A DNA stretch of 57,820 nucleotides, taken from Synergistaceae bacterium. GTDB lineage: Bacteria > Synergistota > Synergistia > Synergistales > Aminobacteriaceae. Position numbers and translations under genes: made by a program. The notes under the pieces are model-generated. The model made no database searches. It saw only the letters and a program-made list of their open reading frames with translations, and was not told where the DNA came from. The DNA is taken from assembly GCA_017446055.1 (NCBI GenBank), contig JAFSRQ010000066.1, positions 1-57,820 of the forward strand, written 5' to 3'. Shown one piece after another: positions 1-57,820 of the stretch. How positions within the stretch are numbered: the stretch's first letter is position 1; the number at the start of each line of letters is the position of its first letter.

Positions 1-498
1 AACGTCTGCGGGCAGTGAGGCTTCCTGCGGTGTGCTGACGGCTTCAGGGATGGTGCTATAGTGGTGAACGTCTGCGGGCTGAGGCTGTGAGGCTTCATGT
101 GAGTCGCTGACGGTCTCAGGGGCAACCGTGCTGTGATGGATGTCTGCCGGTTCAGGTTCGGGCGCGGGCTTCAAGGACTCGGAGACAATGTCAGATTTCC
201 GGGGAACATCATGCTTCGTGCTTCGCCGGGATAATGGCTTGGACAGAGTGCGTTTTTTCTCTTGAGGCTCTGACGGTTTTACAGCGTTAAGGCTCTGTTC
301 TATTCTGCGCTCGAAATCATCCATGAACGAGTCTACACGCTGGCCTAGATTTTCTGCATTCTCATTGCGTGCTTGTGATCTCGTCCTTGTACGGGGCTTT
401 GGTTTTCTCTTCTCTTGGGAACTTTCCTGCCGTTTGCTTTCTGTTGCGCTGCCTTCGAGTGCCTGCCTTAATTTTTCTTCCGCTGTCTTCTCTGTCAT
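1..498 (-). CDS. Low-complexity hypothetical protein, C-terminus cut by window edge
   Basis: An open minus-strand frame of 166 codons runs off the left edge. It starts at ATG 498-496, preceded by GAAGGA about 14 nt upstream. The product begins MTEKTAEEKLRQALEG and is highly charged (runs such as KRKPKPRTRTRSQAR), with no signal peptide or membrane segment in the visible part. Toward the edge it becomes an imperfect repeat of about 22-24 residues, each starting PAD(I/V)HH and ending EAS, encoded by DNA repeats of about 66-73 bp (around 1-66, 67-139 and onward). It looks disordered. No family is recognised; a nucleic-acid-binding or scaffold role would be a guess. Confidence 0.6.
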   Translation of the reverse strand, partial: MTEKTAEEKLRQALEGSATESKRQESSQEKRKPKPRTRTRSQARNENAENLGQRVDSFMDDFERRIEQSLNAVKPSEPQEKKRTLSKPLSRRSTKHDVPRKSDIVSESLKPAPEPEPADIHHSTVAPETVSDSHEASQPQPADVHHYSTIPEAVSTPQEASLPADV

Positions 499-558
499 TA
501 TTATTCTGCACGTCCTTCAATACCGCTTTAGTGCCTAATTATAAATCATCATGCCCAT

Positions 559-588
559 AAAAAAAGCCTCCGTATCTTTTACGGAAGC
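559..588 (-). terminator. Rho-independent terminator downstream of tRNA-Glu
   Basis: Read on the minus strand, an 8-bp stem GCTTCCGT/ACGGAGGC (one T:G wobble) with loop AAAAGAT is followed by seven T. It sits 17 nt past the tRNA 3' end and would end the tRNA transcript before the next minus-strand gene. Confidence 0.85.
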
Positions 589-604
589 TCTTTCTTCTCT
601 GTGA

Positions 605-677
605 TAGCCTCAACGAGGTTCGAACTCGTGTTTTAGCCTTGAGAGGGCTACGACCTAGACCACTAGTCGATGAGGCC
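605..677 (-). tRNA. tRNA-Glu (anticodon CUC)
   Basis: A 73-nt cloverleaf on the minus strand. The acceptor stem pairs GGCCTCA with TGAGGCT, ending in a G:U pair and discriminator A. The D arm reads GAC...GTC, the anticodon stem is TAGCC/GGCTA with loop CTCTCAA (anticodon CTC), and the T arm is ACGAG-TTCGAAC-CTCGT. CCA is not encoded (TCA follows). The D-loop sequence CTAGTGGTCTAG is typical of glutamate tRNAs. It decodes GAG. It has its own promoter-like sequence upstream and a terminator downstream. Confidence 0.95.
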
Positions 678-696
678 ATTTGCTACAACGCGGGAA

Positions 697-725
697 ATAT
701 TACCACGAGAAGAATTTTTATGCAA
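697..725 (-). promoter_or_regulatory. Predicted promoter of tRNA-Glu
   Basis: On the minus strand TTGCAT (725-720) is separated by exactly 17 nt from TAATAT (702-697), which is preceded by TG. The start site would fall close to the tRNA 5' end at 677. Confidence 0.55.
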
Positions 726-726
726 G

Positions 727-1404
727 CTAGCGTGCCTTCTTGACGAGGGAATCCAGAGCATTAATCAGCGGCGCAATCCTCTTGTCATCTGCTGGCTTCT
801 GGAGGGCTTCTTTTGCCGAAACTTTCCCGCCCCAGTACTCATTGTTGCGCTTCACGCTTATGCTTATCACTGAGCCTTCAAGGGAGACTCCCGCGAAAAG
901 TCCCTTTGCGATTGAGTAGCTGTATATTGATGCTTTAGCCTGGGCATCCGTAGCAGCTTCCGCACGCCTCCCTACAGGCCCGGCAGCAACAGAGAAATCA
1001 CCGCCCAGCTTCGTCTTGCTTCCCATGAACGCGCTGACCCCACGCTCGTTGATGACCGCGAGCAATAACGCTACACTCTGCGCGCCAATCTGGAGACCGA
1101 ATGAGCCGCCGCCAATGTTGTAGAAGCTCGGACCGTACCACTTCCCGCCCTCATAACGCAGGATCAATCCCTCGCCATATTCACCGCCGATGATAAACCC
1201 TGCCTTCACCATTGAGGGAACTATTGCTATTGCGTGAGAGGTCTTCACAGTGTCAGCCATTGTTGAGGCATCGCCTGCTGAGGACATTTCTTCGACAATT
1301 GAGACTGCCCCGGCAATGATTGAGTCGGGAGTAGTGGCCGCGAATGAAATTCCTGCTGAAGTGATGACAAGGACGAAGATTAATGACGCAAATTTTTTCA
1401 CCAT
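727..1404 (-). CDS. Secreted Ysc84/SYLF-domain protein
   Basis: The start is ATG 1404, with AGGAGG 8 nt upstream; the longer frame to 1491 has no ribosome site. The protein is 225 aa with a signal peptide (MVKKFASLIFVLVITSAGISFA). It then carries the SYLF/Ysc84 domain: an N-terminal helix with PDSIIAGA, HAIAIVPSMVKAGFIIGGEYGEG, and a glycine-rich core with YNIGGGSFGLQIGAQS. SYLF domains bind lipids, and bacterial members are usually periplasmic or envelope proteins. It is transcribed divergently from the EF-G-like gene. The family assignment is firm; the cellular role is unknown. Confidence 0.85.
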   Translation of the reverse strand: MVKKFASLIFVLVITSAGISFAATTPDSIIAGAVSIVEEMSSAGDASTMADTVKTSHAIAIVPSMVKAGFIIGGEYGEGLILRYEGGKWYGPSFYNIGGGSFGLQIGAQSVALLLAVINERGVSAFMGSKTKLGGDFSVAAGPVGRRAEAATDAQAKASIYSYSIAKGLFAGVSLEGSVISISVKRNNEYWGGKVSAKEALQKPADDKRIAPLINALDSLVKKAR

Positions 1405-1533
1405 CTGTACATTTCCTCCTGATGATATAGCCCTGATCCTCAAATATAGAGGACGGGGAAAAATTTTCATGAAGATTATAATATAATACATTCATTCACA
1501 ATTACAATAACAACAGGGAAGGTGCTTATCATC
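1405..1533. promoter_or_regulatory. Divergent AT-rich intergenic region
   Basis: This is the spacer between the Ysc84 gene (minus) and the EF-G-like gene (plus). Overlapping TATAAT hexamers at 1477-1482 and 1482-1487 also read as -10-like boxes on the minus strand, because the stretch is near-palindromic. No convincing -35 box accompanies either, so promoter positions are tentative. Confidence 0.35.
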
Positions 1534-3612
1534 ATGGGGGTACGCAAACCCGAAGACACTCGGAGCTTCGCACTGTGCGCACACGGCGGAGCAGGCAAGA
1601 CCTCACTCGCTGAGGCAATGCTTTTCGACAACGGCAACATCACACGCATGGGCAGTGTCCAGAACGGAAACACTGTCAGCGATTTCCAGTCCGAAGAACA
1701 GAAGCGCAACATCTCCATCTCAACATCACTCCTCACACTCGAACGCAAAGGAAAGACATTCTACGTCCTCGACGCTCCCGGCTACGCAGACTTCACCGGC
1801 GAAATGAGCGCAGCAATCCGTGTAGCAGACACAGCGGTAATCCTCGTGAGCAGTGTGGGCGGAATCGAGGTCCAGACCTCCAAGGCATGGGAATACGCCG
1901 AGCATCACAGCGCGCCCGTGTCATTCGTGGTCTCCAAGATGGACAGGGAAAACGCAGACTTCGAGAAAGTTCTTGACGACATCAAATCACAGTTCTCACA
2001 GAACGCGCTTCCTGTGTTCCTGCCGATAGGTGCGGGCGAAAAGTTCACGGGAATCGTCGACGTTCTCAGGGGCAAATCCTACACGTACAAGCCGGATGGT
2101 TCAGGCAAATTCACTGAGGGCGAAATCCCCGCTGACCTTGCGGACGAGGCAGCCTCCGCGCGTGAAGCACTCGTTGAAGCCGCCGTTGAGATGGACGATG
2201 AGCTGATGGAGAAGTACCTTGAGGGCGAGGAAGTGTCAGAAGCGGACTTTGAGCGCACACTCAAGACCGCCATAGCCGCGAAAAGAATCATGCCCGTTTT
2301 CGCCCTGTCAGCAACCGCCAACATCGGAGTGCCTCAGTTCATGGACTTTGTCGCCGACTATTTCCCGTCTCCTGTTGACATCGGAGCTGTTGACGCTGGG
2401 GACGTTAAGGCCGAACCCAAGACTGACGCGCCTTTCTCCGCACTGTGCTTCAAGGTCATGGCCGATGCTTTTGTGGGTAAGCTGTCATTCATCCGCGTGT
2501 ATTCGGGGACTCTCTCGTCAGAAGGAAGCAGCATCTACAACATCGACAAGGGCGAAGACGAGCGCATATCCTCCTTCAAGCTCATGACGGGCAAGGACGG
2601 AAAGGACGTGAAGGAAGTCATAGCGGGCGACATCGTGGCAATCCCGAAACTTCAGAGCGCAAGAGTCGGCCACACCCTCGCGACAAAGGGCGGCTTCTCC
2701 GGAAAATTCCCAGCGATAGAGTTCCCGAAGCCTGTCTACAGTGTCGCCGTAATCGCAAAGACCCGCGCAGATGAGGACAAGCTAGGTTCGGCAATTTCAC
2801 GAATCCTTGAGGAAGACTGCTCGCTCACCTTCGAGAAGAACGCAGAGACCCGCGACAACGTATTATCCGGCATGGGAGATATGCACATCAACATAGTACT
2901 CTCCAAGCTGAAGGAACGCTACAACGTCGACCTAGACACCAAGACCCCGCAAGTACCTTACCGTGAGACGATACGCAAGATGTCAGAAGCTCAGGGCAAG
3001 CACAAGAAGCAGTCCGGCGGTCATGGGCAGTACGGAGACGTGTACATCAGGTACAGGCCGTTGGAGCGCGGCGAGGGCTTCAAGTTCATCGACAGCGTAG
3101 TAGGCGGTGCAGTGCCGAGGAACTTCATCCCGGCGGTCGAGAAGGGACTCCGTGAGTACATGGTTGCCGGGCCTCTGGCGGGATTCCCGGTCGTGGACTT
3201 CAGCGCGGAGCTGTACTACGGAAGCTATCACGATGTCGACAGCTCTGAAATGTCGTTCAAGCTCGCAACACGTCTCTCATTCCGCAAGGGTATCATGGAC
3301 GCTAACCCGGTACTGCTTGAGCCTGTGATGGACGTTGAGGTTACTGTGCCTGACCAGTTCATGGGTGATGTCATGGGGGACTTCAACAGCAGGCGCGGGC
3401 GTGTTATGGGCATGGAGGCTCACGGGAAATTGCAGGTCGTGAAGGCTCAGGTGCCGCTGTCGGAGATGTTCAGGTATGCTACTGACTTGCGGTCTATGAC
3501 TTCTGGCGAGGGGTCATTCTCGATGGAGTACTCGCACTATGAGGAAGTTCCGGGAGACATCGCCAAGAAGGTTATTGCCGCCCACAAGAAGGAAGAAGAA
3601 GACGAAGAGTAA
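1534..3612 (+). CDS. EF-G-like translational GTPase (EF-G2/FusA2 type)
   Basis: The 692-aa protein begins MGVRKPEDTRSFALCAHGG. ATG 1534 is chosen over GTG 1522 because GGGAAGG (1516-1522) then lies 11 nt upstream. The G domain shows the P-loop AHGGAGKTS (residues 16-24), a DAPGYADF G3 motif in place of DTPGHVDF, and SKMD for the usual NKxD. EF-G domains II-V follow, including the HGQYGDV and YHDVDSSEMSFKLA stretches of domains IV/V. Length and domain order match EF-G, but the altered motifs place it with the auxiliary EF-G2 group rather than the main translocase, which normally sits in the str operon. Its exact role is unresolved. Confidence 0.88.
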   Translation: MGVRKPEDTRSFALCAHGGAGKTSLAEAMLFDNGNITRMGSVQNGNTVSDFQSEEQKRNISISTSLLTLERKGKTFYVLDAPGYADFTGEMSAAIRVADTAVILVSSVGGIEVQTSKAWEYAEHHSAPVSFVVSKMDRENADFEKVLDDIKSQFSQNALPVFLPIGAGEKFTGIVDVLRGKSYTYKPDGSGKFTEGEIPADLADEAASAREALVEAAVEMDDELMEKYLEGEEVSEADFERTLKTAIAAKRIMPVFALSATANIGVPQFMDFVADYFPSPVDIGAVDAGDVKAEPKTDAPFSALCFKVMADAFVGKLSFIRVYSGTLSSEGSSIYNIDKGEDERISSFKLMTGKDGKDVKEVIAGDIVAIPKLQSARVGHTLATKGGFSGKFPAIEFPKPVYSVAVIAKTRADEDKLGSAISRILEEDCSLTFEKNAETRDNVLSGMGDMHINIVLSKLKERYNVDLDTKTPQVPYRETIRKMSEAQGKHKKQSGGHGQYGDVYIRYRPLERGEGFKFIDSVVGGAVPRNFIPAVEKGLREYMVAGPLAGFPVVDFSAELYYGSYHDVDSSEMSFKLATRLSFRKGIMDANPVLLEPVMDVEVTVPDQFMGDVMGDFNSRRGRVMGMEAHGKLQVVKAQVPLSEMFRYATDLRSMTSGEGSFSMEYSHYEEVPGDIAKKVIAAHKKEEEDEE

Positions 3613-3621
3613 CAGTAACAG

Positions 3622-3652
3622 ACTCCCTCCTGACATTTTGCCGGGAGGGAGT
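3622..3652 (+). terminator. Possible terminator after the EF-G-like gene
   Basis: A perfect 9-bp stem ACTCCCTCC/GGAGGGAGT encloses a loop of about 13 nt, 10 nt after the stop codon. The tail TGTTC is poor in T, so termination may be weak or the hairpin may serve another purpose. Confidence 0.45.
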
Positions 3653-3691
3653 TGTTCACATCATGAAGAAAGGAAGTTGACACAAGAGAAG

Positions 3692-4540
3692 ATGACAGCT
3701 ATAATATCCAGTCCAGTCCAGTCCAGTCCAGTCGCTGACTCTGCACATTCAACCAGCAAAGTAATCATCATCGGCAAGAATCATCATCATACACTCTCTG
3801 TAGCTAGGGTATTCGGCCTCAACGGGATAAAGCCCTATGGTATTGTCGTGGGAAAAGGCGCGAAATTCGGGTTCGTTAGGCGTTCGCGCTGCTGGCAAAA
3901 AGTTTGGGGTGTGAATGATGAAGTCGGCATGACAGAGATTCTCCGCCGCGAGTTCCAGAACGAGACACTCAAGCCCGTAGTCATTCCGTGTTCTGACCCC
4001 GAAGCAATAGCACTCGACAACAATCTTGACGAACTGAGCAAGAGGTACATTCTCGGCAGCTTCAATCACGAGCAGGGCAGAATCCCTCAGCTTATGGACA
4101 AGTTCGCGCAGGTGGAGTTCGTGAGAGACAGACTCGGCCTCGATATGGCTGAAAGTTTCATCATTGACCTTACTGGCGGAAATATCCCGGACGCTCTACC
4201 GTTCCCCTGCCTCGTCAAGCCAGTAGTCAGCGCAGAGGGCAGCAAGGGCGACATCAGGAAGTTCACCGACAAAGACAGCCTCCGTGAATATTTCGGCACT
4301 CTTAGGGCTAAGGGCTACACTAGGATTCTTGCGCAGAGGTTTCTGGATATAGATTACGAGTTCTGCCTGTCCGGGTGCTGCGGGGATATAATATCGTACT
4401 TTGTCTCAAAAACTGTCAGGGCCTGGCCTAATGTCGGGGGACTGGATGCTGGGATAAAGTCATGGATGAGCCGGAAATTCATGAACTATGTATCAATATG
4501 CTTAAGAAAATTTCTGACGCAGGGTATTCGGGACTCATAG
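3692..4540 (+). CDS. ATP-grasp protein, N-terminal part (frameshifted gene)
   Basis: The start is ATG 3692 (MTAIISSPVQSSP); the conserved fold begins at KVIIIGKNHHHTLSVARVFG, a pre-ATP-grasp Rossmann-like domain. The ATP-grasp segment LPFPCLVKPVVSAEGSKGD carries the nucleotide-binding Lys. After RAWPNVGGLDAG the frame turns into non-conserved sequence and stops at 4540. The rest of the same domain continues in another frame from about 4459, so one gene of about 420 codons is broken by a -1 shift between roughly 4442 and 4461. The N-terminus is encoded by a TCCAG repeat. Relatives ligate carboxylate to amine, often in polysaccharide or peptide modification; the substrate is unknown. Confidence 0.7.
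   Translation: MTAIISSPVQSSPVADSAHSTSKVIIIGKNHHHTLSVARVFGLNGIKPYGIVVGKGAKFGFVRRSRCWQKVWGVNDEVGMTEILRREFQNETLKPVVIPCSDPEAIALDNNLDELSKRYILGSFNHEQGRIPQLMDKFAQVEFVRDRLGLDMAESFIIDLTGGNIPDALPFPCLVKPVVSAEGSKGDIRKFTDKDSLREYFGTLRAKGYTRILAQRFLDIDYEFCLSGCCGDIISYFVSKTVRAWPNVGGLDAGIKSWMSRKFMNYVSICLRKFLTQGIRDS
3707..3731 (+). repeat. Pentanucleotide repeat TCCAG x5 within the 5' coding region
   Basis: Five perfect TCCAG units, followed by a partial TC, lie 15 nt after the chosen ATG of the ATP-grasp gene. The unit is not a multiple of three, so gain or loss of a unit shifts the reading frame. With five copies the ATG 3692 frame enters the conserved domain. Confidence 0.9.
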
Positions 4541-4953
4541 ACATAGAGTTATTTAAGGCCGGGGACAAGATATACTTATGCGAAATCAACTGGCGGGACA
4601 GCGCAAGAGTCTTCATGTGCAAAGGGACAAAAGTATACTATCCATTGATTTGGTATTACTCGGTTACAGGCCAGGACGATAAGATTCACGGTCTCCCTCT
4701 CACCACAAAGGACACATCGCAGTACGGAATGTGCGAGCAGGTCGACATACGCCACGTTTTTCACTCCGAACCCGGCTTCCCGCGCATCAATCTCCGTGAA
4801 TGGCTCGGCGATGTCAGGAAGGCACAAAGTTTCGCGTACTGGCATAATGACGACAAGCTCCCGGCGTTGTGGAGTTACCCGAAAGATTTTGTCTCAGCCA
4901 TTCTCCCGCATTCCATGAAAGATTTCATCAAGCGCATAATCGGCAGGAAGTAA
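4462..4953 (+). CDS. ATP-grasp protein, C-terminal part (frameshifted gene)
   Basis: The frame opening at ATG 4462 encodes 163 aa and completes the preceding gene: MDEPEIHELCINMLKKI, then GYSGLIDIELF and YLCEINWRDSA, the metal-binding Glu/Asn strand of ATP-grasp enzymes. It overlaps the upstream ORF by 79 nt in another frame. No ribosome site stands before ATG 4462, so independent expression is doubtful. A single-base deletion, a sequencing error, or -1 slippage at the A-AAG at 4456-4459 would each explain the break. The conserved residues on both sides argue the break is recent or artefactual. Confidence 0.65.
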   Translation: MDEPEIHELCINMLKKISDAGYSGLIDIELFKAGDKIYLCEINWRDSARVFMCKGTKVYYPLIWYYSVTGQDDKIHGLPLTTKDTSQYGMCEQVDIRHVFHSEPGFPRINLREWLGDVRKAQSFAYWHNDDKLPALWSYPKDFVSAILPHSMKDFIKRIIGRK

Positions 4954-4958
4954 ATCCG

Positions 4959-4996
4959 CCCTCCTCCGGGAAAATCTCTCAGGGGAGGGAATTTTT
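4959..4996 (+). terminator. Rho-independent terminator of the ATP-grasp gene
   Basis: The stem CCCTCCTC/GGGGAGGG (4959-4966 with 4982-4989, one T:G pair) is followed by AATTTTT (4990-4996). It separates this plus-strand gene from the convergent minus-strand gene ending at 5001. Confidence 0.7.
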
Positions 4997-5000
4997 CTGT

Positions 5001-6044
5001 CTACAGGAAGAAGTACCGTATCACGAAAAGCAATGCGACCAGTGCCGCCCCAAGAAGCCCGAAGAAGAACAAATCATTCATGAACGACGCGCCTTTCTGG
5101 GGCTGGTCAGGCTTGTCTGACTCCTTCACGCGAATCTTGATGTCCTTCGTTATCGCCACATATCCGCGTATCTCATCGCTTATCTTCACGTAGAGAAATT
5201 TCTTGCCCTGAGTCTCTCTTATCTCGTCAACAGGGAACAGCGGCTCAATATTATTCTCAGCCAAATACTTGTTCACCAGTGCGCTCGTGCCGTCCCCCTC
5301 AATAGTAATGCCGATAATATCGCCCGGAGCAATCTCTGATGACGCTTTTCCCTTCACCGGGTCAACCTGGGGATTACACTTTATGATCGTCCCCTCAAAG
5401 TTGCCTTCCTTCTTGGCTTCTTCACGTTCACGTTCTTCCTTCTCGGCCTTCTCTTTCTCTTCACGTTCCTTCTGCATTCTGGCCTGCTCTTCAGGAGTCG
5501 GGGGAAGGGGCTTGATGATCTTTGCGCGCTCAAGCTCAGGGCGGGCGATAGGCTCTGCTTCTGTCTGCGAACTGAAGACACACTGAGCGGCTGCCTCAAA
5601 TGAGCGGCGGTACATGCTCTCAAGCTGTCTGATTTTGACCTTGGTGTAGTTCTCGAACAGCTTTTTCTTCTCATCAACTGTCAGAATCTCTTTCAGCTCG
5701 GCCTGCAACTTTTCGCCCCAGTCCTTGTCGAGCGGCCCCATTGACGGAAGGCTCTTAACGAAATTGCGCCAGTCCTTTCCGACTTCGGGGATCTGTCCGT
5801 TAGCGTAGGGTTTTGCCAGCCAGAATATCTGGAACACAGTCCGCCCCGTCTTGCCCTCGAAGATAACACAGAATCCTCCGCCCATGTCCCCGCGCGATGG
5901 TGTGAACGTCGACTTCAGGCCGAGAAACTCAGGGTCATTCTGCTTCCTGACGGTTTCAGCGGGAGGGGTGTCGGTGTTTGTGTTGCCGCGGGGAGAGTCG
6001 GCCATGTTCTTGATGTCATGCACAGTCAAAATTTCATCCGGCAT
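5001..6044 (-). CDS. C-tail-anchored membrane protein of unknown function
   Basis: The start is taken as ATG 6044 because AAGGTGAG lies 7-8 nt upstream; a GTG at 6056 overlapping the previous stop is the alternative. The protein is about 347 aa. It has an aromatic-rich N-terminal globular part (GGGFCVIFEGKTGRTVFQIFW), a strongly charged Glu/Lys/Arg segment of about 35 residues likely to form a coiled coil, and a beta-rich part with APGDIIGITIEGDG. One C-terminal membrane span (FFFGLLGAALVALLFVIRYF) ends the protein, with no signal peptide, so the bulk should be cytoplasmic. It is coupled to the zinc-ribbon gene upstream. No family is recognised. Confidence 0.7.
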   Translation of the reverse strand: MPDEILTVHDIKNMADSPRGNTNTDTPPAETVRKQNDPEFLGLKSTFTPSRGDMGGGFCVIFEGKTGRTVFQIFWLAKPYANGQIPEVGKDWRNFVKSLPSMGPLDKDWGEKLQAELKEILTVDEKKKLFENYTKVKIRQLESMYRRSFEAAAQCVFSSQTEAEPIARPELERAKIIKPLPPTPEEQARMQKEREEKEKAEKEEREREEAKKEGNFEGTIIKCNPQVDPVKGKASSEIAPGDIIGITIEGDGTSALVNKYLAENNIEPLFPVDEIRETQGKKFLYVKISDEIRGYVAITKDIKIRVKESDKPDQPQKGASFMNDLFFFGLLGAALVALLFVIRYFFL

Positions 6045-6052
6045 AATCTCAC

Positions 6053-6211
6053 TCACCTTGCTGAATAGCTCTTGGCACTCCAGGATTTTCCGCGCGGAAT
6101 TTCTCCTGATACAAGCTCAAGGCAGCGGCTTCTGCATTCCGGGCATTTCCTGTCAGATTTGGAGTCGCTCTCAAATTCCTTCTTGCACTCAAGGCACCTG
6201 AATACGGCCAT
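6053..6211 (-). CDS. Small zinc-ribbon protein (52 aa)
   Basis: A short gene starting at ATG 6211, with AAGGAGG about 12 nt upstream, and ending at TGA 6055-6053. The product begins MAVFRCLECKKEFESDS and has two CxxC knuckles (RCLEC and KCPEC, Cys 6/9 and 24/27), the layout of FmdB-like or rubredoxin-like zinc ribbons. It overlaps or abuts the membrane-protein gene behind it, so the two are probably co-translated. The pairing suggests a shared role, but none can be named. Confidence 0.7.
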   Translation of the reverse strand: MAVFRCLECKKEFESDSKSDRKCPECRSRCLELVSGEIPRGKSWSAKSYSAR

Positions 6212-6262
6212 GATGTTAGTAAACCCTCCTTGAAGGTTATGAATATCTTTGTGAATGCCAGC

Positions 6263-6291
6263 ATTATAGACCGTGAAATATTTATGGGCAA
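6263..6291 (-). promoter_or_regulatory. Predicted promoter of the zinc-ribbon/membrane-protein pair
   Basis: On the minus strand TTGCCC (6291-6286), a 17-nt spacer and a perfect TATAAT (6268-6263) stand about 52 nt upstream of the start at 6211. Confidence 0.6.
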
Positions 6292-6419
6292 ATTACTTAG
6301 CCGCAAGGTGGAATCAGTCCGGCAAAATCCGAAAGATTTACGCAGTTTTTTTCGCTGGACATTAATTATAATTATGGCAAATTTCACAATGACACAAAAT
6401 TTTTCTGGAGGCTGTACCT

Positions 6420-8543
6420 TTGAGGCTGAAAAAATTTTCCGTAGCAATCTTCATCCTCTTTGTTTCTGCAACTTCACTCTATGCTTCGGGCATTTACGAC
6501 TCTGATCCGGGCTTCTCGCCTTATTACGCAGGGTCGGTGAAGAGCAGTGTGCTTAGTGATGCATTGTCCGAGCTGAACTATATACGCTGGCTTATTGGCG
6601 TTCCGAACAATGTCGTCCTCGACTCCGAATACACACGAAAAGCCCAGCACGGCGCGGTTCTCCTTGACGCTATTGACACGATTACTCACACACCCGGCAG
6701 GCCTTCAGACATGAGCGAGTCATTCTACGAGCTAGGCTATGACGCAACTACCCACGGGAATATAGCCCTCTCGAAAATCTACAGCGGCTCAGAATCACAC
6801 GGCAATATCACCCTGAGTTACAGCACGAAAATGTACATGGACGACTCTGACAGCTCGAACATTTCAGCGTTAGGCCACAGAAGATGGCTCATGAATCCCC
6901 GCATGAAACGCACGGGCTTCGGCATAAGCACTCGCAGGGGCTATGAGGTTACGTATGTCATTGAGGAGTTCGGAGACGACTCTGACGTTCTGACTCAGGA
7001 AGAATATTCACGCTATCTTGAGTGGCTCAAGTGGCCGGTTTCGGACGAATATATCACATGGCCGACCGGAAAACACCCTCACCCCCTCACGTATTTTGAC
7101 GCTGGCACGGCATGGTCTGTTACGCTCAACAGCAATGTGTTCGACAAATGCAACGCCTCATCAGTCAGAGTGAGTCTTGTCCGTGTGTCTGACGGAAAAA
7201 CGTGGAACTTCGGTTCTTCATCCGGCAGCAGCGGATACTACAACATAGCTCCCAACAATGTGGCTTATGATGAATGCATAATCTTCCGGCCCGATGGTGT
7301 GTCAGCCTACAACAGCGGAGAGACTTGGCGAGCGGAAATTTCCGGCCTCACACGCAAGGACGGCGGCGCGGGAAATATATCGTTCACAGTAACATTCACC
7401 GACAGCTCCACAGGCTACGAGGAAGACAGGCCATCACCAACACCGAATCAGCCAACACCGAATCAGAATGGCAGAAGCGATTCAGAAAGCGGAGGCTGTG
7501 AGTCAGGATTGGGATTCATGGCTGTGGTTGCTGTGATTGTGTTACCGGGAATCAGGCGGAGGAAGTCAGCTGCTCTTCTTGCTGTGACTGCCCTGTGCGT
7601 GATTGCTCTCCCGGTTTTTGCTGACGATGATATATACATCACCAAGCCGGGATTTTCACCCTACAGAGCCGGAACAGTGAAGCGTGAAGTCCTGTATGAG
7701 GCACTCGCTGAGGTCAACCGCGCCCGCCGCATAGCAGGAGTCCCCGACAACGTAACACTGAATGACGAATACACCCGCCGCGCACAGATGGGAGCAGTGC
7801 TTCTTGACGCAACAGACATACTCACGCATACCCCCTCGAAGCCTCACGACATGCCGCAGGATTTCTACGAGCTGGGCTATGACGCGACATCACACGGCAA
7901 CATCATGTACTCGAAATTGCGCAGAGGCTCAAAGTCTTGGGGGAATGTGAATCTCAGGGACACGACAAAAGGCTATATGGAGGACACTGACGGGCATAAT
8001 GTCGGCGCATTAGGTCATAGGAGGTGGCTGCTCAATCCCAGACTCAAGCAGGTAGGTTTCGGGATCAGCACACGCAGGGGCTACTCTGTTACGTATGTGA
8101 TAGAGGACTTCCCGCTCAAGAAGAGGAAACTGTCACGTGCGGAATACGCGCAATATCTAAACTGGCTGAAGTGGCCGATTGCTGACGAGTTCATCTCGTG
8201 GCCGTCGTCAAAGCACCCTCATCCGCTGGACTGGTTCGAGGCAAAAACGGCGTGGTCAGTAACGCTCAACAGCAATGTGTTCGGCAAGTGCGAGCCTGAG
8301 AGAGTCAGCGTGAGAATGACCCGGCTTAGTGACGGAAGGGTCTGGAACTTTGGCCGGGCCGGGAATGACGGGTATTTTGCGGTCTGCCCGGACAATGTAG
8401 CTTATGACGAGTGCCTGATATTCTGCCCGGATGACATCAAGAGTTACAGCAATGGGGAATATTGGCGCGTTGAGGTTGATGGTTTGACGCGGAAGAACGG
8501 CGGCGCAGGGAGCTTCACGTACACGGTGAGCTTCACGCAATGA
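6420..8543 (+). CDS. Fused double CAP-domain secreted protein with internal Synergist-CTERM
   Basis: TTG start at 6420 with GGAGG 8 nt upstream; 707 aa. The order is signal peptide (FSVAIFILFVSATSLYA), CAP/SCP-like domain 1 (ALGHRRWLMNPRMK), linker with TPNQPTPNQ, a Synergist-CTERM tail (SGGCESGLGF..., Cys360, then RRRK at 379-382), a second signal-peptide-like stretch (AALLAVTALCVIALPVFA, 384-401) and CAP domain 2 (ALGHRRWLLNPRLK). The two halves are clearly paralogous, sharing for example WSVTLNSNVF and GFGISTRRGY. The sequence reads as two tandem genes joined in frame, the stop after RRRK having been lost. Copy 2 has no CTERM of its own. CAP domains are extracellular; the bacterial function is usually unknown. 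Confidence 0.88.
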   Translation: MRLKKFSVAIFILFVSATSLYASGIYDSDPGFSPYYAGSVKSSVLSDALSELNYIRWLIGVPNNVVLDSEYTRKAQHGAVLLDAIDTITHTPGRPSDMSESFYELGYDATTHGNIALSKIYSGSESHGNITLSYSTKMYMDDSDSSNISALGHRRWLMNPRMKRTGFGISTRRGYEVTYVIEEFGDDSDVLTQEEYSRYLEWLKWPVSDEYITWPTGKHPHPLTYFDAGTAWSVTLNSNVFDKCNASSVRVSLVRVSDGKTWNFGSSSGSSGYYNIAPNNVAYDECIIFRPDGVSAYNSGETWRAEISGLTRKDGGAGNISFTVTFTDSSTGYEEDRPSPTPNQPTPNQNGRSDSESGGCESGLGFMAVVAVIVLPGIRRRKSAALLAVTALCVIALPVFADDDIYITKPGFSPYRAGTVKREVLYEALAEVNRARRIAGVPDNVTLNDEYTRRAQMGAVLLDATDILTHTPSKPHDMPQDFYELGYDATSHGNIMYSKLRRGSKSWGNVNLRDTTKGYMEDTDGHNVGALGHRRWLLNPRLKQVGFGISTRRGYSVTYVIEDFPLKKRKLSRAEYAQYLNWLKWPIADEFISWPSSKHPHPLDWFEAKTAWSVTLNSNVFGKCEPERVSVRMTRLSDGRVWNFGRAGNDGYFAVCPDNVAYDECLIFCPDDIKSYSNGEYWRVEVDGLTRKNGGAGSFTYTVSFTQ

Positions 8544-8724
8544 CGGAATGCAGGTAGTAGAGGAATGATTATTCACGCAGGGTTTACGCAAACGGAGCTT
8601 CACGCTATGACGGAATGCAGGTAGTGAGGAATGATTATTCACGCAAGGTTTACGCAGAGAGCTTCACGCTATGACGTAATGCAGGACATGAGAAATGATT
8701 GTTCCGGCAGGTTTCACACAATGA
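8528..8724 (+). repeat. Three direct repeats of about 66 bp at the 3' end of the CAP gene
   Basis: Units at 8528-8594, 8595-8658 and 8659-8724 each begin GAGCTTCACGC(A/T)ATGACG and contain GAATGATT and GCAGG/CAAGG-TTTACGC-like blocks. The first unit covers the last codons and stop of the CAP gene; the third is the most diverged. No credible gene lies in 8544-8803 apart from this repeat and the ribosome site of the next gene. Confidence 0.85.
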
Positions 8725-8803
8725 ATCAGGAATCCCATGAATGAGGACAGGGTAAAGTCTTCACTCGTTGGACAAATATATTCACAGGAGGCAAAGTTTC
8801 ACC

Positions 8804-9820
8804 ATGAAGAAACACGCAGCAATTCTCGCAGCAGCAGTACTCGCAGTATCAGCAGTGGCAGCATTCGCCGCAACGGACGCGCTTGTGGGGGCGTGCATCT
8901 ACAAGTTCGATGACACGTTCATGACCGGTGTCCGCAACGCAATGCGCGCAGAGATGGACAAGCAGGGCGGGGAGCTTGAGATAGTCGACAGCCAGAACCG
9001 CCAGCCCACCCAGAATGACCAGGTCGACGCTTACATCTCCAAAGGCGCGAACGCCCTCATCGTCAACCCGGTCGACAGGACAGCCGCAGAGCCCCTCATG
9101 CAGAAGGCCAAAGCTGAAGGTCTCCCCATCGTTTTCGTGAACCGTGAGCCTTACGCCGAAGTCATGAACGCTTACGACAAAATCTGGTACGTTGGCGCAA
9201 AGGCAGAGGAGTCCGGCACTCAGTCAGGCCAGATCATCGCGGACTACTTCAAGGCCAACCCAAAGGCTGACCGCAACGGCGACGGCAAAATCCAGTACAT
9301 CATGATTCGCGGCGAGCAGGGGCATCAGGACGCTACACTCCGCACAGAGTACTCAACGAAGGCCATGAAGGACGCAGGCTTCGAGATTGTCGAGCTGGGC
9401 AACGACACCGCCAACTGGGACAAGGTTCAGGCGACCGACAAGATGAAGGGCTTCATCTCAGCGGTAGGAATCGACAACATCGAGGCAGTCCTCGCCAACA
9501 ATGACGACATGGCACTTGGGGCAATCGAGGCTCTGAAGGCTGAAGGCTACAACATGGGCGACCCAGCGAAGTACATTCCTGTTGTCGGTGTTGACGCTAC
9601 AGCACCCGCGCTTGAGGCAATGAAGGACGGCTCAATGCTCGGTACAGTCCTCAATGACGCGGACAACCAGGGCTTTGCGGCAGTACGTGTTGCGGTAATC
9701 GCGGCTGATGACAAGCCCGTAACAGAAGAGGCAATCGGCTACAAGATCACAGACGGCAAATATGTCTGGATACCCTACAGGCCGGTAACAGTCGACAACT
9801 ACAAAGAGTTCATGAAATAA
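8804..9820 (+). CDS. mglB: Galactose/methyl-galactoside ABC transporter substrate-binding protein
   Basis: ATG 8804 follows AGGAGG; an in-frame start at 8768 lacks one. The protein is 338 aa with a signal peptide (MKKHAAILAAAVLAVSAVAAFA). The periplasmic-binding fold shows MglB hallmarks: the calcium loop DRNGDGKIQY, TANWDKVQA with the sugar-stacking Trp, and ANNDDMALGAIEALKA. It should bind galactose or glucose in the periplasm and deliver it to MglAC. A terminator follows and then a second mglB, so this copy is probably made in excess of the membrane parts. Confidence 0.93.
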   Translation: MKKHAAILAAAVLAVSAVAAFAATDALVGACIYKFDDTFMTGVRNAMRAEMDKQGGELEIVDSQNRQPTQNDQVDAYISKGANALIVNPVDRTAAEPLMQKAKAEGLPIVFVNREPYAEVMNAYDKIWYVGAKAEESGTQSGQIIADYFKANPKADRNGDGKIQYIMIRGEQGHQDATLRTEYSTKAMKDAGFEIVELGNDTANWDKVQATDKMKGFISAVGIDNIEAVLANNDDMALGAIEALKAEGYNMGDPAKYIPVVGVDATAPALEAMKDGSMLGTVLNDADNQGFAAVRVAVIAADDKPVTEEAIGYKITDGKYVWIPYRPVTVDNYKEFMK

Positions 9821-9838
9821 GCAGAAGGATTGATGACT

Positions 9839-9868
9839 GCCCCCGTTTGAATTTGCGGCGGGGGTTTT
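9839..9868 (+). terminator. Intra-operon terminator between the two mglB genes
   Basis: CCCCCG (9840-9845) pairs with CGGGGG (9859-9864), followed by TTTT. It lies 20 nt after mglB copy 1 and 26 nt before copy 2. The T tract is short, so partial termination that lowers expression of downstream genes is plausible. Confidence 0.7.
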
Positions 9869-9893
9869 CCCATTGTTATGGAGGTGAATTTTC

Positions 9894-10883
9894 TTGCGTA
9901 AAGTTTTTGTGATGACACTGGCACTTGTTCTCGCGCTGGCTTCTTGTTCTTTTGCTGACGGGGTGAAGATAGGCGCGGGCATTTACAGGTTCAATGACGC
10001 ATTCATGCTGAGATTCCGCAATGCTATGACGGCTGAGAGTGAGAAGCTCGGAGCAACGATTGAGATTGCTGACGGAAGAGACGACCAGAATACCCAAGAC
10101 GCACAGATTGACGGGTTTCTGTCGGGTGATGTCAATGTGCTGATAGTGAATCTTGTTGACCGCATGGCCGCTCAGTCAGTGGTCGACAAAGCCAAGTCAG
10201 CCAACATTCCCGTAGTATTCATCAACCGTGAACCCTCTCTTGAAGTCCTGAACACTTACGACAAGGCTTATTACGTCGGGGCAAAAGCAGAGGAATCGGG
10301 CGTATTCTCAGGCCAGCTCATAGCCGAATACTTCAAGTCCCACCCGGAAGCCGACAAGAACCACGATGGCAAGTTACAGTTCATACTCCTCAAGGGTCAG
10401 AACGGCCATCAGGATATGATTCTGCGGTCAAAACATTCCGTCGAGACCATCAGGGACGCGGGGATTGAGCCTGTTGAACTGGCAAGCGCAATAGCAAACT
10501 GGGACAAGCTCGAAGCCATGAAGATTATGAACGCGTTTATCATGTCCATCGGCCCGGAGAATATCGAGGCTGTAATCGCGAACAATGACGAGATGGCACT
10601 CGGAGCAATTGAGGCACTCAAGGCACAGGACTACAACACGGGCAATCCTGAGATGTACATTCCTGTTGTGGGTGTTGACGCTAACGCCTCGGCTCTTGAG
10701 GCTATGGACAGGGGCGAGATGCTGGGGACGGTGCTGAATGACGCGGACAATCAGGGAATCGCGGCTGTGAGGCTGGCGGTTGCTCTGGCGGGCGGCAAGG
10801 ACATTAGTGCAGCCGGCTACCCTGTTACGGACGGAAAATATATCTGGATACCGTACCAGAAAGTTTTAACTAGCGAGAGGTGA
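9894..10883 (+). CDS. mglB: Second galactose-type substrate-binding protein (MglB paralog)
   Basis: TTG start with GGAGGTGA 6 nt upstream; 329 aa with a short signal peptide (MRKVFVMTLALVLALASCSFA). It is colinear with the preceding MglB: DKNHDGKLQF calcium loop, IANWDKLEA, ANNDEMALGAIEALKA and LGTVLNDADNQG. It is clearly diverged, so not a very recent copy. It lies 6 nt before mglA. Two binding proteins feeding one permease usually widen the sugar range or affinity; which sugars cannot be told from sequence. Confidence 0.9.
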   Translation: MRKVFVMTLALVLALASCSFADGVKIGAGIYRFNDAFMLRFRNAMTAESEKLGATIEIADGRDDQNTQDAQIDGFLSGDVNVLIVNLVDRMAAQSVVDKAKSANIPVVFINREPSLEVLNTYDKAYYVGAKAEESGVFSGQLIAEYFKSHPEADKNHDGKLQFILLKGQNGHQDMILRSKHSVETIRDAGIEPVELASAIANWDKLEAMKIMNAFIMSIGPENIEAVIANNDEMALGAIEALKAQDYNTGNPEMYIPVVGVDANASALEAMDRGEMLGTVLNDADNQGIAAVRLAVALAGGKDISAAGYPVTDGKYIWIPYQKVLTSER

Positions 10884-10889
10884 GAAGAA

Positions 10890-12422
10890 GTGAGCGAATA
10901 TTTGCTTGAGATGAAGAACATCACCAAGACATTCCCCGGCGTTAAAGCCCTCGACAATGTCAATCTCAATGTCCGCAGAGGCACGGTTCACGCCCTCATG
11001 GGTGAAAACGGCGCAGGGAAATCCACGCTCATGAAGTGCCTGTTCGGAATCTATGAGCCTGACGGAGGGGAGATTTTCCTTGAGGGGAAGAAAGCCTCGA
11101 TACACTCAGCGCGTCAGGCAATGGATCAGGGTATCGCGATGGTTCACCAGGAGCTTCACCCGATAAGATTCCGCTCGGTCATGGAGAATGTCTACTTGGG
11201 GAGATTTCCCGGCCACATGGGAGTCGTCGACCACAAAGCCATGTACGAGAAGACGAAAGCACTCTTTGATGACTTGGAGCTTGATGTTGACCCGTTAGCT
11301 TTGGCGGGGGAACAGTCAGCGGCAATACTTCAGATGATGGAAATCGCAAGGGCTGTTGACATGAAAGCGAAGATAATAATCCTTGACGAGCCAACTAGCT
11401 CACTGTCAGACCGTGAAGTTGACCACCTCTTCAAGATAATCAACCGTCTCCGCGCTCAGGGCGTGGCGTTCGTGTACATCTCCCACAAGATGAAGGAGAT
11501 ACTGGAGATTTCGGACGAGATTACGGTCATGAGGGACGGTACGTATGTCGGGACATGGCCGGTAACAGACGCAAACGGCGAGAAGCTCACGATAGACTTC
11601 ATCATAAAGCCGATGGTCGGGCGTGAGATGACCAACCAGTTCCCGCCGAGAGAAGGCAAGCCGTCAGATGAAGTTGTCCTGAAGGTCGAGAATGTATGTT
11701 CACCGCTGAAGAAGTCATTTCAGAACGTCAGCTTTGAGCTTCACAAGCAGGAGATTCTTGGGATTGGCGGTCTTGTCGGCGCACAGAGGACGGAATTTGT
11801 CGAGGCACTTTTCGGACTCAGGGGCATTGCGTCAGGGGAAATCACCCTCAGCGGCAAAACGTACACGAACAAATCGCCGGGCTTCGCGAAATCACGGGGG
11901 CTTGCCCTGCTTACGGAAGAGAGACGTGCGACAGGAATCTTCGGCATCCTTCCCATTCTCGAAAATACTGTAATCGCCAATCAGCGCAATTATGCCCACT
12001 TCGGAGTCCTTAATGACAGCCGGAGAAAGTCTGACGCTGATACCGAGTGCAGGAAGCTCAACGTCAAGACTCCCTCATTGAACACGCTGATACAGAATCT
12101 CTCAGGCGGTAACCAGCAAAAGGTGTTGATTGCGCGGTGGCTTCTGACGAACTCGGACATACTGATTCTCGACGAGCCTACGAGGGGTATCGATGTCGGA
12201 GCGAAGTACGAGATCTACAACATCATGCTTGAACAGATAGCGCAGGGAAAGAGCATAATCATGATTTCGTCGGAGATGCCTGAACTTATGGGAATGTCTG
12301 ACAGAATCATGGTCATGTGCGAAGGAAGGGTAACGGGCTTCCTCAGCAAAGGGGAATACTCGCAGGAAAAAATCATGGCGTACGCGACACAGTTTGCGGG
12401 CCGGAAAGACTCAGCGGCATAA
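10890..12422 (+). CDS. mglA: Galactose/methyl-galactoside ABC transporter ATP-binding protein
   Basis: GTG start preceded by AGAGGTGAG; 510 aa with two fused ABC domains. Domain 1 has Walker A GENGAGKST (38-46), Walker B IIILDEPTSSLS, and an unusual signature region (GEQSAAILQMMEIARA) instead of LSxxQxQM. Domain 2 has the degenerate Walker A GLVGAQRTE typical of the MglA/RbsA/XylG family, an intact LSGGNQQKV and ILILDEPTRGIDVGA. LHKQEILGIGGLVGA and TEERRATGI closely follow MglA. It energises uptake with MglC. Confidence 0.94.
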   Translation: MSEYLLEMKNITKTFPGVKALDNVNLNVRRGTVHALMGENGAGKSTLMKCLFGIYEPDGGEIFLEGKKASIHSARQAMDQGIAMVHQELHPIRFRSVMENVYLGRFPGHMGVVDHKAMYEKTKALFDDLELDVDPLALAGEQSAAILQMMEIARAVDMKAKIIILDEPTSSLSDREVDHLFKIINRLRAQGVAFVYISHKMKEILEISDEITVMRDGTYVGTWPVTDANGEKLTIDFIIKPMVGREMTNQFPPREGKPSDEVVLKVENVCSPLKKSFQNVSFELHKQEILGIGGLVGAQRTEFVEALFGLRGIASGEITLSGKTYTNKSPGFAKSRGLALLTEERRATGIFGILPILENTVIANQRNYAHFGVLNDSRRKSDADTECRKLNVKTPSLNTLIQNLSGGNQQKVLIARWLLTNSDILILDEPTRGIDVGAKYEIYNIMLEQIAQGKSIIMISSEMPELMGMSDRIMVMCEGRVTGFLSKGEYSQEKIMAYATQFAGRKDSAA

Positions 12423-12443
12423 CAAGGAGGACAAGAAAGAATC

Positions 12444-13664
12444 ATGGCTAACACATCACGTTCAAAGCGTCTCATGACGACCGGGGGATTAATATTCCTC
12501 GCGCTAGGTGTAATTCTCTATTTCGCGAAAGAGCCGATGGGTCTCAACCGCAAGATATATGACCTTCCCATATTCCTCATCATCATAGGGATCTGCTTCG
12601 CGGTCAAAGGCTTCATGGCCAGAGAGAAAACAGAGGAAGAAGCCGCCCTCGCCGGGAAGAATCTCACGGAGTTTCTCGCCAACAACGCAATACTCATCGC
12701 AATGTTGGTGCTTGTTGTGGTGATATGCATACTTCAGCCGCGCTTCATGCAGATACGAGTCGCCCTCGACATTCTCACACAGTCGTCAACCAAGCTCATA
12801 ATGGCACTGGGAATATGCTTCGCGCTGTTAATCGCAGGTACTGACCTCTCAGCCGGACGCATGGTAGGACTCGCGGCGGTAATCTCGGCCTCGATGATGC
12901 AGACTGCGACATACGCCAACCGTTTCTTCCCCGACCTTCCGCAGGTGGCAGTGTGGATACCGATAGTTGCGGCGGTGGTTGCGTGCATGGTCTGCGGCGC
13001 GCTTAACGGCTTCCTTGTGGCGAAATACGAGATGCACCCGTTCATTGCGACTCTTGCGACTCAGGTCATGATTTACGGAGCCTGCTCACTGTACTTCGAC
13101 ATGCCCCCCAACAACTCCCAGCCCATCGGAGGAATCAGGCCTGACTTTGCGCAGATAGGCCAGCTGAGACTGTTCAGCGGACTGTGGAAGGGATTTCCCG
13201 GGATAAGCATACTGATTCCCATCTCAATAGTAATCTGCATAGCCATCTGGTTTATCCTGAACAAGACGGTATTCGGGAAGAACGTCTACGCTATCGGCGG
13301 CAACCGTGAGGCGGCGGTCGTGGCGGGCATCAACGTCTTCCGTAACATCATGTTCATCTTCATCCTTGCGTCGTTCCTTTACGGCATCGCTGGTGTTCTT
13401 GAGGCGGCAAGGACGGCAGGAGCCACGAACAATTACGGCAACGGCTACGAGACTGACGCGATTGCGGCGTGTGTTGTGGGCGGCGTGTCAATGAGCGGCG
13501 GTATCGGCAAGGTCGGAGGAATCGTGATGGGCGTGCTGATATTTACGGTCATTCAGTACGGCTTGCAGTTCATCAACGTCTCGCCAATGTGGCAGCAGGT
13601 CATCAAGGGCGTAATCATTGCGGTTGCGGTTGCGATTGACCTGACGAAGTACCGCAGGAAGTAA
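12444..13664 (+). CDS. mglC: Galactose/methyl-galactoside ABC transporter permease
   Basis: ATG start with AAGGAGG upstream; 406 aa. Many hydrophobic segments carry MglC landmarks: ALGICFALLIAGTDLSAGRMVGLAAVI, NKTVFGKNVYAIGGNREAA (the loop that contacts the ATPase) and VVGGVSMSGGIGKVGG. An extra N-terminal membrane pair precedes the conserved permease core. It ends the mgl operon and is followed by a strong terminator. Confidence 0.94.
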   Translation: MANTSRSKRLMTTGGLIFLALGVILYFAKEPMGLNRKIYDLPIFLIIIGICFAVKGFMAREKTEEEAALAGKNLTEFLANNAILIAMLVLVVVICILQPRFMQIRVALDILTQSSTKLIMALGICFALLIAGTDLSAGRMVGLAAVISASMMQTATYANRFFPDLPQVAVWIPIVAAVVACMVCGALNGFLVAKYEMHPFIATLATQVMIYGACSLYFDMPPNNSQPIGGIRPDFAQIGQLRLFSGLWKGFPGISILIPISIVICIAIWFILNKTVFGKNVYAIGGNREAAVVAGINVFRNIMFIFILASFLYGIAGVLEAARTAGATNNYGNGYETDAIAACVVGGVSMSGGIGKVGGIVMGVLIFTVIQYGLQFINVSPMWQQVIKGVIIAVAVAIDLTKYRRK

Positions 13665-13678
13665 ACCAGACGTGTACA

Positions 13679-13710
13679 GACCTCTCTCAGTCATGGGGGA
13701 GGTTTTTATT
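13679..13710 (+). terminator. Terminator of the mgl operon
   Basis: ACCTC-CTC pairs with GGG-GAGGT around the loop AGTCAT, then GTTTTTATTTT. It lies 15 nt after the mglC stop. Confidence 0.8.
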
Positions 13711-13734
13711 TTACGCTAAGGAGGAGTTAGCATA

Positions 13735-14478
13735 ATGTGCAGAAAGTTGACGGCTGTAACGTTCATTCTATCGGTGTTTCTGCTGCCTGCGTTTGTTGCA
13801 TACGGTGATACTACACTCATGGATGCTGCAAAGCGTGGTAGCTATAAGGCTGTGGAGGAATTACTGAAGTCAGGCGCGGACGTGAACGCTAAGGACGAGT
13901 ACGGCGCGACGGCGTTAATGTATGCAGCATTTTATTCTGGGAACACAGAAACAGTAGAATTACTCCTGAAGCACGGGGCAAATGTCAACGCTAAAGATAA
14001 TGACAACGGAACGGCTTTAATGTCGGCGGCATCTGGTGGGAAAACAGAAATAGCAAAATTACTTCTGCAACATGGCGCGAATGTCAACGCTAAAGACAAA
14101 TTCGGTGCTACGGCGTTAATGTATGCGGCAATGGAGGGGCACCAACCAGAACTAGTCAACATACTCATAGAGGCCGGCGCAAACGTGAACACCAGAGACC
14201 GTGACGGCGGCACAGCTCTTATGCGCGGGGCAGGCAGCTTTGGCGATGATCGCAGCAATAATGACGATAACGCCTCAGGAATCGTAAGCGCGCTCCTAAA
14301 GGCAGGCGCACACGTCAACCTTAAGATGACGGGCGGTGTTACGAAAGGCTGGAATGCGCTCATGTTCGCAGAGTTTGCAGGGAACACCAAGACAATATCT
14401 ATCTTGCGGAAAGCGGGTGCTTCAGGAAAGCTGACCCCAAAACAGCGTGAGGAATATGATAAATACATTAGGGATTGA
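13735..14478 (+). CDS. Secreted ankyrin-repeat protein
   Basis: ATG with AAGGAGGAG upstream; 247 aa. A signal peptide (LTAVTFILSVFLLPAFVAYG) leads to about six ankyrin repeats with regular GADVNAKDEYGATALMYAA-type units, then a short charged C-terminus. Ankyrin repeats bind proteins, and export suggests a periplasmic or surface partner. It has its own ribosome site and terminator. The last codons lie in a 20-nt near-copy of the mglC 3' end. Partner unknown. Confidence 0.85.
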   Translation: MCRKLTAVTFILSVFLLPAFVAYGDTTLMDAAKRGSYKAVEELLKSGADVNAKDEYGATALMYAAFYSGNTETVELLLKHGANVNAKDNDNGTALMSAASGGKTEIAKLLLQHGANVNAKDKFGATALMYAAMEGHQPELVNILIEAGANVNTRDRDGGTALMRGAGSFGDDRSNNDDNASGIVSALLKAGAHVNLKMTGGVTKGWNALMFAEFAGNTKTISILRKAGASGKLTPKQREEYDKYIRD

Positions 14479-14492
14479 CCTCACGAAGTACC
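14473..14492 (+). repeat. 20-nt near-copy of the mglC 3' end after the ankyrin gene
   Basis: GATTGACCTCACGAAGTACC here matches 13634-13653 (GATTGACCTGACGAAGTACC, inside the end of mglC) at 19 of 20 positions. The two copies flank the ankyrin gene, as a target or recombination duplication would. Confidence 0.7.
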
Positions 14493-14516
14493 AATCACTT
14501 AGTGTGAGAAATGAAG

Positions 14517-14549
14517 TCCCCCGGTTGATGAGGCCGGGGGATTTTTTTT
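14517..14549 (+). terminator. Terminator of the ankyrin gene
   Basis: TCCCCCGG pairs with CCGGGGGA around TTGATGAGG, then eight T. The next gene, ending at 14555, is convergent. Confidence 0.9.
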
Positions 14550-14554
14550 GTGCG

Positions 14555-17500
14555 CTAACGTCTGCGGAGTAGGGCGAAGAATAACAATGCTGACATTGCG
14601 GAGAATGGCGTGGATGAACTGCAAGTGCTATTGGAGCTGTTGATGTCGGTGTCTGGGTCTGGTTCGGGTTCTGGGTCTGGCTCTGGTGGTTCTGATATGG
14701 TGATGGTGAGCTGCTTTGTCGCCGAACGTGTTCCAGATGATGCCTTCACGGTGAAGGTTGACCTTCCTGCGCTTGTGGGAGTCCCTGAGATTGTCCCGGA
14801 GCTGCTCAGGCTGAGTCCGGCAGGAAGAGTCCCTGATGACACAGACCAAGTCGCCCCCGAAAGATTAGCCGCAAGTGTCGCCAAGTATGACGCGCCTACT
14901 GTCCCGGAAGGAAGGCTAGCTGTCGTGATACTGAGGTCTTCCGCAGGCGGAGCGGTTATCACGAGCGTTAAGGTTTCACTGTCAACCCCCGCACTATTCC
15001 TAGCAGTTACTGTAACACTGTATCTTCCTGCTGCTGTGGGAGTGCCTGAGATTGTGCCGCTGCTGTGAGTCAGGCCGCCGGGGAGTCCTGTTACAGTCCA
15101 CGTTATAGGAGTTGAGCCGTTTGCTGTGAGCGTCTGCGAGTACTGAGTGCCGACTGTGCCGCTTGCGAGGCTCGTTATCGTGATTGTGGGGGCTGTCGCG
15201 GACGGTGTCGGGCCATCATATGATGATACGGTGATGTTGAACTCCTTTGTCGCAGAACGTGCGCCGGATACAACCCTTATTGTGAATGCTGATGTGCCTG
15301 TGCTACCCGGAGTCCCTGATATTCTCCCGGTTATGGGATTGAGTGTGAGTCCGGCAGGAAGATTACCTGATGCCACAGACCATATTGCGCTCGCGGCATT
15401 ACACGCCAGAGTGGCCGAGTATGACGCGCCTGCTGTCCCGGAAGGAAGGCTTGCTGTCGTTATCGTGAGCGTACCGGGGGTAGGAGGTGTAGGTGTTGGG
15501 TCTATTGGGTCTCCGTCTATCACAAGCTGGAGATTCTTGGACACTGTAGCCTTACTGTTTGAGGCTGATATGCTTACGGTGTAAGTCCCGGGGGTTGTCG
15601 GAGTGCCTGAGATTCTGCCGCTGCTTTGAGTCAGGCCGTCAGGAAGCCCCGTTACCGTCCATGTTATTGGCCTTGTTCCTATTGTCGCGAGAAACTGCGA
15701 ATACTGAGTGCCGACAGCCCCGGAAGGAAGGCTCGCTGTTATGATTGACGGTGAGATTTGCGTAGCCTTTCTCGCAACGGGGAACGCCTTTATGCTGGCA
15801 GTGAGTGATACTTCCCCGTTTGTCGTCTTATAGCTGCTTCCGTTCTTCCAGTCTGTAGCTTCCGTGATTGTTTCAGCACGGGCAAACCAGCTTCGTCCGG
15901 CTTTGTATGCTGACAAGTTGACAATGTACGAGTTATCTTTTGCCGCCATTGTAAGATAGCCGCTGTATGCTTTTGATGAGGAAAGTTTTACCATGACAGC
16001 AAAATATTCGCCCGATCTCACGTCTATCGGATTGTCCAGCTCTACAGTGTGGTATCCTACATAATCAAGCGTCCCGGTTTTGACGGGGCTGCCCTGCGGA
16101 ACTCCCGGTCCATAATTAGGAAAAGTCATCCCCAGCTTGTTCACGTACACTTCATAATGCATGTCAGGAGCTGCCGTGCTGAACGACACTTCATTGAGCG
16201 ACTCTGTGTTTTCAGCCTTGAAGATGTTTGCTGACCAATGATCCTTTATAGGTTCTGTTGCCGCTGCGGTGTCATGCGCGTAGGGCGTGTTGCTTACGGC
16301 ACTGTCATCTGCCACGAACACCGAACAATCGTGCATTTCCTGCTCATACGAAATCCAGAAATAGCCGTCCCCGTTGCTTGCTTTAGGCCAATCATCGCCC
16401 CATGAGTTTTTGGCGAGCCATGCACCGTTAGCACTGGGCTTTGTCGTACCGTCAACGATGGATCTCGTCTTGAAGTTGTCGCTCGAATAATTGTCATCCC
16501 ACCCGACAAGGATTACAGCATGTCCGCCGTCATTAGGTGTCATTTCTTGATTCAGCACATCCGGCGCGTAGTAATTGATGCCTTTTTCATATCTGGAAAA
16601 GTGTTTGTACCCAATCCTTACGGCACCGTAGTCCATGATGAGATGCTTTATTCGGTCGCTCTGGCTTCTTAGGTCACTCTCGTAAGCCCTGTTACTTCGC
16701 AGAGCAGTATTGTACGTGAGGTTATACGCTGCCTTTAGCCTGAGCGGATGCCGGAAATCTTCAGGATAAATTACGTTCGCAGGAATTTTTGAGGCAACAT
16801 AATCTGCGACATTCTTATCTGTTTCCTCTACACTTTTGCCTTCAGTACCGCGAACCCCCTCGTAAGGAAGATCTGCTTCTGAAGCAGTTCCAATCCTAGA
16901 CAAAAAGGTTATAGCTTTTTCACTAGTTCCTCCCTGACTGAGTACATATTTTTGGGAATCCAGTTCTCTGGAATAGCCCTGTCTGGAATCCTTGTAGGTG
17001 TACCACGCTAGATGAAGCTCAGAAAGGTCAGGTGCCTCGCTGCCAAAACCCTGCGCTACATAGCTGGCCTCCATTGCTCCGATTGCCGCGAAAGCCCAGC
17101 ATGTCCCGTAAGGACTCTGATCACCGACGCGAAGAGACCTGTGGTCATTCCCGGGTTCCCTGGGGTCATATTTGGGGAGTGTGTAGTCGTAATGAGCCTG
17201 CGGAAGATTACTGTTCAGCAGCGCATAATCAACAGGGCTGGGAACATACCCGAAAACCGCGCTTTCAGACTGATCGCCCGATATATAGCGCAGGTACTCG
17301 TCAGAATACGGTGCTGTGTCAACTGAGACGGGCTCCCACTCGCAGATAAATCCGCTGGGGTAAAGCTCATGCCATCCCTCAAATTTTCCGTCTTCCGTTA
17401 TTTGCAGGTAGACTTCTTCAGGGAGCTTCCGTTTCACACGCCGTATAAGCTCAGACTGGCCGCCTGCTGTAGACCTGATTATGCTTATGTTGTAGACATC

Positions 17501-19309
17501 ATGAACGTCATCTTCAGCTATCTCATCCGTGAAGTCAGAGCCGTCATCCCAGTGCCACACCTCATTGCTGTCCCGGCCTCCTCCAAGCCAGTAGCCTCCT
17601 GACGAGCTGTCCCCGGCCAATTTTGACATCCTTATGAGTTCCCGCGCAAGACTCTTCACATCATTTGACGCAAGAACAGCAAGATGACCGCCCAGAGAAT
17701 CACAGAAAGATTTAGCTTCCTCCCAGCTCACAGCGCGGTTGTATGCCCGGTAAACATGGCCGTTAAGCGCAAGGGAGACAAAATCCTCTTCCCCTATTAT
17801 TACGTCCATGTTCACGCCGGAATGCCCGGTGCTGTACGAGTAGCGCACTCTCAAGGGTGAGAGTCCGAAACTGGCAGTGCCTCCGCTGTACGTTGTCTCA
17901 ACTTCCGCGCCGCTCTCGTCAAAGCCCTGAACGCTTGAAGCAATGACATTCCCCATGCCGGAGGATGACATATACCCGCTGAAGTCCATCGTGAATGGGT
18001 ATTCATTTCCGTCATGCCTGACAATGTCGAGTCCGCTGATAATCTGCGGCCCGGTTATAACGTGCATGTTCAGGAAATTCACCGTTACTACTCCGTAAGG
18101 CGTGCTCACACTTAGGGACTTGGGGGCGTTGTCCGAGCTCAGGAAAATATTGCCGCTGAGATCAAGTTCCGCAAGGCTGTTGTTCTGAATCTCAAGGTCA
18201 TAGAGATTCCTGTTGCCGCTGAGATTTATTTCTGTGATGTTATTGTTGCCACACCTGAGATGCTGAAGGGAGTAATTCCTGCTGACATCAAGCCCCGAAA
18301 GCCTGTTGCTGTTTGCATAGAGCATCACAAGATTCACCAGCTGGCTCACGTCAATTTCTTCGAGCTGGTTGTTGCTGAAGTTGACCGTCTTAAGCCCCGC
18401 GCAGCCCTGAAGATTGACATTCACAAGCCTGTTGTCGTGGCAGTCAAGATTCCAGAGCTTGCCGCACCCGCTCACGTCAAGAGAGACAAGAAGATTCGTG
18501 TTGCACTTCAGGTCGTACAGCTCCGAATGCCCGCTCACATCAAGCCCCCTCAGCCTGTTGCCCTGAACGTCAATTGTCCAGAGATTCGTACAGCCGTCAA
18601 CGTTAATGCTCGTCAGCAAATTGTTGGGACTGTGAATGTGATTGAGGGACGTACAACCTGAGGCGTTGAGAGATACGATATTGTTCATGTTGCAGTCAAA
18701 GGTCGTCAGGTATATATGATTGCTCACATCAAGCGTCCTGAGATCATTTGCCCAGCAGGCCAGCCTCTTGAGCTTCATGTTCCCGCTGAGGTCAAGCTCT
18801 TCAAGAGTGTTGATACAGCAGGAAAGCTCCTCAAGGTTCGTGCAGCCAGTAACATCAAGCCTCGTGAGCGCGTTCGTGTCGCAGTTCAGGTACACAAGCT
18901 CCGTTAATCCGCTGACATTGAGAGAAGTGATGCTGCAGTCCTTGCAGTTCAGATACCGCAGCTTCTTGTTCCTGCTGACATCGAGTTCTGTAAGAAGCGG
19001 ATTGTTGCGGCAGTCTATCGATACCAGCTCTGTCAGGTACTCAACGCCCTTCATTGATTCCATTCTGATTGTTCCTTTGTTACCCGTGAATCCGGGCTTG
19101 TTAAAGATGTCGACAGCAGCAATCTCTTCATCACTCAGCCAACCGTCTTTGTTGCCGTATTCATCAGGCTTATCACAATCTGCTTGGATGTAGTACCTGA
19201 ACAGGTCATCAGGAAAATTATCTTTGTTGATTTCCACGATATTCACAGCCGCCCAAGCTCCCGAAGCCATAACGCACACGAGCATTACGGCGCATAATAT
19301 TTTCCGCAT
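14555..19309 (-). CDS. Giant surface protease: LRR, C-type lectin, papain-like, Ig-like repeats
   Basis: ATG 19309 begins a clean signal peptide (MRKILCAVMLVCVMASGAWA); the longer frame to 19381 is unlikely. The protein is 1584 aa. The order is an EF-hand-like start (DKPDEYGNKDGWLSDEE), about 14 leucine-rich repeats of the LDVSGCTNL type to around residue 400, a C-type-lectin-like domain (about 515-657), and a C1/papain-family peptidase. The peptidase has GTCWAF with Cys737, GGHAVILVGW with His930 and AKNSWG with Asn968. Next come a lectin-like beta domain, four He_PIG Ig-like repeats (SGTPT signatures), a DPEPEPD spacer and a degenerate Synergist-CTERM tail (Cys, hydrophobic stretch, RRR). 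The catalytic set is complete, so an active surface cysteine protease is expected. Confidence 0.9.
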   Translation of the reverse strand: MRKILCAVMLVCVMASGAWAAVNIVEINKDNFPDDLFRYYIQADCDKPDEYGNKDGWLSDEEIAAVDIFNKPGFTGNKGTIRMESMKGVEYLTELVSIDCRNNPLLTELDVSRNKKLRYLNCKDCSITSLNVSGLTELVYLNCDTNALTRLDVTGCTNLEELSCCINTLEELDLSGNMKLKRLACWANDLRTLDVSNHIYLTTFDCNMNNIVSLNASGCTSLNHIHSPNNLLTSINVDGCTNLWTIDVQGNRLRGLDVSGHSELYDLKCNTNLLVSLDVSGCGKLWNLDCHDNRLVNVNLQGCAGLKTVNFSNNQLEEIDVSQLVNLVMLYANSNRLSGLDVSRNYSLQHLRCGNNNITEINLSGNRNLYDLEIQNNSLAELDLSGNIFLSSDNAPKSLSVSTPYGVVTVNFLNMHVITGPQIISGLDIVRHDGNEYPFTMDFSGYMSSSGMGNVIASSVQGFDESGAEVETTYSGGTASFGLSPLRVRYSYSTGHSGVNMDVIIGEEDFVSLALNGHVYRAYNRAVSWEEAKSFCDSLGGHLAVLASNDVKSLARELIRMSKLAGDSSSGGYWLGGGRDSNEVWHWDDGSDFTDEIAEDDVHDVYNISIIRSTAGGQSELIRRVKRKLPEEVYLQITEDGKFEGWHELYPSGFICEWEPVSVDTAPYSDEYLRYISGDQSESAVFGYVPSPVDYALLNSNLPQAHYDYTLPKYDPREPGNDHRSLRVGDQSPYGTCWAFAAIGAMEASYVAQGFGSEAPDLSELHLAWYTYKDSRQGYSRELDSQKYVLSQGGTSEKAITFLSRIGTASEADLPYEGVRGTEGKSVEETDKNVADYVASKIPANVIYPEDFRHPLRLKAAYNLTYNTALRSNRAYESDLRSQSDRIKHLIMDYGAVRIGYKHFSRYEKGINYYAPDVLNQEMTPNDGGHAVILVGWDDNYSSDNFKTRSIVDGTTKPSANGAWLAKNSWGDDWPKASNGDGYFWISYEQEMHDCSVFVADDSAVSNTPYAHDTAAATEPIKDHWSANIFKAENTESLNEVSFSTAAPDMHYEVYVNKLGMTFPNYGPGVPQGSPVKTGTLDYVGYHTVELDNPIDVRSGEYFAVMVKLSSSKAYSGYLTMAAKDNSYIVNLSAYKAGRSWFARAETITEATDWKNGSSYKTTNGEVSLTASIKAFPVARKATQISPSIITASLPSGAVGTQYSQFLATIGTRPITWTVTGLPDGLTQSSGRISGTPTTPGTYTVSISASNSKATVSKNLQLVIDGDPIDPTPTPPTPGTLTITTASLPSGTAGASYSATLACNAASAIWSVASGNLPAGLTLNPITGRISGTPGSTGTSAFTIRVVSGARSATKEFNITVSSYDGPTPSATAPTITITSLASGTVGTQYSQTLTANGSTPITWTVTGLPGGLTHSSGTISGTPTAAGRYSVTVTARNSAGVDSETLTLVITAPPAEDLSITTASLPSGTVGASYLATLAANLSGATWSVSSGTLPAGLSLSSSGTISGTPTSAGRSTFTVKASSGTRSATKQLTITISEPPEPDPEPEPDPDTDINSSNSTCSSSTPFSAMSALLFFALLRRR

Positions 19310-19643
19310 GAGATATATTCCCCTTTCCAGAAATGTTTTGCCTTGCCTGAAGACCCGGTAATGAGTCACAGACAGTAACATTGCGCTTTCTTCCGGGGAT
19401 GGATTTATGGAGGGTGTTCCTTTTTGCGTGAATGATGGTTAAGCGGATGGGATAATTCCGAATCAGTGTCAGGAAATTTCAGACAATAAGAGCTAATCTG
19501 CTTTGCTCAATTATGGCGGCAAATTGCATTTTGTCAACCCTCTTTGTGCTGAATTTATGCTGAGATACTGAGGATGTAGTGTAAATGTTATAATAGCAAA
19601 ATCCATTTGGTTTTTCCACAGAATTTATTGCGCGCTGGGAGTG
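19310..19643. other. Intergenic region with no gene seen
   Basis: Between the protease gene (minus) and the antitoxin remnant (plus). The minus-strand AAGGGGAATATATCTC before 19309 holds the protease ribosome site. An extended -10 element lies at 19586-19594. I see no further supported gene or structured RNA. Confidence 0.5.
19586..19594 (+). promoter_or_regulatory. Extended -10 promoter element upstream of the TA remnant and galK
   Basis: TGTTATAAT matches the TGnTATAAT extended -10 consensus. No good -35 box is present. It could drive the remnant and galK. Confidence 0.45.
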
Positions 19644-19889
19644 ATGATTGTGATTTACTCGTTTGAGCTTGACGAGAGGGACGCGAAATTCGTTGAGGCT
19701 GCCGTACTTCTGGAGATAGACAGATGAAATATTCCGCAGACTATTCACGGCAAGGCATTAACCGGGAACTGGTCAGGCTATTGGCGTTACCGTGTCGGTG
19801 ATTACAGGCTAATAGCAGACATTCAGGACGACAAAATACTAATCCTCATTACAGAAGTCGGACACCGCAAGGAAGTTTACGATGATTAA
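19644..19889 (+). pseudogene. Degenerate RelBE-like toxin-antitoxin remnant
   Basis: A 27-codon frame (19644-19727, MIVIYSFELDERDAKFVEAA...) resembles the start of a small RHH/RelB-type antitoxin that has lost its middle. Its stop TGA is followed in the same frame by 19728-19889, whose product contains KALTGNWSGYWRYRVGDYR and ends in VGHRKEVYDD, the C-terminal half of a RelE-family toxin (the KxLxGxxxGxWRYRVGDYR core). The N-terminal half of the toxin is missing and it has no start codon. One deletion spanning the antitoxin end and toxin start would produce this. The toxin is very likely inactive. Confidence 0.7.
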
Positions 19890-19903
19890 AGGAGAAATCA
19901 CGA

Positions 19904-21085
19904 ATGCTTGAAGAAATGTACGAGGCATACGGAAAAATTTTCGGCTCAGACTGCAACGCCGAGCCATTCTTCTCGCCCGGAAGGGTCAACCTCATCGGCG
20001 AGCATACAGACCACGAAGGCGGCTACGTATTCCCCTGCGCGATAGATTTCGGGATATACGCCCTCGCTCAGTCAAGACCCGGTAACACACTCAGGCTCTA
20101 CTCCATGAACTTTGACGGAGATTATGACTCTCCTTTCGAGATTGAGTACGACAGCATCACCGAGAAACTCACAGGCCCGCGCTCATGGGTGAATTACCCT
20201 CTCGGTATCGTCAGCGTGCTCAGGGGTCATTGCCACTCTTTCACGTCGGGAGTCGATATTCTGTATCACGGAAACCTCCCGGACGGTGCTGGCCTCTCAT
20301 CGTCAGCAGCTCTTGAAGTTCTGACCGTGAGAATATTCAGCGAGCTTCTCGGATTCGGGATTGACGGAGTTACAGCGGCTCTTTACTCGCAGGAGGCAGA
20401 GAATAACTTTGTCGGTATGCACTGCGGAATAATGGATCAGTTCGCCGTAAGCATGGGCAGGAAGAATCACGCCGTCCTTCTCAACTGTTCGACACTGGAA
20501 TATTCATATGCACCCATTGAGCTTGGCACTCACAGAATCGTCATCACCAACTCTAACGTCCCTCATTCCCTCGTAGGAAGCGAGTACAACCTCCGCCGAC
20601 AGCAGTGCGAGCAGTCATTAGCCGACATCAGGAAGGCACGCGATATATCCTGCCTCTGCGACTTGTCCCCCAATGAGCTTGATGAGCTGTCCTACACCGT
20701 GAAAGACCCCGTGAACCTGAAACGCGCTGTACATGCTGTGAGTGAGAATGCGAGGGCAAAACGTGCTGCCGAGTCCCTCAAGGCCGGAGACCTTCAGACT
20801 TTCGGGCGGCTCATGAACGCATCACACGTATCACTCAGGGACAATTACGCTGTAACAGTGCCGGAGCTTGATGTTCTTGCGTCTCTTGCGTGGGACTTTC
20901 CCGGCGTTGTAGGCTCAAGGATGACGGGCGGCGGCTTCGGAGGCTGTACGGTCAGCATTGTCGAAGGCGGAAGGGTCAGTGCCTTCAAGGAGCATATCGG
21001 AGCGGAATATGAGCGTCTCACAGGGCGCAGGGCATCTTTCTATGAGACAGGGATAACAGACGGTGCCGGAAGAATAGATGAATGA
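19904..21085 (+). CDS. galK: Galactokinase
   Basis: ATG with AAAGGAG upstream; 393 aa, the family's usual length. GHMP-kinase motifs are complete: PGRVNLIGEHTDHEGGYVFP near the N-terminus for galactose recognition, LPDGAGLSSSAALEVLT as the phosphate loop, GIMDQFAVSMG with the catalytic Asp, and MTGGGFGGCTVSIV near the C-terminus. It phosphorylates galactose at C1 in the cytoplasm, using sugar imported by the mgl system about 6 kb upstream. galT and galE are not in this window. Its stop overlaps the comEA start by 8 nt. Confidence 0.96.
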   Translation: MLEEMYEAYGKIFGSDCNAEPFFSPGRVNLIGEHTDHEGGYVFPCAIDFGIYALAQSRPGNTLRLYSMNFDGDYDSPFEIEYDSITEKLTGPRSWVNYPLGIVSVLRGHCHSFTSGVDILYHGNLPDGAGLSSSAALEVLTVRIFSELLGFGIDGVTAALYSQEAENNFVGMHCGIMDQFAVSMGRKNHAVLLNCSTLEYSYAPIELGTHRIVITNSNVPHSLVGSEYNLRRQQCEQSLADIRKARDISCLCDLSPNELDELSYTVKDPVNLKRAVHAVSENARAKRAAESLKAGDLQTFGRLMNASHVSLRDNYAVTVPELDVLASLAWDFPGVVGSRMTGGGFGGCTVSIVEGGRVSAFKEHIGAEYERLTGRRASFYETGITDGAGRIDE

Positions 21086-22433
21086 CATCTTCAGCCGTTA
21101 CCGCAAGGCCATAATCACAGGAGGAGGAGTGATACTGTTCCTTCTGGCCGGGCTGATCACGATGATTTTCACGGACTCAGGGAATGAGAATGCACCCTCA
21201 AATTCTTACCTGTCAGAGTCAAATCCCCCCTCCCGAAATCATGAAGCCGCCCCGGAAATTCATCACCCCCAGCGTATCATGTATGTATACATCACTGGTG
21301 AAGTCAGGAAGCCGGGAGTCTACAAGCTCTCGGATGACGCAAGAATATTCCAGCTTGTTGACATGGCCGGGGGATTTACCGCAAAAGCTGACACTGAATC
21401 GCTCAACCTCGCCGAAAACATTTCAGACGGAAGCCACGTTCATATAGGCACAAAGTCCCAAGCAACACAGCAAGCCCCCCTGATACCCGGAATGCCCGCG
21501 AACGCCGCGAGAACTTCAGCATTAACACGAGAACAATCACAGTCAGGAATCGTAAACATCAACACAGCAGGACTAACGGAGCTTGAGACCTTGCCCGGCA
21601 TTGTCCCGGCACTGGCTCAGAGAATAGTCGACTATAGGAGCAAGAACGGAAATTTTGCCCGGCCTGAGGACCTAGTGAACGTCAAGGGTATAAGCCAGTC
21701 GAAACTAGCGCAGTTACTCCCTCACATCACAGTCATGAATACAGCCTCAAGGGTGATACTGCCGTCATCGTCAGCAGGAATAATCGACATCAACACAGCA
21801 GGACTAACGGAGCTTGAGACCCTTCCCGGTATTGTCCCGGCACTGGCTCAGAGGATAGTTGAGTACAGGGACAAGAACGGGAATTTTGCCCGCCCTGAAG
21901 ACTTGCTGAACGTCAAGGGTATAAGCCAGTCGAAACTAGCGCAGTTACTCCCTCACATCACGGTCATGAATACAGCCTCAAGGGTAATTCCGCCGTCATC
22001 GTCAGCAGGAATAATCGACATCAACCGCGCATCACAAACGGAGCTTGAGACCTTGCCCGGTATCGGCCCGGCACTAGCTCAGAGGATAATCGACTACAGG
22101 AATACTCACGGAAATTTTGCCCGGCCTGAAGATTTGGTGAAAGTCAAGGGTATAGGCCAGTCGAAACTAGCGCAGTTACTCCCTCACATCACGGCCATGA
22201 ATACAGCCTCAAGGGTGATACTGCCGTCATCGTCAGCAGGACTAATCGACATCAACCGTGCATCACAGAAGGAGCTTGAACGACTGCCCGGTGTCGGTGC
22301 GGTAACAGCAAAACGCATAATCGACTACAGGAATACTCACGGCAAATTCACGACAGCCGAAGACCTGACGAACATACGCGGAATAAGCCGGGCTAAACTG
22401 GATAACATGCGCGGCATGATAGCAATACGCTGA
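21078..22433 (+). CDS. comEA: ComEA-like DNA-binding protein with four tandem helix-hairpin-helix units
   Basis: 451 aa: one N-terminal membrane anchor (AIITGGGVILFLLAGLITMIF), a spacer, an SLBB-type domain (YVYITGEVRKPGVYKLSDDARI), then four (HhH)2 units beginning IVNINTAGLTELETLPGI, IIDINTAGL, IIDINRASQ and LIDINRASQ. Each unit is 77 aa (231 bp) and is joined by nearly identical linkers containing MNTASRVI and PSSSAG. Ordinary ComEA has one such unit. It should bind incoming double-stranded DNA outside the inner membrane and hand it to the comEC product encoded 1 nt later (TGATG overlap). Confidence 0.93.
   Translation: MNDIFSRYRKAIITGGGVILFLLAGLITMIFTDSGNENAPSNSYLSESNPPSRNHEAAPEIHHPQRIMYVYITGEVRKPGVYKLSDDARIFQLVDMAGGFTAKADTESLNLAENISDGSHVHIGTKSQATQQAPLIPGMPANAARTSALTREQSQSGIVNINTAGLTELETLPGIVPALAQRIVDYRSKNGNFARPEDLVNVKGISQSKLAQLLPHITVMNTASRVILPSSSAGIIDINTAGLTELETLPGIVPALAQRIVEYRDKNGNFARPEDLLNVKGISQSKLAQLLPHITVMNTASRVIPPSSSAGIIDINRASQTELETLPGIGPALAQRIIDYRNTHGNFARPEDLVKVKGIGQSKLAQLLPHITAMNTASRVILPSSSAGLIDINRASQKELERLPGVGAVTAKRIIDYRNTHGKFTTAEDLTNIRGISRAKLDNMRGMIAIR
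21550..22433 (+). repeat. 231-bp tandem repeat inside comEA
   Basis: Equivalent positions recur at 231-bp steps (for example CAACACAG at 21560 and 21791, CAACCG at 22022 and 22253). Units 1-3 are about 21550-21780, 21781-22011 and 22012-22242; the fourth (22243-22433) lacks the linker. The units are nearly identical over long stretches, so unequal recombination could change copy number in frame. Confidence 0.9.
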
Positions 22434-23830
22434 TGGAGATTCTGAGACGTTCACCTATGCTTGCGGTTCTGTCATCGCTCGTGGCTGGCTGCGCTCTCTA
22501 TGACAGGCTGGGGATATTGGCGTTCGTTCTCGCTGTGCCTGTGGTTTTCGCGGGGGCAATGTTCCTCTCGTATGAATGGGAGCTGCCCGGACAGTGGCAT
22601 TTCTTCGCGTTCAGCTTTGTGTTCACCCTGCTATGCTCGTGGAGAATGTATGCGGTAATCTCCTCGCCTCCTCCCGGCAATGTCGTATTTGTCGCCGAAG
22701 AGGGAACAGTAACAGACATCCGCGAATGGGGAAGAGTTTATGCCGCCGTGATTGACACTGACAGCCGGGGAAAATATGCCGCGTTCCTGCACTTTGCGGA
22801 GTTCATGAAGGGCGCGAGGGTGAAATTTGACGGAGCAACACGCGGTTTCAGGCAGAAGAGAAATGACTCAGACTTTGACGAGGCAAGGTACTGGCGCGGG
22901 CGTGGCGTGAAAGGAATAATGACATTGCACAAGCCGGAGGAGCTTCCCGGAAAGTTCAGCATGTCCCTTCTGCGGGGGAAATTGTCCCGGAAACTTGCGA
23001 TATACACTCCTGACAGGACATCGAGATACTTGCGGGCGGCGTGGGCCGGTGAACGCGACAAGCCTTTGTACGAGTTTCACACGAGGTGCGGAACTGTTCA
23101 CATTCTGGCGGTCTCAGGCTTCCACGTGGGAGTCGTGATGATGATTGCTGTGTTTTTCTTGGGACGAAGGACGCTGATACTCACTGTGATTTTGTGGACG
23201 TATATCCTTCTGACCGGGGCGGCACCAAGCGCAATGAGGGCCGGGTTAATGCTCCAGATATATCTTTGCGCAAAGCTCTGGAAGCGTCCCTACAACGGCG
23301 TGAACAGTGTCTGCTGTGCCGGAGTGATATTGCTGTTATGGTCTCCGTTCCTCTTCTGGGATATAGGCTGGAGGCTGTCAGTGATGTCAGCTCTCGTGAT
23401 TTCGGCCATGATTGACGCGGGGTATCCCTGGCTGGCGATAAGCCCGGCTGTAGGTCTCGTAACATTCCCGCAGGTAGCATACACATTCGGGGGAGTGCCT
23501 GTTGTCGGTTTGCTGCTGAATCTCTTCGCGCCGCTGTACTTCTCGTTCGCCTTCACGATTGCGTCATTCGGTGCTGTGATGAGGCTGGTGAATTTCCCGT
23601 TAAGCAGGTACTTCATGATGACAGTTGAAGGGATATTCATATTGTGGGAGAAAGCAGCGGGGGCGTGTCTCAGTCTTGTGCCGTATATCGTGAGCTGGAA
23701 TTACTTTACGGCGTGGATTGGCTGCGGGACTCTGGTGTTCTTCGTGTGCATGTATCTCGACCTTGCGCCACTGAGGACGGCGGCGGTGATGAGCTTGGTG
23801 TGTTTTGCGGCGTTCATGATGTTCATGTGA
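22433..23830 (+). CDS. comEC: ComEC/Rec2-type DNA uptake channel, short form
   Basis: 465 aa. The N-terminal DUF4131-like part (membrane segments, then EEGTVTDIREWGRVYAAVI) is followed by the Competence domain with the family motif HILAVSGFHVGVV and APSAMRAGLML, and many membrane spans. It ends in the last membrane spans; the C-terminal metallo-beta-lactamase nuclease domain of longer ComEC proteins is absent. Its start overlaps the comEA stop. It should pass single-stranded DNA through the inner membrane, with strand degradation left to another protein. Confidence 0.9.
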   Translation: MEILRRSPMLAVLSSLVAGCALYDRLGILAFVLAVPVVFAGAMFLSYEWELPGQWHFFAFSFVFTLLCSWRMYAVISSPPPGNVVFVAEEGTVTDIREWGRVYAAVIDTDSRGKYAAFLHFAEFMKGARVKFDGATRGFRQKRNDSDFDEARYWRGRGVKGIMTLHKPEELPGKFSMSLLRGKLSRKLAIYTPDRTSRYLRAAWAGERDKPLYEFHTRCGTVHILAVSGFHVGVVMMIAVFFLGRRTLILTVILWTYILLTGAAPSAMRAGLMLQIYLCAKLWKRPYNGVNSVCCAGVILLLWSPFLFWDIGWRLSVMSALVISAMIDAGYPWLAISPAVGLVTFPQVAYTFGGVPVVGLLLNLFAPLYFSFAFTIASFGAVMRLVNFPLSRYFMMTVEGIFILWEKAAGACLSLVPYIVSWNYFTAWIGCGTLVFFVCMYLDLAPLRTAAVMSLVCFAAFMMFM

Positions 23831-23864
23831 TGATAGCCAGTGAATAGCGGCCAGCGGTCTAACT

Positions 23865-23899
23865 CACTATCCACTAGCCACTACCCTCTAGCCACTACT
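23865..23899. repeat. Decayed heptanucleotide repeat between comEC and guaB
   Basis: Five 7-nt units (CACTATC, CACTAGC, CACTACC, CTCTAGC, CACTACT) run from 23865 to 23899 and enter the guaB stop codon. They differ from each other, so the array is old compared with the perfect heptamers elsewhere in the window. An imperfect inverted repeat (AGTGAATAG/CTATCCACT) overlaps its start. Confidence 0.65.
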
Positions 23900-25409
23900 A
23901 TTTTGAGCGTCTCACAGCTTCCTTCATCATAACGTCATGAGCTCCTCCCTCTATGAGTGTTACGGGGGACACAAGAGTCAGGCGTGCTTTCTCTCTCATT
24001 TCCGGGAGGGTTAACGCCCCGCAGTTGCAGAAAGTCGAGCGTATCTTGCTGAGAGTCTCTGCTATATTATCCCGGAGAGAACCCGCGTAAGGCACATAGC
24101 TGTCTACCCCTTCCTCGAACGATAATTTTGCCTGCGACGCATCACCAGAGTCGTACCTCTGCCAGTTTCTTGCGCGTGATGACCCTTCCCCCCAGTATTC
24201 CTTCATGTAGTTGCCGTTCACCATGACTTTGTTCGTGGGACTCTCGTCAAACCGTGCGAAGTACCGTCCCAGCATGCAGAAGTCAGCACCCATAGCCAGA
24301 GCGAGAGTCACGTGATAGTCCATCACTATACCGCCGTCCGAGCATATTGGCACATAGACTCCCGTCTCAGCGAAATATTCATCCCTGGCCTTTGCGACTT
24401 CTATCACTGAGGTAGCCTGACCGCGCCCTATGCCTTTTGCCTCGCGTGTGATGCAGATTGAGCCGCCTCCGATTCCTATCTTCACGAAATCAGCTCCTGC
24501 CTCCGCCAAGAACCTGAAGCCGTCAGCGTCAACTACATTCCCTCCGCCGACCTTCACCGAGTCCCCGTAACGCTCCCTAATCCACGAAAGAGTCCGCCTC
24601 TGCCACTCCGTGAATCCCTCAGAAGAGTCTATGCACAGCACATCAGCTCCGGCGTCAACAAGCGCAGGGACTCTCTCGGCGTAATCGCGTGTGTTTATGC
24701 CCGCGCCTGTCATGTAGCGTTTCTGTGAGTCGAGAAGCTCAAGGGGATTCTCCTTGTGCATGTCGTAATCTTTCCTGAACACAAAAGCTACCATGTTCCC
24801 GCTGTCGTCAACAATAGGAAGAGAGTTCAGCTTGTGTTCCCAGATAATATCGTTGGCTTCCGTGAGGCTCAGTCCGTCATGAGCTGAGATTACTTTGTCG
24901 ATGGGAGTCATGAAGTCCCTCACCTTTGTGTCAACAGGAGTCCTAGTTACCCGGTAATCACGGCTCGTAACTATGCCCAGCAGCTTGCCCGTTAGGCTTC
25001 CGTCATGAGTTACCGCTACTGTAGTGTGTCCTGTCTGACCCTTGAGCCTGAGTATGTCGGCTAATGTCTGGTCTGGGCTGACGGCTGAGTCGTTTGCGAC
25101 GAACCCGGCCTTGTAGCGTTTGACCTTTGCGACCATTTCGGCCTGGGACTCTATGGACTGTGAGCAGTATATGAATGACAACCCTCCTTCACGAGCCAGT
25201 GCTATAGCCATGCTGTCATTTGAGACTGACTGCATACACGCGCTGACTAACGGAATGTTTATCGACAGGGGAGACTCTTCGCCCTTTCTGAATTTGCAGA
25301 GGGGAGTCCGCAGTGAGACGTTTGACGGGATGCAATTTTCTGATGAGTACGACGGCACAAGAAGGTACTCGGAGAATGTGTGAGAAGGTTCGCTGTAGTA
25401 ATACGCCAT
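23898..25409 (-). CDS. guaB: Inosine-5'-monophosphate dehydrogenase
   Basis: ATG 25409 with AGGGAG about 12 nt upstream and an extended -10-like TGCTATGAT further up; 503 aa. The TIM barrel contains [17 protein letters not shown] at the start, a CBS pair ([28 protein letters not shown]), then [15 protein letters not shown] and the catalytic loop [12 protein letters not shown] with Cys319, followed by SDGGI. It oxidises IMP to XMP with NAD+, the committed step to guanine nucleotides. It is a stand-alone gene convergent with comEC. Confidence 0.95.
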
Positions 25410-25481
25410 GAAGTAATGTTCTCCCTTCGGAAAATTTTGCAGTGTATCATAGCACAGTCAGACAGCGCAGAAATTTTCTGA

Positions 25482-26360
25482 CTAGTCGCAAACTGCCCTC
25501 TTAAGCCTGACATAGGCCGGAGATTTCCTCAGCCGCGAATTTCCCGGAAGCTCCTCCGCATAATCACACGCATTCTTCCCTTCAGCACTCTTTATCCCCG
25601 CGTCAGCACCAAAGTCAAGCAGTATGTTCACCGCGTCAGGGTTGTCGTAGAGGACAGCGAATATCAGCGGAGTGCATGAGGCGGAGAAATTCAGCCAGCC
25701 CGCCCGCGAAAACTCCGTGTTCTTCCTGACGAGGACATGACGTGTATCACCGTCAGCAGACTCACCGGGTCCCGGCTTCAGCTCGTCCTTCAGCGTCTTA
25801 ATCTCCTCACGCGCAAACTTGGCTGTATCGTTGTCTTCTTCATGGACATTCACATTCCCCCCGGCCTTGATGAGTTTGCTGATGATTTCTCTTGCCGATT
25901 CCTTGTCATCATACCACGCCGCTACATCATGAAACGCCGTCCCAGAATACCAGCCCGAAAACGTCCAGCCGTCCGGGGCCGCGCCAAGTTCCAGAAGCAC
26001 CCCTGCCGCCGTGATGTTCTTGTGCTGAACCGCGCACGACAACGGAGTCCCGCATATGCTGTTGCCGCTTCCAGCCTCGGCGTTCACGTCAAGACCCTGC
26101 GAGGCAATAATCCTTATGCTTTCCGCGTTACGGTTATACGCCGCCGCAATGTGTAACGGTGTCTCGTCCTCGTCGAACAGTCCCGTATCACCCTCCATGA
26201 AGCTACATCTGACGCTGAAGTCCGCTCCTTTCCTGACGGCCTCCTTGAGCTGTTTGGGACTACCTGACCTTGCCAGCACATAGACATCTACATTCCCCAT
26301 CCCACACGACGCAGAAAGCAGGGTAACAATCACAGCCGCAAAAATTTTCCTCACTGTCAT
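25482..26360 (-). CDS. Exported ankyrin-repeat protein
   Basis: 292 aa starting at ATG 26360. A signal peptide (KIFAAVIVTLLSASCGMG) is followed by diverged ankyrin repeats: DETPLHIAAAYNRNAESIRIIASQGLDVNA, GTPLSCAVQHKNITAAGVLLELGA, and a C-terminal pair ending FAVLYDNPDAVNILLDFGADAGI. The Cys after the hydrophobic stretch could be lipidated, but the box SASC is not canonical. It is a second exported ankyrin protein, unrelated in detail to the one at 13735. Role unknown. Confidence 0.8.
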   Translation of the reverse strand: MTVRKIFAAVIVTLLSASCGMGNVDVYVLARSGSPKQLKEAVRKGADFSVRCSFMEGDTGLFDEDETPLHIAAAYNRNAESIRIIASQGLDVNAEAGSGNSICGTPLSCAVQHKNITAAGVLLELGAAPDGWTFSGWYSGTAFHDVAAWYDDKESAREIISKLIKAGGNVNVHEEDNDTAKFAREEIKTLKDELKPGPGESADGDTRHVLVRKNTEFSRAGWLNFSASCTPLIFAVLYDNPDAVNILLDFGADAGIKSAEGKNACDYAEELPGNSRLRKSPAYVRLKRAVCD

Positions 26361-26456
26361 TCATTCCTTCCGTGAAAAATTATTGCCGTTTGCTTGGCGT
26401 GTATAATAACTCACAAACTTAATATCCCTAACGAAATTGGAGATGACGCAAATTTT

Positions 26457-26906
26457 ATGACTGATGACAGTTATTATATGCGTAAGGCTCTCAACCAGGC
26501 AGAAAACGCATTCTCACGCGGCGATGTCCCTGTAGGAGCATTAATCGTGAAGGACGGCGAGATACTCTCATGCGGCAGCGACAGGAAGTCTTCTGACCCC
26601 ACAGAACACGCAGAGATCATCGCTATACGTTCATGCGCGGAAAAATCCGGCTGGTGGAATCTCTCAGGCTGTACGCTCTATGTTACGCTCGAACCATGCC
26701 CTATGTGCGCGGGTGCTTGTGTGAACGCGAGAGTCTCACGGGTGGTTTACGGCGCGAGAAATTACAGGTCAGGCGCAGGCGGGACTCTCTACAACATTCT
26801 CCGCGACTCAAGGCTCAACCACATGTGCCAAGTTACGGCGGGTGTCATGGAGAATGAGTGCGTCAGAATACTTCAGGATTACTTCTTGAGGAGGCGCAAA
26901 TCATGA
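26457..26906 (+). CDS. tadA: tRNA-specific adenosine deaminase
   Basis: ATG 26457 (MTDDSYYMRKALNQAENA) is chosen: it matches the family N-terminus, and the 21 upstream codons are not conserved. 149 aa. The cytidine-deaminase fold shows DVPVGALIV, TEHAEIIAIRSC with the zinc His and catalytic Glu, and TLEPCPMCAGA with the two zinc Cys; GGTLYNI follows. It converts A34 to inosine in tRNA-Arg(ACG). Its stop overlaps the recJ start (ATGA). Confidence 0.92.
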   Translation: MTDDSYYMRKALNQAENAFSRGDVPVGALIVKDGEILSCGSDRKSSDPTEHAEIIAIRSCAEKSGWWNLSGCTLYVTLEPCPMCAGACVNARVSRVVYGARNYRSGAGGTLYNILRDSRLNHMCQVTAGVMENECVRILQDYFLRRRKS

Positions 26907-28591
26907 TCCCCACGTGCGATATTTCAGGTCTGCGTATATTCAGGCCCAATGACTACACACGGCAGCTCGCGGGTGAATTGTCTTGCCCTCCTCTAGCCGC
27001 GGGAGTCCTCGAAATGCTCAAGGGAGGACAGGACATTGACACCCTCCGCGAATGGATTCACCCGGACTTCGGCAGGCTCATTGAGACTCTTGACCTGGGA
27101 GAAGCAAGCAAGGCCGCTAAATCTCTGTGGGAATCAAAGAGCTCGTTCGGCAACGTCCTGGTTTACGGCGATTATGACACTGACGGAATATCATCCACCG
27201 TTCTGGCTATGGAGATTTTCCGCAACAAGGCCGCTCAGGTACGCTACTTCATCCCGCGAAGAGATGTACACGGCTACGGTCTGAACGCTGATATTCTCGG
27301 CAAAGTAGCGGATTGGGGCTGCAACACTCTCATCGTAACAGACTGCGGCACCAACGACTCCGAAATGTTACAGGGACTCGCAGACAAGGGCATAAACATT
27401 TTCGTGTTCGACCATCATTCACTCTCAGCTCCCATCACAATACCGACAATCGTCAACCCCTGCATCAACATGGAGGCAGGAGACCATCAGAAGATTTGCG
27501 CGACGGCTGTATTATGGTGCTGGGCGTGGAAGGAAAATATCGTGTCCAAGAAATTCCTACAGTATGAGATTGACCTTGTTACCCTTGCTACTATTGCTGA
27601 CTGTATGCCCCTGCACAACCTGAACCGCTCCTTAGTCCGCTACGGAATGAAGCTCATGAGGAACAACCCACGCCGCGGACTCTCTGCCCTTTTCGACTGT
27701 CTCGGCCTCAGCAAATCACAGCTCACGGAAGAACACCTCTCCATGCGCGTAATACCCTGCCTCAATGCACCCGGAAGAATCGCTACTGCTGACACCGGGG
27801 TACGTGCATTGCTCGGAGCAGGCAGCAACGACTCTGTGTATTCATGCGTGAACGAGCTCATGAGGATTAACCGCAAACGCCAGACTTTGACCGAGAATAT
27901 AGCGCGTGAAATCGATGACGGAATAATCACAGGCACAGTAACACGCAAGGTACTCTACAATGAGCAGTGGCCTATAGGAGTCCTCAGCGGGGTAGCCAGC
28001 AGGATTTGCGCTCAGTACAACAGGCCGATAGTCCTTGCCGCCCCTGTGGGAAGCAATTTAGTGCGCGGTACTCTGAGAGTCCCTGAAGGAGGCGATGCGG
28101 TCGGTGTATTGCGGGAAATTTCCGGGAAGCTCGATGCCTGGGGAGGACACAAATACGCCGCGGGATTCTCGGTTCTCACGGAAAACTGGCGCGAGGTCTG
28201 CGGGGATCTTGAGCGTATGCTTGCGGACATCGTGATTCAGCCGGAAGCCGTTACGCCGGTGATTAACGTCATTCCGTCAGACATCAGCATTTCTGACTGG
28301 AGGGCGGTCTCGGAGCTTGGGCCTTTCGGTAACAACAATCCTTCGCCGAAATTCTACACGGAGAATGACCCTTACGGCCTCGAAATTAACTCTATGGGCA
28401 AGGAAGGCAAGCACAGCTTCGTCCGCATAAACAGCGCGAAACTTCTGGCCTTCAACACTACTGCCCGTGATGTTGCGGAAATGATCGGCAAGGTCAAAGG
28501 ATGGATATATCACCCGCGTCTGGATTTCTGGAGGAATGAAGAGCAGCTGCAGTTCATTCTTGACTGTGCTGTAACGGAAGGAGGGAATTAA
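26903..28591 (+). CDS. recJ: Single-stranded-DNA-specific exonuclease RecJ
   Basis: ATG 26903 with GAGGAGG 8 nt upstream and a 4-nt overlap with tadA; 562 aa. The DHH phosphoesterase core has VYGDYDTDGISST (Asp90), TDCGTN, FDHH (170-172) and CLNAPGRI. The DHHA1 part carries GGHKYAAGFSV, and the C-terminal OB-like region contains ELGPFGNNNPSP. It degrades single-stranded DNA 5' to 3' in repair. In this window it may also matter for the competence genes 4 kb upstream. Confidence 0.94.
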   Translation: MIPTCDISGLRIFRPNDYTRQLAGELSCPPLAAGVLEMLKGGQDIDTLREWIHPDFGRLIETLDLGEASKAAKSLWESKSSFGNVLVYGDYDTDGISSTVLAMEIFRNKAAQVRYFIPRRDVHGYGLNADILGKVADWGCNTLIVTDCGTNDSEMLQGLADKGINIFVFDHHSLSAPITIPTIVNPCINMEAGDHQKICATAVLWCWAWKENIVSKKFLQYEIDLVTLATIADCMPLHNLNRSLVRYGMKLMRNNPRRGLSALFDCLGLSKSQLTEEHLSMRVIPCLNAPGRIATADTGVRALLGAGSNDSVYSCVNELMRINRKRQTLTENIAREIDDGIITGTVTRKVLYNEQWPIGVLSGVASRICAQYNRPIVLAAPVGSNLVRGTLRVPEGGDAVGVLREISGKLDAWGGHKYAAGFSVLTENWREVCGDLERMLADIVIQPEAVTPVINVIPSDISISDWRAVSELGPFGNNNPSPKFYTENDPYGLEINSMGKEGKHSFVRINSAKLLAFNTTARDVAEMIGKVKGWIYHPRLDFWRNEEQLQFILDCAVTEGGN

Positions 28592-28599
28592 TTATCATC

Positions 28600-30945
28600 A
28601 TGGCTAAACCCGCTGAAACTCTTGATAACAGCCTCGACAGTTTTTCATCAATGATCAGCTCTATACCGTCAATTGAGGACAGCTCATCGAATTACCTGCG
28701 TGATATGTATAATCTTCGTGATGAGATTTTCGCGAAGATTCCAGAAGACTCGCAGATTGAAATTGTCCGTTCGGCATGGCAGGAGTTATGGGGAAAAGCC
28801 ATGCTGTCATTGAACCCCGAACAGCTTCACAGGCTTGGCGAGGCGTTCATTTTCGCGTCAGTCGCGCACAAAGACCAGAAGCGCAAATCCGGCGAACCCT
28901 ACATCACTCACACACTCAGCGCGGCGTTGATACTCGCGGGAATGAGGCTTGACCTTGCCACATTACAGGCCGCACTGCTTCATGACGTTCTGGAAGATAC
29001 AGATGTTACTCCCGATGAGATGACAGAGAAATTCGGCCATGATGTAGAGATGCTTGTTGACGGCGTAACGAAGCTCGCGCAGGATGATGTGAAAGAATTT
29101 ATGTCCCGCGAAGATCTCACCGCAGAAAGTCTCCGGCACATGTTCATCGTGATGGCAAAGGATATTCGCGTAGTCCTCATAAAACTTGCCGACCGTCTCC
29201 ACAATATGCGCACCCTTCAGGTGATGAAGCCCGACAAACAGAAGCGTATTGCGCACGAGACAATGGAAATTTACGCCCCCCTAGCTCACAGGCTCGGAAT
29301 ATACCAGATCAAGCGGGAACTAGAAGATTTATCGTTCATGTACCTTCAGCCGGATATTTATGCGGAGGTCGAACGCCGCGTGAAAATCCGTATGCCCAAG
29401 ATGGAGTCCGTAATCGAGAAAGCAAAAGCCATCCTTGAGGAACGTTTGCAGAAGAACAACATACCCTGCCGCATAAAGGGTCGCGCAAAGCACTTCTACA
29501 GCATATACGAGAAGATGCAGAGGAAGAAGATTTCCTTCGATGAGATGTACGACATACTGGCCGTGAGGGTTCTTGTTGCTGACGTGTCAACTTGCTATGC
29601 GGTGCTCGGAGTCGTCCATTCGTTATGGCTTCCTGTGCCGGGTCAGTTCGACGACTACATCGCCAACCCTAAGAGCAACATGTACCAGTCATTACACACA
29701 ACAGTGATGGTTGAGGGAGTGCCTCTTGAGGTTCAGATACGGACGTATGACATGAATCACTTCGCGGAATACGGGATTGCTGCTCACTGGGTCTACAAGG
29801 AAGGCGGAAACAGGAAGCTCCTCAAGGGTCTCAACGAAAAATTGATGCTGGTGCGTCAGGTGATGGAGGCAGGCCAGGACGGTGAAAGCACGCAGGAGTT
29901 CGTAGACATCCTCAAGACAGATATATTGCTGACGAGTGAGCTTTACGTCTTCACCCCTGACGGCAAGCCCATGATTCTCCCGCAAGGCTCGACCGTCCTC
30001 GACTTCGCTTATGCCGTCCACACAGAAATCGGCAACCACTGCGCCGGGGCTATGGTCAACGGAATGATGGTACAGCTCAATACCCAGCTCCACAGCGGCG
30101 ACAGGGTCAAGATACTCACAGCCTCGCAGACTTCCCCGTCAAAAGACTGGCTCAAAATCGTAAGCAGCGCAAAGACCAAGAACAAAATCCGCAGCTACTT
30201 CAAGCAGGCGGAAAGGGCTGAACGTGAAGAGAAATTAGAGCGGGGCTGGAAACTCGTTGAGCGCGAACTCAAACGCAGGGGACTCACTGACGTAAAGCGC
30301 GAGGACTTCAGCAACATTGACGAGCAGCTAATCAGTGTAGGCTCCGGGACAATCGGGGCAAGTGAGGCGGCGCAGAAATTATCGCAGGCCTGGCTTCAGC
30401 ATCATATCCCGGCTCCCCAGTCTGACCCCGTCGATTTCGTCAGCGAACCTTCCGCCAAGAAGAAAGATAACAAGTCTGACATCCTCGTTGAGGGCGAAAC
30501 AGGAGTCAGCGTAACCTTCGCTAGCTGCTGCGACCCTGTGCCGGGTGATGACATCATCGGCTTCGCGTCCATGCGCAGGGGTATCACCGTACACCGCAAA
30601 GAGTGCAGGAGCATTGCAGGGGTTTTGTCGGCCAGTAACAGCCAGGAACGCATCATCCCGGTATCATGGTCATTGCAGGATTATTCCCTCACTGGCGGCA
30701 AGCGTCCCAACATGTACACAGCCCGCCTCAAGATTGAGGGTGAAGACCGTGATGAGCTTCTCGCTGATACCACAAAGGCACTCGGTCTTGAGGGCGTGAG
30801 CATTGCGGGGATAAAGGCAGGGCTTGCGGGCAACAGTCTTGTGCGCATGAAGGTGAAAATCAAGGTGAGGGATCTTCCGCATCTCTATTCGGCCATGTCC
30901 AGAGTGAACGAAGTACGCGGCATCATTAGCGTAGAAAGGGAGTAA
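28600..30945 (+). CDS. Bifunctional (p)ppGpp synthetase/hydrolase, RelA/SpoT family
   Basis: 781 aa beginning MAKPAETLDNSLDSF, 8 nt after recJ. The HD hydrolase domain is intact (HKDQKRKSGEPYITHT, LLHDVLEDT with His128-Asp129, KLADRLHNMRT). The synthetase domain carries RIKGRAKHFYSIYEKMQRK and YQSLHTT. TGS (ELYVFTPDGKPMILPQGSTVLDFAYAVHTEIG), the conserved-cysteine region (FASCCDPVPGDDI) and a C-terminal ACT domain follow. It should both make and degrade (p)ppGpp, with ribosome-dependent control through the C-terminal half. Confidence 0.95.
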   Translation: MAKPAETLDNSLDSFSSMISSIPSIEDSSSNYLRDMYNLRDEIFAKIPEDSQIEIVRSAWQELWGKAMLSLNPEQLHRLGEAFIFASVAHKDQKRKSGEPYITHTLSAALILAGMRLDLATLQAALLHDVLEDTDVTPDEMTEKFGHDVEMLVDGVTKLAQDDVKEFMSREDLTAESLRHMFIVMAKDIRVVLIKLADRLHNMRTLQVMKPDKQKRIAHETMEIYAPLAHRLGIYQIKRELEDLSFMYLQPDIYAEVERRVKIRMPKMESVIEKAKAILEERLQKNNIPCRIKGRAKHFYSIYEKMQRKKISFDEMYDILAVRVLVADVSTCYAVLGVVHSLWLPVPGQFDDYIANPKSNMYQSLHTTVMVEGVPLEVQIRTYDMNHFAEYGIAAHWVYKEGGNRKLLKGLNEKLMLVRQVMEAGQDGESTQEFVDILKTDILLTSELYVFTPDGKPMILPQGSTVLDFAYAVHTEIGNHCAGAMVNGMMVQLNTQLHSGDRVKILTASQTSPSKDWLKIVSSAKTKNKIRSYFKQAERAEREEKLERGWKLVERELKRRGLTDVKREDFSNIDEQLISVGSGTIGASEAAQKLSQAWLQHHIPAPQSDPVDFVSEPSAKKKDNKSDILVEGETGVSVTFASCCDPVPGDDIIGFASMRRGITVHRKECRSIAGVLSASNSQERIIPVSWSLQDYSLTGGKRPNMYTARLKIEGEDRDELLADTTKALGLEGVSIAGIKAGLAGNSLVRMKVKIKVRDLPHLYSAMSRVNEVRGIISVERE

Positions 30946-30951
30946 TATATC

Positions 30952-31395
30952 TTGCGTCTGCTAATTCAGAGGGTAAAGCGCGCCTCAGTAACAATAAACG
31001 GCGAAGAGACACGCTCAATCAATCACGGTATGTGCGTCTTCATAGGGGTAACACACGGCGACAATGAGAAGAATGCTGACTGGCTCGCGGAAAAGTTATC
31101 GGGTCTGCGAATCTTCAGCGACTCAGACGGCAGAATCAACTTGTCCTTGAAAGATGTTGACGGCGAGGTGCTTCTAGTGTCCCAGTTCTCGCTTTATGCT
31201 TCGTGCGCAAAAGGCAGAAGACCCAGCTTCACGGACGCTGCTTCTCCAGACATGGCCGGAAAGCTCTACGATTATTTTGTGGAACGTGTAAAATTTTCAG
31301 GCATCAGGAATGTGCAGTGCGGTGAGTTCGGCGCGGATATGACGGTGGAAATCATCAATGACGGCCCTTTGACGTTCATTGTTGACAGCATATGA
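30952..31395 (+). CDS. dtd: D-aminoacyl-tRNA deacylase
   Basis: TTG start with GGGAG upstream; 147 aa, the standard DTD length. Signatures are MRLLIQRVKRASVTINGE at the N-terminus, SQFSLYA and KGRRPSF for the active site, and NDGPLTF (the NxGPxT motif) at the C-terminus. It hydrolyses D-aminoacyl-tRNAs, protecting translation. It directly follows relA/spoT, a common bacterial pairing. Confidence 0.95.
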   Translation: MRLLIQRVKRASVTINGEETRSINHGMCVFIGVTHGDNEKNADWLAEKLSGLRIFSDSDGRINLSLKDVDGEVLLVSQFSLYASCAKGRRPSFTDAASPDMAGKLYDYFVERVKFSGIRNVQCGEFGADMTVEIINDGPLTFIVDSI

Positions 31396-31407
31396 GGAGG
31401 AATGATT

Positions 31408-32049
31408 TTGCAGTACAAATGTTTTCCCTTGGGGGCATTGTGGACTAACGGCTATTTGTTCTGGGACGATGAGACTCACGAAGCGTTTTTTGTTGACCCG
31501 GGCGGAAATACTCAGGACGTTGCGGACTTCATGGCGGCCAATAATCTCACGCTCAAGATGATTCTGCTGACTCACGGACATATTGACCACGTCGCCGGGA
31601 TTAATGAGCTTGTTCCGTCAGTCGGCGATAACATCTACATTCACCCGGATGATTCCGACATGCTACGTAATCCGTCAAGACAGCTTCAGGCGTTGCTCGG
31701 CGTGAGCTTCAGCGGGCTTGAAGGGGGGAAATTCCGGGAGACAGAGGACGGAAGGATAATCGATTTTCCCGGCTTCACGATAAAGACTATGGCCACACCG
31801 GGACATACTGAGGGCAGCGTGTGCTACATCGTAACCGACAAGGAAGGACACAAAGTATTGCTGTCAGGTGATACCCTCTTTGCGCAGAGTGTAGGACGGA
31901 CTGACCTCGAGGGCGGCGACTGGCTGAAACTTGAGGCATCATTACGGAGGCTTGCTGAACTTGACGACGGTCTTCACGTTCTTCCCGGACACGGCCCGGA
32001 CACAAGCATAGGCAGCGAGCGCGAGTTTAATCCCTATTGGCCGAGGTAA
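31408..32049 (+). CDS. Metallo-beta-lactamase-fold hydrolase (glyoxalase II-like)
   Basis: TTG 31408 is preferred over ATG 31402, because GGAGG (31396-31400) is then 7 nt away instead of 1. 213 aa. The zinc-binding motifs are THGHIDHVAG (HxHxDH), TPGHTEGS, SGDTLF and LPGHGPDTSI. The compact size without the extra C-terminal domain fits the YcbL/GloB-like group of thioester hydrolases rather than classical GloB. Substrate not predictable. Confidence 0.88.
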   Translation: MQYKCFPLGALWTNGYLFWDDETHEAFFVDPGGNTQDVADFMAANNLTLKMILLTHGHIDHVAGINELVPSVGDNIYIHPDDSDMLRNPSRQLQALLGVSFSGLEGGKFRETEDGRIIDFPGFTIKTMATPGHTEGSVCYIVTDKEGHKVLLSGDTLFAQSVGRTDLEGGDWLKLEASLRRLAELDDGLHVLPGHGPDTSIGSEREFNPYWPR

Positions 32050-32054
32050 TCACA

Positions 32055-33110
32055 ATGTTCAAAGTATTTTCCGGCGTTCTTGGTATGGACGTGGGCATAG
32101 ATTTAGGCTCATCGAATGTAGTCGTCTACGTCAAGGATAAAGGTATCGTGTTCAGCGAGCCTTCAGCAGTGGCCGTGAAGAAACGTCCCCGCGGCGAGGG
32201 CAGTGAAGTTATCGCAGTCGGTGAGGCGGCAAAAGCTATGTCCGGGAAAGTCCCCAGCGGCATAGAAGCTATATGGCCTCTTGAGGGCGGAGTGATCGCT
32301 AACTTCGACATGACTCAGGAACTCATCAAGTACTGCCTGAAACGTGTAAGCTCAAACAATACCTTCATGGTTCACCCAAGAGTCGTAATCTCAATCCCCG
32401 CTGAAGTAACCGAAGTAGAACGCAAAGCAGTCATTGACGCTACACTGGGAGCAGGAGCAAGCGAGGCTTACGTTGTCGAGGAACCCATAAGCGCGGCGTT
32501 AGGTGTAGGTCTGCCGATTGACCGTCCTTCAGGCTGCATGATTATCGACATTGGCGGAGGAACATCGGAAGTCAGCGTAATATCACTCGGCGGAATTGTC
32601 GTAACGTCATCGCTCCGCACAGCAGGCAAGATGATGGACAACGCGATAATCACGATGGTGCGCCAGAGATATGCACTGCTCATAGGCGAGTCCACCGCTG
32701 AGGAAGTCAAGAACACTATCGGCTCTGCACTGCCCCTGAATCCTGAGCTTGAGATGAGCGTCAAGGGCCGGGACCTGTCAGACGGCCTCCCTAAGTCAGA
32801 CATAGTATCATCGATAGAAGTCCGCGAGGCTATGGAGCCTATATTCACCGGGATTGAGGACATGGTGAAGGTTGCTCTGGAGAAAATGCCGCCGGAACTC
32901 GCTAAAGATGTTGTTGACCGGGGAATCATACTCACGGGAGGCGTGGCACTCATGCGTGGCTTCAGCGAGAGATTGTCCCGCGCCATCAATACCCCCGTCA
33001 TAGTAGCAGAACAGCCGCTGAACTCGGTGGCATTGGGAGTCGGAAAAATCCTCGACAACCTCGGCACAATGAAGAGGGGCTTGATGTCAGTGCAGCACGG
33101 TTCACGCTAA
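32055..33110 (+). CDS. mreB: Rod-shape-determining actin homolog MreB
   Basis: ATG 32055 with GAGG spaced 8 nt (TAATCACA) upstream; 351 aa. Actin-fold motifs are GIDLGSSNVVVYVKDKGIV (phosphate 1), PLEGGVIANFDMTQELIKYCL, MIIDIGGGTSEVSVISLGGIV (phosphate 2) and GIILTGGVALMRGFSERL (adenosine). It polymerises under the inner membrane and directs wall synthesis. It is first in an mreB-mreC-mreD-mrdA run with almost no spacing. Confidence 0.96.
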   Translation: MFKVFSGVLGMDVGIDLGSSNVVVYVKDKGIVFSEPSAVAVKKRPRGEGSEVIAVGEAAKAMSGKVPSGIEAIWPLEGGVIANFDMTQELIKYCLKRVSSNNTFMVHPRVVISIPAEVTEVERKAVIDATLGAGASEAYVVEEPISAALGVGLPIDRPSGCMIIDIGGGTSEVSVISLGGIVVTSSLRTAGKMMDNAIITMVRQRYALLIGESTAEEVKNTIGSALPLNPELEMSVKGRDLSDGLPKSDIVSSIEVREAMEPIFTGIEDMVKVALEKMPPELAKDVVDRGIILTGGVALMRGFSERLSRAINTPVIVAEQPLNSVALGVGKILDNLGTMKRGLMSVQHGSR

Positions 33111-33881
33111 ATGGACAGCAGGAGAAGCACTGCCCGCGAATTTGTACACGGCATTACGGCATTGATACTCGCACTGTTCCTTCTCGGCGTAAGCTCCGGG
33201 CTCGGCATCATGAAGAATATTGTTGACATCTGGGGGGCAATACTCTTCATCCCTGAATACCCCGCTGTAGTCATGCGCGAAATATATCTGTCGTGGCGTT
33301 CATGGTCGAGGGACAAAAATTATCTCAGCTCGGAAGTATCACGTCTCAGAAACGAGAACGCTAACCTTCGTCTTGAACTGGCGAAAATCTCAGGCGGCAG
33401 GGTATATTCTGATGACAGGAAGACAGACTCACGGACTGCCCGCGTAACACTCCGCGCCCCTATGTCATGGTGGAGCGAGATACGCATTGACCGCGGCAAG
33501 AACGACAGCATAACGCAGGGACTTCCCATATTCAGCGGCGGCTACCTTGTAGGGAGAGTCAGCACCGTATCAGCTATATCGTCATGGGCGGAGCTGATTA
33601 CGTCATCATCATTCATGATTCCTGCTGTGATTGAGGAGACACGCGAGCTTGGAGTCGTTGAGGGGGACGGAAGCGGCTCTGTGCTGCTGAGATATATACC
33701 TGCCGGGCGGGGAGTGCGTTCGGGTATGAAGGTCAGCACGGCCATGATAGGCGAGGAACTGCCCCCCGGACTCCCAATAGGCCAGATTGCCGGGGAATTC
33801 ACATCCGGCTCTGACGGCTACACTACATACAGGATAGAGCCGGGCGCGGACTTGTCGCGGTTCTACACGGTGAACTACTGA
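33111..33881 (+). CDS. mreC: Rod-shape-determining protein MreC
   Basis: 256 aa beginning MDSRRSTAREF directly after mreB. One N-terminal membrane span (GITALILALFLLGVSSGLGI), a coiled coil (SSEVSRLRNENANLRLELAKI) and the periplasmic beta-barrel part with SWWSEIRIDRGKNDSITQGLPI, GYLVGRVSTVS and ELPPGLPIGQI. It links MreB to the periplasmic elongation machinery. Its stop overlaps the mreD start. Confidence 0.92.
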   Translation: MDSRRSTAREFVHGITALILALFLLGVSSGLGIMKNIVDIWGAILFIPEYPAVVMREIYLSWRSWSRDKNYLSSEVSRLRNENANLRLELAKISGGRVYSDDRKTDSRTARVTLRAPMSWWSEIRIDRGKNDSITQGLPIFSGGYLVGRVSTVSAISSWAELITSSSFMIPAVIEETRELGVVEGDGSGSVLLRYIPAGRGVRSGMKVSTAMIGEELPPGLPIGQIAGEFTSGSDGYTTYRIEPGADLSRFYTVNY

Positions 33882-34351
33882 TGATTATTGTGATATTGTG
33901 GCTAATTCAGGATTTGCTGACTGTCTTCACTGGAGGCGGCATGCAGATTCCCGGTCTGTTCATTCTCGGAGTGGTGTGCAGGATTTTGCTTGACGACGGC
34001 AGCGGGGACGGCTATTTGTGGGGAATATGGGCGGCCTTTGCCGGGGGAATATTGTGGGACTTGCGGTGGATCGGTATACCGGGCTTCTTCACGCTGGGAT
34101 ATGTCCTTGTCGTGCTGATTGTGATTCAGGTCTGGGGAATGATTCCCCCTCAGGGCAGGGTCTCAGGCACAAGCGTTATCGTTTTCGTCCTGCTCGAAGC
34201 CACACAGCTTATCCCGCCGATGCTCCCTGTGCTGATACTCGGAGGCAATACAGGATGGGGATATTTCCTCACTCAGCAGGTCTGGGCACTCCCGGCAATA
34301 CTCTTCACGATGTATATATATCTCAGGACGATAAGAGACAGGACGGTGTAG
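33881..34351 (+). CDS. mreD: MreD-like membrane protein
   Basis: 156 aa, nearly all hydrophobic, with four to five membrane spans (for example GLFILGVVCRILL and GFFTLGYVLVVLIVIQVWGMI). Sequence identity to MreD families is not obvious by eye; the call rests on size, topology and position between mreC and mrdA, where MreD is normally found. Confidence 0.75.
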   Translation: MIIVILWLIQDLLTVFTGGGMQIPGLFILGVVCRILLDDGSGDGYLWGIWAAFAGGILWDLRWIGIPGFFTLGYVLVVLIVIQVWGMIPPQGRVSGTSVIVFVLLEATQLIPPMLPVLILGGNTGWGYFLTQQVWALPAILFTMYIYLRTIRDRTV

Positions 34352-34352
34352 C

Positions 34353-36065
34353 ATGGAAGTATTAGACAGCCGCCTTAAGCTGATTGCGGGCTGTATGATT
34401 CTGTCGGTGTTTATATTGATCGGGGGGCTGTATTTATGCCAGGTACACCAGAGCGACAAGTACGTGCGTCTGGCTCACAGCAACAGGCTCAGGATGATAC
34501 GCTTCCCGGCTCCCAGAGGCGAAATTTTTGACCGCAACGGAGTCCCTCTGGCCGTGAATGATAACACCTTCAGCATAATGGGATACCCTCTCGACCTGAA
34601 TACCCCCGAAAAGTTACAGCACCTCAGCAAAATTCTCATGAGGCACGGAATACCCTTCACAGTCTCAGACCTGGAGAAGACCATAAAGCAGCAGAGGCTG
34701 GCTCCTTACCGCGTCATGAAGATAGTACCCAACCTGACAATGACACAGATGGCCGAGCTTGTTGCTGACTATGAATTTCCCCATGAGCTATTTCCGTTAA
34801 GCGTGTGGAGACGAACATACCCTGCCGGGACTACTGCGGCCAACATCATCGGCTACGTCGGCGAAATCTCAGAGGGCGAGCTCAAAGCGCGTTCGGAGGA
34901 AGGCTATACTGGCGGGGACTTAATCGGGAAGTCAGGCATAGAACGCTCATATGAGTCAGTTCTCAGGGGCGCGCCGGGACAGGAAGCACTAGAGGTTGAC
35001 GCAAGAGGACGCAAAATCAGGACGCTTGACGCAAATCCGGCGGTCAAGGGCGAGGATATACATCTGACTATTGACATGGGAGCGCAGAAATTAGCCGTCG
35101 AACTCCTCAAGAGCTGGAAGGGCGCAATTGTAGCGATGGACGTTCACACAGGAGCAGTAATCGCATTAGCATCAAGCCCTGTTTACGACAACAACCCGTT
35201 ATCGTGGGGAGTCTCCGGGCGCGAATGGAACGCAATCATGAATGACCCCGAACGCCCCATGCTGAACCGCGCGATTGCAGGAGTGTACCCGCCAGCGTCA
35301 ACCTTCAAGGCTTTCATGTCTATAGCCGCATTAGAGGAGGACGCAATCACACAGTCAACAATGATTTCCTGCCGTGGGGGATTACGATTTGGCTCACACC
35401 TCTTCAAGTGCTGGAAACATTCAGGTCATGGCAGCCTCAACGTTATAGGGGGGCTTCAGCATTCGTGTGATGTCTTCTTCTACCAGACCGGACTGCGCAC
35501 AGGGATTGACGACCTCATCAAGTGGGGCAGGAAGTTCCACCTCGGCGAGCCTACCGGGATTGACCTTCCGGGTGAAAGCGGCGGCAACATTGCCGGGCCT
35601 GAGTGGAAGATGAGACGCTTCAAATCAGCATGGGCAGGAGGAGACACGGTGAACTACTCGATAGGGCAGGGCTACATGCTCATGACCCCGGTACAGATAG
35701 CCCGCGAGTATGCAGCAATCGCTAACGGCGGGAAGATGGTTACCCCTCACCTTTGCGCGAAAGGTTACAGGAAGCCCGAAAACATCGGACTCAATCCCGG
35801 CAAGCTCGAAATCGTCCGCAGAGGACTCGAAGCAGTAGTATCACGCGGGACTGGTTCACGCGCAGGGAGATTCGGCGTTCACGTTGCGGGCAAGACTGGG
35901 ACGGCTCAAAACTCACACGGTGATGATCACGCTCTGTTTGCCGGGTATGCTCCTGCTGAAGATCCGAAGTATGTAGCTGTTGCGGTGATTGAGGGCGGCA
36001 AGCACGGAAGCAGCGTTGCCGGGCCTATGGTCGGTCAGATGCTGGCACATTTGCTTTCACACTAA
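34353..36065 (+). CDS. mrdA: Penicillin-binding protein 2 (elongasome transpeptidase)
   Basis: 570 aa. N-terminal membrane anchor, then FPAPRGEIFDRNGVPLAVN (dimerisation-domain box 1), KSGIERSYESVLRG (box 3) and the transpeptidase domain with SxxK at PPASTFK (Ser316), SCD and KTGTAQ. It crosslinks lateral-wall peptidoglycan with the glycosyltransferase RodA, encoded 2 kb downstream. The order mreBCD-mrdA supports PBP2 rather than the divisome PBP3. Confidence 0.95.
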   Translation: MEVLDSRLKLIAGCMILSVFILIGGLYLCQVHQSDKYVRLAHSNRLRMIRFPAPRGEIFDRNGVPLAVNDNTFSIMGYPLDLNTPEKLQHLSKILMRHGIPFTVSDLEKTIKQQRLAPYRVMKIVPNLTMTQMAELVADYEFPHELFPLSVWRRTYPAGTTAANIIGYVGEISEGELKARSEEGYTGGDLIGKSGIERSYESVLRGAPGQEALEVDARGRKIRTLDANPAVKGEDIHLTIDMGAQKLAVELLKSWKGAIVAMDVHTGAVIALASSPVYDNNPLSWGVSGREWNAIMNDPERPMLNRAIAGVYPPASTFKAFMSIAALEEDAITQSTMISCRGGLRFGSHLFKCWKHSGHGSLNVIGGLQHSCDVFFYQTGLRTGIDDLIKWGRKFHLGEPTGIDLPGESGGNIAGPEWKMRRFKSAWAGGDTVNYSIGQGYMLMTPVQIAREYAAIANGGKMVTPHLCAKGYRKPENIGLNPGKLEIVRRGLEAVVSRGTGSRAGRFGVHVAGKTGTAQNSHGDDHALFAGYAPAEDPKYVAVAVIEGGKHGSSVAGPMVGQMLAHLLSH

Positions 36066-36117
36066 AACGGGATTAGACAGTATAATATTCACACACAAAT
36101 TTTTGACAGATGACTCA

Positions 36118-36894
36118 ATGATGAATATACCAAGCATAAATTTACTCAGGAAATTACGCAAGCCCGAAGCACATATCAAGCTGGAGAGAATGCACTACGG
36201 CATAAAGTTTTTCCTGCCCGAAACGCTCTCAGAGGATGAACTGCTCAAGCTCCTAGTCAGAATCCCGGCAAGCGCGTACAAGCTCCCGGATGAGCAGGGT
36301 ATAGCCCTCGATTTTTCCGGGCGGCAGTGTTCACGCAGACTCATACTTCACATGCTCAACAGCATTGTGTGGGAAAAAGGAGTGCGTGTAGTCTCGTGGC
36401 TGTCAGGCGACCCCGAAAGCATCAAGCTCTTCAAGGCAGCAGGACTCACGACAACAGAACCGCCCCTGAATATCTCCAGCGCGAAAACTCCCGACAAGCC
36501 AGAAGCCCGCGAACACAAACACATTCCCGGCCTCAAGATAGTTTACGGCTCTATGAGGTCAGGCCACAAAGTAGACACAGAAGGCGACGTGTTAGTGTGG
36601 GGTCATCTCAACCCGGGCGCGGAAATTGTCGCAGGAGGAAGCGTTATTGTCGCCGGGAGACTGCTGGGAGTCGTTCACGCAGGGGGCTACGGGAGGAATG
36701 ACGTGTTTGTGTGGGCAGGACAATTCGAGACTCCCCAGGTCAGAATCGCGAATAAGCTGTGTTTTGCTGACCCGAAATCTACAGCCTGCTGGCGCAAAAG
36801 CGTACTGATAACACTTGAGGACGGAACGCCCGTAATCCGCGAGAACAAATTTCTTCAGGCGCGGAAAAATGAACAGGAGGGTGCGAATAACTAA
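36118..36894 (+). CDS. minC: Septum site-determining protein MinC
   Basis: Start taken at ATG 36118 (a second ATG follows at 36121); the upstream extension to 35989 overlaps mrdA and is not conserved. 258 aa. A variable N-terminal FtsZ-inhibiting part precedes the beta-helix C-terminal domain with the MinC signature KVDTEGDVLVWGHLNPGAE, then GGSVIVAGRLLGVVHAG. It blocks FtsZ assembly away from mid-cell when recruited by MinD. A TATAAT at 36081 hints at an extra promoter. Confidence 0.9.
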   Translation: MMNIPSINLLRKLRKPEAHIKLERMHYGIKFFLPETLSEDELLKLLVRIPASAYKLPDEQGIALDFSGRQCSRRLILHMLNSIVWEKGVRVVSWLSGDPESIKLFKAAGLTTTEPPLNISSAKTPDKPEAREHKHIPGLKIVYGSMRSGHKVDTEGDVLVWGHLNPGAEIVAGGSVIVAGRLLGVVHAGGYGRNDVFVWAGQFETPQVRIANKLCFADPKSTACWRKSVLITLEDGTPVIRENKFLQARKNEQEGANN

Positions 36895-37707
36895 ATGGCA
36901 GCACGTGTAATAGTAACGACTTCAGGCAAAGGGGGAGTCGGCAAGACAACTTCAACCGCAAATATAGCCGCGGCCCTTGCGAAGTTCGGCAAAAAAGTTG
37001 TGGCAGTCGACGCTGATGTAGGACTGAGGAATCTTGATGTCATCATGGGGCTGGAAAACAGAGTCGTCTACAACTTCATTGACGTTATCGAGAAGACCTG
37101 CAAACTTTCAGCCGCTCTCGTCAAGGACAAAAGAGTACCGGGACTTTACCTTCTCCCTGCCGCCCAGACACGCACAAAGGATGCCGTCAACCCGGAGCAG
37201 ATGGTAGCTCTTGTTGAGGAGATGAAGCCGGATTTTGACTTCATACTTCTTGACTGCCCCGCCGGAATCGAGGGAGGCTTCAAGAATGCCGCGGCGGGTG
37301 CTGACGAGGCACTAGTAGTAACAACACCAGAAATCCCGGCAGTGAGGGACGCTGACCGTATAATAGGAATGCTTGAGTCAATGGGCAAGTCGCCGATAAG
37401 ACTCATCATCAACAGACTGCGGCCTAACATGGTTCAGGACGGTGATATGCTCGCTAAGGATGACATTCTTGATGTTCTGTCAATTGAGCTTATCGGAGTC
37501 GTTCCTGAAGACGAGAGCGTCATACGTGCCACGAACAACGGCGAGCCTATGACGATGACACTGGACTCACCTGCGGCACATGCATACCTGAACATTGCCG
37601 AGAGGATATTAGGCCGTGATGTTCCGCTGATGGATCTTGAGAGTTACGCGACAAGGGGCTTCATCAGCAAGATCAAGCGTTTCTTCACCGGCAAGCGCAA
37701 GAGGTGA
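36895..37707 (+). CDS. minD: Septum site-determining ATPase MinD
   Basis: 270 aa, directly after the minC stop. The deviant Walker A SGKGGVGKTT (10-19) and VDADVGLRNLDVIMGLE are MinD hallmarks; DFILLDCPAGIEGGF is Walker B. The C-terminus SKIKRFFTGKRKR is the amphipathic membrane-targeting helix. It recruits MinC to the membrane and is displaced by MinE. Confidence 0.97.
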   Translation: MAARVIVTTSGKGGVGKTTSTANIAAALAKFGKKVVAVDADVGLRNLDVIMGLENRVVYNFIDVIEKTCKLSAALVKDKRVPGLYLLPAAQTRTKDAVNPEQMVALVEEMKPDFDFILLDCPAGIEGGFKNAAAGADEALVVTTPEIPAVRDADRIIGMLESMGKSPIRLIINRLRPNMVQDGDMLAKDDILDVLSIELIGVVPEDESVIRATNNGEPMTMTLDSPAAHAYLNIAERILGRDVPLMDLESYATRGFISKIKRFFTGKRKR

Positions 37708-37714
37708 TTAGGCT

Positions 37715-37990
37715 ATGGGATTCCTGAGCAAATTTTTCGGAGGAGGAAATGACGGTTCAAGCCAGAAAGCAAAAGACCGCCTCAAGATAGTATTGATACA
37801 CGACAGAACGGACATATCACCGCAGCTGCTGGACAATCTCCGTGATGAGATGGTTGAAGTCCTTGCCAAATATATGGAGATAGACACCACAAAGATAGAG
37901 ATTGACCTTGAACACGACAACAACGCCGTAGCACTTGTAGCGAACATCCCTATACTGAGGATAAAGCGCGGAAAAGTCGCTAACCTGTAA
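37715..37990 (+). CDS. minE: Cell division topological specificity factor MinE
   Basis: 91 aa, 7 nt after minD. The N-terminal membrane helix (MGFLSKFFGG), the MinD-binding stretch AKDRLKIVLIHDRTDISP and the conserved dimer part RDEMVEVLAKYMEID match MinE. It stimulates MinD ATPase and generates the pole-to-pole pattern. Confidence 0.95.
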   Translation: MGFLSKFFGGGNDGSSQKAKDRLKIVLIHDRTDISPQLLDNLRDEMVEVLAKYMEIDTTKIEIDLEHDNNAVALVANIPILRIKRGKVANL

Positions 37991-37998
37991 CAGCTCAC

Positions 37999-39114
37999 AT
38001 GCAGACATTCTGGGCCTCATTGAAGGAAGATATATCCCTCACGGACAGGCTCATGCTGTTCTGTGCGCTCATGCTGTCATTGTGGGGGGTATTCTGCATA
38101 TACAGCGCGGCCGCGGGAACTGCCGGGCGTGGCTTCGATTATGCGTTCCGTCAGGCGGCATGGCTTTTCGTGAGCGTGATATTCATGCTTCTGGTTATGA
38201 TTGTCGGCCATCACAAGCTGCTTGAGGGAGCTTACTATCTTTTCGGGCTGTCATTGCTTCTTCTGTTTCTGACACTTTTAGCCCCCAAGGTGAACGGCGC
38301 GCAGTCATGGCTTGGTGTGGGGGGAGTGAGATTCCAGCCGTCAGAGTTCGCGAAGATAACGATAATCCTGACGATGTCGAAATTCATGAGCCGTTATCCT
38401 CCGCTGGACTTCAAGACGTTCATGATGTGCCTGGGCGTGATAATGATACCTGTGCTTCTCGTTCTGATTCAGCCTGACGCAGGGAGCGCATTGGTGTACT
38501 TGGTGATTTCTTTCGGCATGCTTCTTGCGGCTGGGACTCCGTTAAAGTATCTCGGCGGTCTTGCGGCACTGGGACTGTCGGCAATTCCTGTAATGTTCCT
38601 GTTTCTGCTGAAGGACTACCAGAAGAACCGCATACTGGTTTTCATTGACCCTATGAGAGATCCGTTAGGGGCGGGCTACAACGTGATACAGTCAAGAATA
38701 GCAGTAGGCTCCGGGGGTATGACGGGAAAAGGCTTCATGATGGGGACTCAGTCCAAGCTGAAATTCCTCCCTGAGCCTCATACGGATTTCATCTTCAGCG
38801 TATTTTCTGAGGAGTTCGGGTTCATCGGCAACGTGATACTGATTGTGCTTTTCGCCGTTCTGCTTTGCCGTGTAATCATGGCCGGAGTCAGGAGCAAGGA
38901 GAGACGCTGCAAGATACTTGTCGCGGGGGTAGCGTCGTGGCTGTGGTTTCAGATGTGTGAAAGTATGGGAATGAGCATAGGTATGCTGCCGATAACGGGG
39001 CTTCCTCTGCCTTTCCTGAGTTACGGAGGGAGTTCGCTTCTGGCTACGTTCATCGCGCTGGGTTTAGTCGCAAGCATATACATAGAGGGGGGAAATTCAC
39101 GGCATGTATTCTGA
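37999..39114 (+). CDS. rodA: Peptidoglycan glycosyltransferase RodA (SEDS family)
   Basis: 371 aa with about ten membrane spans. SEDS landmarks are SWLGVGGVRFQPSEFAKI, QPDAGSALVYL, NRILVFIDPMRDPLGAGYNVIQSRIAVGSGG, FLPEPHTDFIFSVFSEEFGFIG and TGLPLPFLSYGGSSLLATF. It polymerises glycan strands with PBP2. Its position after minCDE and near mrdA supports RodA rather than FtsW. The 3' end overlaps the next gene by 11 nt. Confidence 0.94.
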   Translation: MQTFWASLKEDISLTDRLMLFCALMLSLWGVFCIYSAAAGTAGRGFDYAFRQAAWLFVSVIFMLLVMIVGHHKLLEGAYYLFGLSLLLLFLTLLAPKVNGAQSWLGVGGVRFQPSEFAKITIILTMSKFMSRYPPLDFKTFMMCLGVIMIPVLLVLIQPDAGSALVYLVISFGMLLAAGTPLKYLGGLAALGLSAIPVMFLFLLKDYQKNRILVFIDPMRDPLGAGYNVIQSRIAVGSGGMTGKGFMMGTQSKLKFLPEPHTDFIFSVFSEEFGFIGNVILIVLFAVLLCRVIMAGVRSKERRCKILVAGVASWLWFQMCESMGMSIGMLPITGLPLPFLSYGGSSLLATFIALGLVASIYIEGGNSRHVF

Positions 39115-39733
39115 TGTGATAATCCGCAACGAGAGACCCGGAGATTACCGCATGGCCGAAAACTTAGCGCGGGAGTCATTCTGGAACGTCTATCGTCCCG
39201 GCTGTACGGAGCATTACGTTCTTCACTGCATGAGAGATGACCCGGCATTTGTCCGGGAGCTTGACTTCGTGATGTTCAGGGGCGGTGAGATGATCGGGCA
39301 GAATGTTTTTGTCCGGGCTAATATTACTGCTGACGATGGCAGGAAGATTCCAGTCTGTGCGATGGGGCCGATATGCATTGCACCGGGGTATCAGCGTCAA
39401 GGCTACGGGAAAATTCTGCTGGATTACTCGGTCGATGAGGCAAGGAAACTCGGAGTCGGGGCTGTGTGCTTCGAGGGGAATATAGGGTTTTACGGCAAGA
39501 GCGGCTTCACCTGCGCACGGAAATTCGGCCTCCGCTATCATGGGTTTGATGATGCTCCGTTCTTCCTGTGCAAGGAGCTTGTGCCCAGTTACTTAGACGG
39601 GATAACGGGAGAATATGCGCCGCCTGAAGTGTATTTTTCCGCCGACAGGAATCCCGCAGGCTTTGAGGAATTTGACGCACTATTTCCGCGCCGGGAGAAG
39701 AAAGTTTTACCCGGTCAGCTTTTCCCGCAATGA
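39104..39733 (+). CDS. GNAT-family N-acetyltransferase
   Basis: 209 aa. The N-terminus MYSDVIIRNERPGDYRMAENLARESF and the acetyl-CoA loop GPICIAPGYQRQGYGKILLDYSVDEARKLG (the RxxGxG/A motif as QRQGYG) mark GNAT. The later FYGKSGFTCARKFGLRYHG resembles YhbS-like putative acetyltransferases. It overlaps rodA and the radical SAM gene (4 nt), so it is part of the operon. Substrate unknown. Confidence 0.85.
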   Translation: MYSDVIIRNERPGDYRMAENLARESFWNVYRPGCTEHYVLHCMRDDPAFVRELDFVMFRGGEMIGQNVFVRANITADDGRKIPVCAMGPICIAPGYQRQGYGKILLDYSVDEARKLGVGAVCFEGNIGFYGKSGFTCARKFGLRYHGFDDAPFFLCKELVPSYLDGITGEYAPPEVYFSADRNPAGFEEFDALFPRREKKVLPGQLFPQ

Positions 39734-41511
39734 TTGAGTTCAACGAGTTCAAGCGTCCCGAGTGGGCGTTAATGTCGCAGGTGTCGAGGCCATCGCGCTA
39801 TTGCATGTCAGAGTGGAGACCGCCCGCAAAAGTCTCATGGGATGAGGCAAGAGTCCGTGTGTGCTTGGCGTTCCCTGACGTTTACGAAACCGGGATGAGC
39901 TATTACGGCTTCCAGATAATCGAGGCGATGATACACTCCCTTCCGGGAAAATACCTTGCAGACCGCGCTTATTGTCCGTGGCCTGACATGGCCGGGTTAA
40001 TGCTGTCAGGGAATATCCCGCTCACGTCAGCAGAAAACAAACGCCCCGTTCATGACTTCGACATTCTAGCGTTCACCCTTCCCCATGAGACAGCCTACAC
40101 GAACGTTCTCACGATGTTACAGCTTTCAGGCATCCCCCTTCTGCGTGAGGAGCGCGGCGGTGATGACCCTGTTGTGATTGCGGGGGGCTACGGAGCGTAC
40201 AACCCTGATGTTATGTCGGCGTTCATTGATGTCTTCTGCGTGGGCGAGGCTGAAGCGATATTGCCGGGACTGCTCGCCGTGTTTGAGGGCATGAAGGGCA
40301 GACCGCGCGGTGAAATCCTCCGGGCTGTAACAGAAATTCCCGGATGCTATGCGCCTGCGTTCGGCGGAAACGTTCAGCGTCAGTACACAGAGACTCCCTT
40401 CACTCTGGACTCAATGATAGTGCCGAGCGTGGGAATAGTTCATGACCGGGCCGCCGTCGAGCTGTTCCGGGGGTGCGGACGGGGCTGCCGCTTCTGCCAG
40501 GCGGGAATGGTCAACCGTCCTGTACGTGAACGCCCCGAATCCGAAGCCGCAAAATCTATCCTTGACATCATTGCATCTACAGGCTGGGAGGAAGCCGGGT
40601 TATTGTCGCTGGCCTCGTGCGATTATTCCGGGATTGAGACGCTGATAGATGACCTGTCGCCAGCACTCAACGAGAGACACGCGAAACTGAGCCTCCCAAG
40701 TCTGCGGATGGACGGATTTTCTGTAGGACTGGCCGAAAAGTTAGAGGGTCTGCGCTCCAAGCACGGCGGTATAACTTTTGCCCCCGAAGCAGGGACTCAG
40801 AGACTCCGCGATGTAATCAACAAGGGCATAACTGAAGACATGATTACGGGCTGCCTGACAGAAATATTCTCGCGTGGCTGGGAAAGGGTCAAGCTCTACT
40901 TCATGATGGGACTTCCCACAGAGACGGATGAAGACCTTGACGCAATCGCCGGAATCGCCCAGTCAACCCTGAAACTTGCACGGTCATTAGGACGCAAACG
41001 CGCAACGGTCAGCGTGTCAGTCTCAGGATTCGTGCCGAAAGCTCACACCCCCTTCCAGTGGGAACGCCAGAACAGCATCGAGGAGTTACGCGAGAAGGGC
41101 CGCCGCATAAAGTCCCAAGTCCACGACAGGAACATTACGGTGAACTATCACGAGCCGGAGCAAACATACCTTGAGGGGCTGTTGTCGCGCGGGGATAAGA
41201 GGCTGTGCGGTGTGATACTGCGGGCGTGGGAGAAGGGCGCGTGTTTCGACAGCTGGACGGAGTACTTTGACCTTCAGCGGTGGCTTGAGGCTTTTGACGA
41301 CTGTGGGATTGACCCGGCGGAATTTATCCGTGAGAGGAATGAAGCTGAGACTCTGCCGTGGGATTTTGTTGACGTTGGTGTGAGCAAAAACTTTCTCCTG
41401 CGTGAGAGGCACAAGGCATATAACGGTGAGCTTACTGTAGACTGCCGGACAGGATGCGCGGCCTGCGGGATTGGGTGCGTGAGTTGTAATTCCCTGCAAA
41501 ATTCCAGATAA
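39730..41511 (+). CDS. B12-binding-domain radical SAM protein (TIGR03960-like)
   Basis: 593 aa. The N-terminal B12-binding-like domain has VRVCLAFPDVYETGMSYYGFQIIEAM. The radical SAM core has CxxxCxxC at RGCGRGCRFCQAG (Cys249, 253, 256). Further family features are SLPSLRMDGFSVGLAEKL, FAPEAGTQRLRDVINKGIT and KLYFMMGLPTETDEDL, with a cysteine-rich tail (CRTGCAACGIGC). In many bacteria this gene lies near rng and rplU; neither is here. The last eight residues differ from those of the duplicate 3' fragment downstream. Function undetermined. Confidence 0.88.
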   Translation: MIEFNEFKRPEWALMSQVSRPSRYCMSEWRPPAKVSWDEARVRVCLAFPDVYETGMSYYGFQIIEAMIHSLPGKYLADRAYCPWPDMAGLMLSGNIPLTSAENKRPVHDFDILAFTLPHETAYTNVLTMLQLSGIPLLREERGGDDPVVIAGGYGAYNPDVMSAFIDVFCVGEAEAILPGLLAVFEGMKGRPRGEILRAVTEIPGCYAPAFGGNVQRQYTETPFTLDSMIVPSVGIVHDRAAVELFRGCGRGCRFCQAGMVNRPVRERPESEAAKSILDIIASTGWEEAGLLSLASCDYSGIETLIDDLSPALNERHAKLSLPSLRMDGFSVGLAEKLEGLRSKHGGITFAPEAGTQRLRDVINKGITEDMITGCLTEIFSRGWERVKLYFMMGLPTETDEDLDAIAGIAQSTLKLARSLGRKRATVSVSVSGFVPKAHTPFQWERQNSIEELREKGRRIKSQVHDRNITVNYHEPEQTYLEGLLSRGDKRLCGVILRAWEKGACFDSWTEYFDLQRWLEAFDDCGIDPAEFIRERNEAETLPWDFVDVGVSKNFLLRERHKAYNGELTVDCRTGCAACGIGCVSCNSLQNSR

Positions 41512-41519
41512 GGAGTGTA

Positions 41520-41719
41520 GATAAGAGGCTGTGCGGTGTGATACTGCGGAATTTACCCGTGAGCGCGGTGAAGCTGAGACCCTGCCGTGGGACTTTGTGA
41601 ATGTCGGTGTCAGCAAAAACTTTCTCCTTCGTGAAAGGCACAAGGCGTATAACGGTGAGCTTACTGCGGACTGCCGGACAGGGTGCGCGGCCTGCGGGAT
41701 TGGCTGTGCGGGAAAGTGA
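41520..41719 (+). pseudogene. Truncated duplicate of the radical SAM 3' end
   Basis: 41520-41549 is identical to 41194-41223. The copy then jumps 97 nt (joining at a GCGG microhomology) and resumes matching from 41321 on, including the LPWDF, SKNFLLRERHKAYNGEL and CRTGCAACGIGC codons, ending GCAGK and stop at 41719. It has no start of its own and is out of frame before the junction. Downstream, both copies continue into similar sequence containing GCAAAAT and AAGGAGTG, so the promoter and ribosome-site area of the next gene was duplicated as well. Confidence 0.85.
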
Positions 41720-41727
41720 GCTATAAT
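41700..41727 (+). promoter_or_regulatory. Predicted promoter of the SH3-like secreted protein gene
   Basis: TTGGCT (41700-41705), 16-nt spacer, TATAAT (41722-41727). It overlaps the end of the duplicated fragment. The older copy of the same region, after 41480, reads TGTAAT at the equivalent place. Confidence 0.55.
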
Positions 41728-41766
41728 TCTCGGCAAAATCCATAGCGTTAAAGGAGTGCGTTCATC

Positions 41767-42498
41767 ATGACACGAAAATTATTGCCCGCGCTGTTACTGC
41801 TCGTACTGTTACAGTCATCATCATTCGCCGCCCCTAGTCCCCCGTCAAAAGGGCAGTGGGCATTCCCCCTCGAAGACACCCTCACACTTTACACGAAGGC
41901 TGACGGGGATTCACGCAGTCAGGAAGTCCGTATGCCGCAAAAATGGATCAGCGTACCAAGCGCGGTAAGGGACAGCGATAATTACCTGTGGTACAAGGTC
42001 AATGTCAACGGCAAATCCGGCTGGCTTCCACAGAACGGTATCCGTCTCAAGATGGGAGGCAAAAGCAAATCAGCCGCTAACCTCTACAGGAATTACGTCA
42101 AAGCCCGCCGCAGAATCATGGACAGGCCGGGAAAATGGACGGTCAGCGAGGAAGACGGCCTCACCGAATACTCCACAGACGGCGCAATGTTCAGGGTGAC
42201 CGAGGGCAGAAAGGGAGTCGAGGATGTATTCTTCACGACAAACAGCTACGAGATATGCCGGGAGTTTTTCGGGATTGACCTTATCGACTTTTCACAGCCG
42301 GAAGTGCGCTCGAAGCTCGGAACTCCCACAATGCGAGAGACACCCTACGAGTCCCCGGAGATAAGCATACTGTCATTTGAGCTTGACGGAAGGAACATGA
42401 CACTCTCAATCCTTGAACGCCGCGAGGATGGCGACACAGAAGGAACGGTGTACCGCGTCGAGCTTTACGCAGGCAGGACAGGTGAGCCTGAGTACTAG
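41767..42498 (+). CDS. Secreted protein with SH3-like domain, function unknown
   Basis: 243 aa; the ribosome site AAAGGAG lies about 10-15 nt upstream. A signal peptide (MTRKLLPALLLLVLLQSSSFA) precedes a region with LEDTLTLYTKADGDS and YLWYKVNVNGKSGWLPQNGIRL, the layout of a bacterial SH3 domain. The C-terminal half (TNSYEICREFFGIDLIDF...) is a small globular part with no recognised family. It would act in the periplasm, perhaps at the wall. Confidence 0.75.
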   Translation: MTRKLLPALLLLVLLQSSSFAAPSPPSKGQWAFPLEDTLTLYTKADGDSRSQEVRMPQKWISVPSAVRDSDNYLWYKVNVNGKSGWLPQNGIRLKMGGKSKSAANLYRNYVKARRRIMDRPGKWTVSEEDGLTEYSTDGAMFRVTEGRKGVEDVFFTTNSYEICREFFGIDLIDFSQPEVRSKLGTPTMRETPYESPEISILSFELDGRNMTLSILERREDGDTEGTVYRVELYAGRTGEPEY

Positions 42499-42501
42499 CC
42501 C

Positions 42502-43431
42502 TTGAGTTTCGCGCTGATACTGTGCCTTGCTGTTGCTGCTGACGGGATTCTCGGCGACCCCCGGAGTTTTCCCCATCCTGTGAGGCTCATAGGCCATGTG
42601 ATAACTTTCTGGCACAGGAGACTCTTCACCGACAACGACTCATACGTTCGCGGCCTCGCTGTTGTGATTATGACACTCACGGCGGCGGGGCTTTTTGCGT
42701 GGGGACTGCTGTATGTCTCAGGCGGGAACATCATCGTTCAGGTGTACCTGCTGTATTCGGCTCTGGCTTGGCGCGACCTCAAGGACGAAACCAGACCCGT
42801 GTACCTCGCGCTGAAGTCGCAGAATCTCCCTGAAGCTCGGAAATATCTTGCGTTCGTTGTGGGACGGGACACGGAGAATCTCAGTGAGACGGAAATATCG
42901 CGGGCAGTGATTGAGACCGTAGCGGAAAATTCTGTTGACGGGGTAATGTCGGTGATATTCTTCGCGGCAATCGGCCATGTGATTTGGGGGGAATACGGAG
43001 CGTGCGTGCTGGTGTGGCTGTTCAAGGCGGCAAGCACTCTCGACTCTATGCTGGGCTACGAGAGTTACGGGTGCTACGGGAGTCCGTCAGCAAGACTCGA
43101 CGACATCATGAACTTCATCCCTGCGAGGCTGGGCGGTGTCATCATAATACTTGCTGGAATGTTCACGGGGGGAAAAGTCCGGGAGGCGTGGCGTGTATTC
43201 GTGTCAGACAGGCTCAAGCACAAGAGTCCCAACAGCGCACACGGTGAGAGCGCATTTGCCGGGGTACTTGGCGTGAGGCTGGGAGGGGGAGCGTGCTACG
43301 GGGGAAAGTTCGAGGCTCGCGGGTGGCTGAATGAGTCAGCGAGAGACCCGGAGGCTGGAGACATCATAAGGGCATGGAGGGTACTTGACGCGGCGTGTAT
43401 GATGGCGGTGGTTGCGGCAATGTTCTTCTGA
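42502..43431 (+). CDS. cbiB: Adenosylcobinamide-phosphate synthase
   Basis: TTG start; 309 aa membrane protein. CbiB/CobD signatures are DGILGDPRSFPHPVRLIGHVI at the N-terminus, AENSVDGVMSVIFFAAIG, LFKAASTLDSMLGYESYGCYG and SPNSAHGESAFAGVLGVRLGG. It attaches aminopropanol phosphate to adenosylcobyric acid in cobalamin synthesis. No other cobalamin gene and no cobalamin riboswitch was seen in the window, so the rest of the pathway must lie elsewhere. Confidence 0.93.
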   Translation: MSFALILCLAVAADGILGDPRSFPHPVRLIGHVITFWHRRLFTDNDSYVRGLAVVIMTLTAAGLFAWGLLYVSGGNIIVQVYLLYSALAWRDLKDETRPVYLALKSQNLPEARKYLAFVVGRDTENLSETEISRAVIETVAENSVDGVMSVIFFAAIGHVIWGEYGACVLVWLFKAASTLDSMLGYESYGCYGSPSARLDDIMNFIPARLGGVIIILAGMFTGGKVREAWRVFVSDRLKHKSPNSAHGESAFAGVLGVRLGGGACYGGKFEARGWLNESARDPEAGDIIRAWRVLDAACMMAVVAAMFF

Positions 43432-43436
43432 GACAG

Positions 43437-43472
43437 AAAAAAGCAGGACGGGGATTTTGCTCCCTGCCCTGC
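43437..43472 (-). terminator. Terminator of the peptide/InlB-like transcript
   Basis: On the minus strand GCAGGGCAGGGA pairs with TCCCCGTCCTGC (one mismatch, one wobble), followed by six T at 43442-43437. It lies 21 nt after the 41-residue peptide gene. Confidence 0.85.
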
Positions 43473-43493
43473 CTGTTCTGTACCGGGATGAAG

Positions 43494-43619
43494 CTAGTAC
43501 ACGCTTGAGCTGCCGACTACCATGGGCGGAGTTCTGATTTCGCCGCTGGTGGTGATCACGTCTTCGTCCTGGAAGCTGATTACCTCAACTTCAGGTGTCT
43601 CGTAGGATTTCTTCTCCAT
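43494..43619 (-). CDS. Small peptide (41 aa) of the xxEVxxISFxxEDVITTSG type
   Basis: ATG 43619 has AAAGGAGG 8 nt upstream, one of the best ribosome sites in the window. The product starts MEKKSYETPEVEVISF, contains DEDVITTSGE and ends VVGSSSVY. It follows the InlB-like gene by 24 nt and precedes a strong terminator, so the two form a transcript. Peptides of this general shape (K-rich start, Y-x-x-P-E-x-E-V-I-x-F, then D-V-I-T-T-S) occur in gut Firmicutes, to my recollection without known function. No signal peptide or modification enzyme is visible beside it. Confidence 0.75.
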   Translation of the reverse strand: MEKKSYETPEVEVISFQDEDVITTSGEIRTPPMVVGSSSVY

Positions 43620-43643
43620 AGGTTAATCCTCCTTTCTTGCTTG

Positions 43644-46289
43644 CTAGTTGTTGGGACTCGTGTTGTAGGTAACTGCTGCCTGGCCGTATTTGTACAGAGC
43701 GATTACAGCCTGCTTGAGTTTGCTGAGGGTGTAGCCGTCCGTTGCCTTGTTGTCGTCGCCGCTTTGTGAAAGAACGCTGTGAACGTATGAGTAGCCTGAC
43801 ACTGAAACTGTGCAAGTCTCTGCCTCATCGCCAGTGCCAGCTGTAAGTACGATTCCCTTTGCTGTGCCGAGAAGGTGCGCAGGGATGCCGCCGGTATTAA
43901 TGGTGTAGACGTTATCGGCATTCTTCACGGGATTGTTTGTGAGTGCTGTACCGTCTATTGTGGCTGTAACGGTATCCGCCTGTCCTGTGTAAGGAACGTT
44001 AAGCTCAATCTCTACTTCGTCATCGAGGAGGAGCGAGTATGTTACTTCGCCGAAGCTGGAGTTCTCTGCTTTCGAGCGTGTTATCGTGATTTTGTTGGTA
44101 CTGAGTGTATTGGCTGTCACATCATTAACAGTGATTTCCGCGTCATCTGATTTCGTTATGGCTTTGTGCGCGTTAGTCTCCTCATCACCGATAGTCCAGC
44201 CGTGATAGTCTGCGAGGCTCTGCTGTGCGTAATAGCCGTAATCCTTGATGGCTTTCGCGAGTGCTATCAAGTTAGCCGATGCACCGCTTCCATCTGCCAG
44301 AACCGCATCCAGGTACTTAACAGCCGAGAAACTATCAGTATCGCCTTCTACAGTGAAAGGTTCAGGGCCATCGCCTACATTAGCACCTTGTGCATTGGCC
44401 GCTGTGTAATTAAGTGTGGCGGTGATTTCGTCTGCCATCTGCACGGAGGTTATGCGGCAAGTGAACCTGTGGAACGTGTCAGTGTAATCGGGATGCGTAT
44501 ATTCGGCATGATCTACCGTATCGCTGACTGTTACCGTCTGTTCCTCATCACCAATCTTGAAGGTTACCGAGCAGTCCTCAAAGCCTGTCTCCGGGATGTA
44601 CGCATAGAAGTCCACGCCGATTAGTCCGCCAAGCGCGAGGGAGTGTATGGTCTTGTCGTCTTTCTTGAAGAACTCGGGCTTATTCTCAGAAGGAGTGTAT
44701 GCTGTTTTCGTGCTGGTAGTGGCATAAGTTGCGGTATATGTGCGGTCAGCTACTACTTCACCATTGTTGATTGTTACGGTCGTTTGTGCCTCCTCAGAGC
44801 CTCCCTCAAGCTTCCAGCCCGCGAAGGTGTAGCCATCGTTTGGTGTGGGTGTAGGCAGGGTGAATGTTGCTGACTCAACGGTGAATGTCGCGGTATATTT
44901 TTTCTCGTCACTGCCGTCCTTAGTGAAGCTTCCCGTCTCAGAGAGTGTTCCATTATCGCCAAGGTTCAGCGTGATGGTGTAGTCTGTTGCTGTCCATGCC
45001 GCTGTGAGGGTTACGCCAGCCATTAATTGAGCCTCTGTTAATGTTGTAGCGTTATCATCAGTAGCAAAGACGAAATCTGTATTGTCTAACTGCCACACTA
45101 CAGAAGAGTAATAATCTCTGGTTGGGTCTTCTGGTTTGGTGGCTATCGTTGCGCTCTTGCCATATTCCACTTCAACCTCTACCGTCTTAGTGGACTCAGT
45201 CTCCCACTTGCCTTCACCTGCATTGAACGTTACAGTGTAGCTAGTCTTGCCGTTGGTATACGTCTTGTCGCCGATAGTTACCTTCCCGCCTGCGAGTGTC
45301 AGCGTCCCGGCCGTAATGCTCTGTGCGGTGAGTGTGCCGACATTGTCCCCTTCGGTACTCTGGGAGTATATGGTGAGAGTCTTGCCGGTTGCGGTGATGG
45401 ATTTGTCGGTGAGAGTCAGCTTTGCGCCATCAAGAAGAATTATGCTTATGTTATCAGCGGTTAGTGCAAGGTCAGCATTGAGTGTTACCTCGCCATACAC
45501 AACGTAAGCCGCTTTACCAAACTCACTTGTTGTTGCCGTGAGTAACTCATAGTCATCGGGTAAAGCCGCATCGTTTTCACCGTTTTTGTAGCTGCCGAAG
45601 ACCGCCGTGTAGGTTGCGTTTGCGTTGTTATCTGACTTGGGGAATTTGATTGCGTCTTCGTCCAAGATTGTAGCATCCTCGCCTGTCTTCCAGCCCAAAA
45701 ACGTGGCATACTCTTTCGTGAGCGTGGGCAGGGAAAATTCGGTGGTCTTGTGCGTGTACGTAACCGTAGCAGAGTTGTCCGTAACAGTTACTGTACTATC
45801 TCCTGCTGTTATGGAAGCATTATCGGGAACATTATTGAGTGTGAGCGTGTACGTCCAGTTGGCATAGTAGGCTGTACCATCTGTTGCATCAGTGGGAATG
45901 TAAGTCTCACTATTAGTTGCCTCAACTTTGTTCGTTAACGCGGCTTCTGTATACCAGCCCTCTAACGCGGTGGCATTGTCATTTGTGGTTGTGGGGAATT
46001 TGTAGTTATTTGTAACACTATCTGAGAAAGTCAGCTTGTACTCTGAGCCTGGGGTTGTTTCCTCAATCTTGGGATCGGTTTCACTACCATTACTAGTTGT
46101 GATAGTGCCGCCGTTCGTGTGGAGAGTGATAGTTACAGCCTGTGCCTGTGGGACAATGAACGAGAGAAGGAATACTGCGATCAGTAGCGCGAGAAGTCTT
46201 AGCTTGCCTGTCAGAAGGCCACAACTAAGGCTGTGAGCTGTGAGCTGTGAGCTGTGAGCAGTTATAGCAAACTTTTGCCATAATGTCAA
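43644..46289 (-). CDS. Secreted InlB-repeat surface protein, possibly phase-variable
   Basis: 881 codons if read from TTG 46289. A signal peptide (LRLLALLIAVFLLSFIVPQAQA) follows the repeat-encoded TAHSSQLTAHS. The mature part is beta-rich, with InlB B/Listeria-Bacteroides repeat units (YTITLNLGDNGTLSETGSFT..., FAGWKLEGG; FNAGEGKWETES) and a C-terminal domain ending LKQAVIALYKYGQAAVTY as in gut Firmicutes surface proteins. It uses more A/T-ending and Thr/Asn codons than its neighbours, hinting at acquisition. The well-placed ATG at 46281 is out of frame because of the GCTGTGA repeat; TTG 46289 has its AAAGGA only 1 nt away. Confidence 0.8.
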   Translation of the reverse strand: MTLWQKFAITAHSSQLTAHSLSCGLLTGKLRLLALLIAVFLLSFIVPQAQAVTITLHTNGGTITTSNGSETDPKIEETTPGSEYKLTFSDSVTNNYKFPTTTNDNATALEGWYTEAALTNKVEATNSETYIPTDATDGTAYYANWTYTLTLNNVPDNASITAGDSTVTVTDNSATVTYTHKTTEFSLPTLTKEYATFLGWKTGEDATILDEDAIKFPKSDNNANATYTAVFGSYKNGENDAALPDDYELLTATTSEFGKAAYVVYGEVTLNADLALTADNISIILLDGAKLTLTDKSITATGKTLTIYSQSTEGDNVGTLTAQSITAGTLTLAGGKVTIGDKTYTNGKTSYTVTFNAGEGKWETESTKTVEVEVEYGKSATIATKPEDPTRDYYSSVVWQLDNTDFVFATDDNATTLTEAQLMAGVTLTAAWTATDYTITLNLGDNGTLSETGSFTKDGSDEKKYTATFTVESATFTLPTPTPNDGYTFAGWKLEGGSEEAQTTVTINNGEVVADRTYTATYATTSTKTAYTPSENKPEFFKKDDKTIHSLALGGLIGVDFYAYIPETGFEDCSVTFKIGDEEQTVTVSDTVDHAEYTHPDYTDTFHRFTCRITSVQMADEITATLNYTAANAQGANVGDGPEPFTVEGDTDSFSAVKYLDAVLADGSGASANLIALAKAIKDYGYYAQQSLADYHGWTIGDEETNAHKAITKSDDAEITVNDVTANTLSTNKITITRSKAENSSFGEVTYSLLLDDEVEIELNVPYTGQADTVTATIDGTALTNNPVKNADNVYTINTGGIPAHLLGTAKGIVLTAGTGDEAETCTVSVSGYSYVHSVLSQSGDDNKATDGYTLSKLKQAVIALYKYGQAAVTYNTSPNN
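46230..46257 (-). repeat. Heptanucleotide repeat GCTGTGA x4 in the signal-peptide region
   Basis: Four perfect 7-bp units (plus-strand GCTGTGA; coding strand TCACAGC) lie in the first codons of the InlB-like gene, followed by a partial GC. Each unit gained or lost shifts the frame by one. Losing one unit would put ATG 46281 in frame with the signal peptide and mature protein. Confidence 0.92.
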
Positions 46290-46322
46290 GTCCTTTCTTG
46301 TTTTGGGATTTTTGATGCACGG

Positions 46323-46351
46323 ATTATAGCACGGTATTCATTCTTTGGGAA
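46323..46351 (-). promoter_or_regulatory. Predicted promoter of the InlB-like gene
   Basis: On the minus strand TTCCCA (46351-46346), 17 nt, then TATAAT (46328-46323) preceded by TGC, an extended -10. The start region at 46281-46289 is about 35 nt downstream. Confidence 0.65.
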
Positions 46352-46410
46352 GAATTTTCCTGCACAAAAATTTTTCCCCCTCTCACTTCCTGCAAGAAGG
46401 GGGAATATCT

Positions 46411-49844
<3,434 letters not shown>

Positions 49845-49899
49845 TGTATGTTATCCTCCTTCAGGTGTAAACCCCTCTCCGAACAAGTCGGTATCTCCC

Positions 49900-50574
49900 C
49901 TAACTCAGGGGCGACGAAAGAGAGTTGTCTCCGAATATGTGTCCCATTCGGTGAGCCTTAGTGCCTAGATATTTCTCGTTGTGTTCGTTGGGAGTAATGA
50001 CGATTGGCACGCGCTCGGTGATTTCGATTCCGTACTGTTCGAGGCCGGAGATTTTGCCGGGGTTGTTGGTCATGAGACGGATTCGCTTCAGCCCCAAGTC
50101 CTTCAAGATTTCCGCGCCAGTCCCGTACTCCCTCATGTCAGGCGGAAAACCCAGCGCAACGTTAGCGTCAACCGTGTCGAGTCCCTCGTCCTGTAACTGG
50201 TACGCACGGAGCTTGTTCAGCAGTCCTATTCCGCGCCCCTCCTGCCTCATGTAGAGCAATGCCCCGCGCCCCTCTTCAGCAATCATCTTCAGGGCTGTGT
50301 GCAATTGTGGCCCGCAGTCGCACCTGAGTGAGCCAAGAACGTCCCCGGTGAAGCACTCGCTGTGTATGCGGACTAGGACGGGTTCGGGGGTGGAGATGTC
50401 CCCCATGACGAGCGCGAGGTGAGTGTGAGAGTCATCGTCCTGGGTGATGCTCCTGTATGCGCTGACCTGAAACACTCCCCATTGAGTCGGGATTGGGACG
50501 GTGAGCTTCTTCTCGACGCGCTTGAAGTTTGACTTTGTGATTATGATTTCGTGATTATGGTTATGGCAGTCCAA
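49900..50574 (-). CDS. ribA: GTP cyclohydrolase II, stand-alone
   Basis: TTG start at 50574 ([12 protein letters not shown]); 224 aa. The zinc site [20 protein letters not shown], then [43 protein letters not shown] and [17 protein letters not shown] are typical RibA. The RibB (DHBP synthase) domain usually fused at the N-terminus in such operons is absent and no ribB was found in the window. It makes the first riboflavin precursor from GTP. No ribosome site better than AGAGAG is visible. Confidence 0.93.
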
Positions 50575-50605
50575 TAGTTTATCATCTCTCTTTGCGGGGC
50601 TAATT

Positions 50606-50857
50606 TTAGCGGATATACCTTACTTCGCCAAAATATTTTTCCCAAGCCTCGATAATTTCCGTGCTGTAGACTTCCACAACTCGCATTATCCGCCGCAGAG
50701 TTTTGGGTGGTATGAGCGCGTTATTGTGGCATAATTCTACTTTGCCATCGCTGGTTATCCATAGTTTTGCGGAAAGCTTAGACGGCCTCGCAAACGCAAC
50801 ATGAACGTGTACAGGCTCAAATGGCCGGTTCTCGTTTGACCAGAATATAGATAACAT
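50606..50857 (-). CDS. DUF4160-family protein
   Basis: 83 aa. [22 protein letters not shown] and [19 protein letters not shown] match the short DUF4160 pattern (H-V-H and a W-x-x-x-x-G core). It begins 2 nt after the stop of the preceding 91-aa gene. DUF4160 genes often sit in two-gene modules of toxin-antitoxin-like size, but activity is unproven. Confidence 0.75.
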
Positions 50858-50859
50858 AC

Positions 50860-51135
50860 TTACCTACCCACAGAATCGTCGGCACCGAATATTCCTCCGT
50901 CTTTTGAGAACTCCATGAAAAGAGGCCTGCTCTTCATCACCAAATGCTTCAAGTACTGCATCTCCAGCCACGAGTAGCCTTTGACCTCCCATCTAAGCAT
51001 AGGCAGCCAGCATTCCGCACTCTTGAATCCGCCTTCTACAGGTGTCTCTATGCAGACTTTGACCGTTCCGTCCGGGTACATCTCGGAGTGGGTAATCTCT
51101 GTGTTGTCGTTGAGGGTCATGAACGGGTACATCAT
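50860..51135 (-). CDS. Small protein paired with the DUF4160 gene
   Basis: 91 aa from ATG 51135 (MMYPFMTLNDNTEITHSE); AAGGAG lies about 14 nt upstream. TVKVCIETPVEGGFKSAECWLP and a helical C-terminus are consistent with the usual DUF4160 partner as I remember it. First gene of the pair, transcribed away from mtnA. Function unknown; a two-component module is inferred only from pairing and spacing. Confidence 0.65.
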   Translation of the reverse strand: MMYPFMTLNDNTEITHSEMYPDGTVKVCIETPVEGGFKSAECWLPMLRWEVKGYSWLEMQYLKHLVMKSRPLFMEFSKDGGIFGADDSVGR

Positions 51136-51182
51136 GTGACAGTTTCATCTCCTTTTGCGGTTATATTAGCACACAAACACCA

Positions 51183-51191
51183 TGCTATAAT
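51183..51191 (+). promoter_or_regulatory. Extended -10 promoter element of mtnA
   Basis: TGCTATAAT fits TGnTATAAT, 36 nt before the mtnA start. No clear -35 box. Confidence 0.5.
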
Positions 51192-51226
51192 CACGCCCAT
51201 CAATCCCAAAATCAACAGGAGCAATC

Positions 51227-52279
51227 ATGAACATACTCACATACGAATCAGTCTCACTCGATGAAAACGAACCCGCCCTCCTCATACTTGACCAGACGAA
51301 ACTGCCCGGCCATGCTGAAATTCTGCGTCTCACTGACATTCACGACATTCACCGCGCAATCTACACCCTACAAGTCCGGGGAGCTCCCGCAATAGGAATC
51401 GCCGCCGCATTCGGCCTGTACCTGTCAGCACGAAGCCTCAGCATAAACGATTACCCCTCATTCATGGCCGCCCTCAAAGAGTCCCGCGACTACCTGAACT
51501 CCGCCCGGCCTACCGCCGTGAATCTCTCGTGGGCATTGAACCGTGTGTACTCAGCCGCAGAAGCCAGCGAGGGCAAATCCATTCCCGAAATCATCGGGGC
51601 AATGAGGCTTGAAGCTGTTGCGATAAAGGACGAGGACACTGAAACTTGCCGCAGGATTGGCGAATACGGCCTGACACTGATACATGACGGGGCTACAATC
51701 CTCACTCACTGCAACGCCGGGCAGCTGGCCACCTCGAAATACGGCACGGCACTAGCCCCCATACATCTTGGGCGCGAGAGGGGAATGAATTTCCGGGTGT
51801 ACTGCGACGAGACCAGGCCGTTATTGCAGGGCGCGAGGCTGACAGCGTTTGAGCTTCTTGCTGACGGAGTCGACACGACGCTAATCTGCGACAACATGGC
51901 CGCTCAAGTCATGAAGGAAGGCAGGATTGATGCGGTTTTTGTGGGGTGCGACAGGCTTGCGGCGAATGGTGATGCCTGCAACAAGATAGGCACGTCAGGA
52001 CTGGCGGTGCTGGCGAAATATTACGGCGTTCCGTTCTACGTGTTCTGCCCGGCGTCAACAATCGACATGAGCATTCAGACGGGCGCGGAAATAGTGATTG
52101 AGCAGAGGCCAGCGGAGGAAGTAACAGAGATGTGGTACTCCCGGAGAATGGCTCCTGATGGCGTAAAGGTGTATAACCCGGCGTTTGATGTTACTGACAA
52201 CGGGCTAATCACCGGGATTGTTACGGAAAACGGAATAGCGAGGCCGCCTTTCTGTGAGAGCCTGAGAAATATATTCTAG
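51227..52279 (+). CDS. mtnA: S-methyl-5-thioribose-1-phosphate isomerase
   Basis: ATG with CAGGAG upstream; 350 aa. Family motifs are VRGAPAIGIAAAFGLYL, RPTAVNLSWAL, ILTHCNAGQLAT with the catalytic Cys, and VFVGCDRLAANGDACNKIGTSGLA with the catalytic Asp. Motifs and length fit MtnA of methionine salvage. No other mtn gene is in the window, so a ribose-1,5-bisphosphate isomerase role cannot be fully excluded. Its stop shares CTAG with the convergent GT-D gene. Confidence 0.92.
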   Translation: MNILTYESVSLDENEPALLILDQTKLPGHAEILRLTDIHDIHRAIYTLQVRGAPAIGIAAAFGLYLSARSLSINDYPSFMAALKESRDYLNSARPTAVNLSWALNRVYSAAEASEGKSIPEIIGAMRLEAVAIKDEDTETCRRIGEYGLTLIHDGATILTHCNAGQLATSKYGTALAPIHLGRERGMNFRVYCDETRPLLQGARLTAFELLADGVDTTLICDNMAAQVMKEGRIDAVFVGCDRLAANGDACNKIGTSGLAVLAKYYGVPFYVFCPASTIDMSIQTGAEIVIEQRPAEEVTEMWYSRRMAPDGVKVYNPAFDVTDNGLITGIVTENGIARPPFCESLRNIF

Positions 52280-53187
52280 TCGGGTGCGTAAAAGCTGTGT
52301 TCGGCTTGCGGGGATATTTCTACCTTCTTCATGTAAGCGTCATAGTCCTTCGCTATATGTCCTGTGTCCCACGCAAGATAGCCCATGTCTGTTAGGTCTG
52401 CCGCCATCACTGTAGCTGTCTGGCCTAGTATCAGGCATATCAGGGTGTCTTTGCTGACGTTGCCGGAAATGTCACGGAGAATCTCATCATAGGAGCTGAA
52501 TGCGTTTCTTGACGGGGCATCGATTATGATTTTGCTGGCTGCTTGGTCGAATATGTCATAGTCAAGCTTCTCCAGCACGCTTTTCCCGGTAACAACGGCT
52601 ATCTTCCTGCCCTCAAAGAGTTTTCTCTTCATGGGGAGAAATTCAGAATAAGCATCACTGTCATCAAAAAAGTATCCGAGGAAACATGTCGCATCGAGAT
52701 ACTGTATCTCAGGGTTTGCCTCCCGCATGAAAAATTCCCTCAGAAACCTGCCTCTGTTCCTGTGAAAATTGCGGCCATTCTCTGTTTGGTTGCCCAGAAG
52801 AACAGAGTGAAAGTACTTGCTGTTTATGCCAACGTACAAATCATCGCGCCTAGTCTTCAGGACACGCAGCATTTTCTCCGCAAGCAGAGGATCATATTTC
52901 TGGAACGCGCAATCTTTCCCCTGCATTATGTCAACTTCCCCGTCACCAAAACGCGCAAAACTTTTCGGCTTATCCGCAAGAAGTGTTAAGCTCTCCGCCT
53001 TGCTCAAAATACTTGGGACTCGTGAAAGGAAGTAGTCTCTCAGCTCGTCCAGCTCAAAGACACAATCCTCCATGATTCTGTCAGGTAATTCCGTGAAGTC
53101 ATTCTTGATGAGAAACTTAATATTGCTGAGGAATCGCTTTGTGTTCCAGAAATGATGCAGCTTGCGTATCGATTTGATTAATCCCAT
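52276..53187 (-). CDS. GT-D fold glycosyltransferase (DUF1792, SP_1767-like)
   Basis: 303 aa starting MGLIKSIRKLHHFWN. The GT-D signature SFARFGDGEVDIMQGKDCAFQKYD, with the DGE catalytic motif, is followed by KMLRVLKTRRDDLYVGI, KLFEGRKIAVVTGKSVLEKLDYDIF and a C-terminal LCLILGQTATVMAADLTDMGYLAWDTGH-like stretch (ICLILGQ here). Such enzymes extend glycans on surface or serine-rich proteins. AT content is higher than its neighbours. A 10-unit heptamer repeat lies 60 nt upstream of its start. It interrupts the riboflavin cluster. Confidence 0.87.
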   Translation of the reverse strand: MGLIKSIRKLHHFWNTKRFLSNIKFLIKNDFTELPDRIMEDCVFELDELRDYFLSRVPSILSKAESLTLLADKPKSFARFGDGEVDIMQGKDCAFQKYDPLLAEKMLRVLKTRRDDLYVGINSKYFHSVLLGNQTENGRNFHRNRGRFLREFFMREANPEIQYLDATCFLGYFFDDSDAYSEFLPMKRKLFEGRKIAVVTGKSVLEKLDYDIFDQAASKIIIDAPSRNAFSSYDEILRDISGNVSKDTLICLILGQTATVMAADLTDMGYLAWDTGHIAKDYDAYMKKVEISPQAEHSFYAPD

Positions 53188-53247
53188 CTGTATATCCCCC
53201 GCCTTTCAGAGACACACAGACGTACCCGGGTTTAGGGAAAAAGTATC

Positions 53248-53317
53248 ACGCCGAACGCCGAACGCCGAACGCCGAACGCCGAACGCCGAACGCCGAACGC
53301 CGAACGCCGAACGCCGA
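53248..53317. repeat. Heptanucleotide repeat ACGCCGA x10
   Basis: Ten perfect 7-bp units fill 53248-53317, in the 181-nt space between ribE and the GT-D gene, ending 60 nt upstream of the GT-D start on its transcribed strand. Nothing else (no hairpin terminator, no ORF) is seen in 53188-53368. Confidence 0.95.
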
Positions 53318-53368
53318 ATTTTACAGAACAATTCATGAAGTGTCAATCCTTTCTTCGAGATGTGAACA

Positions 53369-54001
53369 TTATAGCAGGGAACGCCAGTAATCCGAGTCCT
53401 TAACCGCGCCTGCCTCGAATCCCGTCAGCCTCGCGACATATTTCCCCAGAATATCCGTCTCAATGTTGACGACTCCCCCTGCCCGCAATCCTCCCAGAGT
53501 CGTAGCCGCCAGAGTCGCCGGGATAATCCCAACGCTGAACGACTCACTGCCCGCGTCAATCACTGTCAGGCTTATACCGTCAACAGCAACGCTCCCCTTC
53601 TCCACGATTCCACGCAGGAGTTCCCGGTTCTCAGGGACAAAAACGGCTTCCTTCGTATCAGTCCCGCGAATCTCACGCAGAGCCGCAACACCGTCAACAT
53701 GTCCCAGCACTAGATGACCGTCAAGCCTGTCCGTGAGTCTCATTGCCCGCTCAAGGTTCACGCGAGTACCGGGACGAAGCCCGCGCCCGAACCATGTCCG
53801 CGAAAACGTCTCTTGCATCATCTCAACGTCAAACGTGCGCGAGTCATTCCGTGTTACCGTAAGACATGCCCCGCTCACACTCACAGACTGGCCGAGCGAC
53901 AACCCGCCCGAAATCCCCGCCTCTACAGTGAGCGTGTAGTACGTACCCTTCCTGCTGAAGCTCTTTACCGTCCCGATTGCCTCTACAAGTCCGGTGAACA
54001 T
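53369..54001 (-). CDS. ribE: Riboflavin synthase alpha chain
   Basis: 210 aa with the two-barrel layout: MFTGLVEAIGTV at the start, VSVSGACLTVT and NLERAMRLTDRLDGHLVLGHVDG in the first half, and VAVDGISLTV and NIETDILGKYVARL in the second. It dismutates two lumazines to riboflavin. It overlaps the ribD 3' end by 19 nt. Confidence 0.96.
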   Translation of the reverse strand: MFTGLVEAIGTVKSFSRKGTYYTLTVEAGISGGLSLGQSVSVSGACLTVTRNDSRTFDVEMMQETFSRTWFGRGLRPGTRVNLERAMRLTDRLDGHLVLGHVDGVAALREIRGTDTKEAVFVPENRELLRGIVEKGSVAVDGISLTVIDAGSESFSVGIIPATLAATTLGGLRAGGVVNIETDILGKYVARLTGFEAGAVKDSDYWRSLL

Positions 54002-55092
54002 GATAGCCTTCCTTCCGTTATAATGTCCCCGCCAAGAATGCGCGTCTTTATCCCTGTGAGCGTGAAAGCCTCGCCAACGTCCCCGAAGCCCAAGCCGACA
54101 TCAAGCCCGCTGCCCTCGCCGAAAATTTTTGCTGACGAGATGAACAGCCTCACGTAGTCCGCAAGCCTCTCACGAAGGAACGCGCTCAATACCTCCGGGC
54201 CTCCCTCAACCATGAGCGTCAATATTCCCCGCCCAGCAAGATACTTCAACGCCGACTCTATGTCCACATGGCCGCCACGCGATGATACTTCTGCTACAGT
54301 TGCGCCGGAGTCCTCAAGAGCTTTCTTCTGCTGACGGTCTGCACCTTCTGACGTGATGATGAGACATTTCCCGTCATGGCCGATTACTTTTGCTGACGGG
54401 GGAGTCCTGAGACGAGAGTCCAGCACCACGCGCAAAGGGTTCACGCCGTCAACAAACCTCACCGTAAGCTCCGGGTCATCACTGAGTACAGTACCGACAC
54501 CCACAAGGACAGCGTCATTCTCCGCCCTCATCCTGTGTGCCTCAGTCCTAGCCTCGACTCCTGTAATCCACTTGCTTGAACCGTTCGCGAGATTCATGCG
54601 CCCGTCGAGAGACATCGCCGCCTTAAGACTCACAAACGGCCTCCCGTATTTGTGGACGAAGATAAAGCCCCTGTTGAGGAATTTTGCTGACTGCTGAATT
54701 TCCCCGTCAAGCTCCGTAACTTTCACGCCGCCTTCACGGAGAATGTCTATACCTTTTCCGTTGACTTTGGGATTCGGGTCTCTCATGGCAATAATGACAT
54801 GGCTGACTCCCTCAGCAACAAGCCTGTTCGCGCAGGGAGGAGTCTTCCCGTAATGGGAGCAAGGCTCAAGTGTTACGTAGACTGCTGACCCCCTGACGTT
54901 TTCGCCGCGTGAATGAGCGTCATTGATGGCTTCGATTTCAGCGTGAGGATTGCCGTACTTCTTGTGCCAGCCCGAGCCGATAATCCTGCCGTCCTTCACG
55001 ATGACACAGCCGACCATAGGATTCGGGGAAGTCATCCGCAGGCCGTTGCGGGCAAGAGACAAAGCACGGGACATGTATTCAGTGTGAATGAT
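53983..55092 (-). CDS. ribD: Bifunctional riboflavin deaminase/reductase; unusual start
   Basis: The deaminase domain has TSPNPMVGCVIV, NPHAEIEAI and TLEPCSHYGKTPPCA; the reductase domain has FVSLKAAMSLDGRM, DAVLVGVGTVLSDDPELTVR and LMVEGGPEVLSAFL. The first ATG (55125) overlaps the likely -10 box TACAAT and has no ribosome site. GGAGG (55105-55101) lies 8 nt before ATC 55092, giving IIHTEYMSRALSLA, the normal family start. The same GAGG-TAATCACA context precedes the ATG of mreB. So ATC 55092 (or ATT 55089) may start translation; ATG 55074 is the nearest ordinary start. Confidence 0.88.
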   Translation of the reverse strand: MIHTEYMSRALSLARNGLRMTSPNPMVGCVIVKDGRIIGSGWHKKYGNPHAEIEAINDAHSRGENVRGSAVYVTLEPCSHYGKTPPCANRLVAEGVSHVIIAMRDPNPKVNGKGIDILREGGVKVTELDGEIQQSAKFLNRGFIFVHKYGRPFVSLKAAMSLDGRMNLANGSSKWITGVEARTEAHRMRAENDAVLVGVGTVLSDDPELTVRFVDGVNPLRVVLDSRLRTPPSAKVIGHDGKCLIITSEGADRQQKKALEDSGATVAEVSSRGGHVDIESALKYLAGRGILTLMVEGGPEVLSAFLRERLADYVRLFISSAKIFGEGSGLDVGLGFGDVGEAFTLTGIKTRILGGDIITEGRLSCSPDL

Positions 55093-55123
55093 TGTGATTA
55101 CCTCCGGGAAAAATTCTGCTGAC

Positions 55124-55129
55124 ATTGTA
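55124..55129 (-). promoter_or_regulatory. Possible -10 box of the riboflavin genes
   Basis: TACAAT on the minus strand. The start site would fall near 55117, downstream of ATG 55125. The -35 region is weak. No FMN riboswitch is seen. Confidence 0.35.
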
Positions 55130-55174
55130 TCACGGCAATGCGGGAATATTACAGATAATAACTTTCACGGCATG

Positions 55175-55183
55175 TGCTAAAAT
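55175..55183 (+). promoter_or_regulatory. Extended -10 promoter element of the tct operon
   Basis: TGCTAAAAT (TGnTAAAAT) lies about 49 nt before tctC. No clear -35 box. Confidence 0.4.
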
Positions 55184-55231
55184 CCCAATCACCAATTTCC
55201 ACAACAATCTATTTCAGGAGGCTACATTCTC

Positions 55232-56224
55232 ATGAAAAAGTTTCTCTGCGCAATGCTCGCCGTGTGTCTTGTGGTGAGCCTGTCATCGTTCGCTTCCGCT
55301 GAATGGAAGTTCGAGCGCAAGGTTACCATCGTATGCCCGTGGGGAGTCGGGGGCGGTGCTGATTCGACCCTGCGTCCTATGGCAACCCTGCTCAAGCCCA
55401 TTCTCGGACAGGAAGTCGAGGTCGTCAACGTAACAGGAGGCAACGGGGTCACGGCGGTCGAGTACGTCTACAAACAGCCTGCTGACGGCTACACGTTCAT
55501 GCTTGGGACTCAGTCGCTCTTCATGCAGGACATCCAGGGCACAACGTCAATGAACTTCAAGGAAGAGTTCATCCCTGTAGCTAGGCTTGTACACGCAATC
55601 AACGTAATCACAGCGTCAAAGAAGGCAATGGATCGCAAGGGCTACAAGTCATTCTCAGAGATGAGAGAGTACGTGACGAAGAATCCGTTTGAGGTCAGCG
55701 TGGGAATGTTGACCAGCACTGGGCTTGACGGAGCGTCATTGAAGCAGGCTCTTGAGGGTCTCGACATTCTGGACGTGTCTTATCCTTCAGGCAGTGAGAT
55801 GAACTCCGCATTGGTCGGCGGGCATATCGACATCATGGTTACAGGGACTGACGAAATCGAGGGACTCATTGCCGCCGGGGATGTCGTGCCTCTGCTTGCT
55901 CTGTCGGAAAACAGGATGAAGCGTTATCCCGATGTCGAGTGCTCGGTTGAGCTTGGGATTAACTCTGTGCTTGGGCCTGCAAGGGGAATATTCGCGAAGA
56001 AGGGAACACCCCAGGAGGCCATTGACGCTCTGGTCGCCGCAGTCGAGAAGGCATCACATGATCCGGCATGGCAGGCGTTCCTCGTTCAGGGGTGCTATGA
56101 CGAGAGACCGGGTTTCGCCGGGCCTGCTGAGTACGCCGCTGACTGCGAGAATGACTACAAGCTCCTCACCGACTACCTGAAGGCTGAGGGTGTCATGAAG
56201 AAAGATTACTACAGCGGGAAGTAA
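55232..56224 (+). CDS. tctC: Tripartite tricarboxylate transporter substrate-binding protein (Bug/TctC family)
   Basis: ATG with CAGGAGG upstream; 330 aa. A signal peptide (MKKFLCAMLAVCLVVSLSSFASA) leads to VTIVCPWGVGGGADSTLRPMA, where Bug proteins contact the ligand, then VVNVTGGNGVTAVEYV and ADGYTFMLGTQS. It captures a carboxylate in the periplasm for TctAB. Ligand cannot be read from sequence. Confidence 0.92.
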   Translation: MKKFLCAMLAVCLVVSLSSFASAEWKFERKVTIVCPWGVGGGADSTLRPMATLLKPILGQEVEVVNVTGGNGVTAVEYVYKQPADGYTFMLGTQSLFMQDIQGTTSMNFKEEFIPVARLVHAINVITASKKAMDRKGYKSFSEMREYVTKNPFEVSVGMLTSTGLDGASLKQALEGLDILDVSYPSGSEMNSALVGGHIDIMVTGTDEIEGLIAAGDVVPLLALSENRMKRYPDVECSVELGINSVLGPARGIFAKKGTPQEAIDALVAAVEKASHDPAWQAFLVQGCYDERPGFAGPAEYAADCENDYKLLTDYLKAEGVMKKDYYSGK

Positions 56225-56289
56225 TAGTACTTCTGCACAAACTGATTCACACCCCCCTGTATCCCTAGCAGGAGACGCCCCCCCTAAAT

Positions 56290-56353
56290 CCCTCCTTGGC
56301 AGGGGGGACGAGTGTGTCCCGGGAGTCTCTTGCCTCCCCTGCGCAAGGGGAGG
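56290..56353. repeat. Paired palindromic elements between tctC and tctB
   Basis: CCCTCC-TTGGCA-GGGGGG (56290-56307) and an 8-bp perfect hairpin CCTCCCCT-GCGCA-AGGGGAGG (56332-56353) sit in a pyrimidine/purine-rich spacer that also contains CCCCCCCTAAATCCC. The layout resembles extragenic palindromic repeats. They may trim or stabilise the operon mRNA, favouring tctC over tctBA. Confidence 0.6.
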
Positions 56354-56398
56354 GACGGAGGGGTCGTATACTACATTATTCAGAGGAGAAATCACACA

Positions 56399-56932
56399 GT
56401 GTTTGAGTTAATCTGCAACATTCTCTTGTGGGCGGGACTGCTCTACGCTTACTTCTTCAACGTCCTCGAAGCCCCAATCCCCGACAGGACAGCAAGGAAT
56501 CCTTACACCCTCAAGCCCGACATCTGGCCCAAGGCGATAATCATTCTTCTGCTTGTCTGCATAGCGATCAACATCGTGAACATCATCCGCAAGAACAGGG
56601 GCAATCCTGACTTCACGCTAGCGTCAATGTTCGACCTGAGAATACGCCGATGGTTGGGAATCGCCCTCGTCGTCGCCGCAAGTTTCGTCCTTGAGCCGCT
56701 CGGATACATGGCTACGTGCTTCCTCGTGCTGTTCCTTTACGGTCTCCTTCTCGGACAGACTCACGTGATAAGGCTGTTCATCTTCGCGGTGCTGGTTACC
56801 CTGCTGCTGTACGTGGTGTTCAGCGTGCTGCTGTCGGTGAACCTGCCGCGCGGGACAATCCCGGAACTGCGCAACTTCTCGCTGTACGTTGAGGGCGTTG
56901 TGTCGTCCGTCAAGTCAGCAATCGGAATGTAG
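56399..56932 (+). CDS. tctB: Tripartite tricarboxylate transporter small membrane protein TctB
   Basis: GTG 56399 follows GAGGAG by 10 nt; the longer frame from 56312 reads through the palindromic spacer. 177 aa with four membrane spans (LICNILLWAGLLYAYFF, IIILLLVCIAINIVNII, FVLEPLGYMATCFLVLFLYGLLLG, LFIFAVLVTLLLYVVFSVLL). Size, topology and position between tctC and tctA fit TctB. Confidence 0.88.
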   Translation: MFELICNILLWAGLLYAYFFNVLEAPIPDRTARNPYTLKPDIWPKAIIILLLVCIAINIVNIIRKNRGNPDFTLASMFDLRIRRWLGIALVVAASFVLEPLGYMATCFLVLFLYGLLLGQTHVIRLFIFAVLVTLLLYVVFSVLLSVNLPRGTIPELRNFSLYVEGVVSSVKSAIGM

Positions 56933-56947
56933 GGAGGAGGAATCATC

Positions 56948-57820
56948 ATGTCAACTTGGGAATTATTCACAAGCGGCTTCAGCGTGCTCATGGATCCCTA
57001 CACGTTCCTGATGGTGGTGTTCGCGATTGTCGTAGGTACGATATTCGGAGCATTGCCCGGAGTCAGCGCGACAATGGCGGTTGCTCTGGGGCTGCCGTTC
57101 ACGTACTCGATGGCACCTGTCCCGGCGATAGTGTTTCTTGTGGCGGTCTACTGCTCATCCATAACGGGCGGGAGCATCACGGCAATCCTCTTCAAGATAC
57201 CCGGCGTACCCTCGTCAGCACCCACAACTTTTGACGGCTACCCGATGGCGCAAAGGGGCGAGGCTGGGAAGGCTCTCGGAATCGCGCTCGGAGCGTCGGC
57301 AATCGGCGGACTGGTCTCGGCTCTGGCCATGCTAACGTTGTCGCCACAGCTCACACAGGCGGCGTTGTCGTTCAGCCCGTCAGACATTTTTGCGGTTACC
57401 TTCATGGGACTCTCAATCCTAACGTGCCTCGACAGCAAGAACGTGCTTAGGACTCTGATTTCGGGACTCTTGGGGCTGCTGCTGGCCTGCGTGGGACAAG
57501 ACCCGATGTATGCGGTTCAGAGACTGACGTTCGGGAGCGGAGAGCTTATCGCGGGGCTTGAGATGATACCAGTCCTCATCGGAATATTCGCGGTTACGGA
57601 AGTCCTCAAGCAGACCACAGTCCGCAAGAAACTTTCAGCCGACGAAGGCAACGCTAGCGTCAACACAAAGATGCCCTCTTTCCGCGAGTGGTGGGGGATA
57701 AAGTGGGTGCTTGCCCGTTGCTCAGTGATAGGCACGATAATCGGGATATTGCCGGGAGCGGGGGCAACAATAGCCTCGTTCCTGTGCTACTCAACGGAGA
57801 CCAAGCTGTCGAAGCACCCT
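56948..57820 (+). CDS. tctA: Tripartite tricarboxylate transporter large permease TctA, truncated by window end
   Basis: ATG 56948 with GGAGG 8-12 nt upstream; the frame stays open for 291 codons to the last base. It starts MSTWELFTSGFSVLMDP and has the family signatures GTIFGALPGVSATMAVAL, YCSSITGGSITAILFKIPGVPSSAPTTFDGYPM and, near the edge, IGTIIGILPGAGATIASFLCY (the second GxxPGxGAT repeat). It forms the transport channel with TctB. The C-terminal part lies outside the window. Confidence 0.94.
   Translation, partial: MSTWELFTSGFSVLMDPYTFLMVVFAIVVGTIFGALPGVSATMAVALGLPFTYSMAPVPAIVFLVAVYCSSITGGSITAILFKIPGVPSSAPTTFDGYPMAQRGEAGKALGIALGASAIGGLVSALAMLTLSPQLTQAALSFSPSDIFAVTFMGLSILTCLDSKNVLRTLISGLLGLLLACVGQDPMYAVQRLTFGSGELIAGLEMIPVLIGIFAVTEVLKQTTVRKKLSADEGNASVNTKMPSFREWWGIKWVLARCSVIGTIIGILPGAGATIASFLCYSTETKLSKHP

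Follow-up and report, generated by a model that had tools for sequence, protein, structure and literature searches.

An open reading frame joining two CAP-domain proteins through an internal sorting tail and a signal-peptide-like segment, and the recurrence of this joint in unrelated protein pairs of the Synergistaceae

The stretch of DNA analysed here, hereafter the window, comprises 57,820 nucleotides from a bacterium of the family Synergistaceae. Its plus strand contains, at positions 6420-8543, a single open frame encoding 707 amino acids and closed by a stop codon at 8541-8543, whose TTG start codon lies 8 nt downstream of a GGAGG sequence (Table 1). The translation comprises, in order, a signal peptide, a CAP domain followed by an Ig-like domain, a tail consisting of an SGGC motif, a hydrophobic stretch and an RRRK cluster, a signal-peptide-like stretch, and a second CAP domain with its Ig-like domain. 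The initial annotation had described such a tail running without a stop into a signal-peptide-like segment and another CAP domain, and all of these elements are indeed read in one frame; this architecture supports its reading of the gene as an in-frame fusion of two secreted proteins in tandem. Neither a stop codon nor a new methionine separates the tail from the second signal-peptide-like stretch, the junction being translated as ...SDSESGGC-ESGLGFMAVVAVIVLPGI-RRRK-SAALLAVTALCVIALPVFA-DDDIYITKPGFSPY... in a single frame. We refer to the tail and the signal-peptide-like segment at such a junction as the hinge, and to the domains on either side as half A and half B; the -1/-3 site of the second signal peptide was picked by eye.

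Table 1. Features of the fused CAP gene and its upstream region
Feature	Positions	Strand	Basis
Shine-Dalgarno sequence GGAGG	6407..6411	+	sequence read and scored
ORF, 707 aa, TTG start	6420..8543	+	frame likewise open in G010, G004 and G001
First signal peptide, MRLKKFSVAIFILFVSATSLYA	6420..6485	+	cleavage site set by eye
Half A: CAP domain, then Ig-like beta-sandwich	6486..7413	+	Pfam CAP; fold via homology to half B
Pro/Asn/Thr-rich linker ahead of sorting tail	7414..7481	+	translation
SESGGC signature; Cys codon 7497-7499	7482..7499	+	GGC invariant in 18 hinges
Hinge hydrophobic segment 1 (18 aa), sorting-tail membrane helix	7500..7553	+	translation, hinge anatomy
RRRK, shared basic turn: sorting-signal tail and presumed n-region of second signal peptide	7554..7565	+	
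Hinge hydrophobic segment 2, SAALLAVTALCVIALPVFA, ending PVFA; presumed signal peptidase I site between A and D	7566..7622	+	
Half B: CAP and Ig-like (CopC-like) domain, without its own sorting tail	7623..8540	+	Pfam, structure model

The Pfam CAP family (PF00188) matches the ORF twice (E 6e-14), with a whole-protein score of 53.3 bits against a gathering threshold of 21.1, which places the protein in the CAP superfamily, and a CAP match was obtained for all 24 related half-proteins tested. A structure model of half B, built from 24 sequences, reached a pLDDT of 90; its first part aligns with GAPR-1 (Z 12.4, 128 residues, rmsd 3.7) and with Pry1 (Z 10.7). The C-terminal ~118 residues align with CopC-type beta-sandwiches (Z ~9.3 over ~95 residues). 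A model of the whole protein from 4 sequences was useless (pLDDT 39), and a search of the CAP profile against solved structures returned one doubtful match. Elsewhere in the window, the overlapping plus-strand ORFs at 3539-4540 and 4462-4953 appear by eye to be one ATP-grasp-like gene split by a frameshift; a Pfam scan gave no match in either.

The tail within the ORF has the tripartite layout of a GGC-type motif, a hydrophobic helix and a basic cluster. It departs from the extreme C-terminal position of Synergist-CTERM tails, 325 residues following RRRK, and is recognised by the corresponding model, TIGR04564, at 14.1 and 14.5 bits, under the curated cut-off of 22.5. Of the 16 tails listed for the window's genome, just 2 reach that cut-off, and 11 show the GGC motif (10 terminal, and the internal one described here). 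The orthologous hinge of genome G010 scores 25.1 bits as a fragment and 19.9 as a whole protein, and hinge fragments from two of the other proteins considered below score 26.3 (L084) and 30.2 bits (L088); the hinges of L094 and L095 gave no match to TIGR04564. The window also encodes, on its minus strand at 14555-19381, a protein of 1608 aa with LRR, C-type lectin, papain-like, lectin-like and Ig domains that ends in a terminal tail, NSTCSSSTPFSAMSALLFFALLRRR, and a stop codon; a similar set of domains is spread across the hinge in the putative polyprotein of G022 and G039.

A search of 100 related genomes revealed the full fusion in three further genomes of the same genus, with identities to the window's protein over the full alignment of 73% (G010), 70% (G004) and 69% (G001). 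The named full-fusion records are one uncultured Fretibacterium MAG and two goat foregut Synergistaceae MAGs. A stop codon after RRRK in relatives, which the initial annotation had considered the sign of an assembly error, is absent from all three full-length orthologues. Purifying selection acts on both CAP halves in each of the six pairwise comparisons (dN 0.11-0.25, dS 1.08-2.5), and the hinge evolves faster than the halves in most pairs (dN 0.20-1.03 for linker and tail, 0.07-1.0 for the second signal) while still keeping GGC and the basic turn. Since the hinge sequence drifts this fast, the constraint falls on its character rather than on its sequence. Because the assemblies are fragmented (those with names are metagenome bins) and a hinge ORF elsewhere (L085) is frameshifted downstream, an assembly or sequencing error, or a pseudogene, had to be considered; the same open frame in four separate genomes, with selection acting on both halves, leaves that explanation a negligible probability. 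For the CAP fusion itself, assembly error is ruled out because three full-length relatives carry it.

All CAP loci compared adjoin the same periplasmic-binding-protein gene, and most also adjoin the same minus-strand gene. At this site most genomes carry A alone, the majority of these with a terminal tail; G040 and G030 have a tailless B by itself, G003 has B followed by A as two genes, and the A-B fusion is present in the window, G010, G004 and G001. The first ~100 nt of the G040 gene match A and the remainder matches B, which groups with the window's B (SH-aLRT 95). To judge from these matches, the G040 form is likely the product of a deletion between the two repeats that left B behind the signal peptide of A. 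Because half B survives alone in G040 behind that signal peptide, it is an exported unit. In the tree, the fused CAP halves form no clean clades.

The joint is not confined to CAP proteins. A five-row hinge profile run over 100 genomes yielded 20 stretches that were read, of which 15 were internal hinges and 5 ordinary terminal tails; with the four CAP fusions these give 19 stop-free junctions from a CTERM tail to a signal peptide. At least 12 of the 185 Synergistota genomes examined carry such stop-free hinges, at least 19 in total, and the proteins they join make up at least six kinds of pair. An 18-row model run over 81 family genomes and 185 phylum genomes returned the same 19 hinges and, among the matches listed, no new full-length one. 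These 19 cover 44-45 of the 45 model positions without a stop and score 45.0-62.8 bits; the next match among those listed, at 39.5 bits, consists of the tail part alone. Since this model was trained on 18 of the 19 hinges (G039:C51 was omitted as a near copy of G022:C10) and the best candidates were scored, at most 88 per family genome and 38 per phylum genome, divergent hinges may have been missed. Hinges occur in at least 10 of the 43 genomes of the window's genus and in one genome apiece from two further genera of this family, and none was found outside the family among the matches listed for the 185 phylum genomes. Genus-wide, about 3% of 585 tails are internal, a total taken at E up to 3 that includes chance matches.

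The anatomy of the hinge is constant: a segment of 15-20 residues, a turn of 2-7 residues with 2-5 Lys or Arg, and a second segment of 15-23 residues, with borders set by eye. GGC and the basic turn are kept in 18 of 18 hinges while the remainder drifts. The second hydrophobic segment occupies the position held by true signal peptides in unfused homologues of other hinge proteins, and it is as hydrophobic as the hinge proteins' own N-terminal signal peptides (median KD 2.74 versus 2.68, from 11 such signal peptides and with segment borders by eye). A simple hinge rule gave 18 matches in 279 distinct ORFs versus 2 in 20 rounds of shuffling, a test that omitted hinges within 100 residues of the ORF end and that bears on composition and not on frequency, since the loci had been chosen partly for holding hinges.

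The units downstream of the hinge are CAP half B (4 cases), a family of ~370 residues starting near SDYTLPI (10, one of them frameshifted), two near copies of an LRR/C-type lectin/papain-like/lectin-like protein, one beta-helix protein and two further units. Each of the nine SDYTLPI-type second units with an unbroken frame carries a terminal Gly-Cys-type tail of its own. This family, represented by the second halves of L084 and L088-L095, is secreted, with a hydrophobic stretch preceding its tail; 14 of the 43 genus genomes contain a full or partial relative, and Pfam named nothing in L093, the one member scanned. In L085 (G005:C47) the fused ORF stops 122 residues after the start of the hinge, about 360 nt past the hinge, and the homologous sequence resumes in another frame, a frameshift that is either real or derived from assembly. 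In L096 (G057:C77), from another genus, the hinge joins two similar halves that both start with related repeat-rich sequence.

Unfused pairs, which the initial annotation had proposed looking for in other Synergistota, occur elsewhere in the genus for the SDYTLPI family, where the stop lies immediately next to the start of the following gene. Three genomes encode the SDYTLPI-type unit as a gene of its own, adjacent to and downstream of one that ends in a sorting tail. The G014 pair (L111) reads ...LRKGRNA TAA ATG AGG in the same frame with a spacer of 0 nt, giving ...LRKGRNA-TAA-ATGAGGAAA... across the junction, with a real signal peptide at the hinge position; the G028 pair (L109) is separated by 1 nt (TAA C ATG), and the G041 pair (L107) overlaps by 8 nt. 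The tail's Arg codons create an AGGAG or AGGA motif upstream of the second gene's start in L107 and L111. Among 73 distinct terminal tails, 4 are followed by a signal-peptide gene that overlaps or lies no more than 1 nt from the stop, and a fifth by one 27 nt away. Because unfused pairs adjoin or overlap, very little needs to be lost for the fused form to arise. The hinges have nonetheless lost more than a stop, since methionine is kept at the turn in 1 of 18 (L096 alone) and a single basic block of 2-5 Lys or Arg is left, the unfused pairs having one block per gene. A tree of fused and unfused SDYTLPI-type domains needs 2 label changes, of which the starred branches force only 1; the frameshifted L085 was left out of this tree, and L110, whose start lies outside the stretch, out of the fused/unfused count.

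The window's genome, which is 85% complete, contains one PF02517 (CPBP) protein among its detected genes. It scores 241.4 bits against NF040589, the model of the Synerg-CTERM protease MrtS (cut-off 130), and 50.1 bits against the MrtX model NF040593 (cut-off 180), identifying it as MrtS. ORF 6420-8543 is probably a genuine two-protein export polyprotein from which a hairpin would be excised to give two exported proteins. Sec would export half A behind the first signal peptide until the sorting-tail helix halts in the membrane, leaving RRRK on the cytoplasmic side. This basic cluster would double as the n-region of the internal signal peptide, reversing the direction of the chain so that half B is exported as well. 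By analogy with the related myxosortase MrtX, MrtS would cut at the SGGC end, and half A would probably stay on the surface via its (possibly lipidated) Cys; signal peptidase I would cut after PVFA and free half B. Excision would remove ~41 residues as a membrane hairpin and leave the two CAP proteins in a 1:1 ratio.

An uncut hinge would instead be an ordinary transmembrane hairpin that tethers two periplasmic CAP domains in one membrane-anchored protein. Such a topology needs no protease, and the tails of the window's genome are often weak TIGR04564 matches; the retention of GGC and the basic turn in every one of the 18 hinges despite drift elsewhere, the use of the joint by unrelated protein pairs, and the existence of unfused homologues of other hinge proteins as separate secreted proteins nevertheless make it unlikely. 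Slightly less probable again is internal initiation, in which a start codon within the tail accounts for some or most of half B. An ATG, GTG or TTG codon does lie 13 residues after the Cys in all four CAP orthologues, and the unfused pairs are tightly coupled, two of the three with the AGGAG or AGGA tail motif before the next start. The fused genes, however, have no in-frame stop to drive re-initiation, and L093 is without any in-frame start-type codon there. A Shine-Dalgarno match of at least 5 nt before an in-frame ATG, GTG or TTG codon ahead of or within the basic block was found in 0 of 18 hinges (4 nt in 4 of 18), whereas the N-terminal starts of hinge proteins have one of at least 5 nt in 12 of 13 cases and of at least 4 nt in all 13, five of the 18 proteins being omitted with starts outside the stretch or not checked. 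The codons 13 residues after the Cys in the four CAP orthologues likewise lack a Shine-Dalgarno match. Start-type codons are common in hydrophobic stretches, and the four-out-of-four coincidence keeps internal initiation alive at low probability.

A different question is whether the fusion brought any gain. It may have been neutral, a stop having been lost between packed export genes whose signals happened to fit; this concerns why the fusion arose, not how the product is handled, and is compatible with the polyprotein reading. Unfused pairs spaced by 0-1 nt or overlapping mean that few changes suffice, and A, B, B-A and A-B are all found at one syntenic site; against this, the trimming of the turn (Met in 1 of 18, a single basic block) exceeds plain stop loss. 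We give a neutral origin slightly less than an even chance.

Polyproteins with internal signals are familiar in viruses and uncommon in bacteria. The structural polyproteins of enveloped RNA viruses place a stop-transfer helix before an internal signal peptide that is cut by signal peptidase; in contrast to the CAP fusion, they act in the eukaryotic ER and involve no sorting-tail protease. FbcH, the cytochrome b/c1 precursor of Bradyrhizobium japonicum, yields two proteins on cleavage at an internal signal sequence and, unlike the CAP fusion, is without a sorting tail. Internal sorting tails are already known as single cases. In the sections of the myxosortase report drawn on here, MrtX, like MrtS a CPBP-type protease, cuts MYXO-CTERM tails both in M. 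xanthus and, upon co-expression, in E. coli, in a Cys-dependent manner, the tails used in these tests being C-terminal (PMC11980579). The same sections describe MXAN_5598 of Myxococcus xanthus, which resembles the CAP fusion in having a sorting tail inside an ORF: a rare internal MYXO-CTERM thought to originate by gene fusion, with such tags argued to be functional mid-protein and processing and surface anchoring proposed for the N-terminal part (PMC11980579). It differs in being, in that account, a single case whose second half is an outer-membrane beta-barrel/OmpA protein. TraA/TraB of M. xanthus, as presented there, resemble the unfused L107 pair in that a sorting-tail gene overlaps the next gene (PMC11980579), and differ from the CAP fusion in being two unfused ORFs. 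For the fusion protein HVO_0405 of Haloferax volcanii, the sections of the source used here give experimental evidence of ArtA-dependent cleavage at a central sorting site (PMC7157517), so that cleavage at an internal sorting tail has been demonstrated experimentally in a different system; HVO_0405 differs from the CAP fusion in being archaeal and strain-specific, with the archaeosortase ArtA as its protease (PMC7157517). A test of MrtS on an internal tail, and the term Synergist-CTERM itself, were not found in the open-licence literature searched. As far as that literature was searched, the shared turn, the reuse of the joint across unrelated pairs and the unfused intermediates are new.

The 19 natural cases and their unfused sisters can be used to test whether a CPBP sorting protease needs a free C-terminus and where it cuts, questions that terminal tails answer poorly and for which cleavage at an internal tail would be readily seen as a large shift in size on a blot. 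The hinges also show how two adjacent export genes can merge with both address labels retained. We consider it somewhat more probable than the contrary that the Synergistaceae possess a class of surface polyproteins in which one compact hairpin with a shared basic turn acts both as sorting signal for the upstream protein and as signal peptide for the downstream one, is excised by two membrane proteases to yield equimolar surface proteins, and serves as a reusable joint between unrelated secreted proteins. If so, the products would sometimes be one anchored and one free protein, as in the CAP pair, and sometimes two tailed proteins, as in the SDYTLPI-type pairs.

Follow-up and report, generated by a model that had tools for sequence, protein, structure and literature searches.

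The locus lies in a window of 57,820 nt (the whole stretch of DNA that was analyzed) and consists of a short minus-strand gene encoding MEKKSYETPEVEVISFQDEDVITTSGEIRTPPMVVGSSSVY, the gene of a large secreted protein on its 5' side, and a likely terminator on its 3' side, with the following features:

43494-43619, minus strand: gene of the 41-aa proposed precursor peptide (P0001), with an ATG start
43628-43635, minus strand: Shine-Dalgarno site AAAGGAGG, 8 nt 5' of the ATG, read from the sequence
43572-43604, minus strand: putative leader motif for RRE recognition (YETPEVEVISF, residues 6-16), supported by conservation and by a beta strand that a structure model of the peptide with PqqD predicts
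43545-43565, minus strand: EDVITTS core, residues 19-25, with Ser25 (43545-43547) as the proposed modification site
43497-43544, minus strand: variable tail, residues 26-41, the divergence of which correlates with that of the neighboring C-terminal domain (CTD)
~43436-43475, minus strand: hairpin and T run between convergent genes, a likely terminator, from folding and shuffles
43644-46289, minus strand: partner gene, encoding an 881-aa secreted surface protein with a hydrophobic, signal-peptide-like N-terminal segment and List_Bact_rpt/InlB repeats
43647-44633, minus strand: CTD common to the partner proteins, from a profile A2 match (E = 2e-85) and alignments

The initial annotation pointed to a strongly translated 41-residue peptide gene at this site, closely following the surface-protein gene and ending before a terminator. 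The ATG-initiated reading frame, the AAAGGAGG site and the 24-nt gap between the stop codon of the surface-protein gene and the ATG of the peptide gene were all found, and strong translation would be expected from the Shine-Dalgarno site. The GC-rich hairpin 3' of the gene has a folding energy of -28.7 kcal/mol (z = -4.4), matched by none of 200 shuffled sequences, and, together with the T run, predicts termination here, as had been suggested; a simple terminator scan did not list this hairpin. Searches of Pfam, NCBIfam and PHROGs with the 41-aa peptide returned no matches, and no signal peptide was seen in its sequence.

The peptide belongs to a family with nine paralogues in the window genome (the eight others detected with E-values from 1.9e-9 to 8.6e-4) and, as identified by a profile search, 52 members in 13 of the 43 genomes of the genus, so that the homologues on which the initial annotation had made its proposal depend do exist. 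Other families of the order, represented by 24 genomes, yielded no members in a single-sequence search. Throughout the family, a conserved N-terminal region, YxxPExEVIxFxxEDVITTS, is followed by a variable tail rich in Thr, Pro, Gly and Ser, the last residue being Tyr or Phe for 24 of the 43 genus members aligned; a short precursor with a conserved leader-like N-terminus and a variable tail is the layout of RRE-dependent RiPPs. The pN/pS ratio of the conserved core is 0.38, with synonymous sites near saturation, indicating constraint on the core. Given the eight paralogues in the same genome, the 52 members in the genus and this ratio, the gene is far beyond chance expectation, and we consider it confirmed as a real gene at the sequence level.

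Outside the genus, a DNA-pattern search detected at least 119 matching stretches in named genomes. The 80 that were read come almost exclusively from rumen or gut Clostridia, with a few from Coriobacteriia, consistent with the previously noted resemblance to small peptides of gut Firmicutes. Ruminococcus flavefaciens ND2009 alone contains 14 peptide matches. Because the search pattern, E[VI]IxFxxED[VI]I, imposes the E, I, F, ED and I residues, only the conservation of Tyr6 and Ser25 is informative among the Firmicutes. The leader Tyr is present in 43 of the 43 genus members and 69 of the 79 Firmicutes members, and the position of Ser25 is occupied by Ser in 40/43 and 68/69 of the aligned sequences, respectively. 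A Pro at +3 from the Tyr occurs in 28/43 genus and 36/69 Firmicutes members; the exact YxxP sequence is thus found in only 65% and 52% of the members, which we counted against the RiPP-like reading developed below. The contig of L198 is labelled Alistipes senegalensis and encodes a peptide near-identical to a Ruminococcus one (L188), which suggests mis-binning.

The association of the peptide with surface proteins, proposed in the initial annotation, recurs across the genus: by genome coordinates, 41 of the 52 peptides are encoded directly behind a CTD gene. An upstream gene on the same strand is present for 36 members; in 33 of these cases, its product ends in the ~294-aa CTD, and in the three exceptions, more than 170 nt separate the peptide from its neighbor. 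Conversely, a peptide follows 39 of the 60 CTD matches, the enzyme cassette described below follows 5, and 16 have neither behind them, another observation counted against the RiPP-like reading. In the Firmicutes, 43 of 79 peptide genes lie immediately behind a CTD protein; in L164, L171, L189, L206 and L210, the secreted protein encoded ahead of the peptide instead ends in another module, approximately VYxRxYxxxxDxxGxxxTxYG. The InlB repeats, originally singled out as the hallmark of the partner, are real in the neighboring protein, but were rejected as the constant element: the N-terminal parts of the partners vary and only the CTD is constant, so the repeats are incidental. The CTD matched no Pfam family and had no convincing relative in the PDB by sequence, and its best fold matches, with low fold scores, are Ig-like chains. 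When pairs are compared within a genome, the peptide tails diverge in step with their CTDs (r = 0.265; none of 2000 permutations as high), and the leaders do so more weakly (r = 0.111; 80 of 2000 as high); joint duplication of the pairs could give part of this signal. No confident docking was obtained in a stop read-through model of the window CTD and peptide, which was likewise counted against the RiPP-like reading.

The context of other family members suggests which enzymes act on these peptides. In two genomes, the peptides are encoded directly 5' of an HPr-kinase-like P-loop protein (hereafter, the kinase), a PqqD protein, an S26-type peptidase and an NTP_transf_5 protein; one or more peptides immediately precede this cassette in L068, L069, L117 and L123, with a tandem run of precursors in L069. 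In L117 (1464-1705; genome G062), two divergent tandem peptides 5' of the kinase, e.g. AFNKEIMINTDSSEQESGQGGGD, lack the EDVITTS core, so their modification site may differ. The cassette is normally present once per genome; that of the window genome is located on another contig (L113, 8290-11164), headed by a CTD protein, so that this decisive partner could not be seen from the window. On the same contig (C137), a tandem repeat at L113 9268-9726 (209 bp, 2.2 copies, 92%) separates the kinase gene from the S26 gene and contains duplicates of the C-terminus of the former and the N-terminus of the latter, either in reality or as an assembly effect. Cassette genes are found within 8 kb of many Firmicutes peptide genes, and the kinase is present in 39 of the 48 genomes with pattern matches; matches in Desulfobulbaceae and Verrucomicrobia look like chance, both genomes being devoid of the kinase. 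In the Firmicutes cassettes, a gene for an ABC exporter lies between those of the peptidase and the NTP_transf_5 protein. The cassette of the window genome lacks this exporter, and the best homologue elsewhere in that genome is only 27% identical, which, with regard to export, we counted against the RiPP-like reading.

The PqqD protein matches PF05402 (E = 1e-12), has an RRE fold like that of TbiB1 and occurs together with the precursor; the NTP_transf_5 protein matches PF14907 (E = 1e-40; 140 bits vs the curated cut-off of 31), and its homologues retain the DxD motif. The S26 proteins contain S43, H83 and G97-D98-N99 in 23 of 23 sequences, as in Ser-His S26 peptidases, with profile matches below the curated cut-offs. 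The assignment of the kinase, also counted against the RiPP-like reading, combines a weak match to Hpr_kinase_C in one homologue (E = 5e-4, below the cut-off) with four residues, H82, K103, D123 and D124, found in 25-26 of 26 sequences. These correspond to the His-Lys-Asp-Asp set of lasso-tailoring HPrK-like kinases, compared here with the motif as stated in PMC9266682, where the set is reported to be essential.

The peptide and the kinase are tightly linked in their distribution. In the genus, 14 of the 43 genomes carry one copy of the kinase gene and 13 carry the peptide, all 13 being among the 14 (Fisher p = 3.8e-10, kinship ignored); 29 of the 30 peptide-negative genomes lack the kinase, and in the exception, G016, the contig ends just 5' of the kinase. 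On a serS tree, the cassette changes state independently 6-7 times, with supported branches requiring six of these changes. Peptide and kinase agree in 5-6 of the 6 supported independent pairs and are opposed in none (sign test p = 0.03-0.06). Among 60 Ruminococcus genomes, 30 have both, none the kinase only, 5 the peptide only and 25 neither (Fisher p = 5.5e-12); the 5 peptide-only genomes, in one of which the match is weak, were counted against the RiPP-like reading. The CTD is present in 11 of the 43 genus genomes, all of them kinase-positive, and two genomes, G024 and G062, combine peptide members and the cassette with no CTD at all.

Together, these observations favor, at a probability of about 70%, a RiPP-like, RRE-dependent precursor that is phosphorylated and probably sugar-capped at Ser25 and used with the partner surface protein; its chemistry, where it is cut and what it would do on the surface protein are what we infer from sequence comparison and modeling. 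The modified-peptide precursor mentioned among several options in the initial annotation agrees with this reading, given the conserved leader and the PqqD/HPrK-like/S26/NTP_transf_5 cassette. We propose that the peptide is bound by the RRE protein, phosphorylated and capped at Ser25, and freed of its leader, in view of the conservation of the four kinase residues, the S26 Ser, His and GDN residues, and the NTP_transf_5 DxD. The PqqD protein would hold each of the cell's peptides by its YxxPExEVIxF strand, YxxP being a known recognition sequence of RRE proteins (PMC12710340). The HPr-kinase-like enzyme would then phosphorylate the near-invariant Ser25, as the paeninodin kinase does with a Ser of its precursor (PMC9266682), and the NTP_transf_5 enzyme would cap the phosphate, probably with a hexose, an addition to phospho-Ser also proposed for PsmN of the pseudomycoidin system (PMC9266682). 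The S26 peptidase would take off the leader, and, in the weakest step of the scheme, the tagged tail would act with, or attached to, the surface protein translated from the same mRNA.

Structure prediction is consistent with the first of these steps. For a natural peptide-PqqD stop read-through (L218), AlphaFold yielded an RRE fold with a strand at leader residues 10-14, a model of moderate confidence (first block pLDDT 76, pTM 0.52) that comes without an interface score and for which the alignment left out peptide rows; its best PDB matches are the lasso B1-leader complexes 5v1v and 6jx3. The scheme can be extended to a system for surface-protein maturation or display, in which one cassette decorates dispersed peptides, each of which would be fixed to the CTD of the protein encoded upstream as a phospho-sugar tag, an anchor or an exchangeable ligand, an elaboration that we put forward tentatively.

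Among the alternatives, the one that keeps most of this scheme is a secreted RiPP, a signal or an antimicrobial, that undergoes the same RiPP-like chemistry but merely shares a transcript with the surface protein. The exporter-like ABC transporter of the Firmicutes cassettes, the tandem precursors of L069 and those Firmicutes peptides whose upstream secreted protein ends in another module fit this possibility, which we nevertheless regard as rather unlikely because, in the genus, the CTD never occurs without the kinase, the CTD pairing recurs in both the genus and the Clostridia, and no dedicated exporter was found in the window genome. That the peptide is an unmodified partner of the CTD (a chaperone, inhibitor or sorting helper) and its link to the cassette indirect could account for the frequent CTD-gene adjacency in the genus and the Firmicutes, for the joint divergence of tail and CTD, and for the lack of a signal peptide in the window peptide. 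This explanation appears improbable in view of the genomes with peptide and cassette but no CTD, the members directly 5' of the kinase, the concentration of conservation in the N-terminal strand and EDVITTS rather than in the tail, and the lack of docking in the CTD-peptide model; the leader, immunity and sorting-helper roles considered in the initial annotation gained no specific support.

A lasso peptide precursor, suggested by the YxxP leader, discrete PqqD, kinase and nucleotidyltransferase that occur in lasso clusters (PMC7533575, PMC9266682) and by the resemblance of the L218 model to lasso B1-leader complexes, is very improbable: the B2 protease (Transglut_core3) was found in none of the 43 genus genomes, with control genomes positive, and no cyclase-sized gene was seen among the cassette genes. 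Judged by gene size, no extra enzyme-sized gene intervenes between the cassette genes in L113, L118-L120, L068 and L069. We reject a lasso assignment in the genus, barring a protease and a cyclase of unrelated families that would take over these roles. A spurious or decaying reading frame, which its short length and the lack of family-model matches might suggest, is refuted by the ribosome-binding site, the nine copies, the purifying selection and the distant homologues, leaving this option a negligible chance.

The closest known systems are paeninodin (PadeA/K) and pseudomycoidin (PsmA/K/N), which share with the present one a short precursor with a Y-x-x-P-type leader, a discrete PqqD (B1), an HPr-kinase-like enzyme with His-Lys-Asp-Asp and a nucleotidyltransferase, as well as, in the Firmicutes cassettes, an ABC exporter. 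Unlike these systems, B2 is absent here, no cyclase gene was seen, and an S26 Ser-His peptidase is present instead; the proposed target Ser is internal (Ser25) rather than C-terminal; and up to 14 dispersed precursors are encoded per genome, most of them behind a surface-protein gene. Comparison of single proteins with NCBIfam HprK_rel_A, HprK_rel_B and SynChlorMet ScmC/ScmD revealed weak kinase and PqqD similarity, far below the curated cut-offs. The same kinds of genes, for a PqqD protein, an S24/S26 peptidase, an HprK-like protein and a 57-aa peptide, are found in Butyrivibrio fibrisolvens pNP243 (L274, 8605-10628). This peptide, KKAYVKPELKASMNGTLEGVYAC..., is similar in its KKxYxKPxL start but Cys-rich and devoid of EDVITTS, and of the two Asp residues, the first is missing from the pNP243 kinase; the peptide possibly represents a sister family. 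We found no description of the motif or the gene set in the open-access literature, a scope outside which most subscription journals fall.

RiPP enzymes usually act on precursors encoded next to them, and the product is a small molecule that is secreted. In the rumen and gut bacteria considered here, as many as 14 scattered precursors, most of which are associated with a surface protein, appear to share one or a few cassettes. If correct, the proposed scheme would join peptide natural-product chemistry to surface-protein biology, account for many unannotated genes of 30-50 aa beside surface proteins, and provide a testable substrate for the uncharacterized NTP_transf_5 family. The window also encodes, at 14555-19381 on the minus strand, a 1608-aa surface protein with papain-like protease, lectin-like, LRR, PKD and Ig-like domains.

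Follow-up and report, generated by a model that had tools for sequence, protein, structure and literature searches.

A surface-protein locus with a heptamer array at 46230, in the window (the whole stretch of 57,820 nt of DNA analysed here), and a family of similar cassettes spread over the same genus very probably form a slippage-driven translational on/off switch. We infer switching and start use from the arrangement of the elements. A first promoter, P1, would give an mRNA bearing AAAGGA and a start codon, and a ribosome starting there, upstream of the array, would translate through the heptamers. As seven leaves a remainder of 1 on division by three, the unit count would set whether translation enters the frame of the surface protein or meets a stop. 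The sequenced four-unit allele would be OFF from ATG 46281, and alleles of three or six units would be ON. In a second class of cassettes, where the array lies in a small leader ORF, its phase probably governs translational coupling to the next gene. The cassettes share the features of translational simple sequence repeats (SSRs): a unit length not divisible by three inside the 5' end of an ORF, a Shine-Dalgarno (SD) sequence and a start codon upstream, units free of stops on the sense strand, and coding bodies mostly without another start.

The locus lies on the minus strand. It opens with the predicted extended -10 promoter element P1 (TGCTATAAT, 46323..46331), followed by the Shine-Dalgarno-like AAAGGA (46291..46296), a TTGACA box (46284..46289), an ATG 9 nt past AAAGGA (46279..46281), a TATAAC box (46261..46266) and, after 1 nt, the putative slippage site, a (GCTCACA)4.3 array identified by repeat detection (46230..46259). 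The two boxes are the -35 and -10 elements of a predicted promoter, P2 (TTGACA-N17-TATAAC), which by sequence is a near-consensus sigma70 promoter and whose spacer contains the ATG. This succession of TTGACA at TTG 46289, 17 nt and TATAAC before the array was absent from the initial annotation. Translation from ATG 46281 in the present allele gives MAKVCYNCSQLTAHSSQP and then a stop, i.e. 18 codons (46225..46281). The body of the surface protein (43644..46229, defined by its ORF, Pfam and homologues, with the gene-frame stop at 43644) has 861 codons and lacks a usable start, the earliest in-frame one being codon 177. It begins with a signal peptide (about 46229-46137), and its C-terminal region is common to homologues in 11 of the 43 genomes of the genus. 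The only Pfam domain found was PF09479 (Listeria-Bacteroides repeat, Flg_new/List_Bact), and the combination of leucine-rich repeats, B repeats and a GW or other anchor that marks the internalin InlB did not emerge from the Pfam search of this protein. Of the earlier label 'InlB-like', the Flg_new/List_Bact repeat hit is the one supporting feature.

The initial annotation had proposed that ATG 46281 follows AAAGGA at a normal distance and runs into a stop after 18 codons, which we confirmed base for base (the gap is 9 nt), and that the frame of the surface protein opens first at TTG 46289, 1 nt past AAAGGA, which is also correct. Its arithmetic holds too: loss of one heptamer or gain of two places ATG 46281 in frame. 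In computed alleles of three and six units this ATG yields 876 and 883 aa, respectively, against 18 aa with four units, and five units are also out of frame. Three near-identical 5' ends occur in the window's genome, with 4, 5 and 4 units, and all are OFF, which counts against the switch. The array at 46230-46259 is not a chance occurrence, because nearly identical 5' ends are found at two other loci of the genome and because the 856 kb made up of the window and 40 stretches from its genome and one congener hold only 22 perfect 5- or 7-mer arrays with 2.8 copies or more.

An alternative is constitutive expression of the surface protein from TTG 46289, whose frame is indeed open in the present allele, with the array as an inert relic. 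This opening is, however, merely the case of n = 1 modulo 3. Moreover, the TTG is only 1 nt from AAAGGA and belongs to a conserved -35 box, and its equivalent in the paralogue on contig C114, which has five units, is out of frame as well and gives only 23 aa. Constitutive expression from this codon thus seems very unlikely to us. We rejected TTG 46289 as a genuine start on the grounds of its spacing, the -35 box and the five-unit paralogue; what had been described as a weak start is better read as the TTGACA of the embedded promoter.

Searching the window's genome with the 301 nt around the 46281 start retrieved GCTCACA arrays with TTGACA/T-N17/18-TATAAT before unrelated genes. P2 is shared by all six exact GCTCACA arrays of this genome and by nearly all arrays in congeners. 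We discarded the possibility that the heptamer itself is a mobile or conserved signal, since GCTCACA arrays occur in many phyla without P2 and the genus uses 43 free units. In Streptococcus, (GCTCACA)17-22 arrays directly follow AAAGGA/ATG (MNAITAHSSQLTAHS...) without P2 (L067:1001-1133, L073:5325-5478 and L116:2020-2138); these are apparently convergent frame switches that use the same heptamer.

An unbiased scan of the 856 kb for all perfect tandem arrays of at least 2.8 copies and periods 4-12 revealed a P2 with a score of at least 10/12 next to 4 of 4 pentamer and 16 of 18 heptamer arrays, but next to none of the 24 arrays of other periods and at only 39 of 20,000 random positions. A third species gave a similar picture over 400 kb, with P2 at 10 of 15 pentamer or heptamer arrays and at none of 12 arrays of other periods. 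Three sister genera, over 574 kb, yielded no heptamer array and a single pentamer array, which lacks P2. We counted more than 130 occurrences of the pattern AAAGGA-N0-6-TTGACA-N17/18-TANAAT, spread over 31 of the 43 congeneric genomes (a single occurrence for the reversed-pattern control); outside the genus it is present in 3 of 90 genomes taken as a sample of the phylum's other genera. The cassette is a genus trait, and arrays of 5 and 7 bp belong to a single defined design specific to this genus. The window's genome has at least 19 cassettes, including the 46230 locus. At one further place (L237, around 3790-3720 on the minus strand), AGGA-TTGACA-N17-TATAAT is kept with only about two imperfect heptamers, before a signal-peptide protein with its own start; by its sequence we take this to be a decayed cassette.

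The pooled loci comprise 93 distinct cassettes. Of their 43 repeat units, 33 are heptamers and 10 pentamers; the period is 7 in 80 cassettes and 5 in 13. The order of elements is an extended -10 P1, AAAGGA, a start codon, the array, and then either the gene itself, fused to the array, or a leader ORF that runs up to the start of the following gene. The pool was selected at a P2 score of at least 10, partly with the AAAGGA pattern, and its values for P2 and SD depend on this choice; for P2, the unbiased evidence comes from the two array scans above. The selection bears on the perfect AAAGGA found in 80 of the 93 cassettes, part of which were collected with AAAGGA in the pattern, and on the P2 hexamers, which hold about 2 bits per position except at the third position of the -10 (spacer positions hold 0-0.7). 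In 46/93 cassettes, the stretch 11-44 nt upstream of the SD holds a perfect TATAAT of P1, compared with 5% in shuffles. The P2 spacer contains a start codon that is open to the end of the array in 89/93 cassettes, compared with 62% for shuffled spacers. This start is mostly 9-10 nt from AAAGGA; in cassettes of the CGCACAT family the distance is long, 16 nt. Stops are found on the sense strand in none of the 43 repeat units and on the antisense strand in 13. Relative to the last base of the -10 box, the array begins at -2 to +1 nt in 86 of the 93, an arrangement of the hmwA type. Arrays have a median length of 5 units, and switching rates could be low as a result. A conserved motif, gCC.TAaTTaTgcCC, stands right after the arrays whatever the downstream gene (information of 7.3 against 4.7 in shuffles). 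We tried a hairpin between the SD/TTGACA region and this motif, which was unsupported, the duplex energy being -9.0 for the cassettes' own partners and -9.65 for swapped ones.

The cassettes feed two classes of output. In the fused class (49 cassettes), one frame runs from the array into a long ORF, and most of these bodies have no in-frame start for 16-178 codons. For 16 of the 49, the best-placed start shares this frame, and for the other 33 it does not (16 ON : 33 OFF). In the leader class (43 cassettes), one frame of the array-bearing ORF stops close to the start codon of the following gene, between -5 and +13 nt from it, in 35/43 cases, against 41% of background genes (p=1.4e-6); ATGA is the commonest overlap. 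The present frame is the coupling frame in 9 of these 35. Leader cassettes are in this respect like lex2, with a repeat-bearing ORF that ends at the next start in one frame; the 46230 locus is not. This class suggests that a switch can precede a gene without altering its protein, with phase variation acting via translational coupling. Across both classes, 25/84 cassettes (30%) are ON, which is not different from the one third expected for random phase (p=0.56) and indicates that the phase is drifting, not fixed.

Array length also differs between related loci. We compared paralogues and homologous loci of related species, and found 6.1 versus 4.6 units between flanks 95.5% and 89% identical; other pairs have 10.1 versus 3.3 and 13.6 versus 8.6 units. 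The unit sequence itself differs between homologous loci as well. Nine cassettes sit within 90 nt of the beginning of their contig and turn the array towards its edge (e.g. G000:C7:33-68, G004:C83:20-55 and G043:C136:25-62); none has the opposite orientation. Arrays at contig edges are expected if they vary within the population or defeat assembly. It is important to highlight that contigs of metagenome-assembled genomes (MAGs) often end inside arrays, and array-borne surface genes are consequently systematically broken or missing in assemblies.

The window itself contains other cassettes and repeats. The second cassette, on the minus strand, is AAAGGA-TTGACA-N17-TAAAAT with an ATG at 53336 (53318..53352); it is followed by a (TCGGCGT)10 array found by repeat detection (53248..53318) and, as a member of the leader-ORF class, by a glycosyltransferase of GT-D fold (PF08759, 52276..53187). 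The third, on the plus strand, is AAAGGA-TTGACA-N17-TATAAT with an ATG at 3692 (3669..3705) and a (TCCAG)5.4 pentamer array (3707..3733). It is ON, with ATG 3692 in frame for 282 aa. Its gene is open from ATG 3692 to 4540 (+) and apparently continues in another frame in the ORF 4462-4953; it looks as if it were split by a frameshift near 4440-4470, through mutation or assembly error. A degenerate heptamer array at 23865-23898 (CACTAGC x4.7, 80% matches) has no clear promoter and is possibly a decayed cassette. Finally, a 231-bp unit is present in about three tandem copies at 21556-22348 and encodes a repeated helix-hairpin-helix-like sequence (INTAGLTELETLPGIVPALAQRI...).

The genes behind the cassettes include GT2, GT8, GT1/4, GT61 and GT-D glycosyltransferases, sugar-phosphate transferases, MBOAT and other acyltransferases, FkbM methyltransferases, ATP-grasp sugar-transfer enzymes and surface proteins. 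Most belong to the glycosyltransferases, acyltransferases or surface proteins. As a control, we took 77 background ORFs, which are housekeeping genes with none of the cassette-gene families among the commonest. The products are thus surface-exposed or surface-modifying, as in contingency loci. The initial annotation had read the surface gene as such a locus, and several patterns in these genomes speak for this view: the 93 cassettes, their stop-free units, the one-third phase, the differences between arrays, and genes of the contingency type.

What the frame switch leaves without a place is P2, and this counts against a pure frame-switch model. Transcripts from P2 would, by the position of its boxes, start inside the array, without SD and start codon; they would give no protein in the fused class and would bypass the switch in the leader class. 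A reading that gives P2 a role is that it is the real promoter, that the array is an untranslated 5' leader or initially transcribed region whose length tunes the transcript level, and that AAAGGA and the ATG, lying upstream of the transcript, are irrelevant. Nearly every cassette has a near-consensus P2 whose -10 adjoins the array, and in hmw1A and hmw2A of nontypeable Haemophilus influenzae a heptamer SSR overlaps the -10 box of a functional P2 and precedes a surface adhesin (PMC8262952). Yet fused-class bodies lack a start of their own, the first in-frame one often being deep inside, as at codon 177 of the 46230 locus, and for this reason we rejected P2 as the only promoter of an untranslated array in this class. 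Nor does length tuning need the absence of sense stops in 43 units, the enrichment of starts in the spacer or the P1 boxes upstream. We find it improbable as an account of the cassettes.

Among the near-consensus promoters of the 856 kb, 23/42 are in cassettes, with arrays or contracted arrays. The arrays, which adjoin a -10 box almost without exception, might be an unselected mutational by-product of initiation at strong promoters. However, the other 19 of these 42 promoters are ordinary ones and have no array, and arrays are found only together with SD and start, stop-free in sense and before surface-modification genes, which makes a by-product hardly credible. Possible roles of P2 are to increase slippage, to interfere with or pause transcription from P1, or to provide basal expression. 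In particular, P2 might be a dedicated destabiliser: open-complex formation and initial transcription would melt the first units and raise slippage, with no useful mRNA made. We regard this last idea as speculative and rather unlikely. If true, it would be a built-in, transcription-driven mutator that places the mutation rate of contingency loci under transcriptional control, possibly tying switching to growth or sigma-factor activity. Copy number does not track P2 strength (Spearman rho -0.10, p=0.33). The cassettes raise the question of why almost all of their arrays adjoin the -10 of a near-consensus promoter that yields only untranslatable transcripts.

Searching the literature for phase variation in Synergistaceae and for heptamer switches in rumen MAGs brought up nothing relevant, and no account of such a cassette in this family. 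Frame-switching SSRs, 5- and 7-mers included, are well known in surface-modification genes of H. influenzae (PMC2651432). The cassettes resemble the in-ORF SSRs of H. influenzae and Neisseria (lic, mod, the hsdM pentamer) in that a unit not divisible by three near the 5' end sets ON or OFF through the frame (PMC2651432). They differ from these SSRs, which are mainly tetranucleotides, in their 5- and 7-mers of at least 43 sequences, their fixed position and their embedded consensus promoter.

The leader class resembles lex2A-lex2B of H. influenzae, where a small repeat-bearing ORF precedes a glycosyltransferase gene whose expression follows that ORF. The repeat there is the tetranucleotide GCAA at a single locus, and we know of no embedded promoter in this system. 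For an array at the -10 box, hmw1A/hmw2A is the nearest precedent. However, the hmwA array belongs to the 5' UTR of the productive transcript, where its copy number tunes the level of expression (PMC8262952), whereas the array of the cassettes is inside an ORF and phase would be what varies: SD and start are upstream of it, and it is open in all frames. Furthermore, hmwA is one locus pair, and the cassettes number about 20 loci per genome. Beggiatoaceae and other phyla carry heptamer arrays of TAACTGA ahead of their genes, and these were proposed to be a protein-binding site (PMC4679880). Many heptamer arrays near start codons in one genome are common to both systems, but TAACTGA is a single conserved and untranslated heptamer, while the genus of the window places no constraint on the unit sequence and it is the frame that matters. 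The type of switch is already known, and what is new is the embedded promoter, the genus-wide cassette and the leader-coupled class. With about 20 loci in each genome, the cassettes probably amount to a large standardised phase-variation system of uncultured Synergistaceae from animal guts.
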